Below are positions 1 to 64,000 of a DNA stretch of 64,000 nt, one piece after another. The translations under genes and the position numbers were made by a program. Source of the DNA: Opitutaceae bacterium (GTDB taxonomy: Bacteria > Verrucomicrobiota > Verrucomicrobiia > Opitutales > Opitutaceae); NCBI GenBank assembly GCA_027482185.1, contig JAIXWF010000022.1, forward strand, positions 682,001-746,000. Reading direction: 5' to 3'. Every line of letters begins with the position of its first letter. Position 1 is the first letter of the stretch. The notes below the pieces were generated by a model. That model saw nothing but the letters and a program-made list of their open reading frames with translations, had not been told where the DNA came from and searched no databases.

Positions 1-1
1 C

Positions 2-283
2 CTGTTGCCGTTGTTGGAACGTTCCTGCCGGGGTTGCCACGGCAGCGAGAAACCGCGCGCCGATTTTTCGGCCCTGACCCGCGAGGCGTTGCTGAAGGGC
101 GGCGCGAGCGGCGAGAAGGCCGTGGTACCGGGCGATCCGGATGCCAGTCCGTTGGTTCGTTACATCGAGGGCAAGATCGAGGACCTGGAGATGCCGCCGT
201 TGGACCGACGGGAGAAGTACCCCGCGTTCACGCCGGCCGAGACGGCGCTGCTGCGCGCGTGGATCGCCGCCGGCGCGCCCTGA
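2..283 (+). CDS. C-terminal end of a c-type cytochrome domain protein (5' partial)
   Basis: Only the last 93 or so codons are in the window; the frame is open to the left edge, so the true start lies outside. The visible part opens with a CRGCHG heme-binding motif (CxxCH). It then has [12 protein letters not shown] and LEMPPLDRR, the pattern of planctomycete-type cytochrome c domains (PSCyt1), where the methionine of an MPP motif is the usual distal heme ligand. Such domains sit in exported PVC-group proteins, often with DUF1549/DUF1553 or propeller modules, but nothing here shows which partner domain this one has. It ends 54 bp before the next gene. The family call is good; the role of the whole protein is unknown. 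Confidence 0.75.
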
Positions 284-337
284 GCGCGGAGGGATTTGCT
301 GGAAAGGGACCGGCGTCTCCGGCACGGTCCCCGCACC

Positions 338-1267
<930 letters not shown>

Positions 1268-1280
1268 GGCGGAATCAGGC

Positions 1281-1475
1281 AGTTGAGAGACGAAAGTTGA
1301 GGGTTGGGAGATCGATCCGCCGAGCCACGGAAAAGGTCGCCGCAGCCAGCAGCCTTACGAACCGAACGGTTTGGGCTCTCAACTCTCAGCCAAGCTCTCT
1401 CAACGGCATGAGTTCGGCTGAGGCGGAGCGTGCCGTTGGGAGCTTGGAGCCGAGGGTTGAGAGATCGATCCGTCG
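1281..1475. repeat. Heptad repeat tracts of the NGTTGAG family in the 225-bp gap between convergent genes
   Basis: Three short tracts with 7-bp phasing lie between two convergent genes. The first (1281-1322, plus orientation) reads AGTTGAG, AGACGAA, AGTTGAG, GGTTGGG and ends in AGATCGATCCGCCG. The second (about 1376-1411) is in reverse orientation. The third (about 1434-1475, plus) ends GGTTGAG then AGATCGATCCGTCG. The same heptads and the same 14-bp tail occur again at 5962-5975 (reverse) and inside metH at 10865-10878. Forward and reverse copies could pair into a hairpin at the 3' ends of the two genes. There is no classical U-run terminator in this gap. Confidence 0.8.
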
Positions 1476-1492
1476 CGGTCCTGGCCGCCGGG

Positions 1493-2716
1493 TCAGTTCA
1501 ACAGCAGGTGCACGACGCGCAGGGCCGTGCCGGTGCCGCGCGGATCGTGGTCCGCGGCCAAGCGCACGCGGACGGTGTGTTCGCCGGGCGCCAGGTTGTC
1601 GTCGAGCAACACGGCCCAGGGCAGGTGCAGGCTCGCGCTCCACGGCGTGAACGTCTCGGTCTTTTGGAATTCCGCGCCATCGATGCTGAATTCGATCCGG
1701 CCCGCGTCCGGGCCGGCGACGACGAACAAACCGACGCCTGTGCCGTTGAAGCGGAACGAAAACTCCGCCCCGGGCTCCGTACCGACGAGGACCGGGACGT
1801 TGACGAAGCCGGCCCGCGTGCCCTTGCCGTCGGCGGGTTTCCAGGCGGGCACAACCGCGAAGCCCGGGCCGGGCACGACGTCCGCCACGTTGCCGTACCG
1901 TCCGCGGAAATAGCTCCGCGGATCGACCGGCGTAGGCAGCGGGTGAGGCCGGATCGCCTCCGGCAACGGGCCCGCCCACGCCGCCGCGAACATCCGTTCG
2001 ATGGCGGCGGCGTAGAGGCGGTGGCCGAAGGGCGAAGGATGCAGGTTCTTGAAATCTTTGTCCCAAGTGAATTGCCCGGCGCGAATGCGCTCCGAGACTT
2101 CCAGCGAGAGGTTCAGGGAAACGGTGCCGTAGGCGGACGCGATGCGTTCGTGCTGGGCAATCGAGACGGGGACGCGCCCTGCGGCGTGGTCCTTCAGATG
2201 TTCGGGCATCGCGAAATGGAGCTGCAGGATATCGGTCGCCGGATTTTCCAGGCGCAGCCGCCGCACCACGCCTTCCATGCCGCGCAGCATCGCGACCGGA
2301 TCCGCGGCCGTGTTGGTGGTGTCGTTCACCGCCGCCTCGACGAACACGAGATCGAGCGGGCCGCGGGCCAGGAGATCGCGCTCGAGCCGGAAGGCGTGCG
2401 GCACGGAGCCGAGCGAGCCGATGCCGGCGCTGACGAAATCGAATTTCGTTTCCGGAAAGCGCGCCTGGAGATTGCGGATCACGTGGTCGCGCCAGCCGGC
2501 GCCGGCGGTGATCGAGCCGCCCAGAAAACCGACGCGCCCGGTCCGGTCGCGTTCGAACCGGAGGCGGGCGTTTGCGGCGCCGTCGCGCAGATCGAAGTAG
2601 TCGCGGGCGTGCGGCAGCTGCGCCGGCAAATCAGGCCCAGGGGCCGGGGCGGTTGCGGCGAGGCAAGCGGTTGGCGGCAACAGGACGGCCAGAAGTCGGA
2701 GGCAAAGGCGGGACAT
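1493..2716 (-). CDS. Exported SGNH/GDSL-family hydrolase with C-terminal beta-rich domain
   Basis: The 407-residue protein has an N-terminal signal peptide (hydrophobic segment ending CLAATAPA). An SGNH hydrolase domain follows: block I is FLGGSITAG with the nucleophilic serine, a later block is AAVNDTTN, and block V is NLHPSPFGH with the catalytic His. The roughly 130 C-terminal residues form a beta-rich accessory region (FSFRFNGTGVGLFVVAGPDAG) like those on exported esterases acting on acylated polysaccharides. The ATG at 2716 gives a proper signal peptide. The frame continues far upstream opposite secA, but that part is an antisense shadow. The substrate is not determinable; carbohydrate esterase is most likely. 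Confidence 0.85.
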   Translation of the reverse strand: MSRLCLRLLAVLLPPTACLAATAPAPGPDLPAQLPHARDYFDLRDGAANARLRFERDRTGRVGFLGGSITAGAGWRDHVIRNLQARFPETKFDFVSAGIGSLGSVPHAFRLERDLLARGPLDLVFVEAAVNDTTNTAADPVAMLRGMEGVVRRLRLENPATDILQLHFAMPEHLKDHAAGRVPVSIAQHERIASAYGTVSLNLSLEVSERIRAGQFTWDKDFKNLHPSPFGHRLYAAAIERMFAAAWAGPLPEAIRPHPLPTPVDPRSYFRGRYGNVADVVPGPGFAVVPAWKPADGKGTRAGFVNVPVLVGTEPGAEFSFRFNGTGVGLFVVAGPDAGRIEFSIDGAEFQKTETFTPWSASLHLPWAVLLDDNLAPGEHTVRVRLAADHDPRGTGTALRVVHLLLN

Positions 2717-2863
2717 CGGGGTGGGGAGGGCGGAAAGTGCGGGGCGTTCCGGCGGGCTTTCGTGGCCGAAACGGAGTCCGGTGTCGATGCGTCCCGCCCC
2801 TTTGCCGCCGCCCGATTCTGCGTTTGCCAACCGGGGGGCCCCTCCTAACGTTCGACCCTCCTC

Positions 2864-5800
2864 ATGCTCTCGTTCCTGCTCAAACGGTTTTCCGGCCGGC
2901 ACTATAAGAAGTTTCTCGAGAAGGCCCGGCCCATTGTCGCGCGCATCAACGAGCTCGAACAGTCGTATCAGTCCCTCACGGACGACCAACTCCGCGCCAA
3001 GACCGACGAGTTCCGCGCCCGCATCGCCGCCGCCGCGGACAAGAACGCCGCCCTCGACGCGATCCTCCCCGAGGCCTTTGCGACCGTGAAGAACGCCGCC
3101 CGCCGCCTTTGCGGCCGCACCGTCGTCGTGTGCGAGCACGAGCTTAAGTGGGACATGGTCCACTTCGACGTCCAGCTGATCGGCGGCATGGCCATCCACC
3201 ACGGCAAGATCTCCGAAATGGCCACCGGCGAGGGCAAGACCCTCGTCTCCACGCTGCCCCTTTATCTCAATTCCCTCACCGGCCGGAACACCCAGCTCGT
3301 CACCGTCAACGACTACCTCGCCCGCCGCGACTCCGAGTGGATGGGCCACCTGTACCGTTTCCTCGGCGTCAGCGTCGGCTGCATCCAGCAGCAGATGCCG
3401 TCCGATGTCCGCCGCGAGATGTACGGCTGCAACATCACCTACGGCACGGCCAGCGAGTTCGGCTTCGACTACCTCCGCGACAACGGCATGGCCACGCGCA
3501 AGGAAGACCAGGTCCAGCGCGACTACTGGTTCTGCATCGTCGACGAAATCGACTCCATCCTCGTCGACGAGGCCCGCACGCCGCTGATCATTTCCGGCCC
3601 CGCGCCGATCGAGCGCGAGCAACCCTTCACCCGCCTCAAGCCGGGGGTCGAGCAGCTCGTCAACGACCAGATCCGCCTCTGCAACAAGATCGTCACCGAG
3701 GCCAAGGACCTGCTCGAGAAGCCGAACGTTTCCCAGGACGACCGCCTGCTCGCCGCGCACAAGATGCTGCAGGTGAAGATGGGCCACCCGAAGAACAAGC
3801 AGCTCCTCCGGCTCATGGAGACGGGCGACTGGCGCAAGCTCCTCGACAAGACGGAGACCGAGCTCAACTCCGACCTCAACAAGGAGGAGCTCTACAAGAT
3901 CAAGGAAGAGCTCTACTTCGTCATCGACGAACGCCAGCACCAGGCCGACCTCACCGAGATCGGCCGCACCAAGCTCCGGCCCGGCAATCCGGACGCGTTC
4001 ATGCTGCCCGATCTCGCCACCGAGTTCAGCGACCTCGACAAGGACACGTCGATGACGCCCGAGGAACGCGAGGCGAAGAAGCTTTCCTCCCAGCAGCGCT
4101 ACGCCGATGTCTCCGAGGAGATCCACGCGATCTCGCAGTTGCTCCGCGCGTATTCGCTCTACGAACGCGATGTCGAGTACGTCGTCTCCCCCGACGGCAA
4201 GGTCCTCATCGTCGACGAAAACACCGGCCGTGTCATGCCCGGCCGCCGTTGGTCCGACGGCCTCCACCAGGCCGTCGAAGCCAAGGAAAACGTCGTCATC
4301 GAGCGCGAGACGCGCACCTACGCCACGATCACGATCCAGAATTACTTCCGCATGTACGAGAAGCTCGCCGGTATGACGGGCACCGCGGAAACCGAGGCGA
4401 CGGAGTTCAGCGACATCTACCGCCTCTCCGTGCAGGTCGTTCCGACCAACAAACCCTGCATCCGCATCGACAAGAACGACTCCATCTTCAAGACCCGCCG
4501 CGACAAGTTCACCGCCGTCGTGAAGGAAATCGAGGAGGCCAACAAACGCGGCCAGCCCGTGCTCGTCGGCACCGTGAGCGTCGAGTCCTCCGAGGTCCTT
4601 TCCCGCATGCTCAAGCGGACGGGCGTCATCCACACGGTGCTGAACGCGAAGTTCCACCAGCAGGAGGCCGACATCGTCGCCCGCGCCGGCCAGCGCGGCG
4701 CCGTCACCATCGCCACCAACATGGCGGGCCGCGGCACCGACATCAAACTGGGCGAAGGCGTCCGCGAACTCGGCGGCCTCTACGTCATCGGCACCGAGCG
4801 CCACGAATCCCGCCGCATCGACCGCCAGCTGCGCGGCCGCTGCTCGCGCCAGGGCGACCCGGGCCTCACGAAGTTCTACCTTTCCCTCGAGGACGACCTC
4901 ATGCGCCTCTTCCTCCAGGGCAACCTGGCCTCGAAGCTCATGGAAGGCTCGATGCAGGAAGGCGAGGAGCTGGAGCACCCGTGGCTCAACCGCTCGATCG
5001 AGAGCGCCCAGAAGAAGGTCGAGCAGCAGAATTATTCGATCCGCAAGCGCCTGCTCCAGTACGACGACGTGCTCAACCAGCAGCGCGAGGTCGTCTACGG
5101 CATCCGCAACTCCGCCATCCACGCCGACCGCCCGAAGGACATCATCTTCGAACAGATCGGCGAAGAGCTGCACCGCCGTCTCGAGGTCGCCGGCTTCGGC
5201 GAAAAGGCCGGCCCCACCCAGACCGCCGTCGAGAGCCTCGTCGGCTGGCTCAATTCCCATTTCCCGATCTCGCTCCGGGTCGACGAGCTCAAGGGCAAGG
5301 ACGCCGAGCCGCTCGTCGCCGATCTGCTCGAACGCATCAAGCAGGCCTACGCGGTGAAGGAGTCCGTCGAGATTCCGGAAGCGCTGGGCTCGCTCGAACG
5401 CTACGTCGTCATCAACGCGATCGACCACCACTGGCAGGAGCACCTCACCGAGATGGAGGAGCTCCGCCGCTCCATCGGCCTGCGCAGCTACGGGCAGAAG
5501 GACCCGCTCGTCGAGTACAAGGGCGAGGCCTACAAGTATTTCGAGGAGCTGATGGACAATGTCCGCCTGCAGATCTGCACCGGCCTGTTCCGCAGCGCCT
5601 CGAACCTCGAGAGTTTCGAGAACATGCTCGCCCTCCTGAGCCGCACGGCCCAGGCCGTCGGTCCCGGCAACGCCCCCGCGCCGGCCAAGGCCGCCGCGCT
5701 GCCGCCGCCGCAGTTCACCACCACGGTGACGAGCAGCGGCCCGGTCGAAGCCCCCGCCGCGCCCGCCGAGCAGGAGATCCAGTTGCCCAAGATCACCATC

Positions 5801-5884
5801 CGGCGCGAAACGCCGAAGGTCGGCCGCAACGAACCCTGCCCCTGCGGCAGCGGCAAAAAGTTCAAGAACTGCCACGGCGCCTGA
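2864..5884 (+). CDS. secA: Preprotein translocase ATPase SecA
   Basis: SecA drives Sec-dependent protein export by ATP hydrolysis at the SecYEG channel. All hallmarks are present in this 1,006-residue protein. The Walker A motif MATGEGKT is near residue 123, the DEAD-like motif [21 protein letters not shown] near 230, and [10 protein letters not shown] and [14 protein letters not shown] in the second motor domain. The scaffold/wing region contains [13 protein letters not shown]. An Ala/Pro-rich linker leads to the C-terminal SEC-C zinc motif [13 protein letters not shown], which binds SecB or ribosomes. The motor contains an insertion of roughly 100 residues between the ISGP motif and the next conserved block, as in many Bacteroidota and PVC SecA proteins. 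There is no convincing Shine-Dalgarno before the ATG at 2864. Confidence 0.98.
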
Positions 5885-5896
5885 GGCGCTTCAGGC

Positions 5897-6002
5897 CGTT
5901 GAGAGTTGAACGTTGAGGGTTGAGAGAACGAGCCGAATCCCGGGCGGCATTCGCCGGCAGTCGGTGGATCGACCTCTCAACGCTCGGCTCTGAACTCCCA
6001 AC
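5897..6002. repeat. Inverted pair of NGTTGAG heptad tracts between secA and the Nramp-like gene
   Basis: The plus-oriented arm (5897-5924) reads CGTTGAG, AGTTGAA, CGTTGAG, GGTTGAG in perfect 7-bp phase. The reverse arm (5962-6002) contains TCTCAAC, GCTCGGC, TCTGAAC, TCCCAAC and, at its left end, the complement of the shared 14-bp tail (CGGTGGATCGACCT, 5962-5975). The arms can pair imperfectly into a long hairpin between the ends of two convergent genes. Nothing else is visible in this 133-bp gap. Confidence 0.8.
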
Positions 6003-6017
6003 CTGGCCGTTCCCGCC

Positions 6018-7385
6018 TCACTTGAACGTCGTCACGACCTGGTAGAGGCCGACGGCGCTCATCGAGGCGGCGGAAACCCACAGGCAGATCCGCCACACGA
6101 GGCCGGTGCGCAACGCCGGTTCCGTGTGCGTATAGTGCAGCCACAATGCCGCCAGCGCCAGGAACGGGATCATCATGCCCTGCGCCACCGCACCCACAAA
6201 CACGAGGGTCACCGGCGAACCCCAGATCACATAGAGGAGGGTCCACGCCGCCGGCACGATCGCGCAGAGCCAACGCACGGTGCGCTGGCGCTCCGCGTCG
6301 GACGCGAACGTCCGCACCTTGAAGACGACGAGCGCGTCCGTGAGCAGGCGGGCGTTCGACGCCGTCGCGACAAAGATCGTCGAGTACAGCACCGCCACCG
6401 CGCCGATCAGGAAGAGCGGCAGGCTCCAGGCCCCGAAGGTCTCCTGGTACATGTGCGCGAGCGTCGGGATCATGTCGGCGTTGGTGACGTCCAGCTTCTT
6501 CGCGTGCAGGATCGCCGCGCCGAGGATGTAGAACGCGAGGGTTGCCGACGTGTAGACCGCGCAGGACACCCAGGCGTCGGTGCGCAGCACGCGCATCCAG
6601 CCGCGGGCGCGTTCGTCCCAGGCCGGGGTACCGTCGGGCCGGCCGACGTGCCGGGCGTAACCCTTTTCCAGGCACCAGTACGGGTAGTAGATGAGTTCGG
6701 AGGCGCCGACGCCGATGATGCCGAAGGCGGCGAACGCGACAGTGAACGAAGGCGGCAGGTTGAAGCTGAAGCCCTCCGCGAGATTGGCCGCCGTCACGGC
6801 GTACGGCGTGAACTGCAGGGCGACCACGGCCACCATGGTGCAGGCGGTGAACGCGACGACCATCCACGTGGACGCGGACTCGATCAGTTTGTAGCGGCCG
6901 AGGATCAGGACGATCGCGGTGCCGAGGCCGATGCCGACGGCGAGTACCTTTACGCTGACGTTGAGGCCCGCGATCGCGAGCACGCTGGCCACGGCGCCGA
7001 CCATGCCGGCGATCTGGAAAACCGTCGCGGCAAACATCACCGCCCACAGCCACAGGAGCCACGAGACCACGACGCGCGGGCCAGGCACGAGGTTCATCGT
7101 TTCCAAGGTCGACAGGCCCTTGGACAACGTGACGCGGCCGAGTTCGACCTGGATGAAAACTTTGAGCACGCAGCCGAGGATGATGAACCAGAGCAGCGTG
7201 AAGCCGGCGCTGGCGCCGAGCTTCGGCGTCACGATCAGCTCGCCGGAGCCGACGATCGCCGCGGCGATGATCAGGCCCGGGCCGATCTGGCGGAGGATGC
7301 CGCCGAGGTCGGTCGGGGCGGCGCGGAGTTCTGAGGCGGGCGCCGGGGCGGGCGCGGCCGGGGGTGGCGTGGGGTGGGTCGACAC
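6018..7385 (-). CDS. Nramp-related membrane transporter lacking the canonical metal-site motif
   Basis: A 455-residue polytopic membrane protein (about eleven hydrophobic segments) of the Nramp superfamily, recognised by GPGLIIAAAIVGSGEL in the first helix and the overall helix pattern. Canonical Nramp metal transporters carry DPGN in helix 1 and a conserved Met in helix 6. Here the helix-1 site reads GSGE and the helix-6 region reads GVGASELIYYPYW, so the usual Mn/Fe ligands are absent. The N-terminus is a Pro/Ala-rich cytoplasmic tail. The start is a GTG at 7385. It lies 46 bp downstream of a receiver-domain gene on the same strand and may be co-transcribed with it. Substrate unknown. Confidence 0.85.
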   Translation of the reverse strand: MSTHPTPPPAAPAPAPASELRAAPTDLGGILRQIGPGLIIAAAIVGSGELIVTPKLGASAGFTLLWFIILGCVLKVFIQVELGRVTLSKGLSTLETMNLVPGPRVVVSWLLWLWAVMFAATVFQIAGMVGAVASVLAIAGLNVSVKVLAVGIGLGTAIVLILGRYKLIESASTWMVVAFTACTMVAVVALQFTPYAVTAANLAEGFSFNLPPSFTVAFAAFGIIGVGASELIYYPYWCLEKGYARHVGRPDGTPAWDERARGWMRVLRTDAWVSCAVYTSATLAFYILGAAILHAKKLDVTNADMIPTLAHMYQETFGAWSLPLFLIGAVAVLYSTIFVATASNARLLTDALVVFKVRTFASDAERQRTVRWLCAIVPAAWTLLYVIWGSPVTLVFVGAVAQGMMIPFLALAALWLHYTHTEPALRTGLVWRICLWVSAASMSAVGLYQVVTTFK

Positions 7386-7431
7386 GCCGCGGAGCTAAGC
7401 ACCGCCGGCGGGGCCCCGGGAACCACAAAGT

Positions 7432-7878
7432 TCAGCGATTCGCCGCGGCGGCGGCCGGCACCGCCGGCCCGAACATTTCCGCCAGCACGCGCCGCAGCTC
7501 GGAGGGGAAGACCGGCTTGAACAGAATCCGGTGCGCGCCGGCTTCGCGGTACTGGGCGGCGACGCGCGGATCCAGTTCCGAGCTGAAGACGAGGATCCGG
7601 CCGCGGTAGGGCGTTTCGCGGAGCTGCTGCACGAGCGCGAGGCCGTTCATGCGGGGCATGTGGTGGTCGGTGATGACGAGATCGAACGCGGGGTCGGCGC
7701 CGAGACGTTCGAAGGCGGCGAGGCCGTCTTCCACGCACTCGATGCGGTGGCCGTCGCGGGTCAGGGAGAGGCGGGCGATGTCGCGCAATTCGCGCACATC
7801 GTCGGCGTAGAGGATCCGCCGGCCGGAGGCGGCGGGAACGGGAGGCGAAACGACCGGCGCGGGTGACGGAGCGTTCAT
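7432..7878 (-). CDS. Single-domain response regulator (CheY-like receiver)
   Basis: A 148-residue protein consisting of a short Pro/Ala-rich tail and one REC domain. RILYADDV supplies the acidic pair, the phosphoacceptor aspartate is in LVITDHHMPRMNG, a Ser/Thr-position residue is in VFSSE, and the conserved lysine is in LFKPV. There is no output domain, so it acts either by protein-protein contact or as a phosphate shuttle. No kinase is adjacent; the nearest downstream gene is the Nramp-like carrier 46 bp away. The ATG at 7878 is the only start that leaves a sensible N-terminus. The 171-bp gap to the divergent DUF350 gene must hold both promoters. Confidence 0.88.
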   Translation of the reverse strand: MNAPSPAPVVSPPVPAASGRRILYADDVRELRDIARLSLTRDGHRIECVEDGLAAFERLGADPAFDLVITDHHMPRMNGLALVQQLRETPYRGRILVFSSELDPRVAAQYREAGAHRILFKPVFPSELRRVLAEMFGPAVPAAAAANR

Positions 7879-8049
7879 GGTGGGAAGTGGAGCGGTTCGA
7901 CCCGCGCGCGCGAGCTCCGGCACCGCTAAAAAGGCATCAATCGCGCGGGCCAATTCGGCGGCGCGCGGCAAGAAATTTCTCCGGCGCGCGGCGATGTTTC
8001 CGGGTTGCGCGGCGGCGGCGGGGATTTTTATCGGTCGGGCTCTTTTCCC

Positions 8050-8697
8050 ATGAACACCACTCCTTCTTCCTTCCGGTCGAAGTGCCTGGGTGCGGCTGCG
8101 GCCGCGCTGGCTCTCACGGCGTCGGCGCACGCCGAAACCGGCGGCGGCTCCTGGGCCGCGGTCGGCGGCTCCGTCGGCGGCCTGCTGCTCGGCGTGATCC
8201 AACTTGTCGTCGGGCTCAGCCTGGCGGCGTTTTCCATCACCAAGGGGCTCCAGCTCCTTTCCAAGCTGCTCGGCGGCCTCGATATCTGGGCCGAGATCAA
8301 GGCCAAGAACATCGCCGTCGCCCTGCTCGCGGCCGGCGTCGTGATTTCCTACACGCGCGTGATCTCCGGCGGCATCGACGCCATGACGCGCTCGCTGTTC
8401 ACCCTTGGCGCCGGCGGGATGCTCAACGGCGTCATCGGTCTGGTCGCCGGCGTGATCAACCTCTTCGTCGCCATCGGCGTGGCGAGCTTCGCCATCACCG
8501 TGGTCTTCCGCGTGATGGACAAACTCACGACGAACATCGACGAGAAGGCCGAGTTCAAGGGCAACAACGCCGCCATCGGCGTGGTCTACTGCGGCATCTT
8601 GATCGGTGTCTCCAGCCTCGTGTCCGCCGGCGTGACCGGCATCGGCTCCGGCGTCTCGCTGTTCCTCGGCGCGCTGGTGTCGGCGCTCGGGCTCTGA
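8050..8697 (+). CDS. DUF350 (YjfL-like) inner-membrane protein
   Basis: The protein has 215 residues. An N-terminal hydrophobic segment that may be a cleaved signal peptide (ends ASAHAETGG) is followed by six hydrophobic helices in repeated pairs. The repeats, such as GGLLLGVIQLVVGLSLAAFSITKGL and GVINLFVAIGVASFAITVVFRVMD, match the duplicated two-helix unit of DUF350. The function of DUF350 is unsettled; members sit with ion channels and stress genes. The start at 8050 (ATG) gives a clean signal; an in-frame ATG at 8005 would add a polar, unlikely leader. The gene is monocistronic, with an intrinsic terminator 20 bp downstream. Confidence 0.85.
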   Translation: MNTTPSSFRSKCLGAAAAALALTASAHAETGGGSWAAVGGSVGGLLLGVIQLVVGLSLAAFSITKGLQLLSKLLGGLDIWAEIKAKNIAVALLAAGVVISYTRVISGGIDAMTRSLFTLGAGGMLNGVIGLVAGVINLFVAIGVASFAITVVFRVMDKLTTNIDEKAEFKGNNAAIGVVYCGILIGVSSLVSAGVTGIGSGVSLFLGALVSALGL

Positions 8698-8717
8698 GCC
8701 CGGAAAACCGATTACGG

Positions 8718-8746
8718 CCCGGCCCCCGCAAGGGGCCGGGTTTTTT
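8718..8746 (+). terminator. Intrinsic terminator after the DUF350 gene
   Basis: A GC-rich hairpin (left arm from 8718, right arm ending at 8740, four- to five-base loop CGCA) is followed directly by a run of six T at 8741-8746. It lies 20 bp after the stop codon. Confidence 0.92.
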
Positions 8747-8764
8747 GCGCACCCGGGCCGCGGT

Positions 8765-9319
8765 TCAGGACGCCGCGGCGAGCACGCGTTCGTATTCGGC
8801 CTTGAGGATGCGGTGGCTCGACCAGAACGGCGGGCGCGGGCCGTCGGCGAGCACGGCGATGAGGTGGTCGCAGTGGATGTGCCAGCCGGAGGCATAGTTG
8901 CCGAGTTCGCGGCGCTCCTCGCCGCGGGTGCGGTGCGTCAGCACGAGCCGCACGCGATCGCCCTCGGGCGCAAGCTCGATGGTCACTTCGGATTCGTCGC
9001 TGCCGAACGTGAAGACAAGCAGGTGCGGCGGTTCGCAGCGCAGCACCTTGCCCTCGAAGGTCACACCGGGATCCTGGACGTGGGCGAATTCGGGCGGCGG
9101 CGTTTCGCCCGGCGCGATGTTTTTGTGCACCATCTCGAAGACAATTTTGCCGCCGGCGCGTTGCTCCAGCAGGCCGCCGCAGAACCAACGCGCGCGCTTG
9201 GCCGGATCGGTGAGAAAGGCCCAGACGCGGTCGATCGGGCCGGGCAGGAGGCGGACGAGGCGGACCTCGCCGGGCGCCGGAAAGGCGGCGGGGGTGGATT
9301 TTTCGGGAGCGGATTTCAT
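8765..9319 (-). CDS. SRPBCC/AHSA1-family protein (activator of Hsp90 ATPase homologue fold)
   Basis: A 184-residue single-domain protein of the START-like SRPBCC superfamily. The motifs RLLPGPIDRVWAFLTDPAKRARWF at the N-terminus and LTHR and ASGWHIHCDHL near the end are typical of the AHSA1/CalC/YndB group, which form a hydrophobic ligand pocket. Its start codon overlaps the stop of the ArsR-type regulator by 4 bp (ATGA), so the two are translationally coupled. This ArsR-SRPBCC pairing is very common. The ligand is unknown. The length is slightly greater than the roughly 150 usual for the family because of a short N-terminal extension. Confidence 0.9.
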   Translation of the reverse strand: MKSAPEKSTPAAFPAPGEVRLVRLLPGPIDRVWAFLTDPAKRARWFCGGLLEQRAGGKIVFEMVHKNIAPGETPPPEFAHVQDPGVTFEGKVLRCEPPHLLVFTFGSDESEVTIELAPEGDRVRLVLTHRTRGEERRELGNYASGWHIHCDHLIAVLADGPRPPFWSSHRILKAEYERVLAAAS

Positions 9320-9651
9320 CGGGAAGATTTGGCGGCCTTTTTCGCGGCCGCGTCCTCGGCGAGCAGCTCGCGTTCGAGGGCGTCGAGCCGGCGGGACCAG
9401 ACGGCGCGCGTTTTTTCGAGCCAGGCGCCGAGTTCGTCGAAGCCGGCCGGGTTGAGGGATTGGATGCGGGACTGGCCTTCGGCGCGGGTGACGATCAGCC
9501 CGGCCTCGCGCAGCACGTTCAGGTGCTGGGAAATCGCCGGGGCGCTGACGTCGAACTCCTCGACCAGTTCGCCCGCGGTGCGGTCGCGGCGGGCGAGCAA
9601 CTCGACAATGCGGCGCCGGGTTGGGTCGGCGAGGGCGGCAAGACTTTGCAT
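9316..9651 (-). CDS. ArsR-family winged-helix transcriptional regulator
   Basis: A 111-residue repressor-type regulator. ALADPTRRRIVELLARRDRTAGELVEEF starts the winged helix, and VSAPAISQHLNVLREAGLI is the recognition helix region. No metal-binding cysteines (ELCV) are present, so it is not a metal sensor of the SmtB/ArsR type; it belongs to the group paired with SRPBCC proteins. It is the first gene of a two-gene operon and overlaps the next gene by 4 bp. An AT-rich stretch with repeated CTTAA/TTAAG half sites just upstream is a likely autoregulatory operator. Confidence 0.93.
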   Translation of the reverse strand: MQSLAALADPTRRRIVELLARRDRTAGELVEEFDVSAPAISQHLNVLREAGLIVTRAEGQSRIQSLNPAGFDELGAWLEKTRAVWSRRLDALERELLAEDAAAKKAAKSSR

Positions 9652-9661
9652 GCCGGTACAA

Positions 9662-9694
9662 TTAAGACCAAACTTAAATAAGCAAGCACTTAAG
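9662..9694 (-). promoter_or_regulatory. Probable ArsR operator/promoter region
   Basis: An AT-rich island in otherwise GC-rich sequence contains TTAAG at 9662-9666, CTTAA at 9673-9677 and TTAAG at 9690-9694. The last two form an inverted repeat with a 12-bp spacer, 11-43 bp upstream of the regulator's start. Autoregulation is inferred from position and symmetry. Confidence 0.55.
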
Positions 9695-9964
9695 CGAAAT
9701 GGGCCGGCGGGCTGCGGGAGGGCCCAGGGGGGGCGGGGCGGATAGGCCCGGGCTGAAGCTCCGGGCTACGGCGCGGGCGCGTCGGCGGCGGGGGAAGCGG
9801 ATCGACGAGCCACCGTGGCCGCGCACGCTTGCTCCGTGTCCTCGGTGCCTCCGCGGTTGGTCTTTCGGTTGCGAACCTGGGCGGGGCAGGAGATGGCGGC
9901 CCGGGCTTTTCGGGCTGCGGCGGATCGCTTCCTCGTTGGCTCCTCCCGGCCGACCAATCCCGGC
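9695..9964. other. Non-coding gap with a small GC-rich palindrome
   Basis: No gene is supported here. A hairpin at 9746-9766 (GCCCGG pairing with CCGGGC) may serve as the metH transcript end, but no T-run follows on the minus strand. A stretch around 9827-9860 (TCCGTGTCCTCGGTGCC) resembles the 9-bp-period tract at 44696-44734. Confidence 0.4.
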
Positions 9965-12691
<2,727 letters not shown>

Positions 12692-12716
12692 GGGAAAACG
12701 GATACGGCGGGCGCGT

Positions 12717-13799
12717 TCAGGCGACGGCCAAGGGTTCGAGGCCGCTGAGGCGGAGGGCGCGGGCGGCCTGCGGGACCATGCGCGGGGCGCGGCCCTTCAC
12801 GGCCTGGGCGATGGCGGCGATGTGCGCGGGGGTGGAGCCGCAGCAGCCGCCGACGAGATTGACCCAGCCGTTGGCGGCGAAGTCGCCGAGGACCTTGGCC
12901 ATATCGGCGGGCGCTTCGTCGTAGCCGCCGAACGCGTTCGGCAGGCCGGCATTCGGGTAGCACGAGGTGTAGCAGTCGGCGAGGCCGGCAAGTTCCTCGA
13001 CGTAGGGCCGCATGGCGGCGCCGCCGAGGGCGCAATTGATGCCGACGGAAAACGGCCGCGCGTGCGCGATGCTGGCGAAGAAGGCGCCGATGGTTTGGCC
13101 GGAGAGCGTGCGGCCGGAGGCGTCGGTGATCGTGACGCTGACCATGACGGGCACGCGGCTCTCGTTGCCGCGACGATCGAAGACCTGGTCGATCGCGAAA
13201 AGGGCGGCCTTGGCGTTGAGGGTGTCGAAGATTGTTTCGACGAGGAGGGCGTCGACGCCGGCGTCGAGCAGCGCCTCGATCTGTTCGGTGTAGGCGGCGA
13301 CGACGTCGTCCCACGTCACGGCGCGGTAATCCGGCCGGTTGACGTCGGGCGACATGGAGAGCGTGCGGTTGAGCGGGCCGATGGCGCCGGCAACGAAGCG
13401 GAGGCGGGAAGGATCGGCGGCCTCGGCGCGGTCGGCGGCGCGGCGCGCGCAGGCGACGGCGGCGAGGTTGATTTCGCGGACGAGGGGTTCGCAGCGGTAG
13501 TCGGCCATGGCGATCGACGTGCTGCTGAAGGTGTTCGTTTCGACGATGTCGGCGCCGGCGGCGAAGTAGTCGGCGTGGATGGACTCGATGATGTCGGGCC
13601 GTGTGAGGCAGAGCAGGTCGTTGTTGCCCTTCAGGTCGTGGGGGTGGGCCTTGAAGCGGTCGCCGCGGAAATCGGGTTCCTCGAGTTTGAAGGTCTGGAT
13701 CATCGAGCCCATGGCGCCGTCGAGGACGGCGATGCGGGTGGCGAAGAGCCGGCGGAAGGCGTCTTCGCGCGCGGCGGACCGGAGGGCGGACGAACTCAT
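12717..13799 (-). CDS. metH: Methionine synthase, homocysteine-binding subunit (split MetH, N-terminal part)
   Basis: This 360-residue protein is the Zn-dependent homocysteine methyltransferase barrel of MetH. It begins [18 protein letters not shown] and contains [20 protein letters not shown]. The zinc cysteines are in GINCALGG and [12 protein letters not shown]. It ends at LSGLEPL, exactly where the linker to the folate module lies in single-chain MetH, and the next gene supplies the rest. Together the two parts (360 + 908) match the length of intact MetH (about 1,230). Because both ends coincide with a domain border and the second part has its own start, I read this as a natural split rather than a frameshift. 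Divergent to it is a cobalamin riboswitch. Confidence 0.94.
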
Positions 13800-13914
13800 G
13801 GTGCGGCGGAGCGTAGGGTGGAGCGTTCGGTTGGCAAGGCATCATATCCACGCATTCGGATTCGTTGATGCGTTATGGCACAGATGGGTCTTGTGCCTTG
13901 GGCGGCGGTGGCGT

Positions 13915-14205
13915 GAGGTCGGGTGGTCCGTCGTTCTTTCGTCATTTTCGGGAAACAGGGAAGGCCGTGAAAACCGGCCACAGTTGCGCTGCGGTAACGC
14001 ATCACGGACCTCCAGCGCGCCGGCGGACGGCGCGTGCAAAGTCAATCGGTCGCTTCGGCGGCCGGTGAAGGCGAGAGGCGAGGCGGGCCGGCGGAAACGC
14101 CGGCCGACACATGCGGAGTCCGAATATCTGGTCCCGGGAGTCTCACGCGGGCGGTCCGATTGCGCGGACCGTCCGTGCCCTTCATCGCAAAAATGAAGCG
14201 TGAGA
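13915..14205 (+). promoter_or_regulatory. Cobalamin (B12) riboswitch upstream of the BtuB-like receptor
   Basis: The 465-bp gap contains the conserved parts of a cobalamin riboswitch in order. GGTCCGT (about 13925-13931) pairs with ACGGACC (14004-14010). GGGAA is at 13950-13954, then a GCCGTGAAAACCGGC hairpin from 13964, then ACAG and GCTGCGGTAACGC (to 14000). A B12-box-like AGTCCGAATATCTG lies at 14117-14130. Downstream, an 8-bp perfect stem (14141-14148 with 14198-14205) encloses two smaller hairpins (14150-14174 and 14180-14198) and is the likely expression platform. No U-run follows, so control may be translational or Rho-dependent. Exact 5' and 3' limits are uncertain. Confidence 0.85.
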
Positions 14206-14264
14206 GCGGTGCTTCCGGCTTCCGGGGGTGCGGCTCTTGCCGCCGACCGACACCGTCCTCCTCC

Positions 14265-16121
14265 ATGATTCCCTTCCTTCCCCCGCGTCTGCGGCGGGCG
14301 GGCGCCTTCGCGTGCGCCCTGCCGGCCGCCGTCGCCTGCGCCCAAGTCGCGCCGCCGGCGCAGCTCGCGCCCTTCGTCACCGCCGCCACGCGCACCGCCG
14401 CCGACCCGCGCACGGTCGGCTCGGCGGTCGACTTCTTCACCGCGGAGGAATTGGCGCGGCGGCAACTTTCCTCGTTGGGTGCGGCGCTCGGGTCGGGCGG
14501 CGGCGCGCCGGTCTTCGCCTCCGGGGCGGGCGGGGCGACGGCGTCGGTGTTCCTGCGCGGGGCGAACTCGAACCAGACGCTGTTTCTGGTCGACGGCCTG
14601 CGCATGAGCGATCCGAACACGAACTACGAAGTCTTCCTCGGCGGCGCGTGCGTGGGCGCGTGCGACAGCCTGGAAATCGCGCACGGGCCGCAGAGCACGC
14701 TGTACGGCGGCGAGGCGGTGGGCGGCGTGGTCGCGCTGCGGGCGCAGCGCGGGACCGGGGCGCCGGCGTACCGGCTCGCGGCCGAGGCCGGCAGTTTCGG
14801 CACCGTGCAGGGCGCGCTGGCGGCGCAGGGCGAACGCGGGGCGGACGCGTGGAACGTATCCGTGCAGGGAGGACGCACGGCGAACGACCGGCCGAACAAC
14901 GCCTTCGCCTCGGCGAACGCGACCGCGCGCTACGACCGCAGGGTGAACGGGCGCGTGCAGGCCGGCGCGACGCTGCGTTGGTTCCACGGCACGTACGGCG
15001 ATCCCGGCGACCGGTACACGAACGATCCGGACAACGAGACGCGCGAATCGAATCTGCTGGCGACGGCGTTCGCGACCGTGGCGCTGGCGCCGGCGTGGAC
15101 GGCGCACGCGGTGCTCGGCGGGCAGGACCGGCGCTTCACGGCGGAGAGCCCGCGGGCGGGCAGAGCCACGGCGTTCACGGTGGTGAAAAACCGTCGCGGC
15201 GTGCTGGATACGCAGACGACGTACACGGGCCGGGCGGGGCACCGGACGACGGCGGGGTTCACGGCGGAAGCGAACCACACGCGCAACACGGGCTTCGGCG
15301 CGATCGACGAAAAGCAGGGCCTGTTCGCGGTGTTTGCGCAGGACGAATGGGCGGTGCGGGACAACCTGCACGTGACGGCGGGCCTGCGGAACGACGACTT
15401 CGACACCTTCGGCCGTGCGACGACGGGGCGCGGCACGGTGGCGTGGCTCATCGCGCAGCGGCGGGTGAAACTGCGCGCGAGCCACGGCACGGCGTTCCGT
15501 TCGCCGAGTTTTTTGGATCTGTACGGGCGCAGTGCGTTTTACCAAGGCAACCCGAACCTGCGGCCGGAGCGGGCGCGCGGGACGGACGCGGGCGTCGATG
15601 TTTACCTGGCCGGCGGGCGCGGCACGGTCGGCGTGACGTGGTTCGAGACGCGTTTCTCCGATCTGATCGCGGGGACGGCGAGTTTCCGCAGCGTGGAAAA
15701 CATCCAGCGGGCGCGGACCCGCGGCGCGGAGGCGGCGGCGAAGCTGGCTTTGGCGGGCGGGACCGATGTGCGCGCGAGCTATACCTATCTCGAGGCCGAC
15801 AACCTCACGGCGGGGACGCGGCTGCTGCGGCGTCCGCGGCACGGGATCGCGGCGGATGTCGTGCATACGTTCGGCCGCGACCTCGACGTCGGCGTCGGGT
15901 TGCGCCACGTGGCGCAGCGCGAGGACGTGCATGCGCGGACGTTCCGGACGATCGACGGCGAGGATTTCACGGTGGTGCGCCTGTTCGGATCCTACCGCGT
16001 CAATGCGGCCCTGAGTATCCGTACCCGCCTCGAAAATCTGCTCAACGAACGCTACGAGGAAGTGAACGGCTATCCCGCGCTGGGCTTCGGGGCCTTCGGC
16101 GGCGTGGAGTGGCGGTTTTGA
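14265..16121 (+). CDS. BtuB-like TonB-dependent outer-membrane receptor (probable cobalamin uptake)
   Basis: This 618-residue outer-membrane receptor has a signal peptide ending near ACAQVAPP. A plug domain follows (SVFLRGANSNQTLFLVDGLRM, GPQSTLYGGEAVGG), then a 22-strand barrel with conserved phrases (FRSPSFLDLYG, NPNLRPERARGTDAG) and an aromatic C-terminal strand ending WRF. Size and plug motifs match the BtuB group (about 600 residues) rather than the 950-1,060-residue receptors later in the window. A cobalamin riboswitch directly upstream and B12-dependent methionine synthase divergent to it strongly suggest vitamin B12 or a corrinoid as substrate. The ATG at 14265 gives the signal peptide. 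No periplasmic binding protein or ABC genes follow. Confidence 0.9.
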   Translation: MIPFLPPRLRRAGAFACALPAAVACAQVAPPAQLAPFVTAATRTAADPRTVGSAVDFFTAEELARRQLSSLGAALGSGGGAPVFASGAGGATASVFLRGANSNQTLFLVDGLRMSDPNTNYEVFLGGACVGACDSLEIAHGPQSTLYGGEAVGGVVALRAQRGTGAPAYRLAAEAGSFGTVQGALAAQGERGADAWNVSVQGGRTANDRPNNAFASANATARYDRRVNGRVQAGATLRWFHGTYGDPGDRYTNDPDNETRESNLLATAFATVALAPAWTAHAVLGGQDRRFTAESPRAGRATAFTVVKNRRGVLDTQTTYTGRAGHRTTAGFTAEANHTRNTGFGAIDEKQGLFAVFAQDEWAVRDNLHVTAGLRNDDFDTFGRATTGRGTVAWLIAQRRVKLRASHGTAFRSPSFLDLYGRSAFYQGNPNLRPERARGTDAGVDVYLAGGRGTVGVTWFETRFSDLIAGTASFRSVENIQRARTRGAEAAAKLALAGGTDVRASYTYLEADNLTAGTRLLRRPRHGIAADVVHTFGRDLDVGVGLRHVAQREDVHARTFRTIDGEDFTVVRLFGSYRVNAALSIRTRLENLLNERYEEVNGYPALGFGAFGGVEWRF

Positions 16122-16124
16122 GCG

Positions 16125-16198
16125 GCAAGCTGCAAGCCGAGACCGGTAGGCCGCATGCGGAAGGCCGAAGTCGGAAGGCCGAAGGCAGGACGCCGAAC
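16125..16198. repeat. Heptad repeat tract (GCCGAAG family) after the BtuB-like gene
   Basis: From 16157 the sequence reads GCGGAAG, GCCGAAG, TCGGAAG, GCCGAAG, GCAGGAC, GCCGAAC in unbroken 7-bp phase. It is preceded by GCAAGCT, GCAAGCC (16125-16138). It starts three bases after the stop codon. Confidence 0.8.
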
Positions 16199-16217
16199 GT
16201 CCGGCCACGGCGTTGGC

Positions 16218-16256
16218 TCCGCGCAGGGTAACCCGATGGGTTACTTGGTGCGGAGG
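16218..16256. other. Perfect two-step hairpin upstream of the CheX-like gene
   Basis: GTAACCC (16228-16234) pairs with GGGTTAC (16238-16244) around a 3-base loop, and an outer CTCCGC/GCGGAG stem extends it. No T-run follows. It could end the receptor transcript or act in the leader of the next gene; this is not resolved. Confidence 0.45.
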
Positions 16257-16347
16257 GTGGAGTGGGGAATAACTTTTGCGGATCGGGCCTCAATTTCGGG
16301 CCGTCGGCGCCGATGTTCCCGGTTTACCGGCGCGTTGCCGCCGATGC

Positions 16348-16854
16348 ATGACCGCGACCCATCCCATCACCGACCAAGTCATCCAGGATTCGATCGCCAA
16401 GGCGGTGCAGAATGTCTGCGCGACGATGCTGCGCCACGACGGCATCTTTGAAAAACGCATCACGGCCGATTCGCCGGAGGCGCACGCGCTGCGCGGGCAG
16501 GTGCTCGGCAACGTCGGTTTCGTCGGCGACGCCAACGGGGTGGTTTACCTGTGTTTGTCCGAGGATTTCGCCCTGTTTGCGGCGACGACGATCCTCGGGA
16601 TGAGCCGGGCGGAGGTGGAGTTCGAGGGCGACGCCGTCCTCAAGGACGTCATCGGCGAAGTCACCAATATGACCGTGGGCGGGTTCAAGAACCAGCTCTG
16701 CGACCTGGGATTCCCCTGCAAGCTCACGTTGCCGACGATCGTACGCGGGCAAAACCTGGCGGTGGCGGCGATCAAGTCGGCCACGCGGCATCTCTTTCTG
16801 TTCAATTGTTCCGGCCACCGGCTGGTGGCGGACATCCAGATCCGGGCGGAGTAA
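16348..16854 (+). CDS. CheX-like chemotaxis phosphatase domain protein
   Basis: A 168-residue single-domain protein of the CheC/CheX/FliY phosphatase family. The catalytic E-x-x-N signature is visible in VIGEVTNMTVGGFKN, with a second conserved region SATRHLFLFNCSGHR near the C-terminus. Such proteins dephosphorylate CheY-type receivers. No chemotaxis genes are adjacent; the only free receiver protein in the window is the one at 7432-7878, so any link is speculative. The ATG at 16348 starts just before the conserved region; an earlier in-frame start would add 24 unlikely residues. Confidence 0.82.
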   Translation: MTATHPITDQVIQDSIAKAVQNVCATMLRHDGIFEKRITADSPEAHALRGQVLGNVGFVGDANGVVYLCLSEDFALFAATTILGMSRAEVEFEGDAVLKDVIGEVTNMTVGGFKNQLCDLGFPCKLTLPTIVRGQNLAVAAIKSATRHLFLFNCSGHRLVADIQIRAE

Positions 16855-16903
16855 CCGGCGGCGTTTTCCCGCGCGCCGAGTACGCAACCTGCTTCCGGCA
16901 GGG

Positions 16904-18307
16904 ATGCGTTTCGGGCAACTGGCTCTTCTGGCAATCGGCATCTGGGCGGCGGGCGCGGCGTCCGCGGCCACGCTTTATCGCGGCGCGACGCTGCTGACCC
17001 TCGCGGCGGCGGCGGGGCCGATTCCGGACGGTTACCTGCTGGTGGGCGACGACGGCAAGATCGCGGCCGTGGGTGCCGGCAACGGGGAAACGGATCCGGC
17101 GGTGGCGGCGGCGAAAGGGCGGCCGGGTTTTGCGGCGGTCGAACTGAAAGGGCGCATTTTGCTGCCGGGGTTTGTCTCGGGGCACAGCCACCTGTGGCAA
17201 AGTGCGTTCCGCGGGATCGGGCCGGCGACGGAATTGAAAGCGTGGCTGCAGGCGCTGCACTACACGTACGGCGCGCACTTCGCGGCCGGCGATTTCGGGG
17301 CGTATACGAAGCACGGGGCCTACGACCAACTGCGTCACGGCGTGACGACGACGTACAACCACTCGCATTGGTTCGGGCGGAATTTCGCCTGGTACCGCGA
17401 GCAATTCGAAGCGGAGCAGGAGACGCCGCAGCGGTTCGTGTTCGCGTGGGTGAACGACGGACGGGCGGACGACGCGACGTGGCGCGAGCGGCTGCGGCCG
17501 GCGTTGGCGGAGGTGCGGCCGGCGCCCGACCGGGCCTTGCTCGGGCTGTCGATCAACGCCACGGGAATTTACCAGGGGCCCGAGTTGTTCGCGCGGGAAA
17601 TCGCGTTGGCGAAGGAGTTCGGGCTGACGGTGCAGGTGCATTACCTGGAGCCGGCGGCGTCGCAGGTGGAGGACCGGGCGGCGTGGCCCAAGTTCAAGGC
17701 GGCGGGCGCGGTATTCCGGGGCATGTCGTTCGCGCATTTCATCCATCCGGACGACGTGATGCTCGGGGAGGCGGCGGCGGCCGGCGCGGCGATGATCTGG
17801 AATCCGTTGTCCAACGGCCGGCTCGGTTCCGGGCTGCCGCCGATCGAGCGCTACCTCGAGGACGGGCTGCGCGTGGGCATGGGCGTGGACGGGCAGGCGA
17901 GCGCGGACATCTCGGATCCGTTCGAGAACGTGCGCTTCGGGCTCTACGCGCTGCGGTTGCGGCGGGAGAATTCAGGGGGCCTGCAACCGATCGACGTGCT
18001 GCGGCTGCACACGTTGAAGACGGCGGAGGTGCTCGGCGTGGAGCGCTGGGTGGGGAGCCTGGAGGTGGGCAAGTTTGCCGATTTTCTCGTCGTGGATCCG
18101 GCGGAACCGGCGACAGGGCCGGTGTGGGATCCGGCGGCGCACCTCGTGTTTGCCTGCAGCAGCCGGAACGTGGCCGAAGTCTACGTCGGCGGCCGCAGGG
18201 TCGTCGCGGCGGGCAAAGTGCTCGGGCACGACGCGGCGGCGCTGGAAGCGGACGTCGCGGCGCGGGTGGCGGCGCTGAAGCGGAGGGCGGAAAGCGGGAA
18301 GCGCTAG
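16904..18307 (+). CDS. Exported amidohydrolase-family metal-dependent hydrolase
   Basis: A 467-residue amidohydrolase with a signal peptide (ends AAGAASAATLYR), so it is probably periplasmic. It has the composite beta-sandwich start (LLVGDDGKIAAVG), the metal motif GHSHLW (HxH), further metal histidines in VHYLEPA and FAHFIHPDD, and the catalytic Asp in GVDGQAS. The C-terminal sandwich contains GSLEVGKFADFLVVDP. The arrangement resembles the chlorohydrolase/cytosine-deaminase (AtzA/TrzN, SsnA) branch, but the substrate cannot be inferred. Secretion is less usual for this branch. The start ATG at 16904 follows the CheX-like gene by 49 bp. Confidence 0.88.
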   Translation: MRFGQLALLAIGIWAAGAASAATLYRGATLLTLAAAAGPIPDGYLLVGDDGKIAAVGAGNGETDPAVAAAKGRPGFAAVELKGRILLPGFVSGHSHLWQSAFRGIGPATELKAWLQALHYTYGAHFAAGDFGAYTKHGAYDQLRHGVTTTYNHSHWFGRNFAWYREQFEAEQETPQRFVFAWVNDGRADDATWRERLRPALAEVRPAPDRALLGLSINATGIYQGPELFAREIALAKEFGLTVQVHYLEPAASQVEDRAAWPKFKAAGAVFRGMSFAHFIHPDDVMLGEAAAAGAAMIWNPLSNGRLGSGLPPIERYLEDGLRVGMGVDGQASADISDPFENVRFGLYALRLRRENSGGLQPIDVLRLHTLKTAEVLGVERWVGSLEVGKFADFLVVDPAEPATGPVWDPAAHLVFACSSRNVAEVYVGGRRVVAAGKVLGHDAAALEADVAARVAALKRRAESGKR

Positions 18308-18347
18308 GCTGAAAGCTATCAGCTGTCAGCGGTCAGCTGTCAGCGAT
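18306..18347. repeat. Heptad repeat tract (AGCTGAN family) between convergent genes
   Basis: AGGCTGA, AAGCTAT, CAGCTGT, CAGCGGT, CAGCTGT, CAGCGAT run in exact 7-bp phase from within the amidohydrolase stop codon. Its reverse complement shares AGCTGATAGCT with the tract at 60139-60205. Confidence 0.8.
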
Positions 18348-18357
18348 CGATGCCGGC

Positions 18358-19080
18358 CTACGGGAGGAGTTCGACTTTGCCGCTGACGAGGTCGTAGCGG
18401 GCGGCGAAGACTTTCACGTGGCCGGCGCCGATCGCGTTTTTCACGATGGGGCTGGCGGCGGGAATGAGTTTGGCGGTGCGGCGGGCGTGGCCGCGCACGG
18501 CGTTCTCGGTTTTGTCGCCGGCCTGGTTGCGCGTGTCGCGCACGGCGGGGCGGATGGCGTCGAGCAAGGTGCCGATTTTGCCTTCGCCGCGATCGGAGGA
18601 GACGGCGGCGGCGACGGCACCGCATTTCTCGTGGCCGACGACGACGACGACGGAAGCGTGCAGGTGTTCGACGGCGTATTCGATGCTGCCGAGGACGTGG
18701 TCGCTGAGCACGTGGCCGGCGACGCGGACGACGAAGATGTCGCCGACGCCCTGGTCGAAGTAGAGTTCGGGCGCGACGCGGGAGTCGGAGCAGGTGACGA
18801 TGACGGCGAAGGGTTTCTGGCCGGCGGCGGCCTCGACGCGGCGGGCGAGGGTCTGGTTCGGGTGGTCGGGGTGGCCGGAGACGAAGCGGGTGTTGCCGTC
18901 GACGAGGCGCTGGAGCGCCTGCGCGGGCGAGATGGCTTCCGCGGCATGTTCCTCGGCCGCCGCGGGGGCGGCCGCGTGCGGCGCAGCCGGGGCGACTTCG
19001 TTGGCGCCGAGCGGGCACAGGGCGAGGAAGCCGAGGATGAGCGTCGGAAGGAGGACGAGGAAGCGGGCGGTGCGGGCCAT
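18358..19080 (-). CDS. Exported beta-class carbonic anhydrase
   Basis: A 240-residue beta-carbonic anhydrase that interconverts CO2 and bicarbonate with a zinc ion. The zinc ligands and dyad are visible as CSDSR (Cys, Asp, Arg) and GHEKCGAV (His, Cys). The N-terminal 26 or so residues are a signal peptide (FLVLLPTLILGFLALCPLGA), followed by an Ala/Pro-rich spacer, so the enzyme acts outside the cytoplasm, unlike most beta-class enzymes. The length minus the leader is normal. It faces the amidohydrolase (convergent) and is divergent to the rhombotarget lipoprotein. Confidence 0.95.
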   Translation of the reverse strand: MARTARFLVLLPTLILGFLALCPLGANEVAPAAPHAAAPAAAEEHAAEAISPAQALQRLVDGNTRFVSGHPDHPNQTLARRVEAAAGQKPFAVIVTCSDSRVAPELYFDQGVGDIFVVRVAGHVLSDHVLGSIEYAVEHLHASVVVVVGHEKCGAVAAAVSSDRGEGKIGTLLDAIRPAVRDTRNQAGDKTENAVRGHARRTAKLIPAASPIVKNAIGAGHVKVFAARYDLVSGKVELLP

Positions 19081-19215
19081 GGGCGGAGGGAGTTTCCCGG
19101 AACCATGAAGTTGGGCCCGGTGGGATCATATCGGCGCGGACCGGGGGAAGTTGAGTGCGGGGACCGGTTCGGGAAATGGCGTTGATGCGCGGGGCCCGGG
19201 CGTTTGGCTCGCGAG

Positions 19216-20064
19216 ATGACATTCCTGGGTGCGCGGGGGCGGACGGTGATGGCCGGCGCGGTTTTGGCCGCGACGGCGCTCGTTATGGCGGGCTGCTACG
19301 GGGTGATGCCGCAGCAGAAGAAGGCGAAGTCGAGCAGCGTGGTGGCGTTTCTTTATCCGAAGGAAACGAATCCGCTGCCGCCGCCCGGCCTGCCGGTGCT
19401 GCGGCTGCCGTTGCGCGTGGGCGTCGCGTTTGTGCCGTCGCGGGGATTCGACATTTCGGAGATGCAGAAATCGGCCCTGCTGGGTCGCGTGGCGGCGGAG
19501 TTCAAAGGCCGCGAATACATCGAGTCGATCGAGGTGGTGCCGACGACGTACCTGCGCGAGGGCGGCGGTTTCGACAATTTGGACCAGGTCCGGCGGATGC
19601 TGAACTTCGACGTGATCGCGCTGGTGGCGTTCGACCAGGTGCAGTTCACCGACCACAACCTGCTGTCGCTGGCCTATTGGACGATCGTCGGTGCCTACGT
19701 TTTCCAGGGCAGCCGGAACGACACGCAGACGATGATGGAGGCGGCGGTGTACGACATCCCGAGCCGCAAGCTGTTGTTCCGGGCGCCGGGCGTGAGCCAG
19801 GTGAAGGCCGGGACGGCGCTCGTGTATGCGCAGCACGCGCTGCGCGAAGACGGGCTGAAAGGCTTCGACCAGGCGACGGACAACCTGATCGCGAACCTGA
19901 AGACGCAGCTGGAGGATTTCCGGACCCGCGTGAAGCAGGCGCCGGACGCCGTCGCGAAGATCGAACACAAGCCCGGCTACAAGGGCGGCGGGGCGGCGGA
20001 CGGCTGGTGGGCGGGCGGCTTGCTGCTGCTGCTGGCGGCGCGGTGGGCGGTGCGGCGGCGTTGA
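19216..20064 (+). CDS. Rhombotarget-type lipoprotein with GlyGly-CTERM-like tail
   Basis: A 282-residue lipoprotein: a hydrophobic leader ends in the lipobox LVMAGC. The body (VGVAFVPSR, LLGRVAAEFKGREYIESIEVVPTTYLR, NFDVIALVAFDQ) matches the rhombotarget lipoprotein family found beside rhombosortases. The C-terminus has the sorting-signal layout: Gly-rich GGGAADGWW, then a hydrophobic helix and an Arg-rich end (ARWAVRRR). The next gene, overlapping by 4 bp, encodes the rhombosortase expected to cleave it. The ATG at 19216 is preferred over a TTG four codons earlier. The function of the mature lipoprotein is unknown. Confidence 0.88.
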   Translation: MTFLGARGRTVMAGAVLAATALVMAGCYGVMPQQKKAKSSSVVAFLYPKETNPLPPPGLPVLRLPLRVGVAFVPSRGFDISEMQKSALLGRVAAEFKGREYIESIEVVPTTYLREGGGFDNLDQVRRMLNFDVIALVAFDQVQFTDHNLLSLAYWTIVGAYVFQGSRNDTQTMMEAAVYDIPSRKLLFRAPGVSQVKAGTALVYAQHALREDGLKGFDQATDNLIANLKTQLEDFRTRVKQAPDAVAKIEHKPGYKGGGAADGWWAGGLLLLLAARWAVRRR

Positions 20065-20705
20065 GCGCGGACCGCGCAACGGCGGCGACCCCGCGGTCGA
20101 GGTGGCCCTGGGGTACGGCGGCTTGGCTCGCGGCGGCGACCGGCGCGGCGCTGTGGCCGGGGGCGGAGCAGGCGCTGGGGTGGAGCCGCGAACGGATTCT
20201 CGGCGGCGAGATCTGGCGCCTGTGGAGCGGGCACGCGGTGCACTTCGGTTGGGCGCACCTGGGTTGGAATCTGGCGTTGCTCGGTCTGGCGGGAGTATGG
20301 CTGGAGCGGCTGCGGTCGCGGGCGGCGGGTTGGTTCTGGCTGCTGGGGCCGGGGGTGATCGGGGCGGCGCTGCTGGTGCTGGCGCCGGGGCTGCGCGAGT
20401 ACGGCGGGCTGTCGGGGCTCGCGACGGCGGCGTGGACGTGGCTGGCGCTGGAAAAGATGCGCGGGGCGGCCGGCGGCGAACGCCGGTTTTGGCAGGCGGT
20501 GCTCGGGCTGGTGGCGCTGAAGGTCGGCCTTGAGTTGGCCGGGCAGGTGCCGGGTTTCGCCGGCTTCGCGGGCACGGCGGTGCGGACGGAGCCGATGGCG
20601 CACTTGGCCGGGGCGGGGTTGGGCGTGTTGGCTTACCTGATCCGGGATCGGGCGGAGGGAAGCGTGACCGGCGGAGCCGACTCCGAAAAAAAGCCCGGGC
20701 CTTGA
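20061..20705 (+). CDS. rrtA: Rhombosortase (rhomboid-family intramembrane serine protease)
   Basis: A 214-residue, six-helix rhomboid protease of the rhombosortase group, which cleaves GlyGly-CTERM tails at the inner membrane. Catalytic serine is in GGLSGLA and catalytic histidine in MAHLAGAGLG; WAHLGWNLALLGLAGVWLERL is the typical N-terminal core. The start is taken as TTG at 20061, overlapping the stop of the lipoprotein gene (TTGA); a GTG at 20043 is also possible. The stop codon sits in the loop of a hairpin that serves as terminator for the opposite strand. Enzyme and probable substrate form a two-gene operon; no other GlyGly-CTERM substrate is evident in the window. Confidence 0.88.
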   Translation: MSADRATAATPRSRWPWGTAAWLAAATGAALWPGAEQALGWSRERILGGEIWRLWSGHAVHFGWAHLGWNLALLGLAGVWLERLRSRAAGWFWLLGPGVIGAALLVLAPGLREYGGLSGLATAAWTWLALEKMRGAAGGERRFWQAVLGLVALKVGLELAGQVPGFAGFAGTAVRTEPMAHLAGAGLGVLAYLIRDRAEGSVTGGADSEKKPGP

Positions 20706-20715
20706 GGCCCGGGCT
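20684..20715 (-). terminator. Intrinsic terminator for the minus-strand dehydrogenase gene
   Basis: A 10-bp perfect stem (20692-20701 with 20706-20715) with loop TTGA is followed on the minus strand by a run of T (A7 at 20685-20691 on the plus strand). The loop contains the stop codon of the rhombosortase gene, so the element overlaps that gene's end. Confidence 0.88.
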
Positions 20716-20793
20716 GAGGTTGCGGCGGTGAAGTGCGGCGCAGGGCCGCGGTCCGCGTACCGGAGGGCTCGCGCGAGGCGCGTGCCTACGGGA

Positions 20794-23532
20794 TCACTTT
20801 TTGAACATCGGGCTGGCGGGGTTGCCGCCGCTGAGGATGTAGGCGACGAGGTCGCGGAGTTCGTTTTCGTTGAGGGAATTCACGAGGCCGGGGGGCATCA
20901 TGGAAACCGGATACGTTTTGCGGGACTTCACGTCGGAGGCTTTCACCTTCGTCTTTTCGTCGGGCATGAACGGATTGCTCATGAGGACGAGCTCGCCGTT
21001 TTCCTCGCCGACAACGCGGCCGACGATCGTGCTGCCGTCGGCGAGATCGAATTGCTGGCTGTCGTACTGGTCGCTGATGACCTTCGAGGGCTCGATGATG
21101 TTTTCGAAGAGATCCTTCACGCTGTAGCGGTTGCCGGCGCCGGTGAGGTCGGGGCCGATGCCGGAGCCCTCGTTGCCGAAACGGTGGCAGACGGTGCAGG
21201 CGGTGGCGGTGAAGAGACCCTTGCCTTGGGCGAAGTCGCGGCCGACGAGCTTGCCGTCGACGAGGGCAGTGGCTTCGGCGACGGTGTAGTTGCGGCCGGG
21301 GCCCTTGGGCGTGACGGCGCCGGCGGCGAAGGTCGGGGCGGTGGGCTTGGAGAGGGCGTTGAGGGCGGCGCGCTCGGCGGCGTCGGGGACGTTGGCGAGC
21401 GTCTCGGTGCGGATGTTTTGGATGAAGCCACTGAAGCTGTTGCCGCCGCGCCACGTGGCGGTGCGGGCGAACCAGGAGAAGAACTGGAGGCGGAGCTGGG
21501 GCGTCCAGCCGACGGTCGCGTGGCGGAGATTGTACGCGTAGGCGATCTGCTGGCGGTCGGGGCGGCTGTCGCCGACGCTGCTGACGACTTTGCCGTAGTT
21601 GTCGTTGCGCGCGATGAGCTGGGCGCCGCCGAGCATTTCGCCGGTGACGGTGGCGGGTTCCGACACGCTGAGGAGCGGGACGGTTTTCGCGACGACGGAG
21701 GGCGAATCGAGGAAGACGAGCAGGGCGTGGAGCTCGCGGTTAACGAAGGCGTCGGCATGCGGGAAGTGCGGATCGAGTTTCGCGGCGACGCGGGCGCAGG
21801 TGGCGGCGTCGGGTTTGCCGCCGCGCGCGAAGGCAAGCTGCCAGGCGCGGAGCAGCGGGAGCTGCAGGGCGGCGGGCTGTTTGGCGAAGTCGAGGCGGGA
21901 GAGGGCCTCGATGATTTTGGGCTGGTGGTATTTCGGGCCGACGCGGGCGAGGGCGATGAGGGCCTCGATGGCGGCCTGGGGATTCTTTTCGTTGAGCGCG
22001 CGGTCGGCCCAGTTCTCGGTGATCTGGCGCTCGATGGCGACGCGGGCGGCGAAGCGGATGAAGCGGTCGGGGTGCGAGAGGTGCGGCCAGGCCGTCGCGA
22101 TGGCCTCGGGGCCGGTGCCTTCGGCGTGGAGGGCCTCGAGGGAGCGGCGGAGTTGGACGTCGGCGTTGAGCGGGGCGGGTTTTGCGGGGGCGGTGCTCTC
22201 GGTGCCGGTGTAGGTGACGCGGTAGAGGGCGGCTTGGGTGCGGCGGCCGCCGACGGCGAAGTACATGGCGCCGTCCGCCGGATTCACGACGAGGTCGGTG
22301 AGCGGGAGCGGTTTGCCGGAAATGAATTCCTCTTTCCGGCCCTTCCAGGTGGCGCCGTCGGGCGAGTGGTGGACGGCGTAGAGGGTGCCGTAGGTCCAAT
22401 CCGCGGCGTACAAGGCGAGTTGATACTTGGCGGGGAATTTGGCGCCGGTGCCGAAGACGGTGCCGGTGGGGGAGCCGGGGCCGAAGTTGACGGTGGCGGG
22501 GAGGCTGTCGGCGTAGTAGTCGGGCCAGCGGCCGGCGCCGGAGCGCCAGCCGTAGTCGGCGCCGCCGATCACGTGGTTGATGCGGGTGGGCATGTACCAG
22601 GGCGTGCCTTGGTCCCATTCCATGTCGGAGTCGTAGGTGAAGAGCTCGCCGTTCTGGTCGAAGGAGAGGTCGTACTGGTTGCGGAAGCCGAGGGCGAAGA
22701 GCTCGACGGATTTGCCGTCGGGGTCCATGCGGCCGATGTAGCCGCCGGGGGCGTATTTGTTTTTCGCGTGGCCGCGGGCGTCCCACATGCGGGGGAGGAG
22801 GTGGTCTTCGTCCCAGCGCACGGGGCGGGACGTGTTCAGATTGGTGGGCAGGTCGGTGTGGTTGCCGTTGGCGAAGTAGATGGATTTGCCGTCGGGGGAG
22901 AGGGCGAGGGAGTGGGGACCGTGTTCGCCGCTGCCGCGCATTTCGCGGAGGTATTTCACTTCGTCGAATTGGTCGTCGCCGTCGGTATCGCGCAGGCGCC
23001 AGATGCCCTGCTTGGCGGGGACCTCGTCGACCATGACATAGAGACTGCCGAAGGCGTAGAGGAGACCGTGGGCGCCGACGGAGGGGGAAGCGGAGCCGTC
23101 GGTGGCAACGGCGCGCTTCGGCGTGGGGCGGGCTTCGCCGCCGGAGGGCGTGGGGACGGAGGGGAGGGTGACGTTGAGTTTCTCGACCTTGGTGCCGGCG
23201 GAGGTGCCGAGGGGCGGGACGGTGATGCGGTAGAGACCGCCGTATTGGTCGCCGGCGGTGATGCGGCCCTTGGGATCGACGGCGAGGGCGACCCAGGAAC
23301 CCTGTTCCTCCTTGGGCACGGTGTAGAGGAGCTCGACCTTGAAGCCGGGGGCGACGGTGAGGGCGGCGGGATCGGTGGGGGCGGCGACGGCGGCCATGGC
23401 GGCGCGGGCGGCTTGGCCACCGGCGGCGCTGGGGGCTTTGGCCTTGGCCTTGGGCTCGGGGGTCTGGGCCGGGAGGAGGGCGGCGGCCGAGAGCGCGGCG
23501 AGGAGAATGGGGAATGGGCGGAGGGGGATCAT
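20794..23532 (-). CDS. PVC-type propeller dehydrogenase with HEAT region and C-terminal cytochrome c
   Basis: A 912-residue exported protein (signal ends ALLPAQTPEP). An NHL/PQQ-like beta-propeller covers about residues 55-470 (ALAVDPKGRITAGDQYGGLYRI, LALSPDGKSIYFANGNHTD, GFRNQYDLSFDQNGELF), then a helical HEAT-like region, then a cytochrome c domain with heme motif CTVCH near residue 780 and axial-ligand region MMPPGL. This is the layout of the PVC membrane-bound/heme-binding dehydrogenases, thought to oxidise sugars or alcohols in the periplasm and pass electrons to cytochrome c; the substrate is unproven. It is the last gene of the minus-strand run and ends at an intrinsic terminator. The ATG at 23532 gives the signal peptide. 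Confidence 0.88.
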   Translation of the reverse strand: MIPLRPFPILLAALSAAALLPAQTPEPKAKAKAPSAAGGQAARAAMAAVAAPTDPAALTVAPGFKVELLYTVPKEEQGSWVALAVDPKGRITAGDQYGGLYRITVPPLGTSAGTKVEKLNVTLPSVPTPSGGEARPTPKRAVATDGSASPSVGAHGLLYAFGSLYVMVDEVPAKQGIWRLRDTDGDDQFDEVKYLREMRGSGEHGPHSLALSPDGKSIYFANGNHTDLPTNLNTSRPVRWDEDHLLPRMWDARGHAKNKYAPGGYIGRMDPDGKSVELFALGFRNQYDLSFDQNGELFTYDSDMEWDQGTPWYMPTRINHVIGGADYGWRSGAGRWPDYYADSLPATVNFGPGSPTGTVFGTGAKFPAKYQLALYAADWTYGTLYAVHHSPDGATWKGRKEEFISGKPLPLTDLVVNPADGAMYFAVGGRRTQAALYRVTYTGTESTAPAKPAPLNADVQLRRSLEALHAEGTGPEAIATAWPHLSHPDRFIRFAARVAIERQITENWADRALNEKNPQAAIEALIALARVGPKYHQPKIIEALSRLDFAKQPAALQLPLLRAWQLAFARGGKPDAATCARVAAKLDPHFPHADAFVNRELHALLVFLDSPSVVAKTVPLLSVSEPATVTGEMLGGAQLIARNDNYGKVVSSVGDSRPDRQQIAYAYNLRHATVGWTPQLRLQFFSWFARTATWRGGNSFSGFIQNIRTETLANVPDAAERAALNALSKPTAPTFAAGAVTPKGPGRNYTVAEATALVDGKLVGRDFAQGKGLFTATACTVCHRFGNEGSGIGPDLTGAGNRYSVKDLFENIIEPSKVISDQYDSQQFDLADGSTIVGRVVGEENGELVLMSNPFMPDEKTKVKASDVKSRKTYPVSMMPPGLVNSLNENELRDLVAYILSGGNPASPMFKK

Positions 23533-23571
23533 GCGAGGAAAGGGGGGCGCGGAGCGCGGACGGGGGCGGGG

Positions 23572-23616
23572 ATGGGACCTAGGGGACGGATAGGACTTAT
23601 GGGACGGATAGGTGGG
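23572..23616. repeat. 9-bp-period repeat tract (ATGGGACNN family)
   Basis: ATGGGACCT, AGGGGACGG, ATAGGACTT, ATGGGACGG, ATAGGTGGG run in unbroken 9-bp phase in the 103-bp gap between the dehydrogenase and the receptor gene upstream of it. Confidence 0.75.
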
Positions 23617-23635
23617 CGGGAGGGCAAGGGGCGGC

Positions 23636-26446
23636 TCAGAATTTTTGGGTGAAGGTGACGAAATAGGAGCGGGGCTGGGTGGGGACGTATTGGAGCATCG
23701 TGTCGCGGCCGGTGGCGGGGAGGGAGGTGTAGCTTTGGCGGTCGCCGGGGTTCACGCCCCAGCCGCGCCAGGTCATGACGCCCTCGCTGTCGAAGAGGTT
23801 GTTGATGTTGAGGCCGAGGGAACGCGTGCGGGAGAGGGTGTAGCCGGCGTTGAGGTTGAACTGATTGAAGCGGGGGAGCGTGATGACGTTGGCGATGTTG
23901 CCGGCGCGTTCGCCCATGTGGCGCCAGGAGAGGTTGGCGAACCAGTCCTTGGTGCGGTAATCGAGCGTGGTGTTGAGGATGAAGTCGGGGTTGTTGTCGG
24001 CGGGCTTGCCGGAGAAATCGAGGTAGGAGTCGTCGGCGCTGCCGTTGGCCCCGGCGACGAAGACTTTCCAGATCGTGTTGGTGGATTTCTGCGCGGTGAA
24101 GACGGAGCGGAGACGGAGACGTTCCGTGACGCGGACCTCGGCCTCGAGTTCGAGGCCGTAGGAGGTGACCATGTTGTAGATCGGGTCGGGGTAGTAGGGC
24201 GTGATGCCGTCGGCCTCGGTCGCCTGCGGGTTGCTGTTGATGTTGGCGAGGCGGGACCAGAAGGGCGTGGCGGTGAGGGTGACGTTGGTCTTTTTCCAAC
24301 GGTAGCCGAGTTCGGCCTGTTCGACGGTCTGGGGGCGGGGCTTCAGGTTGTTGAGGCGGAAGACGGAATTGTAATTCCGGAAGAAGCCGTAGTCGGGGGC
24401 CTTTTCGCCGTCGGCGTAACGGACGTAGAACGAATTTTCGTTATCGATGACGAAGTTGGAAGCGACGGACCAGGAGAAGGAGCGGACGTCTTTGTCGAAG
24501 AACCATTGGGCGGCGGGGTTGGGGACGGTGAAGCGGTTGTCGGCCATGGTGAACGGATTGCCGTCGGCGCCGCCGTAGGTGGGATCCCAGTTGCCGCGGG
24601 GATTGAGGGAGCCGGATTGGTTGAAGCCTTTGACGCGGAATTTTTCGCCGCGGAAGCCCCAGTCGACGCCCCAGCGTTGGGAGATGTCCCATTTGTGGCC
24701 GAAGAAGTAGGCGAACTGGCGGCCGATGCCCTCGTCGCGGGTGTATCCGTTGCCCAAGGACGTGAAGCCTTCGGGATTGGTGAGGAGGACGGGTTGGCCG
24801 TTCCAGCCGGCGACGGCCGCGAGGGCGGCGGCGGGGGTGCCGGCGGGCGCGGTGGCGGCGGTGGCGGGGATCCAGGTGATGGCGAGCGGTTCGGGTTGCT
24901 CGACGAGGGGCGAGGCGGTGCGGCCGCCGCTGGTCTGGCGGTCGGAAATCCCGGAATAGCCGAAGTAGCCGCCGGCGGTGAAGGAGTGGGTGCCGAGCTT
25001 CTTGGTGATGGAGAAGCGCTCCATGATCTCGTCCATGTGCTCGTTGGCGACGCGGCCGACGTTGGTCCAAAGGGCGTTGGGGAGGATCTGGTTGTTGGGC
25101 AGATTGGCGGAGCGGACGATCAGGCCGGCGTTGGAGAGGGCGTTGGCGTTGACGGTGAAGTTGCCGTTGGAGGAAACCTCGGCGCGGACGGCGCCGGTTT
25201 TGCGATCGGAGAAACGGTAGAGGCCGGCGGGGACGCGGCCGTTCTGGCCGCCGCCGCTGAACTGGATGGCCATCGTGCTGAAGAAATTCGGCCAATCGAG
25301 GGAGCGGGGCGTGACGCCGGAGGAGGAATTCCAGTCGGCCCAGTTGCGGCTGACCTTGAGGTTTTGGTTGAGGGACCAGCCGGAGCCGAAGTCGTGTTTC
25401 CATTCGATGCCGCCGTAGCGTTGGCGGGAGCGGACGGCGTCGGCGGTGTCGAAGGTGGCGAATTGGTTGTCCGCCTCGCGCGGATACTGGTGCGAGCTCT
25501 TGGGAAAGAGGTTGGTGCTGAAGCGGCTGAGGCCGGGGTATTGTTTCGGGTCCTGGGGATCGCGGGCGAGGAGGTATTCGTACCAGTGGTTCCGGTCGTC
25601 CATGTACTTGCCGTAGAACTTGAGGGAGCCGCGGCCGTAGTCCTTGAACACATTGCCGCGGACAACGAAGCCGTTGTTCATCGGGTAGCCGTCGGCGGGG
25701 CGGTGGCCGTCGGCGTAGCGGTAGAAGCCGCCGACGCTGTAGCTCCAGCCCTTGGCGCCGAGGGGGCCGCCGTAGACGAGATCGGCGCGGTAGTGGCCGC
25801 CGTCGCGGCCCTCGAGGCCGAGACGGGTGCGGACCTCGCCGCCGGCGCGGGCGGGGCCGGTGCGGGAGATGTAGTTGAAGGCGCCGCCGGGGGAATTGGA
25901 CGAAGTGATGGAGGCGGAGCCGCCGCGGACGGCCTCGACGCGCTGGAGGGTGGCGTCGGGGCGGTTGAAGTAGGAGGCGTTGTAGTTGCCGAAGTTGACG
26001 TTGGTGATGGGCAGGCCGTCTTCCTGCATGGAGACGTAGTATTGGCCGGTGGCGCCGTCGGAGGAATCGGCGGAGATGCCGCGGGAGTAGACCATGCCGC
26101 GGATCTCGCCGAGGGAGGAGTTCACGAAGACGCCGGCGACGTTGAGGAGCATTTCATCGGCGCTGAGCGCGACCTGCTCGGCGAGCATATCGGAGCTGAG
26201 CGTGGTGATGGCGGTGGTGGCCTTGCGGGCTTCGGTGGCGTTGAAGACGCCGGTGACGACGAAGTCCTCGAGTTTGACGGCGGATTGGGTCGCGGGGGCG
26301 GCGGGGGCGGGAGCGGGGGCAACGGGGGCGGATTGCGCCCGGACCAAGGCAGGGGACAGGAGGGACAGGACGAGGGCCGAGCGGAGGAACAGGACGGCGG
26401 AGGCGGGGGCGGGGTGGAGGGGCAGGAGGCGGGCGGGGTGGGGCAT
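23636..26446 (-). CDS. TonB-dependent receptor (siderophore/oligosaccharide type, no N-terminal Ig-like domain)
   Basis: A 936-residue outer-membrane receptor. The signal peptide (LVLSLLSPALVRAQSAP) and a Pro/Ala-rich spacer lead to a TonB-box-like VKLEDFVVTGVF. The plug domain (VNFGNYNASYFNRPDATLQRVEAVRGGSASI) and barrel follow, and the protein ends YFVTFTQKF. It differs from the next three receptors in lacking the N-terminal carboxypeptidase-regulatory-like domain and the YKLDAFKVTGEREG phrase, so it is a separate subfamily. The start at 26446 (ATG) gives the signal peptide; the open frame upstream overlaps the next gene and is not coding. Substrate unknown; its position at the end of the receptor array suggests a carbohydrate-derived ligand. 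Confidence 0.9.
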   Translation of the reverse strand: MPHPARLLPLHPAPASAVLFLRSALVLSLLSPALVRAQSAPVAPAPAPAAPATQSAVKLEDFVVTGVFNATEARKATTAITTLSSDMLAEQVALSADEMLLNVAGVFVNSSLGEIRGMVYSRGISADSSDGATGQYYVSMQEDGLPITNVNFGNYNASYFNRPDATLQRVEAVRGGSASITSSNSPGGAFNYISRTGPARAGGEVRTRLGLEGRDGGHYRADLVYGGPLGAKGWSYSVGGFYRYADGHRPADGYPMNNGFVVRGNVFKDYGRGSLKFYGKYMDDRNHWYEYLLARDPQDPKQYPGLSRFSTNLFPKSSHQYPREADNQFATFDTADAVRSRQRYGGIEWKHDFGSGWSLNQNLKVSRNWADWNSSSGVTPRSLDWPNFFSTMAIQFSGGGQNGRVPAGLYRFSDRKTGAVRAEVSSNGNFTVNANALSNAGLIVRSANLPNNQILPNALWTNVGRVANEHMDEIMERFSITKKLGTHSFTAGGYFGYSGISDRQTSGGRTASPLVEQPEPLAITWIPATAATAPAGTPAAALAAVAGWNGQPVLLTNPEGFTSLGNGYTRDEGIGRQFAYFFGHKWDISQRWGVDWGFRGEKFRVKGFNQSGSLNPRGNWDPTYGGADGNPFTMADNRFTVPNPAAQWFFDKDVRSFSWSVASNFVIDNENSFYVRYADGEKAPDYGFFRNYNSVFRLNNLKPRPQTVEQAELGYRWKKTNVTLTATPFWSRLANINSNPQATEADGITPYYPDPIYNMVTSYGLELEAEVRVTERLRLRSVFTAQKSTNTIWKVFVAGANGSADDSYLDFSGKPADNNPDFILNTTLDYRTKDWFANLSWRHMGERAGNIANVITLPRFNQFNLNAGYTLSRTRSLGLNINNLFDSEGVMTWRGWGVNPGDRQSYTSLPATGRDTMLQYVPTQPRSYFVTFTQKF

Positions 26447-26481
26447 GGCGGGGGTAGGGGTAAGGGTAAGGGGTGCGGGCG

Positions 26482-29430
26482 CTAGAAGCGGCCGTTGATG
26501 CCGGCGGTGACGGTAGTGCCGTTGATGATCGTATTCTGCATCTGGGTACGGACGCCGCGGTAGAACTGCTGGGGTTCGTTGAAGAGATTGGCGACGTCGA
26601 GGGTGAGCTGGAGGGAGGGGCGGACCTGCCAGGAGACGCCGGCGGTGACGGTCTCGGCCTTGAAGCGGTAGAGATTCCGGCCGAGGGAGGCGGCGGTGTA
26701 GGTGGTGATGTAGTCGCCGGTGAAGTTGTAGAGGGCGCGGGTGCTGAAGCGGCCGTAGCGCCAGGAGAGGGAGGCGTTGCCGGTGCGCGGGATGAAGCCG
26801 GCGACCTGGTCGGTGGAGAGGCCGGCGGTGCCGCCGAAATTGCCGTGGGTCGTGATGGCAGTGAAGTTGGCGGAGGCGCCGAGGCCTTTGAAGATCCCGG
26901 GGAGGAAGGTGAACTGCTGCTGGTAGCTGAGTTCCCAGCCCTGGACGTAGGCGGTGCCGGCGTTGGCGGCGGTGAGGCGGGTGAAACCGGCGTATTCGCC
27001 GTTGAAGCCGTTGTCGTTGCCGGAGGCGATGGTGCCGGAGGCGATGCCGGTGACGATGTAGTCCTTGATCGTCTTGTGGAACCACGCGACGGAGACGGTG
27101 CCGACGGGTTCGAAGTAGTATTCGAGGGTGGCGTCCCAAGTGGCGGCGTCCTGCGGGAGGAGGGACGGGTTGTTGACGGTGAGGGTTTGGTTGGCCTCGG
27201 AGATGGTTTCGTTGGGGAGGGCGTTGTTGAGGGCGGGGCGGCCGAAGCTGGTGGACCAGCTGAGGCGGGCCTTGAGGTTCGGGGTGAGATCGTGGGCGAG
27301 GTGGACGCTGGGGAAGGACTTCGTGTAGCTGCCTTGGAGGCGGCGGAGGGTGCCGGCGTAGTCGCGCTGGGCGGCGCCGACGGGGTCGGCGGTCTGTTCG
27401 GCGGCGGTGCTGCCGCGGCGGGCGCGGACCCAGCCCCAGCTGGACGTTTCCGTTTTCTCGGTCCGGACGCCGGCGAGCCAGCCGGTGCGGCCGAAGCGGC
27501 CCTGCGCCATGGCGTAGCCGGCCGTGATGGTCTCGGTGACGGCGCGGTTGGCGGTGTAGTTGTTCTGTTCCCGGAAGTAGCCGTCCTCGCGCCAGAGGGC
27601 GGGGTTGATGGGCTGGCGATCGGAGAAGAACTGGAGCGGTTCCCAGTACGGGAGTTGGCGGCCGGTTTTGACGGCGTCGTAGGTGACGATGGAGGGATCG
27701 GCGGGGAGGGCGGCGGTGCCGATGTAGGTCCAGCGGCGGGCGAAGCTTTCGGCGGAGACGTAGCGTTCGCGCCAGACGGCGCCGGTCTTGAGGGAAGCGG
27801 AGAAACGGGTCGGGAGCGTGTAGCGGAGATTGGCGCCGGCCTCCTTGATCATGTCGTCGTTCTGGAGAATCGAGTTGGTGTAGGTGACGGGGCGGTAGTT
27901 GGCGGGGTTGTTGAAATCGGGGCCCTCGGTCTGGGTGAAGCGCGGGTGGAGATCGGAGTCGGTGCGGTCGAGAACCCAGCCGACGCCGGTGAGGCGGTTG
28001 ATCAAGATGCCGCCGCGGCCGCCGCCGCCGCCGTTGATGTTGGTCTGGGTGTAGCGGACGTTGGCGTCGGCGGAGAGCGGGCCGGCGGTGTGCTCGAGCC
28101 CGAGATCGAACCGGCGCATGCGGTTGAAGAAATTGCCGGGGCCGGTGGTGGTCTGCTCCATGGTGGAGCCGGGGGCGGCGCGGACGCGGGTGATGCGGTC
28201 CGTATAACCGGGGAGGATACCGGCGGTGCCCGTCGTGCCGACCTGCTGGGTGGTGAAGGCGCGGTGTTCGTACTGGCGGCGGAAGGTTTCGACGGCGTCG
28301 TTGAGGATGGTGTTGAACGAGAGTTTGGTGGCCGGGGAGAGGCGGTAGTCGGCCTTGAGGTTGATCGAGGCCTGCTTGCGGTTGTTGTAGTTGTCCCAGG
28401 TGCGGTAGTCCCAGAGGTAGGCGGGCTGGTCGGTCGTGTTCTGGAAATCGCGGAGGGTGCGGAAGCCGCCGACGGCATTTTCCGAATAGAACACGTTGAC
28501 GGCGACGCCGAGGTTGCGGGAGCCGCCGAGGACATCGAAGACCTCCTGGTACTGGACGTTGAAGAGCGGGTGGGCGCGGTGTTTCTCGCGCGTGGGGGTC
28601 TGCTCGGTGAAGGACGGGGCGACGCGGACGCTGGCGCTGTAGCTGAGGCGGCGTTTTTCGCGGAGGGAGAGCGGGGAGCGGCTCTTGAGGTTGATGGTGC
28701 CGCCGATGGAGCCGGCTTCTTTGTCGGGGGTGTGGCCCTTGGTGAGCTCCATCTGGTCGAACATCGTGCCGGTGAGGTTGTTGATGTTCGTGCCGCGGGT
28801 GAGGGCGCCCTGGCTGGTCATGGGGGCGCCGTCGAGGGTGACGGAGTTGAGGCCGGGGCCGATGCCGCGGATGGTGAAGCCGTCGATGAGGTTTTCGTCG
28901 GAGGGATTGCCGGCGACACCGGGGAGACGGATGGCGACCTCGCCGGCGTTCATGTTGGGCAGATTGCCGAACGAATCCATGGCGACGACGTTCTTGAGGT
29001 TTTCGGAATTGCGCTGGGCGGTGATGGCGGCGGCGCCGCCCTCGCGCTCGCCGGTGACCTTGAACGCATCCAGTTTATAAATACCGGAGGTGAGATCGAA
29101 GTTGCGCACGGTGCGCGTGCCGGCGGCGGCGGCGACGACGGCGCGGGCGGGGTCGAGGCCGAGGTAGGTGGCGACGACCTCGTGGCTGCCGGAGGGGACG
29201 GCGGGAAACGTGTAGGTGCCGGTGAGATCGGTGAAGGTCTCGAGCCCGAGGGCGGGAATCGCGACGCGGGCGCCCTCGAGCAGGTTGCCGGTGGCGACGT
29301 TGCTGACGGTGCCGGCGACGACGGCGGAGGCGGCGGGTTGGGCCGAGGCGGGTTGGGCCAAGGCAGGGGACAGGAAGGACAGGAGGACGGCGGAGAGAAG
29401 GGACAGGACGGAAGATGGGCGGCGGGGCAT
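26482..29430 (-). CDS. TonB-dependent receptor with carboxypeptidase-like N-domain (tandem paralogue 1)
   Basis: A 982-residue receptor with signal peptide LSFLSPALAQP. A carboxypeptidase-regulatory-like domain spans about residues 36-105 (GTVSNVATGNLLEGARVAIPALG). The linker phrase IYKLDAFKVTGEREG follows, then the plug (GFTIRGIGPGLNSVTLDGAPM) and a barrel ending in the aromatic NGRF. It is closely similar along its length to the two genes upstream (29535-32543 and 32566-35544), including near-identical DNA around the linker. Three copies therefore arose by tandem duplication and then diverged in the barrel, which suggests different ligands. The start ATG is at 29430; the gap to the next receptor holds a phased heptad tract. 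Confidence 0.92.
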   Translation of the reverse strand: MPRRPSSVLSLLSAVLLSFLSPALAQPASAQPAASAVVAGTVSNVATGNLLEGARVAIPALGLETFTDLTGTYTFPAVPSGSHEVVATYLGLDPARAVVAAAAGTRTVRNFDLTSGIYKLDAFKVTGEREGGAAAITAQRNSENLKNVVAMDSFGNLPNMNAGEVAIRLPGVAGNPSDENLIDGFTIRGIGPGLNSVTLDGAPMTSQGALTRGTNINNLTGTMFDQMELTKGHTPDKEAGSIGGTINLKSRSPLSLREKRRLSYSASVRVAPSFTEQTPTREKHRAHPLFNVQYQEVFDVLGGSRNLGVAVNVFYSENAVGGFRTLRDFQNTTDQPAYLWDYRTWDNYNNRKQASINLKADYRLSPATKLSFNTILNDAVETFRRQYEHRAFTTQQVGTTGTAGILPGYTDRITRVRAAPGSTMEQTTTGPGNFFNRMRRFDLGLEHTAGPLSADANVRYTQTNINGGGGGRGGILINRLTGVGWVLDRTDSDLHPRFTQTEGPDFNNPANYRPVTYTNSILQNDDMIKEAGANLRYTLPTRFSASLKTGAVWRERYVSAESFARRWTYIGTAALPADPSIVTYDAVKTGRQLPYWEPLQFFSDRQPINPALWREDGYFREQNNYTANRAVTETITAGYAMAQGRFGRTGWLAGVRTEKTETSSWGWVRARRGSTAAEQTADPVGAAQRDYAGTLRRLQGSYTKSFPSVHLAHDLTPNLKARLSWSTSFGRPALNNALPNETISEANQTLTVNNPSLLPQDAATWDATLEYYFEPVGTVSVAWFHKTIKDYIVTGIASGTIASGNDNGFNGEYAGFTRLTAANAGTAYVQGWELSYQQQFTFLPGIFKGLGASANFTAITTHGNFGGTAGLSTDQVAGFIPRTGNASLSWRYGRFSTRALYNFTGDYITTYTAASLGRNLYRFKAETVTAGVSWQVRPSLQLTLDVANLFNEPQQFYRGVRTQMQNTIINGTTVTAGINGRF

Positions 29431-29474
29431 GGGGTGGGGGGGGCGGGACGGTTGCGGAAGGGGGATCGGCGAAA

Positions 29475-29529
29475 CGGAACCCGGAATCCGGAAGGGTTGG
29501 GATGAAACCGGAAGGCGGAGACCGGCGGG
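29475..29529. repeat. Heptad repeat tract (CGGANNN family) between receptor genes
   Basis: CGGAACC, CGGAATC, CGGAAGG, GTTGGGA, then (after a 6-base unit) CGGAAGG, CGGAGAC, CGGCGGG. It fills most of the 104-bp gap between two tandem receptor genes and belongs to the same family as 35571-35661 and 41900-42090. Confidence 0.75.
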
Positions 29530-29534
29530 GCGAA

Positions 29535-32500
29535 TCAGAAGCGGCCGTTGAGGCCGACGGTGATCGTCGTGCCGGGGTAGTTGAAGTGTTCGACGTTGTC
29601 GGGGGAGCCGCGGTAGCGCTTCTGCGGGACGTTGGTGAGGTTATCGATGTCGAGCGTGACGGTGAGGGCGGGCCGGAGTTGGTAGCCGAAGCCGACGTTG
29701 ATGAGCTTGCGCTCGACGCGGTACAGATTGCGCGCGGGCGACGCGGCATTGAAGGCGGTGAGGAAGGTGTCGGCGTAGTTCACGAGCAGGCGCGTGCTGA
29801 AGGCGCGGTAGCGCCAGCTGAGGCTGGCGTTGGCGGTGACCGGCACGAAGTTCGGCACCTCGCCCTTTTCGCGCCGGCCGGTGCCGCCGAAGTTGCCGTG
29901 GGTGTCGAGCAGGGTGTAATTCAAGGTGCCGCTGAGGCCCTTGAGCACGCCGGGGAGAAACGTTAACTGCTGCTGGTAGCTGAACTCCCAGCCCTGGACG
30001 ACGGCGGTGCCGGCGTTGGCGGTGGTGAGGATGGTCCAGCCGGCGTATTCGCCGTTGAAGCCGTTGTCGGTGCCGGTCGCGATGGTGCCGGACTCGATGC
30101 CGCTGACGATGTAGTCGCGGATCTCCTTGTGGAACCAGCCGGCGGTGAAGTTGCCCACGGGTTCGAAGTAGTACTCGAGGGTGGCGTCCCAGTTTTTGGA
30201 GGTCTGCGGCAGGAGGGAGGGATTGTTGATCGTGAGGGTGGGGCGGCCGCCGAACCCCGCATTGGCCTCGTTGGGGGTCTCGCCGGGCACGAGATTGCCG
30301 AAGCCGGGACGGCCGAAGCTCGTGGACCAGCTCAGGCGGGCCTTGAGATTCTGCGTGATGTCGTGCCAAGCGTGGAGGCTGGGAAACGCCTTGGTGTATT
30401 CGCCGTCCACGGTGCGGCGGTTGTTGGCGTAGTCGCTTTGCGCGGCGGCGACGGCGGCGGCTTCGGTGGCGGTCGCGGGGGTGTTGCTGAGCCGGCGGGC
30501 GCGCACGAAGCCGTCGGCCTCGTTTTCGGTTTTCTCCCAGCGCACGCCGCCGAGGAAGCCGGTGCGGCCGCGCCAGCCGTCGCGGCCGAGTTTGCCCTGC
30601 GCCATCGCGTAGGGCGCGGTGACGGTCTCGACGGCCTGGCGGTAGGCGGTGTAGCGCGTGGTCTCGCGGAAATAGAAATCCTCGCGCCAGATCGTCGGGT
30701 CGATGACCTCGCGGGCGCGGATGAACCAGGAGGCCTCCCACTGCGGGATGCCGCGGCGGGTCATGCGCTCGTCCATGGTGAGCAGATTGGGATCGTGCGG
30801 GAGCGGGCCGGTGCCGGTGTAGCTCCAGCGGCGGGAGGCGCTGCGGGCGCCGACGGTCTGCTCGCGCCAATGGACGCCGGCTTTGACGGAAATCGGCGCC
30901 GGGACCGGGAGGTTGTAGCGCACATCGAGCCGGCCCTCGTCGACCTCATGGATCTGTTTGTCGTTCTGGTTGGAGAGGCCGTTGGCGACGGGGCGGTAGT
31001 TGGCGGGATTGGTGAAATCGAGCCCGCCGTTGGGCAGGAAGCGCGGGAAGAGATCCGACTGCGAGCGGTCGAGGATCCAGCCGGTGTTGGCGATGCGGTT
31101 GGTGAGGACGGCGCCCTCGCCGTTGCCGATGTTGATGTGGGTCTGGGTGCGGCGGAAGTTGGCCTCGACGAGCAGCGGGCCCTTTTGGTGTTCGAGGCCG
31201 ACGTCGACGCGGCGGAGGCGGTTGAAGAAGTTGTTCGGGCCCGTCATCTGGACATCGATCACGGAATTGGGGACGGGGCGCACGGTGGTCACGCGCGACG
31301 TGTAGCCGGGCGCGATGCCGGCGCCGGTGTTGGCGGCGGTATTGAGCGCGGGATCGAAGACGACCTGGTTGGTGGTGGCGGTGACGTTGTATTGGCGGCG
31401 GTAGATTTCGGAGTGGTCGATGTAGGTCGCCAGAAACGAGAGCTTGGTCGACGGGGTGAGGCGGTAGTCGGCCTTGGCGGTGATGTTTTTCTGCCGGCGG
31501 TGGTTGTAGAGATCGCTCGTGAGGTAGCTCCAGAGGAAGGCGGGCGAGGCGGCGGTGTTCTGGAAATCGCGGGTGGTGAAAAACGAACCGATGGCGGTCT
31601 CGCTGTTGAAGAGGGTGACGGAGACGCCGAGGTTGCGGGAGCCGCCGAAGGCATCGAAGACCTCCTGGTAGCCGAGGTTGGCGAGCCCGTGGAGGCGGCG
31701 GTCCTCGCGGAGCGGGATCTGCTGGGTGAACGACGGGGCGATCCGGGCGCTGAGGGTGTAGGTGACGCGGCGTTTCTCGCGCATGGAGAGCGGGGAGCGG
31801 CTCTTGAAGTTGATGGTGCCGCCGAGGGAATCGGCGCCCTTGTCGGGCGTGTGGCCCTTGATGAGTTCGACCTGGTCGAACATGGCGCCGGTGATGTTGT
31901 TGACGAAAATGGAGCGGCCGAGGCCGCCCTGGCCGGTCATGAGACCGCCGTCCATCGTGACGGAATTGAGGCCCGAGGCCATGCCGCGCACGGTGAAGCC
32001 CGAGAGGTTTCCGCCCGCGTCGAGTTCGCCGTAGATGCCGGGGAGGCGGATGGCGACCTCGCCGGCGTTCATGTTGGGCAAGTTGCCGAACGAATCGGTG
32101 GCGGCGATGTTCTTGAGGTTGTCGGAATTGCGGTAGGCGGTGATGGCGGCGGCGTCGCCCTCGCGTTCGCCGGTGACCTTGAATGCATCCAGTTTATAGA
32201 TACCGGTGGTGAGATCGAAGTTGCGGGCGGCGGCGGCGCCGGCCGCGACCGCGACGACGGCGCGCTGGGGATCGAGGCCGATGTAGGTGACGACGACCTC
32301 GTGGGTGCCGGCGGGGAGGCCGGCGAGGACGTAGCGGCCGGTGTTGTCGGAGAGGGCGGCGAGGCCGAGTTTGGGGATCTCGACGCGGGCGCCCTCGAGA
32401 AGATTGCCGGTGGCGAGGTTGGCGATGTTGCCGCTGAGGGAAGCGGTGCCGGCGAGTGGGGCGGGCTGGGCCAAGGCAGGGGACAGGAAAGACAGGACGG

Positions 32501-32543
32501 CGCAGGCGAGGAGGGACAGGACGGAAGGCGGGCGAAGGGGCAT
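29535..32543 (-). CDS. TonB-dependent receptor with carboxypeptidase-like N-domain (tandem paralogue 2)
   Basis: A 1,002-residue paralogue of the neighbouring receptors. Signal peptide VLSFLSPALAQP; carboxypeptidase-regulatory-like domain (GNIANLATGNLLEGARVEIPKLG, THEVVVTYIGLDPQRA); linker IYKLDAFKVTGEREG; plug (GFTVRGMASGLNSVTMDGGLM, ELIKGHTPDKGADSLGGTINF); barrel ending NGRF. The plug is far more conserved among the three copies than the barrel loops, which carry several copy-specific insertions. It starts 22 bp after the stop of paralogue 3, so the two are very probably co-transcribed. The ligand is unknown; a glycan or glycoside is plausible from the locus context. Confidence 0.92.
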   Translation of the reverse strand: MPLRPPSVLSLLACAVLSFLSPALAQPAPLAGTASLSGNIANLATGNLLEGARVEIPKLGLAALSDNTGRYVLAGLPAGTHEVVVTYIGLDPQRAVVAVAAGAAAARNFDLTTGIYKLDAFKVTGEREGDAAAITAYRNSDNLKNIAATDSFGNLPNMNAGEVAIRLPGIYGELDAGGNLSGFTVRGMASGLNSVTMDGGLMTGQGGLGRSIFVNNITGAMFDQVELIKGHTPDKGADSLGGTINFKSRSPLSMREKRRVTYTLSARIAPSFTQQIPLREDRRLHGLANLGYQEVFDAFGGSRNLGVSVTLFNSETAIGSFFTTRDFQNTAASPAFLWSYLTSDLYNHRRQKNITAKADYRLTPSTKLSFLATYIDHSEIYRRQYNVTATTNQVVFDPALNTAANTGAGIAPGYTSRVTTVRPVPNSVIDVQMTGPNNFFNRLRRVDVGLEHQKGPLLVEANFRRTQTHINIGNGEGAVLTNRIANTGWILDRSQSDLFPRFLPNGGLDFTNPANYRPVANGLSNQNDKQIHEVDEGRLDVRYNLPVPAPISVKAGVHWREQTVGARSASRRWSYTGTGPLPHDPNLLTMDERMTRRGIPQWEASWFIRAREVIDPTIWREDFYFRETTRYTAYRQAVETVTAPYAMAQGKLGRDGWRGRTGFLGGVRWEKTENEADGFVRARRLSNTPATATEAAAVAAAQSDYANNRRTVDGEYTKAFPSLHAWHDITQNLKARLSWSTSFGRPGFGNLVPGETPNEANAGFGGRPTLTINNPSLLPQTSKNWDATLEYYFEPVGNFTAGWFHKEIRDYIVSGIESGTIATGTDNGFNGEYAGWTILTTANAGTAVVQGWEFSYQQQLTFLPGVLKGLSGTLNYTLLDTHGNFGGTGRREKGEVPNFVPVTANASLSWRYRAFSTRLLVNYADTFLTAFNAASPARNLYRVERKLINVGFGYQLRPALTVTLDIDNLTNVPQKRYRGSPDNVEHFNYPGTTITVGLNGRF

Positions 32544-32565
32544 GGGGAGGGAAGCTCGGGGTTGT

Positions 32566-35544
32566 TCAGAAGCGGCCGTTGAGGCCGACGGTGACGGTGG
32601 TGCCGGTGAGGCTGGTGCTCTGCATCTGGTCGGGGATGCCGCGGTAGCGGCGCTGGGGTTCGTTGAAGAGATTGTCGACGTCGAGGGTGACGGTGAGGGC
32701 GGGGCGGACCTGGTAGCCGATGCCGACGTTGGTGATGGTGCGTTCGAAGCGGTAGAGATTCCGGCCGAGGCTGGCGGCGGAGTAGGTCTGGAGATGGGCG
32801 CCGGTGAAGTTGACGAGGCAGCGGGCGCTCCAGCCGCGGTGGCGCCAGGCGAGGCTGAGGTTGGCGGTGCGGGGGATGAAGCCGGCGACCTGGCCGGTGG
32901 TCAGGTAGGCGGTGCCGCCGAAGTTGCCGTGGGTGTCGAGGAGGGTGTAGTTGGCGGCGACGGCGAGGCCGCGGAAGGGGCCGGGGAGAAACGTGAGCTG
33001 CTGCTGGTAGCTGAATTCCCAGCCCTGGACGAAGGCGGTGCCGGCGTTGGCGGAGGTGAGGCGGGTGAAGCCGGCGTATTCGCCGTTGTAGCCGTTGTCG
33101 GGGCCGATGCCGACGGTGCCGTCGATCGTCCCGGCGACGATGTAGTCGCTGATTTTCTTGCGGAAGAAGCCGACGCCGACGCTGCCGACGGGTTCGAAGT
33201 AGTAGTCGAGGGAGGCGTCCCAGTTGGCGGCGACCTGGGGCAGGAGGGAGGGGTTGTTGACGGTGAGGGTCTGGTTGGTCTCGTTGATGGTTTCGTTGGG
33301 CAGGAGGCTGGTGAGGGCGGGGCGGCCGAAGGACGTGGACCAGCTGAGGCGGGCCTTGAGATCGGGGGTGACGTCGCGGCTGAGGTGGACGCTGGGGAAG
33401 GCCTTGGTGTAGCCCCCGGCGAGTTCGCGGCGGGTGCCGGCGTAGTCGCGCGCGGCGGCGCCGACGGGGTCGGCGGCCTGCTGGGCGGCGTTGCTCGGAA
33501 TCCGGGCGCGGACCCAGCCCCAGCTGGACGTATCCGTTTGCTCGATGCGCACGCCGCCGAGCAGGCCGGTGCGGCCGACGCGGCCCTGGGCCATGGCGTA
33601 GCCGGCGGTCACGACCTCGCGGACACCGCGGGTGCCGGTGTACTTCGTCTGTTCGCGGAAGTAGAGGTCCTCGCGCCAGAGGGACGGGTCGACGGGTTCG
33701 CGGGCGCGGAGGAAGGCGGCGGTTTCCCAGCGCGGGAGGACGAGGCCGGTTTCCTGTCCGTCGCGGGTACGGATCGAGGGATCGGCGGGGAGGCCGGCGG
33801 TGCCGATGTAATTCCAGCGGCGGTTGGCGCTGGAGTCGTCGGCTTCCGTTTCGCGGACCTTGAAGCCGGTCTTGAGGTGGAAGGGGAAACGGACCGGGAG
33901 GGTGTAGCGGGCGTCGCCGAAGATTTCGCCGACGGCGATGTTGTTGCCGACGTTGTTGTTGGTGAGGCCGCCGGCGGGGACGCGGTAGTTGGCGGCGACG
34001 GCGAGGTCGGTGGTCGGGGTGACGTCGGTCTGGATCAGGCGGGGGAAGAGGTCGGAGGCGGTGCGGTCGAGGATCCAGCCGACGCCGGCGAGGCGGTGGA
34101 CGAGGGTGCCGGATTCGCCGCCGTTGCCGGAGTTGATGCGGGTGCGGCTGGTGCGGGCGCCGTAGTCGAGCGAGAGGGGACCGAAGACGTGGGCGACGCC
34201 CGTATCGAAATGGCGGAGACGGTTCCAGGTGGTGACCATGCCGGCGGTGACCTCGACGGTGGAGCCCGGGGCGGGGCGGACGCGGGTGATGCGGTCGGTG
34301 TAGCCCGGGAGGATGCCGGCGGTGCCGGCGGTGCCGACCTGCTGGGTGGTGAAGGCGCGGAGCTCGAGGGTGCGGCGGTCGGTGACGTTGGTGTCGTTGT
34401 AGATGGCGTTGGCGCGGAGGGTGGTGGCGGGGGAGAGGCGGTATTCGGTTTTCAGATTCAGGGACCACTGCTTGCGGTTGGCGTAGAAATCCTGGGTGCG
34501 GTAGTCCCAGAGGTAGGCGGGTTGGGCGGTTGTGTTCTGGAAATCGCGGGTCGTGAGGAAATAGCTGACGACGTTTTCGCTGTAGAAAAGATTGGCGGAG
34601 ACGCCGAGGTTGCGGTCGCCGCCGAAGGCATCGAAGACCTGCTGGTGGGCGAGGTTGAGCACGGGGTGGACGCGGTGGTCCTCGCGCATGGGCACCTGCG
34701 GCGTGGAGCCGGGAGCCAGGCGGGCGATAAAGCTGTAGGACGTGCGGCGGCGTTCGCGGAGACTGAGCGGGGAGCGGCTGCGGAGATTGATGGTGCCGCC
34801 GAGGGAGTCGGCGCCTTTGTCGGGCGTGTGGCCCTTCACGAGCTCGAGCTGGTCGAGCATGGTGCCGCTGAAATTGTTGAGCATGGTGTTGCGGGCCATG
34901 CCGCCCTGGCCGGTGAGCTGGCCCCCGTCGAGGGTGACGGTGTTGAGGCCCGGGCCCATGCCGCGGATGGTGAAGCCGGTGTAGGTGCCGCCGTCGTCGG
35001 GGTTGCCGGCGATGCCGGGGAGGCGGATGGCGACTTCGGCGGCGTTGAGATTCGGGAGATTGCCGAAGGAGTCGGTGGCGACGACGTTGCGGAGATTGTC
35101 GGCGTTGCGCTGGGCGGTGAGGGCGGCGGCGGCGCCCTCGCGTTCGCCGGTGACTTTGAACGCATCCAGTTTATAAATACCGGTGGTGAGATCGAAGTTG
35201 CGGGCGGCGACGGCGGCGGCCGCGACCGTGATCACGGCGCGCTGGGGATCGAGACCGGCGTAGGTGACGACGACCTCGTGGGTGCCGGCGGGCAGATCGG
35301 CGAGGACGTAGCGGCCGGTGGGATCGGAGAAGACGGTGCGGCCGAGGGCGGGGATCTCGATCCGGGCGCCTTCGAGGAGATTGCCGGTGGCGAGGTTGGC
35401 GATGTTGCCGCTGAGGGAGGCGGTGTCGGCGGGCTGGGCGGGTTGCGCCAAGGCAGGGGACAGGAAGGACAGGAAGAAGGAGCAGAGGAGCAACAGGACG
35501 CGGGCGGGGTGGGCGCGCGGCGCGGGCGGGGCGGGGCGGGGCAT
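32566..35544 (-). CDS. TonB-dependent receptor with carboxypeptidase-like N-domain (tandem paralogue 3)
   Basis: A 992-residue receptor, first of the three tandem paralogues in transcription order. Signal peptide FFLSFLSPALAQPAQP; regulatory-like domain (GNIANLATGNLLEGARIEIPALG); linker IYKLDAFKVTGEREG; plug (GFTIRGMGPGLNTVTLDGGQL); barrel ending LTGTTVTVGLNGRF. The start is the ATG at 35544, which directly precedes the signal peptide. The frame stays open upstream through a CGGANNN heptad tract and into the DUF1080 gene, so longer gene models would be wrong. The receptors lie downstream of the DUF1080 and oxidoreductase genes on the same strand but behind a terminator hairpin at 35729-35758. 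Confidence 0.92.
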   Translation of the reverse strand: MPRPAPPAPRAHPARVLLLLCSFFLSFLSPALAQPAQPADTASLSGNIANLATGNLLEGARIEIPALGRTVFSDPTGRYVLADLPAGTHEVVVTYAGLDPQRAVITVAAAAVAARNFDLTTGIYKLDAFKVTGEREGAAAALTAQRNADNLRNVVATDSFGNLPNLNAAEVAIRLPGIAGNPDDGGTYTGFTIRGMGPGLNTVTLDGGQLTGQGGMARNTMLNNFSGTMLDQLELVKGHTPDKGADSLGGTINLRSRSPLSLRERRRTSYSFIARLAPGSTPQVPMREDHRVHPVLNLAHQQVFDAFGGDRNLGVSANLFYSENVVSYFLTTRDFQNTTAQPAYLWDYRTQDFYANRKQWSLNLKTEYRLSPATTLRANAIYNDTNVTDRRTLELRAFTTQQVGTAGTAGILPGYTDRITRVRPAPGSTVEVTAGMVTTWNRLRHFDTGVAHVFGPLSLDYGARTSRTRINSGNGGESGTLVHRLAGVGWILDRTASDLFPRLIQTDVTPTTDLAVAANYRVPAGGLTNNNVGNNIAVGEIFGDARYTLPVRFPFHLKTGFKVRETEADDSSANRRWNYIGTAGLPADPSIRTRDGQETGLVLPRWETAAFLRAREPVDPSLWREDLYFREQTKYTGTRGVREVVTAGYAMAQGRVGRTGLLGGVRIEQTDTSSWGWVRARIPSNAAQQAADPVGAAARDYAGTRRELAGGYTKAFPSVHLSRDVTPDLKARLSWSTSFGRPALTSLLPNETINETNQTLTVNNPSLLPQVAANWDASLDYYFEPVGSVGVGFFRKKISDYIVAGTIDGTVGIGPDNGYNGEYAGFTRLTSANAGTAFVQGWEFSYQQQLTFLPGPFRGLAVAANYTLLDTHGNFGGTAYLTTGQVAGFIPRTANLSLAWRHRGWSARCLVNFTGAHLQTYSAASLGRNLYRFERTITNVGIGYQVRPALTVTLDVDNLFNEPQRRYRGIPDQMQSTSLTGTTVTVGLNGRF

Positions 35545-35563
35545 GGGGCGGGGGCGGCGGGGG

Positions 35564-35661
35564 CCAAAACCGGAATGCGGAAACCGGAAACCGGAGTTCG
35601 GAAACCGGAGGGCGGATACCGGAGTTCGGAAAGCGGAGACCGGAAAGCGGAGACCGGCGGG
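35564..35661. repeat. Longest heptad tract: thirteen consecutive phased CGGANNN-type units
   Basis: From 35571 the unit CGGANNN recurs twelve times without a phase slip (CGGAATG, CGGAAAC twice, CGGAGTT, CGGAAAC, CGGAGGG, CGGATAC, CGGAGTT, CGGAAAG, CGGAGAC, CGGAAAG, CGGAGAC). It is bounded by CCAAAAC (35564) and CGGCGGG (to 35661). The first four positions are nearly fixed and the last three vary. It lies in the leader of the receptor gene. Confidence 0.93.
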
Positions 35662-35728
35662 GTGGGGCGGGGTAGGGCTTGGGGTGGGGCGAAAGCGGGA
35701 CGGGCGGGGCGGCCCGGGAGGGGAAACA

Positions 35729-35758
35729 AGCAGCCCGGCGCTTCCGGGCCGGGCTGCT
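35729..35758 (-). terminator. Intrinsic terminator after the DUF1080 gene
   Basis: An 11-bp stem (35729-35739 with 35748-35758) is followed on the minus strand by a T-rich stretch (GCTTGTTTCC). It lies 10 bp past the DUF1080 stop codon. It separates that gene from the receptor genes downstream, which may thus have their own promoter or depend on read-through. Confidence 0.8.
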
Positions 35759-35768
35759 GGGCAAACGA

Positions 35769-36515
35769 TCAGGGCAGCGTCTTGAGCTGCACGTTCTTGA
35801 ACTGGACGGTCATCGGGGGGCCGGTGTGGAGCTGGAGCGCGATGACGCCGGACTTGGGGGCGCGGGTGGCGTCGGTGTCGGTGACGTCGGCGGTGAGCTT
35901 GCCGTTGAGGAAGTGCTGGAGGCGGTTGCCGTTGGCGATGATGACGAGCTCGTTCCATTCGCCGAGTTTGTAGGCGGCAAGAATTTCGGCGGGAGGCGTG
36001 GCGCCGGGGAGTTTCTCGACGGCGGTCTGGCTGCGTTTGCCGTCTTTCTTTTTCGGATCGGGGACCATCGTGGTTTCGCCGATTTTGATCTTTTCGCCCG
36101 GGCCCATGAGGATACCGCGGCCCTTTTCCTCGTAGAGCATGCCGGCGTATTTGCCGGTGGAGTCGATGTCGGCCTGGTAGCCGCCGACGACGAAGGTCGC
36201 GGGGTCCATGACCTTGGAGCGGTATTGGACGCCGGAGTTGGCCTGGTTCTTGTCGTTCTGCGCGGTGAGCTTGAAGGACACGCGCAGTTCGAAGTTCGCG
36301 GGCTGGGCGTCTTTGTAGACGAGGAACGTGTTCGACTTGATCGTCTTCTCGGCGGTGGTCTGGCCGGTGAGGGCGCCGTCCTTCACGGACCAGACGGATT
36401 TGTCGCCGTCCCAACCGGAGAGGTCTTTGCCGTTGAAGATGGATTTGAAGCCGGGGTCGGCGGCGAAGGCGGTCGCGCCGGCGAAGGCGAGGAGGGTGAC
36501 GAGGCGGGTTTTCAT
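35769..36515 (-). CDS. DUF1080 protein (3-keto-disaccharide hydrolase family)
   Basis: A 248-residue exported protein with a signal peptide (LLAFAGATAFAADPG) and a single concanavalin-like beta-sandwich of the DUF1080 family. Family phrases: FKSIFNGKDLSGWDGD at the start, NSGVQYRSK in the middle, QLHTGPPMTVQFKNVQLKTL at the end. DUF1080 proteins cleave 3-keto-glycosides made by sugar oxidoreductases. Here the gene sits in the same strand run as a Gfo/Idh/MocA oxidoreductase, a TIM-barrel isomerase and two propeller dehydrogenases, which fits that role. The start ATG at 36515 precedes the signal peptide; the longer open frame upstream is antisense noise. Confidence 0.9.
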   Translation of the reverse strand: MKTRLVTLLAFAGATAFAADPGFKSIFNGKDLSGWDGDKSVWSVKDGALTGQTTAEKTIKSNTFLVYKDAQPANFELRVSFKLTAQNDKNQANSGVQYRSKVMDPATFVVGGYQADIDSTGKYAGMLYEEKGRGILMGPGEKIKIGETTMVPDPKKKDGKRSQTAVEKLPGATPPAEILAAYKLGEWNELVIIANGNRLQHFLNGKLTADVTDTDATRAPKSGVIALQLHTGPPMTVQFKNVQLKTLP

Positions 36516-36532
36516 GGGATAATTCGGAGTGA

Positions 36533-36702
36533 AACGCGAAGGGGCAAAGGGGCGAAGAGACGCGAAGGGGCTTGGACTTTGCGAAGCTTGGCGCTCTTCG
36601 CGGCTTGGCGTTTCGGTTTTTGAATTAAACGCGAAGGGGCGAAGAGCGCGAAGAAACTTGGCGAAACTTTGCGGCTCTTTGCGGCTTGGCGTTTGGTTTT
36701 TG
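36533..36702. repeat. Two tandem hairpin units of the GCGAAGGGG repeat family
   Basis: Each unit has a left arm rich in CGCGAAG/GGCGAAGAG (36533-36570 and about 36628-36655) and a right arm rich in its complement (CTCTTCGCGGCTTGGCG, about 36593-36612; CTCTTTGCGGCTTGGCG, 36675-36691). The spacing of the repeated GCGAA is 8-10 bp, so this is the looser, roughly 9-bp-period class. The two units fill the 191-bp gap between the fusion gene and the DUF1080 gene. Confidence 0.8.
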
Positions 36703-36706
36703 GGGA

Positions 36707-39700
36707 TCAGTGGTTGCCGTGGCCGGTGTGGGCGGCGGCGGGGGCGGCGGGTTTGGTTTCGGGGTTGGCCTTGAGGAAGGCTTCGACGTTTTTCGTGACG
36801 ACGAGTTGGCCGTACATCACGGCCCAGTGGCCGGGGAAGGTGCAGACGAATTCGTAGACGCCTTCTTCGGCGATGGGGCGCATCTTGAGGGTTTCGCTTT
36901 GGCCGGATTCGAGGAGTTTCGTGGCGGCAATGACGTCGTTGGATTCCGGGACGTAGGCGCGGCCCTGGCGGTCGGCGTCGGGCGTCATGCTTTGCGCGAG
37001 TTGGCCGACTTTCTCGCGGGTGCCGGGCTTCACGACGACGAGGTTGTGCGGCATGACGTCGGGGTTGTCGAAAATGATCTCGAAGGCCTTGCCGGCCTGG
37101 ACGACGAGGCGCGGGGTGTCGTAGCGCATCTGTTCGAAAACGGCGCGGACGACGTAGGAGCCGACGCGGAGGCGGGTGAGGCTTTGGCGGAGAGGCGCGC
37201 CGTCGGCTTCGGGGAGGACGCCGGCGAGATCGTCGGTGACCTGGATGGTTTCGACGTAGTCGCGCGAGGTGCGTTCGTTGACGTGGGTTTTGGAGGCCCA
37301 GGCGACGAGGGCTTTGGCGGCGACGACGGCGGGCTCGCCGGTCCACGCGGTGCGCGGGAGGGAGCGGATGCCCTGGGCGGCGGTGGGGACCTGATAGCCG
37401 CGTTCGATCATCGACGCGAGGGCGGCGAAGACGGCGGCGGGTTCGCGGCGGGTGGCGACGGCGGTCTTGATGGCGTCGCGTTGGGTGGCGGCGATGATGT
37501 GGTCGGGGCCCTGGAACTCGGTGATCGGCTTCGCGAGAAGCGGCATGACGAGAGCGTAGGCCGATTCGCGGAGGGCGGCGTTGGGGATGAGGTGGAGCCC
37601 GCCGACGAGACTCTGAAGGGAGAGCGGGTTGCCGGCGGCGGCCGCCCAGATTGGTTCGAGGGAATTGTCGGCGAGAGCGACGGCGGCCCAGCCGTAGGAG
37701 CGGCCCTCGGCGGTGTCGGTCTGGCCGAATTTCAGGAGGGCGGCGCGTTGGGACTTCAACTCGGCGGGATCCTGCGCGAGGAGGAGACGGCCGACGCCGC
37801 GGACATCGATTTCGGCGGGCGATTCGAGGACGCCGAGGAGGAGGGCGACGGGCGAGGTTTTGCGGAGCTCGGCGAGTTTCGCGAGAGCTTCGGCGCGGAC
37901 GGCGTCGTTGACGCCGCGGCGGCCGAGGATGTTTTCCGCGACGTCGGCGGTGCGGGGGAGCTTGAGCAGATCGGCGACGGAGAGCGTGCGGAGGAGATAG
38001 CGGATGCTGGCGGGATCGCCGCCGGCGATGGCGGGGCCTTCGCCGATGCGCTTGCGCCAATGCGGGCTGAGTTGGCGGAGGGTTTCGCCGATCACGTAGT
38101 CGAGGTAGTAGTCGACCTTGAGTTTGGCGGCGGCGAGGGCGACCTCGGCGGCGTCGGCGGTGGGGAAGAAGCTGGCGGCGCGCACGGCGTGGAGGCGGAC
38201 GCGGGGGCTTTCGTCGGTGGCGAGGCGGCGGATTTCGGCGAGGGCGTTGGGCACGCGGTCGCGCCAGTAGCAGAGGACGCGGACGGCGGCGGCGCGGGCG
38301 TCGGCGTTGGCGGAACGCAACGACTGCGAGAGGAGATCGAGGTCGACGATGTTGTGCCACTGGTGGACCCAGAGGGCCTCGAGAACGTGGTGGGCGTAGT
38401 CGGGATCGTTGCGGTCGAGGGACGCGGCCCAGGCCTTGGCGGCGGCGGCGACTTTGGCGGAGTCGTGTTTGCCGAGTTCAACTTTGGCGAGATTGCGGAT
38501 CTGGTTTTCCTTCCGCTTCAGGAGATCGAGGAGGGCGGGGATGGGTTCGCCGTCGATCTTGGGCTGCCAGGCGAGCGGGCGGCTTTCGTGGGTGATACGG
38601 TAGATGCGGCCGTGTTCGTGATCGCGGTTGGAATCGCGGAGATGGCTTTGCAGATGGCCGATGAGCGGGTTGTGCCAGTCGACGACGTAGAGGGCGCCAT
38701 CGGGGCCGGTCGCGGTGTCGATGGGACGGAAATTCGGATCCTTGGATTGGACGACATCGGGCTCGCGCGTGCCCTGGATGCCGGAGCCTTCGTCCTGCAG
38801 ATTGACGCGGTAGATGCCCTGGAAACCGATGACGTTGGGGTTGAGATAGTCGCCCCAGTATTCGTCGGGAAAATGTTTGCTCGTGAGAATCGTGGAGCCG
38901 GCGGAGGGGCGCGACGGGCGGTCCCAGAGCGTCTTCATGCGCGGGTGTTTCGCGGGGTAGTCGAGTTGGCCGGAGAAGGCTGGGGCGAAGTAGGTGTTGT
39001 TGCCGGTGGCATCGGTGATGATGTCGTTGCCCCAATAATCGAAGGCGCGGCCGTGGGGATTGGCGAAGGCGTACGCGACGTAGGTTTCGAATTTGTGGGT
39101 GAGGGGTTCGTAACGGTAGATCGCGCCGTCGATGTTGCGGACGGCGCCGGCGACGGTCTCGACCTGGGAACGGTGGAAGACGCCATCGGAGAGGAGAATC
39201 GCGCCGCCCGGTTCGTAGATGAGGGAATTGGCGGTGTGGTGGGAGTCGGCGGAATCGAGGCCCATGAGAACGCGTTCCTTCGAGTCGGCTTTGCCGTCGC
39301 CGTCGGTGTCGCGGACGAACCAGAGATCGGGGGCCTGCACGAGGAGAATGCCGTCCTTGAAGAACTGGAAACCGGTGGGGCAATTGAGTCCGTCGAGCCA
39401 GACGGTGCATTTGTCGGCGCGGCCGTCTTTGTCGGTATCCTCGAGGATGATGATCTTGTCTTTGATTTTGGCGGTGGGCGTGAGCTCGGGGTAGCTGGGC
39501 CAGACGGCGACCCAGAGGCGGCCCTTGGGGTCGAAGTTCATCTGCACGGCCTTGGCGAGTTCGGGGAATTGTTTCTCGCTGGCGAAGAGGTTGGCCTTGA
39601 GGCCGGGGGCGAGGGTCATGAGGCCGACGGCTTCGTCGCCGTCGACGAACGGGTACGTGCCGTCGATGTTGGGGCCGGGTTTGTTGGTGCCGAAGGCGGT

Positions 39701-41887
39701 GACGACGGGGAGGGGCAGCATCTCGACCTTGCCGGTGCGGCCGGCGGCGAGGGCCCAGGCCTGGCGCTCGAGGTTGATAGTCATGACGTCGCGCTGGGCC
39801 ATTTCCTCCATCATGATCTGGGTGTTGGTGAGCTTGGGGGAATCGGGGTGGGAGACGTAGGCGATCTTGGAGCGGTCGCCGTAGACGTTGTAGCCGTCGA
39901 CGGTGCGGTAGCGGGAATGCCACATGAGGTTTTTGGCATTCACGACGGCGCGGAGCTTCTCGAATTCGGGTTTGGCGGTGTCGGGGGCGGGGGCGCCGAC
40001 GAGGGCGGGGTAGGCCTTGGCGGCGAGCTTGGCTTCGCCGGCGGAGTTGAGGTGGACGCCGTTGATGGTGAGGGGCGGTTGGCCGTTTTTGGCGGCTTCG
40101 GCGTAGAGCTCGCTCGACGGGGCGAAGAGATCGACGAAGGTGACGCCGGCTTGGTCGCGGGCGACATCGGCCATGGCCTTGGCGTAGGCCTCGAGGTTGG
40201 CGTTCACCTCGGGCTTGTATTCGACATTCGGATCCGGGTGCTTTTCGACGGCGATGGGGGAGAAGAGGACGATGCGCGGGGCGCCGAGGCCGTTGTAGTT
40301 TTTGGCGCGGGTGTCGCGGAGGAATTTCTCGAGATCCTCGCGGAACTTGGGGAGGCCGGCGGTGCCGGCGAAGGATTCGTTGTAGCCGAAGAAGGCGAAC
40401 ACGACGCCGGCCTGGACCTTGGCGAGCCATTCGTCGGGCGTGCCGAAGTCCTTGGAGCGGGCGCGGGTCGTGACCTCGTCGCCGGCGACGGAGAGATTGC
40501 GGACGACGAGTTGGTGGGACGGATGCTGCGCGTGGAGCATGGTCTCGAGCCAACCGTGGTGCTGCATGCGGTCGGCGAGGCCGTTGCCGACGACGGCGAT
40601 GCGGTCGCCCGCGTTTAACTGAAAACCGGAAACCGGAGACCGGGAACCGGAGGCGGCGGAGCCGCTGTTGGAGTTTGGAGTTTGGGGTTCGGGGTTCGGA
40701 GTTTTGGCGGGCGCGGCGACGGCGGCGGTGGCGGAGGAGTTTTGGGTTTTGGGTTCTGGGTTTTGGGTGGGGCTGACGGCTGCCGACTTTTTGGCGGGCT
40801 CTTTTTTCGCGGGTTCCTTCTTCGGGGGCGGGGGGGGCGGCGTGCCGCCGGGCGGGACGGTCTTGCCGAGGGCGTAGTCGGCGGGCTTGAGGCCGTAGCG
40901 GTAGGCTTTGAAGCCGTACATTTTCGGCGAATACGGATCGACGAGGCGGACGTCGGCCTTGGTGGGGACGGCGAGGCCGAGGGCCCAGTAGACGCCGTTG
41001 ACGACGAGACGGCGGAGATTTTCGTCGGCGAGGTCGGTGGCGGAGCCGAGGGTGGTGGTGAAGATCTTGTTCTGCTTGCCGGTTTCGTTGGTGTGCAGGC
41101 GCGTCCAGACGACGGGCATGGCGGGGGAATTGACGGGCTGCTCCTGTTTGTCGGTGACGCGTTTCTTCACGTAGTCGGCGGGGGCGTCGGTCGGGTTCAT
41201 GCCCTTGAGGACGAGGCCGCGGAGGAGGATCTTGGCGTCTGCGGGCGGGTAGGCTTCGTAGACATCGGTGTCGCCGAAGATCTCGCCGACGCCGCGGAGG
41301 AGGGCGTCGTCTTTGGCGCCGGGTTCGACGGCGGTGCGGGTGGCCTCGACCTTGTGTTTGCCCCAGTGGGTGACCCAGGTTTCGCCGAGGACGGCTTTGC
41401 CGAAACCGCCGACCCACGGGGCGGATTTGGCGTTCCAGTTGTAGGCGGCCCACTTGGAGCCGGCGGGGAAATTGAAGGGGTGGGTCGAGGTGCGGAGGGC
41501 GAGGAGCGGGACGCCGCGTTGGTAGGCGTTGACGAAGCGCTGCATGTCTTCGTCGGGCCATTGGCGGAAGCGCAGCGCCATCACGATGGCGTCGGCGGTG
41601 TCGAGGGCGGCGGAATCGGCGAGGGACTTCTGGTTGTCGGGGTTGATGGTGCCGTCGGGATCGAGGGCGAAGAGGACGGTGGTTTTGAAGCCGTGGCGCT
41701 GGCTGAGGATCTTGGCCAGCATGGGAAGCGCCTCCTCGCTGCGGTACTCTTCGTCGCCGGTGAGCAGCACGACGTGCTTGTTCTTCGCGGGGACGCCGGG
41801 GGGCGGCGTGAACACGAGGCTCGACTGCGCGGCGGCGAACGCGGTCAGGGAAACGAAGAGGGCGAGGCGGAGAGCGGAGGGGAGCAT
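36707..41887 (-). CDS. Giant multidomain exported protein: ThuA - SGNH hydrolase - propeller dehydrogenase - HEAT - cupredoxin
   Basis: This 1,726-residue protein has a signal peptide (LFVSLTAFAAAQSS). A ThuA/glutamine-amidotransferase-like domain follows (about 35-320; HVVLLTGDEEYRSEE, WVTHWGKHKVEATRT). A low-complexity Pro/Lys/Asn linker covers about 342-422. An SGNH hydrolase spans about 425-645 (VVGNGLADR, GYNES, NGVHLNSAGEAKLA). A PVC-type propeller dehydrogenase spans about 750-1100 (MNFDPKGRLWVAVWPSYPE, SLIYEPGGAILLSDGVF), then HEAT-like repeats (about 1110-1560). The C-terminal cupredoxin has type-1 copper ligands in MPHNLVVV and CTFPGHWAVM. It probably oxidises a sugar ligand and passes electrons to its own copper centre. 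The linker is partly coded by heptad repeats. The start is the ATG at 41887. Confidence 0.88.
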   Translation of the reverse strand: MLPSALRLALFVSLTAFAAAQSSLVFTPPPGVPAKNKHVVLLTGDEEYRSEEALPMLAKILSQRHGFKTTVLFALDPDGTINPDNQKSLADSAALDTADAIVMALRFRQWPDEDMQRFVNAYQRGVPLLALRTSTHPFNFPAGSKWAAYNWNAKSAPWVGGFGKAVLGETWVTHWGKHKVEATRTAVEPGAKDDALLRGVGEIFGDTDVYEAYPPADAKILLRGLVLKGMNPTDAPADYVKKRVTDKQEQPVNSPAMPVVWTRLHTNETGKQNKIFTTTLGSATDLADENLRRLVVNGVYWALGLAVPTKADVRLVDPYSPKMYGFKAYRYGLKPADYALGKTVPPGGTPPPPPPKKEPAKKEPAKKSAAVSPTQNPEPKTQNSSATAAVAAPAKTPNPEPQTPNSNSGSAASGSRSPVSGFQLNAGDRIAVVGNGLADRMQHHGWLETMLHAQHPSHQLVVRNLSVAGDEVTTRARSKDFGTPDEWLAKVQAGVVFAFFGYNESFAGTAGLPKFREDLEKFLRDTRAKNYNGLGAPRIVLFSPIAVEKHPDPNVEYKPEVNANLEAYAKAMADVARDQAGVTFVDLFAPSSELYAEAAKNGQPPLTINGVHLNSAGEAKLAAKAYPALVGAPAPDTAKPEFEKLRAVVNAKNLMWHSRYRTVDGYNVYGDRSKIAYVSHPDSPKLTNTQIMMEEMAQRDVMTINLERQAWALAAGRTGKVEMLPLPVVTAFGTNKPGPNIDGTYPFVDGDEAVGLMTLAPGLKANLFASEKQFPELAKAVQMNFDPKGRLWVAVWPSYPELTPTAKIKDKIIILEDTDKDGRADKCTVWLDGLNCPTGFQFFKDGILLVQAPDLWFVRDTDGDGKADSKERVLMGLDSADSHHTANSLIYEPGGAILLSDGVFHRSQVETVAGAVRNIDGAIYRYEPLTHKFETYVAYAFANPHGRAFDYWGNDIITDATGNNTYFAPAFSGQLDYPAKHPRMKTLWDRPSRPSAGSTILTSKHFPDEYWGDYLNPNVIGFQGIYRVNLQDEGSGIQGTREPDVVQSKDPNFRPIDTATGPDGALYVVDWHNPLIGHLQSHLRDSNRDHEHGRIYRITHESRPLAWQPKIDGEPIPALLDLLKRKENQIRNLAKVELGKHDSAKVAAAAKAWAASLDRNDPDYAHHVLEALWVHQWHNIVDLDLLSQSLRSANADARAAAVRVLCYWRDRVPNALAEIRRLATDESPRVRLHAVRAASFFPTADAAEVALAAAKLKVDYYLDYVIGETLRQLSPHWRKRIGEGPAIAGGDPASIRYLLRTLSVADLLKLPRTADVAENILGRRGVNDAVRAEALAKLAELRKTSPVALLLGVLESPAEIDVRGVGRLLLAQDPAELKSQRAALLKFGQTDTAEGRSYGWAAVALADNSLEPIWAAAAGNPLSLQSLVGGLHLIPNAALRESAYALVMPLLAKPITEFQGPDHIIAATQRDAIKTAVATRREPAAVFAALASMIERGYQVPTAAQGIRSLPRTAWTGEPAVVAAKALVAWASKTHVNERTSRDYVETIQVTDDLAGVLPEADGAPLRQSLTRLRVGSYVVRAVFEQMRYDTPRLVVQAGKAFEIIFDNPDVMPHNLVVVKPGTREKVGQLAQSMTPDADRQGRAYVPESNDVIAATKLLESGQSETLKMRPIAEEGVYEFVCTFPGHWAVMYGQLVVTKNVEAFLKANPETKPAAPAAAHTGHGNH
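40621..40766. repeat. Heptad repeats in frame inside the fusion gene linker
   Basis: Three phased blocks lie inside the coding region: GAAAACC, GGAAACC, GGAGACC, GGGAACC (40621-40648); GTTTGGA, GTTTGGG, GTTCGGG, GTTCGGA (40673-40700); and GTTTTGG, GTTTTGG, GTTCTGG, GTTTTGG (40739-40766). They encode the linker peptides SGSRSPVSGFQ, PNPEPQTPNSNS and PTQNPEPKTQN between the ThuA and SGNH domains. Confidence 0.9.
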
Positions 41888-41899
41888 GGGGCGGAGAGC

Positions 41900-42090
41900 C
41901 GGAATTCGGACTTCGGAAACCGGATACCGGAAAAGGAAGTCCGGGAACCGAGAGAGGCGACCAAGCGCGAAGACGCGAAGGGACGCGAAGGATCGCGAAG
42001 AGGGCGGAGGGGGAGGGGCGCGAATCGCGAAGCGCGGATTTCGGAAGGCGGACGGAGCAAACCGGAAGGCGGAAACCGGAGACCGGAAGG
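41900..42090. repeat. CGGANNN heptad tracts flanking a GCGAAG tract upstream of the fusion gene
   Basis: The 355-bp gap between two minus-strand genes contains only repeats. There is a CGGANNN tract (41900-41934: CGGAATT, CGGACTT, CGGAAAC, CGGATAC, CGGAAAA), then a roughly 9-10-bp-period ACGCGAAG tract (about 41963-42006), then a second CGGANNN tract in perfect phase (42035-42090). The separate inverted GCGAAG pair nearer the next gene is listed separately. No promoter is evident among them. Confidence 0.85.
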
Positions 42091-42121
42091 GCGAGTGGGG
42101 CGCGGACGGGGTGGAGTAACT

Positions 42122-42236
42122 CAACGCGAAGACGCGAAGGGGGCGAAGGATCGCAAAGAGGGCAGACGGGGAGGGAGTTCCCCGGGTCTTGGCTTTGCGA
42201 TCCTTGGCGGCTCTTCGCGTCTTGGCGTTGAGGATG
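42122..42236. repeat. Inverted pair of ACGCGAAG tracts (9-bp period)
   Basis: The left arm CAACGCGAA, GACGCGAAG, GGGGCGAAG, GATCGCAAA, GAGGGCAGA (42122-42166) is phased at 9 bp. The right arm (about 42190-42232) carries the complement (TTTGCGATCCTTGGCGG, CTCTTCGCGTCTTGGCGTTG). Together they can form a long hairpin just downstream of the oxidoreductase stop codon. Confidence 0.85.
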
Positions 42237-42242
42237 CGGGGA

Positions 42243-43385
42243 TCAGGTCTGTTTGACCTTTTCCCAGCGGCGGGACTTGGCGGACTTGAGGACGGCGTCG
42301 GTGACGTAATCGGTGGCGAGGCCGTCCTTGAAGTCGGGCTTGCAGCCCTTGCCGCTTTCGAGGCCGGAGATGAACTCGACCATCGCGTGGACGAAAGAGT
42401 GTTCGTAGCCGAGTTGGAGGCCGGGGACCCACCACTTGCCGCAGTAGGGATGGTCGCCGTCGGAGACGTGGATGCTCTTCCAGCCGCGCTCGGGGCCTTC
42501 GTCGGTGTAGTCGAAGACCTGCAGGCGGTGGAGATCGTGGAGGTCCCATTTGAGGGACATGTTGGCGCCGTTGATCTCGAAGGTGTAGAGGGCCTTGTGG
42601 CCGCGGGCGTAGCGGGTGGATTCGAAGAGGCCGAGGGAGCCGTTGTTGAAGTGGCAGTGGAAGATGCAGGCGTCGTCGATGTTCACCTTCTCGACCTTGC
42701 CGGTGAGCGTGTGTTTGCGCTCTTTGACGAAGGTTTCGGTCATGGCGCTGACGTCCTTGATGCCGCCGTTGAGCCACATCGCGGTATCGATACAATGCGC
42801 GAGCAGATCGCCGGTGACGCCGGAGCCGGAGACTTTCGCGTCGAGGCGCCAGAGGCCGGTGCCGCCCTGGGGGAGGTCGGCGTTGATGGTCCAATCCTGG
42901 AGGAAATTGGCGCGGTAGTGGTAGACTCGGCCGAGTTTGCCGGCGTCGATGAATTGCTTGGCGAGAACGACGGCGGGGCAACGGCGGTAGTTGTACCACA
43001 CCATGTTGGGCACCTTGGCCTTCTCGACGGCCTTGAGCATCTTCTCGGCTTCCTTGCCGTTGAGGGCGAGGGGCTTTTCGCAAAGGATCATTTTGCCGGC
43101 CTTGGCGGCGGCGATGACCTGCTCGGCGTGGAGATTGTTGGGCGTGGCGATGTCGATGACGTCGATGTCGTCGCGGGCGATGAGCTTCTTCCAATCCGTC
43201 TCGATGGATTTGTAGCCCCACTTGTCGGCGAACTCCTGGGTCTTGGCGGCGTCGCGGCCGCAGACCGCCTGGAGGACGAGCTCGTAGGAGGACGGGAAGA
43301 AGTGGTTGACCTGGTGGAAGGCGTTGCTGTGGGCGCGGCCCATGAAGCTGTAGCCGATGAGACCGATGCGGAGTTGTTTCTTCAT
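42243..43385 (-). CDS. Gfo/Idh/MocA-family NAD(P)-dependent sugar oxidoreductase
   Basis: A 380-residue cytoplasmic oxidoreductase. The N-terminal Rossmann fold starts [18 protein letters not shown] and contains the family EKP motif in [13 protein letters not shown]. The C-terminal alpha/beta domain carries [22 protein letters not shown] with the catalytic-region Asp/His. There is no Tat or Sec signal. It is likely to oxidise or reduce a sugar or inositol-like substrate at C3. It is followed 11 bp upstream on the strand by repeats and then by a sugar-isomerase-like gene, with which it probably works. The ATG at 43385 is chosen because the 54 codons before it in the open frame are coded by a repeat tract ([11 protein letters not shown]). 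Confidence 0.92.
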
Positions 43386-43390
43386 ATTGG

Positions 43391-43538
43391 CGAGTAGCGA
43401 GTAGCGGGTAGCGGGTAGTGAGTAGCTGGCGCGCGTGAAGCCGAGGTGAGCGAGGGCGTGCGGGCCGAGCCGAGCGGCGAGTGCAAGCAGCGGGAGCGGA
43501 GCGTGATGCTCGCTACCCGCTACTCGCTCCTCGCTACG
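43391..43538. repeat. Inverted pair of CGAGTAG heptad tracts
   Basis: The left arm reads CGAGTAG, CGAGTAG, CGGGTAG, CGGGTAG, TGAGTAG (43391-43425). The right arm reads CGCTACC, CGCTACT, CGCTCCT, CGCTACG (43511-43538), the reverse complement of the same heptads. About 85 bp of other sequence separates the arms. The element fills the gap between the isomerase-like and oxidoreductase genes. Confidence 0.9.
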
Positions 43539-43557
43539 GCTGAGCACGCTCGCGCGC

Positions 43558-44595
<1,038 letters not shown>

Positions 44596-44639
44596 AGGAG
44601 GATGAGTTGAGGGGAAGGAGCGGGGATTTAACGTTGGGA

Positions 44640-44734
44640 CACAGAGAGCACGGAGGAGGGCACAGAGGTCACAGAGGAAACCGAGTCGATTTGAGTCCTC
44701 TGTGTTCTCCGTGAGCTCTCCGTGAACTCGGTGA
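44640..44734. repeat. Inverted pair of CACAGAGGN tracts (9-bp period)
   Basis: The left arm (44640-44684) has CACAGAGAG, CACGGAGGA, then CACAGAGGT, CACAGAGGA. The right arm (44696-44734) has the complementary CCTCTGTG, TTCTCCGTG, CTCTCCGTG, AACTCGGTG. The arms flank an 11-bp centre and could form a long imperfect hairpin between two genes. Confidence 0.88.
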
Positions 44735-44751
44735 CGAAATGATCGGGGAAA

Positions 44752-46023
44752 TCAGAATTTGTTGTGGCGATACGCGCCCATGGCGGGGGCGTCGGGGTTC
44801 ACTTCGGGGCCGAAGTAGCGGAGGCAGACGAGGGGCTCGGTGGAGCTCGTGTTTTCGAAGGTGACGCCGGCTTTGGCGCCGTCCTCGGTGCAGAAGTATT
44901 CGTCCTCGGTGAGTTCGTGGAAGCGGATGAGCTTCGGGGAATTCAAGGGTTGGCCGTTGATCTTGCCGGAGCCCTGGACGCAGATGAGGCCGTAGGCGCC
45001 GGTGTCCTTGATCGTGCACTTCACGCCGGGATCGACGGTGAGTTCCTTGGCGGTGAAGAGCTGTTCGCCGTCGACCTTGCCGTAGACGATCCAGCGATCG
45101 ACGTAGCCCTCGCTGCGGGTGTCGGCGACGGGGACGGGCTCGAGGTAGTGGTTGTCCTTGAAGTTGGGGTCGACGTTCTTTTCCCAGTCGAGCTGGTCGA
45201 CGATGAAGTCGATGTCGTGGTGTTTGGACTTGGGCATGTCCTTCACGAGGAGGGACCACGGGACCTCGCGGCCCTCGACGAGATTCTGGTACATGCCGAA
45301 CACGTCGGAGCCCCACTGGGGTTCGTAGGTGCAGAGGGAGCCGGGGGCGTGGAGGATGCAGGGATCGATGAGCCAGCCGGTGCCGGGCTTGAGGCGGTAG
45401 GCCTTGGAGAGATCGAGGATGCCGTTGTCGCCCTTGTTCCAATTCCGGATGCACTGCTTGACCTGTTCCTTCGTGGTGCCGGGTTCGAAGCCCATGAAGG
45501 TGTAGGGGAAGTTGTTGCCGACGTTGTTGTGCTGGGGCGGGAAGTAGTAGGACTCGGGTTTGCCCTCCTGGCCGACCAGTTTCGCCTGTTTTTGCGACTG
45601 GTGCATGTGGTGGGGGATGGGGCCCATGTTATCGAAGAACTTCGAGTAGACGGGCCACTTCTTGTACTTCTTCCAGATGGAGGAGCCGACGAGGGTGGCG
45701 CCGGTTTCGGCGACGGCCTGCTGGAGGGTGAAGCGCTTGTTGCCGACGACGCACCAGCTGAGGCCTTCGTCCCAGGCGCGGCCTTCGTTGGCGGTGGGGG
45801 TGGTTGAGGCGAACCAGCGTTCGTCGATGCCGCCGCGGTTGAGGCCGTAGGCGTAGGTGTCGTCGGGGTGGAGCTTGATGCGCAGGCCCGGCTGGAGGAA
45901 GGAGCGCGGGACCCAGGCGGGGGCGAGGCGGAGGAGGCCGCCGGTTTCGGCGAGCGCGCCTTCGACGAGGCCCTGGGTCTTGGACTTAACGGTTTTGAGA
46001 TCGAGGACGGAGGATTTCGACAT
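44752..46023 (-). CDS. Class I mannose-6-phosphate-isomerase-like cupin protein
   Basis: A 423-residue cytoplasmic protein with two cupin-like halves related to type I phosphomannose isomerases. The N-terminal half contains the metal-binding region GPIPHHMHQSQKQ and PPQHNNVGNNFPYTFMG. The C-terminal half is a plain double-stranded beta-helix (GYVDRWIVYGKVDGEQLFTAKELTVDPG, GAYGLICVQGSGKINGQ). It is longer than simple cupins and close to family size. The ATG at 46023 is chosen; the frame continues 32 codons upstream through a GGAAACG heptad tract. It is the first enzyme gene after the divergently spaced AraC-type regulator on the same strand. The activity (ketose/aldose isomerase) is inferred. 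Confidence 0.82.
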   Translation of the reverse strand: MSKSSVLDLKTVKSKTQGLVEGALAETGGLLRLAPAWVPRSFLQPGLRIKLHPDDTYAYGLNRGGIDERWFASTTPTANEGRAWDEGLSWCVVGNKRFTLQQAVAETGATLVGSSIWKKYKKWPVYSKFFDNMGPIPHHMHQSQKQAKLVGQEGKPESYYFPPQHNNVGNNFPYTFMGFEPGTTKEQVKQCIRNWNKGDNGILDLSKAYRLKPGTGWLIDPCILHAPGSLCTYEPQWGSDVFGMYQNLVEGREVPWSLLVKDMPKSKHHDIDFIVDQLDWEKNVDPNFKDNHYLEPVPVADTRSEGYVDRWIVYGKVDGEQLFTAKELTVDPGVKCTIKDTGAYGLICVQGSGKINGQPLNSPKLIRFHELTEDEYFCTEDGAKAGVTFENTSSTEPLVCLRYFGPEVNPDAPAMGAYRHNKF

Positions 46024-46042
46024 GGAGGTTGGAGAAGTGGAA

Positions 46043-46077
46043 AAGCGGGAAAGAGGGAAATTGGGAAACGGGAAACG
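46043..46077. repeat. Heptad repeat tract (GGAAACG family) at the cupin gene start
   Basis: AAGCGGG, AAAGAGG, GAAATTG, GGAAACG, GGAAACG are in 7-bp phase beginning 20 bp upstream of the ATG. The tract keeps the upstream frame open and could mislead start prediction. The rest of the 200-bp gap shows nothing recognisable. Confidence 0.7.
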
Positions 46078-46223
46078 GGCGGGCGCGCGGGGGGACACGC
46101 GGACGCGGGAGGGGTTCACCGCGGGGGTGACAGGGACGCTGACTCTAACCCAGCCGCGTGCAAACGCCTAGTAGGGCGGCGGCTGATTTTGGTTAAATTG
46201 CGGCGGCGGCCGGGCGGCCGGTC

Positions 46224-46994
46224 CTAGCGCTGCTGGTAACGGGTCCGGTAGGCGCGGGGGGTCTCGGCCATGAACTTCCGGAATTCCTTGGTGAAATGGC
46301 TTTGGTCGGCGAAGCCGAACTCGGTGGCGACCTCGGCGAGGGCCTTGCGGGAGAAGACGAGGGCGCTGCAGCTCATGCGCACGCGCAGTTGCCGGATGTA
46401 GTCGTGGGGGGAGCTGTTGTAGGCGGCCTGGAACTGGCGTTCGAAAGCGCGGACGGAGAGGCCGCAGACGCGGGCAAGGTCCTCGTTGGTCATGCGGTCC
46501 GCGAAGTGCTGGCTGATGTAGCGGATGGCGACGCTGAGCGGGGAGCCGGCGGGGGCGGGGGTGGCCGGGGCGAGGGCGGTGGCTTCGCGCGGATGGAGGG
46601 GGCGGGTGACGCCGGCGGTGCCGACGATGCGGCCGGCGGCGTCGCGGAGCGGGACCTTGGACGTGGCGCACCAGCGGGCGGTGTGGTTGAAGCGGCCGAC
46701 GAGCTCGACGCGGGAGAGGATGCGTTCGCCGCGGAGGACGCGTTCGTCGTCGATGCGGTATTGGTTGGCGAGAACCTCGCCGCAGAAATCGTAGTCGGTG
46801 CGTCCGATGAGTTCGGCGCGGGTCTTGAGGCCGAAGTTGAGGAGAAGGGCGACGTTGGCCCACTCGTAGTGGCCGGCTTCGTCCTTCATCCACATCGGGG
46901 TGTCTTCAAGGTAGTCGAAGAGCTCGATGACCTCGGGGGCGCCGGCGCCGATGCGGCCCAGGGTGGCGAGCATGTTGTCGTCGGCGGAAGTCAT
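46224..46994 (-). CDS. PAS-domain AraC-family transcriptional regulator
   Basis: A 256-residue regulator. The N-terminal PAS domain (about residues 15-130) has EVIELFDYLEDTPMWMKDEAGHYEWANVAL and GTAGVTRPL at its end. The C-terminal AraC DNA-binding region has two helix-turn-helices (MTNEDLARVCGLSVRAFERQF and ALAEVATEFGFADQSHFTKEFRKFMAETPRAYR). It probably senses a small molecule or redox state through the PAS fold and controls the sugar genes that follow on the same strand; that target is inferred from position only. The ATG at 46994 is chosen. An earlier ATG at 47099 would add 35 residues coded by a heptad repeat (QLQTPNSELQTPNS). Confidence 0.9.
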   Translation of the reverse strand: MTSADDNMLATLGRIGAGAPEVIELFDYLEDTPMWMKDEAGHYEWANVALLLNFGLKTRAELIGRTDYDFCGEVLANQYRIDDERVLRGERILSRVELVGRFNHTARWCATSKVPLRDAAGRIVGTAGVTRPLHPREATALAPATPAPAGSPLSVAIRYISQHFADRMTNEDLARVCGLSVRAFERQFQAAYNSSPHDYIRQLRVRMSCSALVFSRKALAEVATEFGFADQSHFTKEFRKFMAETPRAYRTRYQQR

Positions 46995-47045
46995 GGCGGG
47001 GAGCCGGACGAGAACGGAAAAGCGGGGCGAGCGCGAGGCGGCAGA

Positions 47046-47087
47046 GTTCGGAGTTTGGAGTTCGGAGTTTGGGGTTTGGAGTTGGGG
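47046..47087. repeat. Six perfect phased GTTYGGR heptads
   Basis: GTTCGGA, GTTTGGA, GTTCGGA, GTTTGGG, GTTTGGA, GTTGGGG in continuous 7-bp phase, between the kinase gene and the AraC-type regulator. The same heptads occur inside the fusion gene at 40673-40700. Confidence 0.93.
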
Positions 47088-47120
47088 GCTGGCTTTCAAC
47101 CCGGCGGCGTGGGCGCCGCC

Positions 47121-48882
<1,762 letters not shown>

Positions 48883-48890
<8 letters not shown>

Positions 48891-50019
48891 CCTCGGCAAA
48901 CACGGTGACCGTCATGGTCTGGTTGTGCAGCTCGCAACGGGCGAGGTCGCCGCGGGGCCCGATTTCCCCGTAGGAATAGAAGCCGACGGCGGGCGTGTCG
49001 CTGCCGACGGCGAGCCGAACGGCCTCGACCTCTTCGTCGATGCGCTGGCCGAGGATCAGCTTGCGGCCGACGCAACTGACGAGGAGGGCGAAACCCGATC
49101 GCGCGGAGGGGGCCTGCAGGCGTTCGGCGGCCTGGCCGGCGCCGCCGATGAGGGCGTCGCCGCCGGCGCGCATGAGCCGGACGTAGCGACCCTGCGGCAG
49201 GTCGCCGGCGAAGGTCAGGGACTGGCGGGCCTCGTCGACGGCGAGGATGGTGCGCACGAGACCGCATTCGGCGTCGCGGTCCGCGAGCAAGCTGAGGGGG
49301 AAGAGCAGACCGGTGGCGGGCAGGCCGGCGGCGCGTTCGCCGAGATAGCGTTTGTAGAGGGGCAGGGCGGGTTGGCCGTCGAGTTCGAAGAGGACATTGC
49401 CTTCCGACTTCGTGATCAGCCGGTGGGGTCCGAAGGGATCCCAGCCGCCGGCGGAACCGGCGGATACGCGCAGGCGTTCGCCATAGAAACCGACGGCGAC
49501 GACGCGGTGGGGGCCGACGTCGCCGTCGAGCCCGACGACGGTGCGCCGGAAATGGGGACCGTCGCCGGCGAGTCCGCCGGTCACGGAGACACCGGGGAGG
49601 GCGGCGCGGATGCCTTCGGTGAGGGCGGTGCCGTTGACGGCGAGGCCGTCGCTCAGGAGAAAGACATGGCGCAAATCCGGTCCGGCCAGTCGGCGGCCGA
49701 GTTCGGCGGCGGCGGCGAAACTGTCGGCCGAGCCGGCGACCGCGACGGCCTCGGTGCGGACGGAGGAATGGCGGAACTCGATCGCCAGGGCGGCCACGGA
49801 GCCGTCGCGCACGGCGCCGCCGAGGATCTCGCCCGAGGTGCTGCAGCCGGCGAGGCGGGCGTGCGGATAGCGGAGGCGCAGATCGCGGAGGGGGCCGGCG
49901 GGGTCTTCCAGCAGGGCGGCTTGGCCGAAGTAGAGCACCAATTGGGCGCGGGTGGCGCCGGCGGGGCCGGCAGTTTGCCAGCCGTTCGCATCGGTCCAAG
50001 CCAGAGCCGTCGTTGTCAT
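48883..50019 (-). CDS. FIST-domain sensory protein (FIST_N + FIST_C)
   Basis: A 378-residue cytoplasmic protein with an N-terminal FIST domain (LVLYFGQAALLEDPAGPLRDLRLRYPHARLAGCSTSGEILGG; VFLLSDGLAVNGTALTEGI) and a FIST C-terminal domain (ALLVSCVGRKLILGQRIDEEVEAV; VGFYSYGEIGP). FIST modules are predicted sensors of small ligands such as amino acids and are often fused to or encoded next to signalling enzymes. Here the stop overlaps the start of the hybrid kinase by 8 bp, making it the kinase's probable input partner. The start is the ATG at 50019. It is the first gene of the two-gene unit. Confidence 0.92.
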
Positions 50020-50167
50020 CTATCCAGACTCGGCGCGGACGGCCGGCGCTCAAGTCCGGTTTGGAAACTCGGGGAGAGTAAATCTACTCAAGACCGGCCG
50101 GGAAAGGTACCGTTCGGCCGCCGGGAAGCGGATTTCCGGGCTTTTTCCGGGGCGCCGGCGGTTCGCT

Positions 50168-52009
50168 TCAATCGCCGAAGCTGAGGCGGGAATTGTTCCG
50201 CAGGTAGTCGGCGACGGCGGCGGCAAAGGCCTCGCCGAACTCGGCGCGCTTCTTTTCGCCCATGCCGGGGATGCCTTCCATCTGGTCCACGGTTTCCGGA
50301 TACGTGCGGGCCATGGCGCGGAGCGTGTTGTCGCCGAAAACGATGTAGGCCGGCACGCGGCGTTCGTCCGCGAGCTGTTTGCGGAGGGTGCGGAGTTTGG
50401 CGAAAAGGATTTCGTCGCAGGCGATGTCGCCCTCGCGGCGGGCGGCGGTGCGGCGCGCCTTCGGCAGGTCCATCGGCTTGGTGAGCGTGACGGGCTTGCG
50501 GGTGCGGAGGACGTCCATGCCGGCCTCGGTGAGCTCGAGGGTGGCGAACTCGCCCTCGGCGACGGCGACGTAGCCGAGGCGCATGAGCTCGCGGCCGACG
50601 GCGGCCCATTGCGGGCGGGAGAGTTCGCCGCCGATGCCGTAGGTGGTGAGGCGGTCGTGGCCCCAGCGGCGGATTTTCTCGGTGTCGGCGCCGGTGAGGA
50701 CCTCGATCAGGTGGTTGAGCCCGACGCTGAAACGGCTGTTCTGCGCGATGCGGTAGATGCAGGACAGGAATTTCTGGGCGACGATCGTGCCGTCGTAGGT
50801 TTCGCGCGGTTCGGAGCAGTTGTCGCAGGCGGCGCAGTTGTCGAGCGGGTAGGTCTCGCCGAAGTACGCGAGCAGTTCGGCCCGGCGGCAGCCGGCGCTT
50901 TCGGCGTAGTGGACGATCTGGCGCAACTGGGCGCGGGCGATCTGCTGTTCCTTCTCGTCGGTGATCTCGTCGAGGAAGTGGGTCTGTTTCGCGATGTCGC
51001 CGGCGCTGAAGAGCAGGAGGCAGTCGCCGGGCAGGCCGTCGCGGCCGGCGCGGCCCGTTTCCTGGTAGTAGCCCTCGATGTTCTTCGGCAGGTCGTGGTG
51101 GATGACCCAGCGGACGTTGGGTTTGTTGATGCCCATGCCGAAGGCGATGGTCGCGCAGATGATGCGGGTGTCGTCGCGGAGAAACGCCTCCTGGTTGCGC
51201 GCGCGCTCGGCGGCGTCCAAGCCCGCATGATACGCCTTGGCGGAGAAGCCGCGGCCGGCGAGGCCCTCGGCGACGCGTTCGGCGGCGGCGCGGCTGGCGC
51301 AGTAGATGATGCCGCTCTCGGTTTCCCGTTTGCGCACGAAGTCGATCACCTGCTTGAGCGGCTCGTCCTTGGGGACGACGCGGTAGGTGAGGTTGGGGCG
51401 GTTGAAACTGGCGACGAAGATTTCCGGTTCGCGCAGTTTGAGATGGGAAACGATGTCGTCGCGCACGCGCGCGGTCGCCGTGGCGGTGAGGGCCATCACC
51501 GGGATGTCGGGCAGGAGGGCGCGGAGCTTGGCGAGCTGGCGGTACTCGGGGCGGAAATCGTGGCCCCATTCGGAGACGCAGTGGGCCTCGTCGATGGCGA
51601 GGCAGGTGACGTTCCACGCTTTCAGGTTTTCGGCCCAGCCCTCGAGCATCAGCCTTTCGGGAGCGACATAGAGCAGGCGGAATTCGTGGCGGTGCAGGCC
51701 GCGGAGGCGGGCGCGGGCTTCGTCGGCGTCGAGCGAGGAATTGAGAAACGTGGCCGCGACGCCGCTGGCCTGGAGCTGGTCGACCTGGTCCTTCATCAGC
51801 GCGATGAGAGGGGAGACGACGACGGTCAGGCCGCCGCGCACGAGCGCAGGCAACTGGAAACACAGCGACTTGCCGCCGCCGGTGGGGAGCAACGCGAACA
51901 CGTCGCGCCCGGCGAGGGACGTTTCGCAGATCTCCCGCTGCAACGGGCGGAAGGTCCCGTAGCCGAAGGTGCGCTTGAGCACGAAGTCGAGTTCGGTGGC
52001 GGCTGGCAT
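50168..52009 (-). CDS. recQ: ATP-dependent DNA helicase RecQ
   Basis: A 613-residue RecQ helicase that unwinds recombination and replication-fork intermediates 3' to 5'. The helicase core has LPTGGGKS (Walker A), IDEAHCVSEWGHDFRP (DEAH and the aromatic-rich loop), ALTATAT, and QETGRAGRDG (motif VI). The RecQ-Ct zinc cysteines are in AGCRRAELLAYFGE and CAACDNC, a winged helix follows (NHLIEVLTG), and an HRDC domain ends the protein (LRKQLADERRVPAYIVFGDNTL). The domain set and length equal E. coli RecQ. The ATG at 52009 is chosen; the 53 codons before it in the open frame overlap the divergent gene's leader. It is divergent from the DUF72 gene. Confidence 0.97.
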   Translation of the reverse strand: MPAATELDFVLKRTFGYGTFRPLQREICETSLAGRDVFALLPTGGGKSLCFQLPALVRGGLTVVVSPLIALMKDQVDQLQASGVAATFLNSSLDADEARARLRGLHRHEFRLLYVAPERLMLEGWAENLKAWNVTCLAIDEAHCVSEWGHDFRPEYRQLAKLRALLPDIPVMALTATATARVRDDIVSHLKLREPEIFVASFNRPNLTYRVVPKDEPLKQVIDFVRKRETESGIIYCASRAAAERVAEGLAGRGFSAKAYHAGLDAAERARNQEAFLRDDTRIICATIAFGMGINKPNVRWVIHHDLPKNIEGYYQETGRAGRDGLPGDCLLLFSAGDIAKQTHFLDEITDEKEQQIARAQLRQIVHYAESAGCRRAELLAYFGETYPLDNCAACDNCSEPRETYDGTIVAQKFLSCIYRIAQNSRFSVGLNHLIEVLTGADTEKIRRWGHDRLTTYGIGGELSRPQWAAVGRELMRLGYVAVAEGEFATLELTEAGMDVLRTRKPVTLTKPMDLPKARRTAARREGDIACDEILFAKLRTLRKQLADERRVPAYIVFGDNTLRAMARTYPETVDQMEGIPGMGEKKRAEFGEAFAAAVADYLRNNSRLSFGD

Positions 52010-52098
52010 GAACAAACGAACACTAGGGAGCCGGCGCGGCGCAGGGCACGGAAAATCTTTCGTTTGGCAGCGCCGGCGGCGCGTGGCACACGGGCGCG

Positions 52099-52980
52099 AT
52101 GGCTGCGTCCGCACCCCGGCTCTATCTCGGTTGCCCCGTTTGGGCGCATGCGCCGTGGCGCGGCGCATTTTTCACCCGGGACGCGCGGCGGGAGGAGTTC
52201 CTGCCGCAGTACGCGCAGGTCTTCGCGACGAGCGAGGGCAACTCGACGTTCTACGGGTTGCCGGCGCCGGACACCGTCGCGCGCTGGGCCGCGGAGGCGC
52301 CGGAGGGGTTCCGGTTTTGCCTGAAGTTTCCGCGCGCCATCACGCACGACCTGCAGTTGGTCGGGGCGGAAGCGGCGACGGCGGAGTTCCTCGACCGGGT
52401 GGCGCCGCTGGGCGCAAAGCTTGGGCCGTTTTTCCTGCAACTGCACGCGAGCTTCGGACCGGCGCGGCGGCGGGAGCTGGAGGCCTACTTGCGGGCGCTG
52501 CCGGCGGATCGGCAGTATGCGGTCGAGGTGCGGCACGCGGAGTTTTTCGCGGGCGGGGCCGCGGAGCGCGACCTCGAGGCGCTGCTGGCGGATTGCGGCG
52601 CGGAGCGCGTCAACTTCGACACGCGCGGGCTCTTCGCGTCGACGGCGCAGGACGAGTTCACGCGCGATGCGCGGCGCAAGAAACCGCGGGTGCCGCAGCG
52701 GACGACGGCGCTGACGCCGCGGCCCTTCGTGCGGTTCGTCGGCGATCCGGAGATCGCGCGCAACGCCGCGATCCTCGACGGCTGGGCCGACGTCGTGGCG
52801 CGGTGGCTGGCGGAGGGGCGCTCGCCTTATTTCTTCACGCACCATCCGGACGATGCGCTGGCGCCGGCGTTGGCGCGGGATTTCCAGCGGCGCGTGCGGG
52901 CGCGGACCGCGTCGGTGCCGGAGCCGGCGGTGTGGCCGGCGGAACGCGAGCGGCCGCCGGAGCAGCTGAGTTTGCTGTAA
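52099..52980 (+). CDS. DUF72 (YecE-like) TIM-barrel protein
   Basis: A 293-residue protein of the DUF72/YecE family, a TIM-barrel group of unknown function. Family phrases are LGCPVWAHAPWRGAFF at the start, EGNSTFYGLPAPDTVARWAAEAPEGFRFCLKFPRAITHD, KLGPFFLQLHASFGP, and YAVEVRHAEFF. The usual G-T/C-S/P-x-W start motif is present as GCPVW. It has no signal peptide. It is divergent from recQ with an 89-bp gap. The C-terminal tail (PPEQLSLL) is the common end of the family. Confidence 0.93.
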   Translation: MAASAPRLYLGCPVWAHAPWRGAFFTRDARREEFLPQYAQVFATSEGNSTFYGLPAPDTVARWAAEAPEGFRFCLKFPRAITHDLQLVGAEAATAEFLDRVAPLGAKLGPFFLQLHASFGPARRRELEAYLRALPADRQYAVEVRHAEFFAGGAAERDLEALLADCGAERVNFDTRGLFASTAQDEFTRDARRKKPRVPQRTTALTPRPFVRFVGDPEIARNAAILDGWADVVARWLAEGRSPYFFTHHPDDALAPALARDFQRRVRARTASVPEPAVWPAERERPPEQLSLL

Positions 52981-53044
52981 GTGCGGCCGGGCGGCGCCGG
53001 AGCTTGGCGTTGCCAAGGCGGCAATCCCGCCGCTTTAACGGGGC

Positions 53045-54421
53045 GTGCGGACCCGTTTCCTCGTGCCGATTCTCCTCTGGTGCTGCGCCGCGGCTTGGGC
53101 GCAGCCGGCGGCGTCGGATCCGCGGCCGATGCTCGGACCGGGCGCGACGAAGGACGAAGTGATCGACCTCTACGGTTGGCCGACGGGGCAGTCGAAGGCG
53201 GGCGCGAAGGAAATCCTGAACTATCCGCAGGGGCAGGTGATTTTGGAAAACGGACGCGTGGATCGCGTGAATTTCTCGCCGAACATTCCCTGGGGACCGC
53301 CGCGGCCGCGGCCCGGCACGGTGGCGCCGGCGGCGCCGAAGAAACCGGAGCAAGTGGCGGATTTTTGGCTGACGAATTTCGCGGCGGCGACGCAGACGGC
53401 GGCGACCCGGGGCGTGCGGATTCTCGCTTTGTTCAACGGTTCCGATTGGTCGCCGGCGAGCCGGCGCTTCGCCGACGAGGTGGCGCTGCATCCGGAGTTC
53501 CAGACCGCGTTTGCCGCGGACTTTGTTTTCCTGCGGCTCGACTATGCGACGCGCGTGCAACTGCCGGCGGACCTGCGCGAGCAGAACGCGAAGTTGCGGG
53601 AACGCTACGGCGTGACCGCCTACCCGACGCTGCTGGTCCTGCGGGACAACGGCGAACTGCTCGGTGCGGTCGACCTGCAGAAGGAACAGCCCGGCGATTC
53701 GTACCGCGCGCGTGCGATCGCGGCGGTCGCGGAACTGCGCGATTTGCTCAAGCCCAGGCCGGCGCCGCCGCCGGTCGCGGTTCCGGCCGCCCCGGCCAAC
53801 GCGGCGCCGGCCGGGAGCACGAAGGCACCGGCGGACCCGGCTGTGATGTCGTCGCTTTACTCCGCGCGTTGGCTTCTGACCGGAGGCGTCGTGGCGGGGC
53901 TGGCGGTGTCGGGCCTCCTGTTTTGGCTGGTGTGGCGCAACCGCACGGCGCCGCCGGCCACGCCGCGCGCCGCAATTTCGGCCCGTATCTCGGATGCGGC
54001 GAGCGGGCTCCCGACGGAAGAGGATTTGAAAACGTGGCCGCGGGCCAAACTCGCCCGGCTGGTCGAAGCGATGGCGGAGACCGACGGCTACCAGGGGCTG
54101 CTGCGGCAAGGGGGCGACATCGATCTCGCGCTCCGGCGGGCGGGCGAAAACCGCGTGCGCGTGCTGGTGGCCTGCGCCGAAGGAGCGCGCGGGCCCGTGG
54201 GGGCCAAGGCGGTGCGGGAGCTCTTCGCGTCGCTGACGGCGGAAGGCGTGTCGGTGGGTTGGTTCGTGGCGCCCGGCGGCTTTGCGCCGGAGGCGCGCGC
54301 TTACGGCAACGAGCACGGCCTGCTGCTGATCGAAGGGCCGAAGCTGCAGGCGATGTTGCGGGACTTGCCGCCGTTGCTCGTGACCAAGGTGATGGGCCGG
54401 ATCGCGGAACGGAGGGTCTGA
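53045..54421 (+). CDS. Membrane protein with degenerate thioredoxin fold and degenerate Mrr-like nuclease-fold domain
   Basis: A 458-residue protein with no close family that I recognise. A signal peptide (ILLWCCAAAWAQP) precedes a small SmpA-like segment (about 29-75, GATKDEVIDLYGWPTGQ). A thioredoxin fold follows (about 105-235, RGVRILALFNGSDWSPAS then YGVTAYPTLLVLRDNGE) whose CxxC is replaced by SPAS. A Pro/Ala linker and one membrane helix (about 275-297) lead to a C-terminal part (about 340-440) like the Mrr-type restriction-endonuclease fold (GGDIDLALRRAG, VGAKAVRELFASLTAEGVSVGWFVAPGGFAPEARAY). The usual QxK catalytic residues are replaced (VLVACAEG), so nuclease activity is doubtful. 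The start is GTG at 53045. It follows the DUF72 gene by 64 bp. Confidence 0.7.
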   Translation: MRTRFLVPILLWCCAAAWAQPAASDPRPMLGPGATKDEVIDLYGWPTGQSKAGAKEILNYPQGQVILENGRVDRVNFSPNIPWGPPRPRPGTVAPAAPKKPEQVADFWLTNFAAATQTAATRGVRILALFNGSDWSPASRRFADEVALHPEFQTAFAADFVFLRLDYATRVQLPADLREQNAKLRERYGVTAYPTLLVLRDNGELLGAVDLQKEQPGDSYRARAIAAVAELRDLLKPRPAPPPVAVPAAPANAAPAGSTKAPADPAVMSSLYSARWLLTGGVVAGLAVSGLLFWLVWRNRTAPPATPRAAISARISDAASGLPTEEDLKTWPRAKLARLVEAMAETDGYQGLLRQGGDIDLALRRAGENRVRVLVACAEGARGPVGAKAVRELFASLTAEGVSVGWFVAPGGFAPEARAYGNEHGLLLIEGPKLQAMLRDLPPLLVTKVMGRIAERRV

Positions 54422-54450
54422 CAGCGCGGCGCGCGCCGGAGGGCGGGCAC

Positions 54451-54481
54451 AAAAAAGGCGCGCCGCAGGTGACGGCGCGCC
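54451..54481 (-). terminator. Intrinsic terminator of the CTERM-anchored protein gene
   Basis: A 9-bp stem (54457-54465 with 54473-54481) with a 7-base loop is followed on the minus strand by six T (A6 at 54451-54456 on the plus strand). It lies 32 bp beyond the stop codon and between convergent genes. Confidence 0.92.
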
Positions 54482-54512
54482 TGGCAGAATCGGGAATGGG
54501 CCGCGGCGCGGA

Positions 54513-55292
54513 TCAGCTCCGGCGCTTCCAGACCGCGAGGGAAACGAGACCGGCCAAAATCAGGCCGAAGGTCGCGGCGGAATCGGGCGTCGCCACCGGG
54601 GCCGAGCTCGTGATCACGAAGTTGTCGTAGCGGGCATTGCCGGCGCCGCCGAAGAAGATGGCGGAGTTGGTGCCGTTGAGGCCGAGGTTGGAACCATCGA
54701 TCAGGGCGGACGTGGCGTCGGCGACGAAGATGCCGTTGTAGCTGTTGTCGATGGCGAACTGCGCCTGCTTCGCGGTCGCATCCCACGTCAGCCGCAGGCG
54801 TTGCGCCGGGTTGCTGCCCATGTAGGCGAAGGTATTGAACTGGACGAACGCATACGGCATCTGCGAGGCGCCGACCGCGTCGGACCGGCCGCCGGCGATG
54901 TGGCTCGGGTGAAGCCGGAGATTGATCGAAGCCCCGTCCGGTTCGCTCCACGGCGCGGCGGGCGTGCCGGCGCCCATGCCGAAGAACGAGATGTCGCCGC
55001 CGGTCGAGAGCGTCACTTCCGCGACGAAGTCGAAATTGAAGAAGTTGGACTGGGCGGTCCGGAGGTACGAGCGGCCGCCGTTGAAGGCGACGGATCCGCT
55101 GTTGAAGGTAACGCCGGAGCCGGCCGTGAGCATCGTTCCGGGTTGGGTGTTGGCGTTGAAGTTCTCGTCGAGAATCGTGGCCGCGGGCGCGGAACCCAAG
55201 CCGACCCCCAAGGCGACAAAGCCGAGGGCGAGGATGCGCGAAGCACGCATATTGCGGGAGAGAGACTGGGTGGCGCTGCGTAGGGCTTTCAT
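54513..55292 (-). CDS. Exported protein with PEP/VPDSG-type C-terminal sorting signal
   Basis: A 259-residue exported protein of unknown function. After a signal peptide (ILALGFVALGVGLGSAPAAT) comes a single jelly-roll-like beta domain (ILDENFNANTQPGTML, FNFDFVAEVTLSTGGDISFFGMG, RLRLTWDATAKQAQFAIDNSYNG). The C-terminus is a sorting tail: TPDSAATFGLILAGLVSLAVWKRR, that is, a PDSA motif, a hydrophobic helix and a basic end, as in VPDSG/PEP-CTERM proteins processed by exosortase. No exosortase is in the window. The ATG at 55292 is used; an ATG at 55250 would give a shorter, equally good signal peptide. An AT-rich stretch upstream probably holds the promoter. Confidence 0.82.
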   Translation of the reverse strand: MKALRSATQSLSRNMRASRILALGFVALGVGLGSAPAATILDENFNANTQPGTMLTAGSGVTFNSGSVAFNGGRSYLRTAQSNFFNFDFVAEVTLSTGGDISFFGMGAGTPAAPWSEPDGASINLRLHPSHIAGGRSDAVGASQMPYAFVQFNTFAYMGSNPAQRLRLTWDATAKQAQFAIDNSYNGIFVADATSALIDGSNLGLNGTNSAIFFGGAGNARYDNFVITSSAPVATPDSAATFGLILAGLVSLAVWKRRS

Positions 55293-55598
55293 GGGTATTA
55301 ACACTTACGTTAGTTGTTCTGGATTAGATAGTTATGATAACGAAAGCGGATTTAGCAGCCGCGATGCCAGATTTTCGGAGCGGGACCATGGGATTTTGCA
55401 AAACCGTTGATGGATAAGTTTTTGAAAGATTCTCTTTCGGGGCGCGGCGGGGACCGGCAAAACGCGAAGTGTTCGAAGTGTAAGGTTCTCCGACGGTTAG
55501 GCCTTGGGCCCTCAGGTTTGGGGCCGAATCGAATCACGGCGCCGCCGGACGGGGCCGGGCCGGGGTGATTCGGCGGTGGGCCGGAGCCTGCGGTCGGT
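55293..55598. other. Non-coding gap, partly AT-rich
   Basis: The first 150 bp (to about 55440) are markedly AT-rich for this genome (TTAGTTGTTCTGGATTAG, AGTTATGATAACG) and probably hold the promoter of the CTERM-protein gene. The remainder is GC-rich. I see no gene, clear terminator or phased heptad tract. Confidence 0.4.
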
Positions 55599-56735
55599 TT
55601 ACTTCAGCCCCAACCAGCGGGCGAGTTCCCGCACGGCGCCGGCGGCCGCGCGGCCGCGGCGAAGGCGCCGGGAAACGACGCGGAGGCGGCCGGCGGCGCG
55701 GTCGGCCTTGGGGTCGACGTGGCCGACCAGGTCCGTGCCGGCGAGGACGGGCAAGGCATAGTAGCCGCGCGTGCGCTTCGCCGGCGGCGTGTAGACTTCC
55801 CACGTGTATTCGAAATCCCACAACGCGGCCGTGACGCGCCGGTCGTAGATCAGCGGATCGAGCGGGGCGAGCAGCCGGGGCGCGGCCGAAGCGCGGATTT
55901 CGGCCGGGGGATCGCGGGTCGCTTCCAGCTGGGGCAGATCGGCGGTCAGGCAGTGGAGGGGCGGGCAGTCCGGTACGCGCACGGCGGTGACGAGGTCGGC
56001 GACGGCGGCGAGCTCGGGGCGTTTGAGGACGGCGAGGCGGCGCTGGCGGAGCTTGAGCAACGCGAGCCAGCGGGCCGTCTCCGCCGCGGACGCGGCGGGC
56101 TGCGCGAGCACGGCGGCGGGCAGAATGCGTTCGGGGAGATCGTAGCGGCGGCGATTGTGCACGCGGTCGGCGATCAGGAGCCGGCCGTGGAAAAACAGTT
56201 TCTGCAAAACGGCCTTGGCGAGTTTGGCGGCGCCCCAGACGGCGCGGGCGCGGCGCGGGTCGTCGAAGTCCTCGGATCCGAGCGGGCCGCGGGCGGCGAT
56301 CTCGGCGAGCAGCCGCGGGGCAAGGTCGCGTTCGCGGGCCGTGAGTTTGCCGGCCCAGGCGCCGGGCCGGCGCGAACGCGCATGCATCGCGGCCTGCAGG
56401 TGCGGCCAGGCGTCGAAGGTGAGGGCGACCAGAATCGAGGTGTCCGGCAAATGGTGCTCGAAGGCGACGCGCCGATCGGCCCCGAGCGGGCCGGCGGCGC
56501 CGGCATCCTCATCGCTCCCGTGCAGCGTGCGCATGAGATCGCCGGGCCGGTAGCCGGCGACCCGGTTGCGCAAGATGAGATCGTGCATGCGGCCGCAGAC
56601 ATTGATCGGGTCGATCTGCACGTAGCCGAGGTGGGCGAGGGCGGCGGGGACGCCCGCGAACGGCGCATCCAACCCGACCGCGCGCCGGGCGAAACGGCGG
56701 GCGTGGTCGCGGTCGAGGGCGAGCGGCGCGGGCAT
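55599..56735 (-). CDS. YcaQ-like winged-helix DNA glycosylase (HTH_42 superfamily)
   Basis: A 378-residue protein of the YcaQ/AlkZ superfamily of winged-helix DNA glycosylases that remove bulky N-alkyl lesions or unhook interstrand crosslinks. The catalytic-loop region GYVQIDPINVCGRMHDLIL shows Q-I-D, the QxD form typical of the YcaQ-like branch rather than the QxQ of AlkZ. Further family phrases are RRYDLPERILP, APLDPLIYDRR, YTWEVYTPPAKRTRGYYALPVL and GHVDPKADR. The length is typical. It is divergent from the Oar-like receptor gene (203-bp gap) and not part of an operon. Confidence 0.9.
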   Translation of the reverse strand: MPAPLALDRDHARRFARRAVGLDAPFAGVPAALAHLGYVQIDPINVCGRMHDLILRNRVAGYRPGDLMRTLHGSDEDAGAAGPLGADRRVAFEHHLPDTSILVALTFDAWPHLQAAMHARSRRPGAWAGKLTARERDLAPRLLAEIAARGPLGSEDFDDPRRARAVWGAAKLAKAVLQKLFFHGRLLIADRVHNRRRYDLPERILPAAVLAQPAASAAETARWLALLKLRQRRLAVLKRPELAAVADLVTAVRVPDCPPLHCLTADLPQLEATRDPPAEIRASAAPRLLAPLDPLIYDRRVTAALWDFEYTWEVYTPPAKRTRGYYALPVLAGTDLVGHVDPKADRAAGRLRVVSRRLRRGRAAAGAVRELARWLGLK

Positions 56736-56830
56736 GGGCCGATTGAGCCGTGCGCCGCCGGCGGCTCAAGTCCCGTCAACTCGTCCCCCCGGCGGCGTTA
56801 CGAATCCGTGCCGATCGCGCCATCTCCGGC

Positions 56831-56848
56831 GGCAGGTCTTGACCTGCC
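56831..56848. other. Perfect 8-bp inverted repeat upstream of the Oar-like gene
   Basis: GGCAGGTC and GACCTGCC are separated by TT. The T-poor 3' side makes a terminator unlikely. It may be an operator in the gap between the divergent glycosylase and receptor genes, about 90 bp before the receptor's ATG. Confidence 0.45.
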
Positions 56849-56937
56849 AATTTCCCCGGGCCTTGTTTTGTGTCTTAAAGCTGTCGCCGACCACGCCGGC
56901 ACCTTTCGGAACCGCAACCAAGCCACCACTGGAACCA

Positions 56938-59900
56938 ATGAAACCGATGCAACTGCTGAATCGACTCTGCGCCCTTGTCGCAGCGTTGGCCCTCGCCGCC
57001 TCCGCGGTCGGGCAAAGTATCACGACGTCTTCCCTGAACGGTACCGTCCTCAACGAATCGGGCCAGCCTGTCGCCAACGCCAAGGTCGTCGTGGTGCACG
57101 ACGAGACCGGCACAAAGTCCGAGGCCACGACGCGCGCCGACGGTACTTTCGCCCTCCGCGGCCTCCGTCCCGGCGGCCCGTACACGGTGACCACGTCCCC
57201 GGCCGGGTTCGTCCCGTACGAGCAGCGCGATCTTTCCCTCGACATCGATACCGGCGCCGAAGTCACCCTTCGCCTCAAGGCCACGCAGGTCGTGACCATG
57301 GAGAAGTTCTCCGTCACCGCCGCGCCCGCCGACAATCTCTTTGACCCGACGCAGACCGGTTCCGGTTCCTACGTCACCAACGAGGATATCCGCGCCCTCG
57401 CCGCCGGCGACCGCTCGATCAATTCGATCGCCCGCCTCGATCCGCGCATCAGCTACAACCGCGATCCGCAGGACCGCGCCATCTCGGTCAACGGCATGAG
57501 CAACCGTTTCAACAGCATCCAGGTCGACGGCGTCAGCGCCTCCGATCCCTTCGGCCTCAACGCCAACAACACCGCCGCCGAGCGCAACGTCGTCCCGATG
57601 GACTCCCTCGAGGCCCTCTCGATCAGCACCGCGCCCTACAATTCCCGCAACGCCGGCTTCGTCGGCGCCCAGATCAACGCCATCACCAAGAGCGGCACCA
57701 ACAAGTTCAAGGGCTCGCTGTACTACACCTACCGCGATGAATCCATGGTCGCCGACGAGCTCGACGGCCGCGCCTTCCCGCTCCCGAACTTCAAGGAAAA
57801 GACCATGGGCGCCACCCTCGGCGGCCCGATCATCCCGAACCGCGTCTTCTTCTACGCCTCGTACGAGAAGGTCGACGAAGACCGCGTCGCCCCGTCGCCC
57901 GTGCGTTTTGTCGACGCCGCCACCGTCTCCCAGCTCCTGGCCGGCGCCCGCGCCCTCGGTTTCGATCCCGGCACCGCCGAGCCGCCCTCCGGCAACAAGC
58001 TCAAGGACAAGAATCTCCTCCTGAAGACCGATATCGTCATCAACGCCGACCACCGCGCCACCTTCCGCTACAACACGGTCGAGTCGAGCCGCCCCACCTT
58101 CGAGGGCTTCGGCACCGGCATCTCGGAAAACAACTTCTCGCTGTCGTCCTACTGGTACCAGCAGAACATCAAGAACACGTCCTACATCGGCCAGCTCATC
58201 AGCCGCTGGTCCGACCGTCTCAACACCGAGGTCTCCGTCTCCCGCTCCGAGTACCACTCCGAGCCGAAGAACAACACGCGCCAGCCCGGCGTGCAGGTCC
58301 GCAACATCCCGGTCCCCGGCTCCTCCAACACCGCCTTCGTCAACTTCGGCACCCAGATCAGCCGCCATGCGAATATCCTGGATGTGAATACCGACACGCT
58401 CGAGGTGTTCGGCGCCTACGAGCTGAACAGCAAGCACACCCTGCAGGCCGGCATCCAGTACGACACCGCCGACGTGTATAATCTTTTCGTCCAGAATGCG
58501 CTCGGCAGCTACGATTTCGACAATCTGGCCCAGTTCCTTGCCGTCGCCGCCAACAACAACGGCACCGTCAATTACCGCCAGTACACCTACAACCAGATCC
58601 TCCCCGGCGTCGAACCCGCGGCCCGCTTCTCCGAGGCCAACGCCGGTCTCTTCGTGAACGACGTCTGGCGCGTGAACCCGAACCTCACGGTCAATCTCGG
58701 CTTCCGCGTCGACATGCCGCAGCTGCCGGACGCGATCCCGTTCAACCAGTCCTTCGCCACCGCCTTCGGCGTGCGCAACGACTACTCCTACGACGGCGAC
58801 ACGATCTTCCAACCCCGCGTCGGCTTCAACCTCCGCGGTTCCGACAGCCGCTCCGTTGTCCGCGGCGGCGTCGGTCTCTTCTACGGCCGCGCCCCCCGCG
58901 TCTGGATCTCCAACAGCTATTCGAACACGGGCTCGAACTTCCGCACCTACACCGCGGGCACCAACGCCGGCGGCACGCTCGCCCCGCGCGTCTCCGCCAA
59001 TCCCGACGCGCAGCCGACCACCGGCAGCACGCCCCCCGCGCAGCAGGTCGCCTTCCTCGATCCCGACTTCGAACTGCCCTCCCGCTGGAAGGCCAACCTC
59101 GCGGTCGAACGCGGCCTCGCGTTCTGGGACCTCAAGGTCAGCGCCGAAATCGAGAAGACCTGGGTCAACAAGGACATCTTCTACCAGAACATCAATCTGG
59201 CCACGACCCGCACCGCGCCGGACGGCCGCCTGCTGTACTTCAACAACTACACCGCCGCGTCGAACGGCACGCGCCTCGTGAACACCGGGTTCACCAATCG
59301 CACGATCAAACTCGGCAACACCGATGTCGGCGGCAGCCAGGCGATCACGTTCGCGATCGAGAAGCCCCGCACCCGCAACGGCTGGTACTGGAAGGCCGCC
59401 TACGTGAACACCAAGGCGACCGAAGTCCTCTTCGGCACCTCCTCCGTCGCGGCGTCGAACTGGAACAACCGCTCCATCTTCAACACCAACCAGCCCGAGG
59501 AAAAGACGAGCGAACTCGAGATCCGCCACAAGGCGCTGATCAACGTGAACAAAGACTTCGAGTTCGTGAAGGGCTTCAAGACCAGCATCGGCGTGCTCTT
59601 CGAAAACCGCAGCGGCTATCCCTTCAGCCTCGTCTACACCAGCGACGCCAACGGCGACAGCCAGACGCAGAACGACCTGATCTACGTCCCGCGCCGCGGC
59701 GGCGACGCCCTCGTGCGCTTCGCCACTCCGGCCGACCGCGACCGTTTCTACCAGATTGTCGACCGCTTCGGTCTCGAGGAAGGCAAGGCCGTCTCCGCCA
59801 CGTCCAACCGCTACCCGACCGTCAACCAGTTCGACCTCAGCCTGAAGCAGGACATCAAGCTCCCCGGCTGGCGCCACCGCGTCGTGCTCGGTCTCGACAT

Positions 59901-60135
59901 CCTCAACATCGGCAACCTGCTCAACGACAAGTGGGGTCTGATCCGCGGCTCGAACCAGTTCTTCGTGAAACGCGAAGGCGTCGCCGCCGCCGCCTACGAC
60001 GGCGTGGCCAACCAGTACGTCTACAGCAACGTGAGCAACGCGCTGGCCACGGGCGCCTTCAACCCGTCCCTCGGCCGCGGCGAACCCGCCGCCTCGCGCT
60101 GGTCGATGATGCTCAGCGCCCGCTACGAGTTCTGA
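56938..60135 (+). CDS. Oar-like TonB-dependent receptor with carboxypeptidase-regulatory-like domain
   Basis: A 1,065-residue outer-membrane protein. The signal peptide (LVAALALAASAVGQS) is followed by a carboxypeptidase-regulatory-like domain (about 28-115, LNGTVLNESGQPVANAKVVV; GTFALRGLRPGGPYTV). A plug follows (AISVNGMSNRFNSIQVDGVSASDPFGL; INAITKSGTNKFKGSLYYTYRDE), then a large barrel ending WSMMLSARYEF. The plug and ITKSGTNKFKGS phrase are those of the Oar/OmpA-related TonB receptors, which differ from the receptors at 23-36 kb. Codon choice is also more C-ending and regular here than in those genes, suggesting high expression. The start is the ATG at 56938; another at 56947 is possible. 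A strong terminator lies 83 bp downstream. Confidence 0.92.
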   Translation: MKPMQLLNRLCALVAALALAASAVGQSITTSSLNGTVLNESGQPVANAKVVVVHDETGTKSEATTRADGTFALRGLRPGGPYTVTTSPAGFVPYEQRDLSLDIDTGAEVTLRLKATQVVTMEKFSVTAAPADNLFDPTQTGSGSYVTNEDIRALAAGDRSINSIARLDPRISYNRDPQDRAISVNGMSNRFNSIQVDGVSASDPFGLNANNTAAERNVVPMDSLEALSISTAPYNSRNAGFVGAQINAITKSGTNKFKGSLYYTYRDESMVADELDGRAFPLPNFKEKTMGATLGGPIIPNRVFFYASYEKVDEDRVAPSPVRFVDAATVSQLLAGARALGFDPGTAEPPSGNKLKDKNLLLKTDIVINADHRATFRYNTVESSRPTFEGFGTGISENNFSLSSYWYQQNIKNTSYIGQLISRWSDRLNTEVSVSRSEYHSEPKNNTRQPGVQVRNIPVPGSSNTAFVNFGTQISRHANILDVNTDTLEVFGAYELNSKHTLQAGIQYDTADVYNLFVQNALGSYDFDNLAQFLAVAANNNGTVNYRQYTYNQILPGVEPAARFSEANAGLFVNDVWRVNPNLTVNLGFRVDMPQLPDAIPFNQSFATAFGVRNDYSYDGDTIFQPRVGFNLRGSDSRSVVRGGVGLFYGRAPRVWISNSYSNTGSNFRTYTAGTNAGGTLAPRVSANPDAQPTTGSTPPAQQVAFLDPDFELPSRWKANLAVERGLAFWDLKVSAEIEKTWVNKDIFYQNINLATTRTAPDGRLLYFNNYTAASNGTRLVNTGFTNRTIKLGNTDVGGSQAITFAIEKPRTRNGWYWKAAYVNTKATEVLFGTSSVAASNWNNRSIFNTNQPEEKTSELEIRHKALINVNKDFEFVKGFKTSIGVLFENRSGYPFSLVYTSDANGDSQTQNDLIYVPRRGGDALVRFATPADRDRFYQIVDRFGLEEGKAVSATSNRYPTVNQFDLSLKQDIKLPGWRHRVVLGLDILNIGNLLNDKWGLIRGSNQFFVKREGVAAAAYDGVANQYVYSNVSNALATGAFNPSLGRGEPAASRWSMMLSARYEF

Positions 60136-60138
60136 GGA

Positions 60139-60205
60139 AAGCCTAAAGCTGTAAGCCGAAAGCTCGGAGCTGACGGCTGAAAGCTGATAGCTGAGAGCTC
60201 CAAGT
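60139..60205. repeat. Heptad repeat tract (AGCTGAN family)
   Basis: AAGCCTA, AAGCTGT, AAGCCGA, AAGCTCG, GAGCTGA, CGGCTGA, then (one 8-base unit) AAAGCTGA, TAGCTGA, GAGCTCC. It lies between the receptor stop codon and the terminator and shares AGCTGATAGCT with the complement of 18306-18347. Confidence 0.85.
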
Positions 60206-60217
60206 TCGATCTTCCGG

Positions 60218-60247
60218 GCGGCCGCGGCAACGCGGCCGCCTTTTTTG
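60218..60247 (+). terminator. Intrinsic terminator of the Oar-like receptor gene
   Basis: A 10-bp GC stem (60218-60227 with 60232-60241) with loop GCAA is followed by six T (60242-60247). The remaining 220 bp up to the next gene show no further recognisable element. Confidence 0.95.
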
Positions 60248-60471
60248 CGCCTGCACGGCGGCCGGATCGCGCCGCCGCGTGCCGTGGTCCTGGGTAGAAT
60301 TACATTTTCCAGGTCGGGATAATTCCCATCGCGGGTCCAAAAATCGGACCCCTTTCCCTTCGAAGCCGTAGGTCGCCTGTGGGCTCCTGATGCGGTGAAG
60401 GCGGTATTCTTGCCCGGGTGCCCGGTCGGCACCCGGCAAGGGCTCCGCTTCCACTCGATCTCAAGCACTCC

Positions 60472-63400
60472 ATGACGGCATTCCCTCGCTCCCGGCGTTC
60501 CTCCTTCCGCGGCTTGCCCGCCCGCCTCACGGCGTCCGTGGCCGCCTGCGGCCGCAGCCTGGCCGGCCCTTGGCTTGCGGTCGTCGTCCTGGTTGTGTCG
60601 ACGGGCTTCGCGCCCCACGGTGCCGTCGCGGCGGTCGCCGCTCCGCTGCGGTATCTGGAAGTGCAAAAGAACGGTATGCCCGGGATTTCGACTCTCGCGA
60701 CCGCGAGCGATGTCGCCGTCAGCCCCGACGGGCTGCATGTGTATGTTGCGTCCTACTCGAACAGTGCCGTTTCGATTTTCAGCCGAGCCCCGTCGACCGG
60801 AGCCTTGGCCTACGTGGGCGTCCGTCAAAACGGGGTGGATGGCGTGTCGGGCATTGGCGCGGCGTTCGGCGTGGCCGTCAGTCCGGACGGACGAAATGTC
60901 TATGTCGCCTCCCCGAACAATTCCGCGGCGACGGTGTTTTCCCGCGATGCATCGAGCGGCCTTTTGACGTTTCTCGAATCCCAGAACACCCAGACTCTGG
61001 CGGCGCTCAACGGCGTCATCACGCTCACGGTCAGCCCCGACGGCAGAAACGTGTACGCCGTTACGGGTGCGACGGACGGGTTGGTGGTGTTCACCCGGTC
61101 GAATACCGACGGCCGGCTGACCTATGCCCAGAATTTCAAGGATGGGATCAGCGACGTTGCCGGCCTCACGAATGCGCTGGGCCAGAATTTCAGCCCGACC
61201 AACAGTGTCATCCGTACGGTCGGCGTCACGGACGATGGGGCGTTTCTGTATATCGCGAGCGGCGGGGACAATGCCGTCATGACCTTCAGCCGCAATCCGG
61301 CGACGGGTTTGCTGACGCCCGTGGCGGTGGTGGCCGATGGGGTCGGCGGCGTGGATGGCATCGGCGGAGCCTCGTCCCTCGTGCTGTCGCCCGACAACCG
61401 CTTTGTCTATGTCAGTGGCCAAGCCGAGCATGCGGTGGCGATTTTTTCGCGGCACGCCGGCACCGGGGCCCTGAGCTACGTGGGCAAAGTCGCGCAGGGC
61501 GACGCCGGGATCACTTCGCTCTCCGGCGCGCGGAGTCTGGCGGTTTCGCCCGACGGAAAATTCCTCTATGTCAGCTCGATCACGTCCGATGCCATCACCG
61601 CTTTCAGTCGGGATGAAAACACCGGATTGCTGACGTTTGCGGCCAGCGCGGTGCAGGGTGCCGGCGGCGTCGACGGGATCGACGGTGTGTCCGGCATGGT
61701 CACCGACGCGCAAAGCCGCAATCTCTACGCGGCGGGGCAAAGTTCGGCGGCGGTGGCCGTCTTCCAATTGCCCATTCCTTCCGTCACCGCTTCCAGTACC
61801 GCAACCCTGGCCTACGCGTCGGGCGATCCGGTCCTGGTGGTCGACAACGCCGTCACGGTGTCGGACTCCTTCAGTCCCACGTTGGCGAGCGCACGGGTGG
61901 CCGTCAGTTCCGGTTTCGTGGCGGGCGACTTGCTTGGCGTGACGACCGGCGGCGGCGTGACGTCGAGTTACGACGCGGCCACGGGCGTGCTCACGCTGAG
62001 CGGTACCGACACCCTCGCGACCTACCAGACCGTGCTGCGCACGGTGGGTTACCGTTCCACGGCTGCCGATGCCACGAACGGCGGGGCCAGCACCGCCCGG
62101 ACCATCGCGTTCACCGTCTCGAACGGCACTGCGAGCAGTGCCGCTGCCACCCGCTCGATTTCGGTGGCGCCGCCGCCGCCCGCCATCGTTTCGCTGACCC
62201 CGGCAACCGGCAGCACGGCCGGCGGGACGACCGTAGTGATCGCCGGCACGCGGTTCACGGGTGCGACGGCCGTCGCCTTCGGCGGCACCGCGGCCGCGAG
62301 CTTCACCGTCGACAGCGCGACGGCGATCACCGCCATCACCCCGGCGGGCGCCGCCGGCGCCGTCAATGTCACCGTCACCACCGCCGCCGGCACGGCGACG
62401 GCGAACGGCGCCTTCACCTATGCGGCTCCGGTTTCGGTGCCCGGGGCGCCGACGATCGGCATCGCGACAGCCGGCGACGCGCGGGCGACGGTGACCTTTG
62501 CGGCGCCCGCAAGCAACGGCGGAGCGGCGATCACGGGCTACACGGTGACGGCGAGCCCCGGCGGTATCACCGGTTCGGGTACGGGGTCGCCGGTTACGGT
62601 GACCGGCCTGGCCAACGGCACGAGTTACACGTTCACGGTCACCGCGACCAACTCGGCCGGCACGGGGGCGGCTTCGGGCGCGAGCGCCGCGGCGACGCCG
62701 TTGGCGCCGCCGGCCATCACCGCGCACCCGGCGACGCAGACGGTGGCCGGCAAGGGCAGCGCGACGCTCTCGGTGGCGGCGTCCGGTACCGCGCCGTTCA
62801 CCTACCAATGGTATTTCGACAACGCTCCGATCGCGGGCGCGGTGTTTCCGACCTACACGTTGCCGTTTGCCCTCGTGCAGCATGCCGGCGCCTACAAGGT
62901 AACGGTCACGAATGCCGCCGGCTCCGCCACGAGCAACCCGGCCGCCGTGACCGTCGGGCCCTACGTGGTCAATTCGTCCCCGGACCGCTCCGTCGGCCTC
63001 GGGGGCCGGCACACGTTCTTCGTCGCCGCGGAAGGCAGCGGCACCCTCGCGTATCAGTGGCGCAAGGACGGGACCGCGATTCCGGGCGCGAACAGCGCGA
63101 CCTATCCGGTCGATCCGGTCGCGGTGTCCCATGCCGGCAGCTACGATGTGGTCGTGTCGCACGGCACCTCCGCGGCCACCGCAACCTCGCCGGCCGCCGT
63201 GCTGACGGCGTTGCCCAACGCGTCCGTTTACCTCGGGACGACGGCGCTGGCGACGGCGGACGGCGTTGCCGCCTTCCTGTCGATCGAAGGCAGCGGAACC
63301 AAAAAAATCATTCTGGCGGCCTACGGTCCCGCGCTGGGCGACGCGGCGGCGGTTTCGGATCCCCATCTGATCCTTGAAAGCGCGACGCGGGTTACGGTCG

Positions 63401-64000
63401 GGACCAATGACGATTGGGGCTCGATCAGCGACGGCACGTTTGCCGCCGCCTACACCCGGCTCGGGCTCAGGCCGCTGGCGGCCAACAGCAAGGATGCCGT
63501 GATCTATGCCACCCTGCCTGCCGGATCATACCGGATCCGGATTGCCGGGGTCGGCGGCGCGACCGGGAAGGTGGGACTGGCGATCGCCGATGCCGACCTC
63601 AACCCCGCGACCCGCATCGCCTATCTTGGAATCCGCGGGCCGGTCAGCCCGGCGCTGCCGTTCACCGGCGGTTTCACGATGGTCAACTCCGCCGGCAAGA
63701 AACTGCTGTTTCGCGCGGTGGGCCCCGGGCTCGGTTCGTCCGGCTTGGCGGATCCCGTGCTTCGGCTCTACGACAGCAACGGGACAACGGTGGTCGCCCA
63801 GAACGACGATTGGGCCGGCGACGCGACGTTGGCCGCCGCGTTCGCGCAGGCGCGTGCTTTCACTCTGGCCAACACCGGCAAGGACTCCGCCGTGCTCGGC
63901 GAGTTGCGCATCGGCACCGGCAGCTACACGGCCCAGGTCACCTCGGCCGCGGGCAGCGGGGACGTGTTGTTCGAACTCTACGATCTGACCGGGGTCCAGC
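60472..64000 (+). CDS. Very large secreted propeller/TIG/Fn3/Ig surface protein (3' partial)
   Basis: The frame runs from the ATG at 60472 to the window end without a stop (at least 1,176 residues). A signal segment (residues about 25-50, WLAVVVLVVSTGFAPHGAVA) precedes a lactonase/YVTN-like beta-propeller (about 60-437) with repeated blades of the form VAVSPDGLHVYVAS. Next come a cadherin-like domain (438-563), an IPT/TIG domain (570-653), an Fn3 domain (656-743, ITGYTVTASPGGITGSG) and two Ig-like domains (747-830 and 833-912, FTYQWYFDN; LAYQWRKDG). From about 917 there are two related units with GPALG/GPGLG, DPHLIL/DPVLRL and NDDWGS/NDDWAG. It is probably an extracellular or surface adhesion or binding protein; the function is unknown. 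The true end lies outside. Confidence 0.9.
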   Translation, partial: MTAFPRSRRSSFRGLPARLTASVAACGRSLAGPWLAVVVLVVSTGFAPHGAVAAVAAPLRYLEVQKNGMPGISTLATASDVAVSPDGLHVYVASYSNSAVSIFSRAPSTGALAYVGVRQNGVDGVSGIGAAFGVAVSPDGRNVYVASPNNSAATVFSRDASSGLLTFLESQNTQTLAALNGVITLTVSPDGRNVYAVTGATDGLVVFTRSNTDGRLTYAQNFKDGISDVAGLTNALGQNFSPTNSVIRTVGVTDDGAFLYIASGGDNAVMTFSRNPATGLLTPVAVVADGVGGVDGIGGASSLVLSPDNRFVYVSGQAEHAVAIFSRHAGTGALSYVGKVAQGDAGITSLSGARSLAVSPDGKFLYVSSITSDAITAFSRDENTGLLTFAASAVQGAGGVDGIDGVSGMVTDAQSRNLYAAGQSSAAVAVFQLPIPSVTASSTATLAYASGDPVLVVDNAVTVSDSFSPTLASARVAVSSGFVAGDLLGVTTGGGVTSSYDAATGVLTLSGTDTLATYQTVLRTVGYRSTAADATNGGASTARTIAFTVSNGTASSAAATRSISVAPPPPAIVSLTPATGSTAGGTTVVIAGTRFTGATAVAFGGTAAASFTVDSATAITAITPAGAAGAVNVTVTTAAGTATANGAFTYAAPVSVPGAPTIGIATAGDARATVTFAAPASNGGAAITGYTVTASPGGITGSGTGSPVTVTGLANGTSYTFTVTATNSAGTGAASGASAAATPLAPPAITAHPATQTVAGKGSATLSVAASGTAPFTYQWYFDNAPIAGAVFPTYTLPFALVQHAGAYKVTVTNAAGSATSNPAAVTVGPYVVNSSPDRSVGLGGRHTFFVAAEGSGTLAYQWRKDGTAIPGANSATYPVDPVAVSHAGSYDVVVSHGTSAATATSPAAVLTALPNASVYLGTTALATADGVAAFLSIEGSGTKKIILAAYGPALGDAAAVSDPHLILESATRVTVGTNDDWGSISDGTFAAAYTRLGLRPLAANSKDAVIYATLPAGSYRIRIAGVGGATGKVGLAIADADLNPATRIAYLGIRGPVSPALPFTGGFTMVNSAGKKLLFRAVGPGLGSSGLADPVLRLYDSNGTTVVAQNDDWAGDATLAAAFAQARAFTLANTGKDSAVLGELRIGTGSYTAQVTSAAGSGDVLFELYDLTGVQ

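Follow-up and report, generated by a model that had tools for sequence, protein, structure and literature searches.

An over-representation of heptamers in bacteria was reported in 2007, with no function found (as cited in PMC4692102 and PMC4679880). The closest precedent for the arrays described here is the set of paired tandem 7/8-mers of Geobacter metallireducens, divided into classes 1–3 with units GTTGCTYN, TCTCCGTS[Y] and MTYCTGA, which were not found in the sister species and are termed 'predicted global regulator binding sites' in the accessible text of that account (PMC2700814). The parS iterons bound by the plasmid protein omega consist of 7 to 10 contiguous 7-bp repeats (PMC4498918), and Opitutus terrae is described as rich in REPs (PMC3733652). 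A literature search, with subscription papers mostly outside its scope, found no description of heptad arrays in Opitutaceae.

The window considered here is a stretch of 64,000 nucleotides (positions 682001–746000 of contig C19) from an Opitutaceae genome of 6.43 Mb in 24 contigs. An initial annotation had reported strictly phased CGGANNN heptads at 35564–35661. The phasing was confirmed, with twelve consecutive in-phase units and no slip, although the exact span is 35571–35654 and the wider coordinates include flanks. The tract and its neighbors are the following:

35571–35654, plus strand: 12 CGGANNN units, reading NNNTCCG in the minus (transcribed) sense, some 26 nt ahead of the receptor gene's called start
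32566–35544, minus strand: TonB-dependent receptor gene (PF00593, PF07715), downstream of the array
35769–36515, minus strand: 3-keto-disaccharide hydrolase family gene (PF06439), upstream of the array
35724–35758, minus strand: terminator-like GC hairpin, read by eye, followed by TTGTTT, between the stop of the upstream gene and the array

The gap between the two genes is 224 bp long and non-coding. Since the hairpin sits between the upstream stop and the tract, the array stands beyond it, close ahead of the receptor gene. Gene calls came from an author-built codon-usage caller, not a published tool, and starts are approximate. The array has no partner arm and adjoins a gene start, not a stop; it may be a right-hand arm that lacks its left partner.

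From the CGGA frequency in the window, the chance of twelve in-phase CGGA is of the order of 1e-20. The spacers are, in order, ATG AAC AAC GTT AAC GGG TAC GTT AAG GAC AAG GAC, and mismatches to the unit consensus by column are 0, 0, 0, 0, 6, 4 and 6. This split is uneven relative to an even spread (p = 5e-5), with none of 20,000 permutations as uneven. The fixed period with a variable half-unit, as originally noted, thus holds at this tract, and expansion into near-identical units, as in STRR or SSR repeats, does not describe it, since its spacers vary; pure runs occur elsewhere in the genome. Adjacent spacers are less similar than shuffled ones (0.21 vs 0.40, p = 0.015), and alternate spacers are perhaps more similar (0.53, p = 0.08), a weak 14-bp higher order. 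TRF scores 14-bp and 28-bp higher orders above period 7 at this tract. The view that it is not protein coding was also upheld: all reading frames across it score −0.07 to −0.30 per codon in the codon model, compared with 0.45 in called genes, and a coding repeat was rejected for want of a coding-like frame.

The tract is one copy of a genome-wide feature in which several cores have a common period. Matches to (CGGANNN)3CGGA number 273 in the 6.4-Mb genome vs 5 for the reversed pattern, those to TCAGCNNTCAGCNNTCAGC 228 vs 0 and those to GTTGANNGTTGANNGTTGA 133 vs 21, these counts including pure runs and overlapping matches inside one array. Contig C3 was scanned over 1.2 Mb, with 886 called genes: 103 intergenic tracts were counted at lag 7, while lags 4–20, multiples of 7 excluded, gave 0–11 each (lag 8, 10; lag 9, 11; lag 10, 4; lag 11, 1; lag 13, 0). 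Four-unit tracts numbered 74 vs 5, and five-unit tracts 27 vs 0, relative to one 400-kb first-order Markov sequence. The intergenic period-7 signal, on which the initial annotation had made its case depend, therefore stands far above other lags and Markov sequence. Chance or low complexity was rejected on the lag-7 excess, the Markov control and the odds for twelve units.

The core types are GTTGA, TCAGC/GCTGA, AAGC, CGGA, GGAGTT, TTGCGGA, GTAGC, AAGGCG and GGTTTT. The studied tract belongs to one family of this set, built of 7-bp units in which the core is fixed and the spacer freer. Pure tandem runs of CGGAGTT were found on C1, C3, C8 and C12, and of CGGAGAC at the end of C1. Pure heptad runs stand at the very start or end of some contigs (CGGAGTT, CGGAGAC, TCAGCGG; G000:C1:3-90, G000:C1:169799-169872, G000:C8:2-146), which suggests that long pure arrays may break the assembly. 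The statement that each locus has its own consensus was partly right, but the commonest spacers recur: among 104 heptads in C3 1–1200000, GTT accounts for 25 (largely contributed by pure runs), AAC for 17, GAC for 14 and TTG for 9.

The other heptad arrays in the window are the following:

29475–29522, plus strand: three CGGANNN units (29475–29495), followed out of phase by two more that start 34 bases after the first
41900–41934, plus strand: five CGGANNN units, near the called start of the following minus-strand gene
42035–42090, plus strand: eight in-phase heptads of the CGGANNN type, seven with CGGA
5894–5927, plus strand: GTTGANN array, 9 nt past a plus-strand stop
18313–18349, plus strand: TCAGCNN array, 5 nt past a plus-strand stop
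43386–43429, plus strand: GTAGCGA array, left arm of an inverted pair
43505–43539, minus strand: GTAGCGA array, right arm of the same pair
60136–60204, plus strand: AAGC/GCTGA heptads, immediately 3' of a plus-strand stop

The three sister CGGA loci named earlier are thus real, with small corrections: a phase slip in the one at 29475, five units at 41900–41934 and CGGA in seven of eight heptads at 42035–42090. CGCGAAG-type degenerate repeats with looser spacing (8–10 bases) adjoin the CGGA arrays at 41960–42240, and contig C3 carries CACGGA, CACTGATG and GACAGGA repeats at 9–10 bases. A called Gfo/Idh/MocA gene has the GTAGCGA pair at 43386–43539 inside its first 58 codons, ahead of its Pfam match (residues 59–428); the gene may start later than called, and the pair could be intergenic. 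A called gene of 1726 aa (36707–41887) contains three heptad tracts (40621–40772). Two pieces of it were scanned with zero Pfam matches, which makes the gene call doubtful there.

Placement of the arrays is strongly biased. Among gaps of 30–1000 bp, a four-unit tract was present in 39 of 99 convergent, 56 of 371 tandem and 2 of 115 divergent gaps. Of 545 genes whose 3' gap is at least 40 bp, 99 have an array in the 45 nt that follow the stop; for the 45 nt ahead of the start the figure is 19 of 589 genes. In the 82 3' gaps of 150–700 bp that bear an array, the first array lies a median of 16.5 nt past the stop. Perfect hairpins of at least 9 bp at the stop were found in 9 of the 97 genes that adjoin an array and in 3 of the 334 that do not (p = 1e-4). 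A long palindrome, extending across the stop codon and made of the gene's own last codons, directly precedes several C3 arrays.

The arrays are often paired. Phased arrays occupy both strands in 31 gaps; in 27 of these the two arms have a common core, where 9.4 were expected from shuffling partners between gaps (eight cores searched; none of 2000 shuffles reached 27). Handedness is fixed within the family in 26 of the 27 pairs, the arms facing inward in 10/10 GTTGA, 7/7 TCAGC, 3/3 AAGC, 1/1 GTAGC, 1/1 TTGCGGA and 4/5 CGGA pairs. Past stops, sense and antisense counts are 40/2 for GTTGA, 17/5 for TCAGC, 15/2 for AAGC and 16/10 for CGGA. Arms of different families may nest one within another, e.g., at C3:1024016, and single arms, that at 35571–35654 among them, occur too. 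Plain inverted duplication of the arms was rejected: the spacers of one arm do not correspond to those of the other (p 0.2–0.85; one CGGA, four GCTGA, two AAGC and 13 AGC gaps compared). The tract had been likened to heptameric STRR repeats, and the likeness to STRRs (PMC4692102) holds in period and place but not in the paired architecture. The initial annotation had missed this pairing, the 3'-end placement, the other cores and the absence of heptads from the orthologous gaps of relatives.

Core constancy was scored in units flanked on both sides by units with an exact core. GCTGA was exact in 40 of 50 units and one base off in the other 10. Exact cores were found in 33/51 units for AAGC, 16/27 for GGAGTT, 41/92 for CGGA and 20/64 for GTTGA; the CGGA and GTTGA cores are far less constant, and chance pairs of a short core inflate the CGGA misses. 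Column heterogeneity reached p < 0.05 in 11 of 31 testable tracts, so the split into constant and variable positions is not universal. Pure runs of the same heptads show that ordinary slippage also operates, which, together with the limited column split, tells against a pure form of the diversification process proposed at the outset.

Neighboring spacers in GCTGA/TCAGC arrays have 0.33 and 0.27 of their bases alike (two offsets), vs 0.30–0.31 between arrays. CGGA spacers are 0.53 alike within an array vs 0.36 between arrays, and neighbors are no more alike than within-array shuffles (p = 0.39). AGC-defined arrays have a small neighbor excess (0.524 vs 0.494, p = 0.006), as does a looser GC-defined set. 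Recent duplication is therefore not the rule in TCAGC arrays and leaves a trace elsewhere: the TCAGC spacer pattern does not fit recent slippage, while some other arrays show local copying. Summed over mixed tracts chosen by their lag-7 identity (all lag-7 tracts of at least 42 bp), identity drops with unit distance from 0.79 to 0.48 over eight units.

Some of the GTTGA arms are parts of an interspersed element about 145 bp long, whose interior GATCGATCCGCCGAG..CGAACGGTT is conserved and whose ends read roughly CTGAGCCG.A.TCATGCAGTTGAG. By alignment this GTTGA element has defined ends with inverted repeats, as would be expected of a candidate MITE. It was found at 24 loci in 1.2 Mb, the query included (E < 1e-6), several of which match by the arm only, and a conserved interior was seen for GTTGA elements only. 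Core and spacer of the left arm are equally conserved in 15 aligned copies (0.873 vs 0.867). Selection on the core was not seen in these copies, which speaks against later selection on cores there.

The heptads were absent from the orthologous gaps of relatives in all 24 comparisons (six array-bearing gaps; no close strain among the relatives), the listed genus members being 66–87% identical in aligned stretches. The own gap was longer than that of the relative in 18 of the 24. At C3:155780, a GC hairpin followed by a T tract was recognized by eye in five of seven relatives; in the own genome such a hairpin is kept and heptads are added beyond it. The gap orthologous to C3:155780 in G006, a member of the same genus, holds period-8 and period-6 arrays. 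G006 favors period 6, with eight tracts vs two of period 7 in 180 kb, and its period-6 arrays are AGAGNA and AGTGAR, some as inverted pairs (L095, L111-L115, L148-L150).

At least one intergenic lag-7 tract was found in 14 of 25 relatives sampled (7–180 kb each), with most in G061, G050, G122 and G211. A unit length fixed by species was considered, as G006 favors 6, but lag 7 is the commonest in 9 of these 14 relatives and no rule is claimed. G061 (160 kb) has 20 period-7 and 12 period-8 intergenic tracts, several of them inverted pairs with a common core, and its period-8 tracts include TTTCAGNN types (L155, L156, L169, L170, L290-L293). Its array-bearing gaps were 2 of 17 convergent, 13 of 65 tandem and 2 of 17 divergent, so avoidance of divergent gaps was not reproduced in these small numbers. 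A four-unit pattern was present in 111 of 200 family genomes, the places listed being a mix of pure and degenerate arrays. A wider contig search gave at least 118 arrays; among the matches listed, 82 of 118 have one or two spacer types and 13 of 118 four or more, a listing that says little on degenerate arrays elsewhere.

T-tract terminators (GC hairpin plus T tract) were found in 4 of 97 genes with an adjacent array vs 48 of 334 without (p = 0.004), so array-bearing gaps do not belong to the intrinsic terminators as a class. The deficit is significant in convergent gaps alone (p = 0.011) and not in tandem gaps alone (p = 0.32). It has the same direction in six of six length-bin tests, with p < 0.05 in one only. 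Over up to 160 nt downstream, the median folding z-score against shuffles was −2.3 with arrays vs −1.0 without (90 genes each, p = 0.003), while the median folding energy per base was equal (−0.409 and −0.413). The terminator deficit and the folding z-score fit a hairpin or terminator-like role, without proving it. An RNA hairpin kept by wobble pairs was rejected, as the heptad stems of tandem gaps contain 50 GU and 50 AC mismatches, a weak test given that spacers hardly pair; convergent gaps gave 34 GU and 43 AC.

We read the arrays, tentatively and with a probability of roughly 0.45, as lineage-specific extragenic elements of the REP/BIME kind with heptad arms, added past stop codons and possibly terminator-like. 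They are mostly extra DNA after stops, often inverted pairs with one core, and relatives lack them at the gaps examined. Such elements would spread and persist like REP/BIME-type palindromes, as small copied or mobile elements, and the dispersed 145-bp form of the GTTGA family is cited in support. They would be tolerated behind genes and purged from promoters, and paired arms could form a long imperfect hairpin, maybe acting as a 3'-end or terminator-like structure. Against this reading, no transposase is tied to the arrays, there was no sign of RNA-level pairing and divergent gaps are not avoided in G061. The conserved interior limited to GTTGA elements, the lack of spacer correspondence between arms, the single length-bin test below 0.05 for the terminator deficit and the position of the unpaired studied tract by a gene start also count against it. 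A purely mutational origin is rather unlikely. By this account, slippage or unequal exchange in 7-bp steps is followed by point mutation, the placement marks where extra DNA is tolerated, and the published polymerase-footprint proposal for heptamers is invoked. Pure runs of the same heptads, several at contig ends, the fall in identity over eight units, the neighbor excess of AGC-defined arrays and the higher order in TRF at 35571–35654 all agree with it, but GCTGA/TCAGC neighbors are alike only at chance level, the column bias of the studied tract is strong, and inverted pairs with a common core need more than slippage.

Binding by a putative sequence-specific protein that steps every 7 bp, as omega does on parS, reading the core and leaving the spacer free, is unlikely. 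The GCTGA core with its chance-level spacers, the fixed handedness of the arms and the existence of 7-bp binding arrays in parS iterons (PMC4498918) would suit it; the low share of exact cores for CGGA (chance pairs included) and GTTGA, and the equal conservation of core and spacer in the 15 GTTGA copies, would not, and several unrelated cores would require several readers. It is quite improbable that the arrays act in the transcript as a 3' UTR element or a factor-dependent terminator: the sense bias past stops, clearest for GTTGA, points that way together with the lower folding z-score and the fewer T-tract terminators beside arrays, but GU is not above AC, the median folding energy per base is unchanged and CGGA near stops is antisense in 10 cases against 16 sense. 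Similarly doubtful is a broader proposal of a written mark for gene ends, made of handed, inward-facing arrays at the 3' boundaries of many genes in this bacterial family, in which a core of 3–6 bases every 7 bases would matter and the spacer would be free. A putative factor stepping 7 bp would read the arrays as a bidirectional boundary in place of T-tract terminators, and for this reason the 7-base step would mostly be kept from species to species even as the cores change. A telomerase-like enzyme that writes 7-nt units is hardly credible, even though one period with many sequences in a single genome would suit it: dispersed copies account for part of the set, and such a writer was rejected on zero RVT_1 (PF00078) matches in the genome (assembly 97.98% complete).

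The genome offers hundreds of pattern matches with several cores, a strong position preference and array-free relatives at the same genes, so that accounts by slippage, mobile elements, protein binding and termination can be tested against each other by the different outcomes they predict. Among known systems, REP/BIME elements are alike in lying behind genes, in convergent and tandem gaps, in opposite-orientation pairs and in lineage-specific families (PMC3733652). REP-type placement and opposite-orientation pairs were found here, and a RAYT gene flanked by repeats was not; a RAYT origin was rejected, the sole Y1_Tnp gene having no four-unit heptad tract within 1.5 kb. REPs are tagged palindromes of 20–40 bp (PMC3733652), whereas the present elements are phased heptad arms with no tag and no linked RAYT. 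In the sequences read, the CGGA, GTTGA, TCAGC and AAGC arms carry no GTAG/CGTC tag; in GTAGC arrays every unit includes GTAG, though as part of a heptad run.

The GGGAATC and GGGGA(C/T)T heptamers of Xanthomonas and Nostoc are likewise intergenic and rare in divergent gaps, with convergent inverted pairs in Xanthomonas, but each organism has one G-rich, quadruplex-capable unit, and in Xanthomonas they mostly accompany the same genes in two related genomes, unlike here (PMC4692102). The TAACTGA repeats of Beggiatoaceae are intergenic direct heptamer repeats, patchy across species, and differ in their invariant unit, their position particularly upstream of start codons and their single indirect repeat in 169 sets (PMC4679880). 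The parS iterons occur at a few sites in plasmid promoters (PMC4498918), whereas the present arrays lie at gene ends across the genome.

The paired 7/8-mers of Geobacter appear to differ in their consensus sequences and do differ in number, with tens of sites vs hundreds here, and the accessible text of that account gives no report of placement behind genes, core/spacer behavior or a terminator deficit (PMC2700814). Common to both are degenerate short tandem units, opposite-strand pairs at variable distance and several classes per genome (PMC2700814). Degenerate opposite-strand tandem pairs of the Geobacter kind were found here, next to single arms. The heptad arrays are a real, strong and genome-wide feature, and they resemble known but unexplained bacterial repeat pairs.
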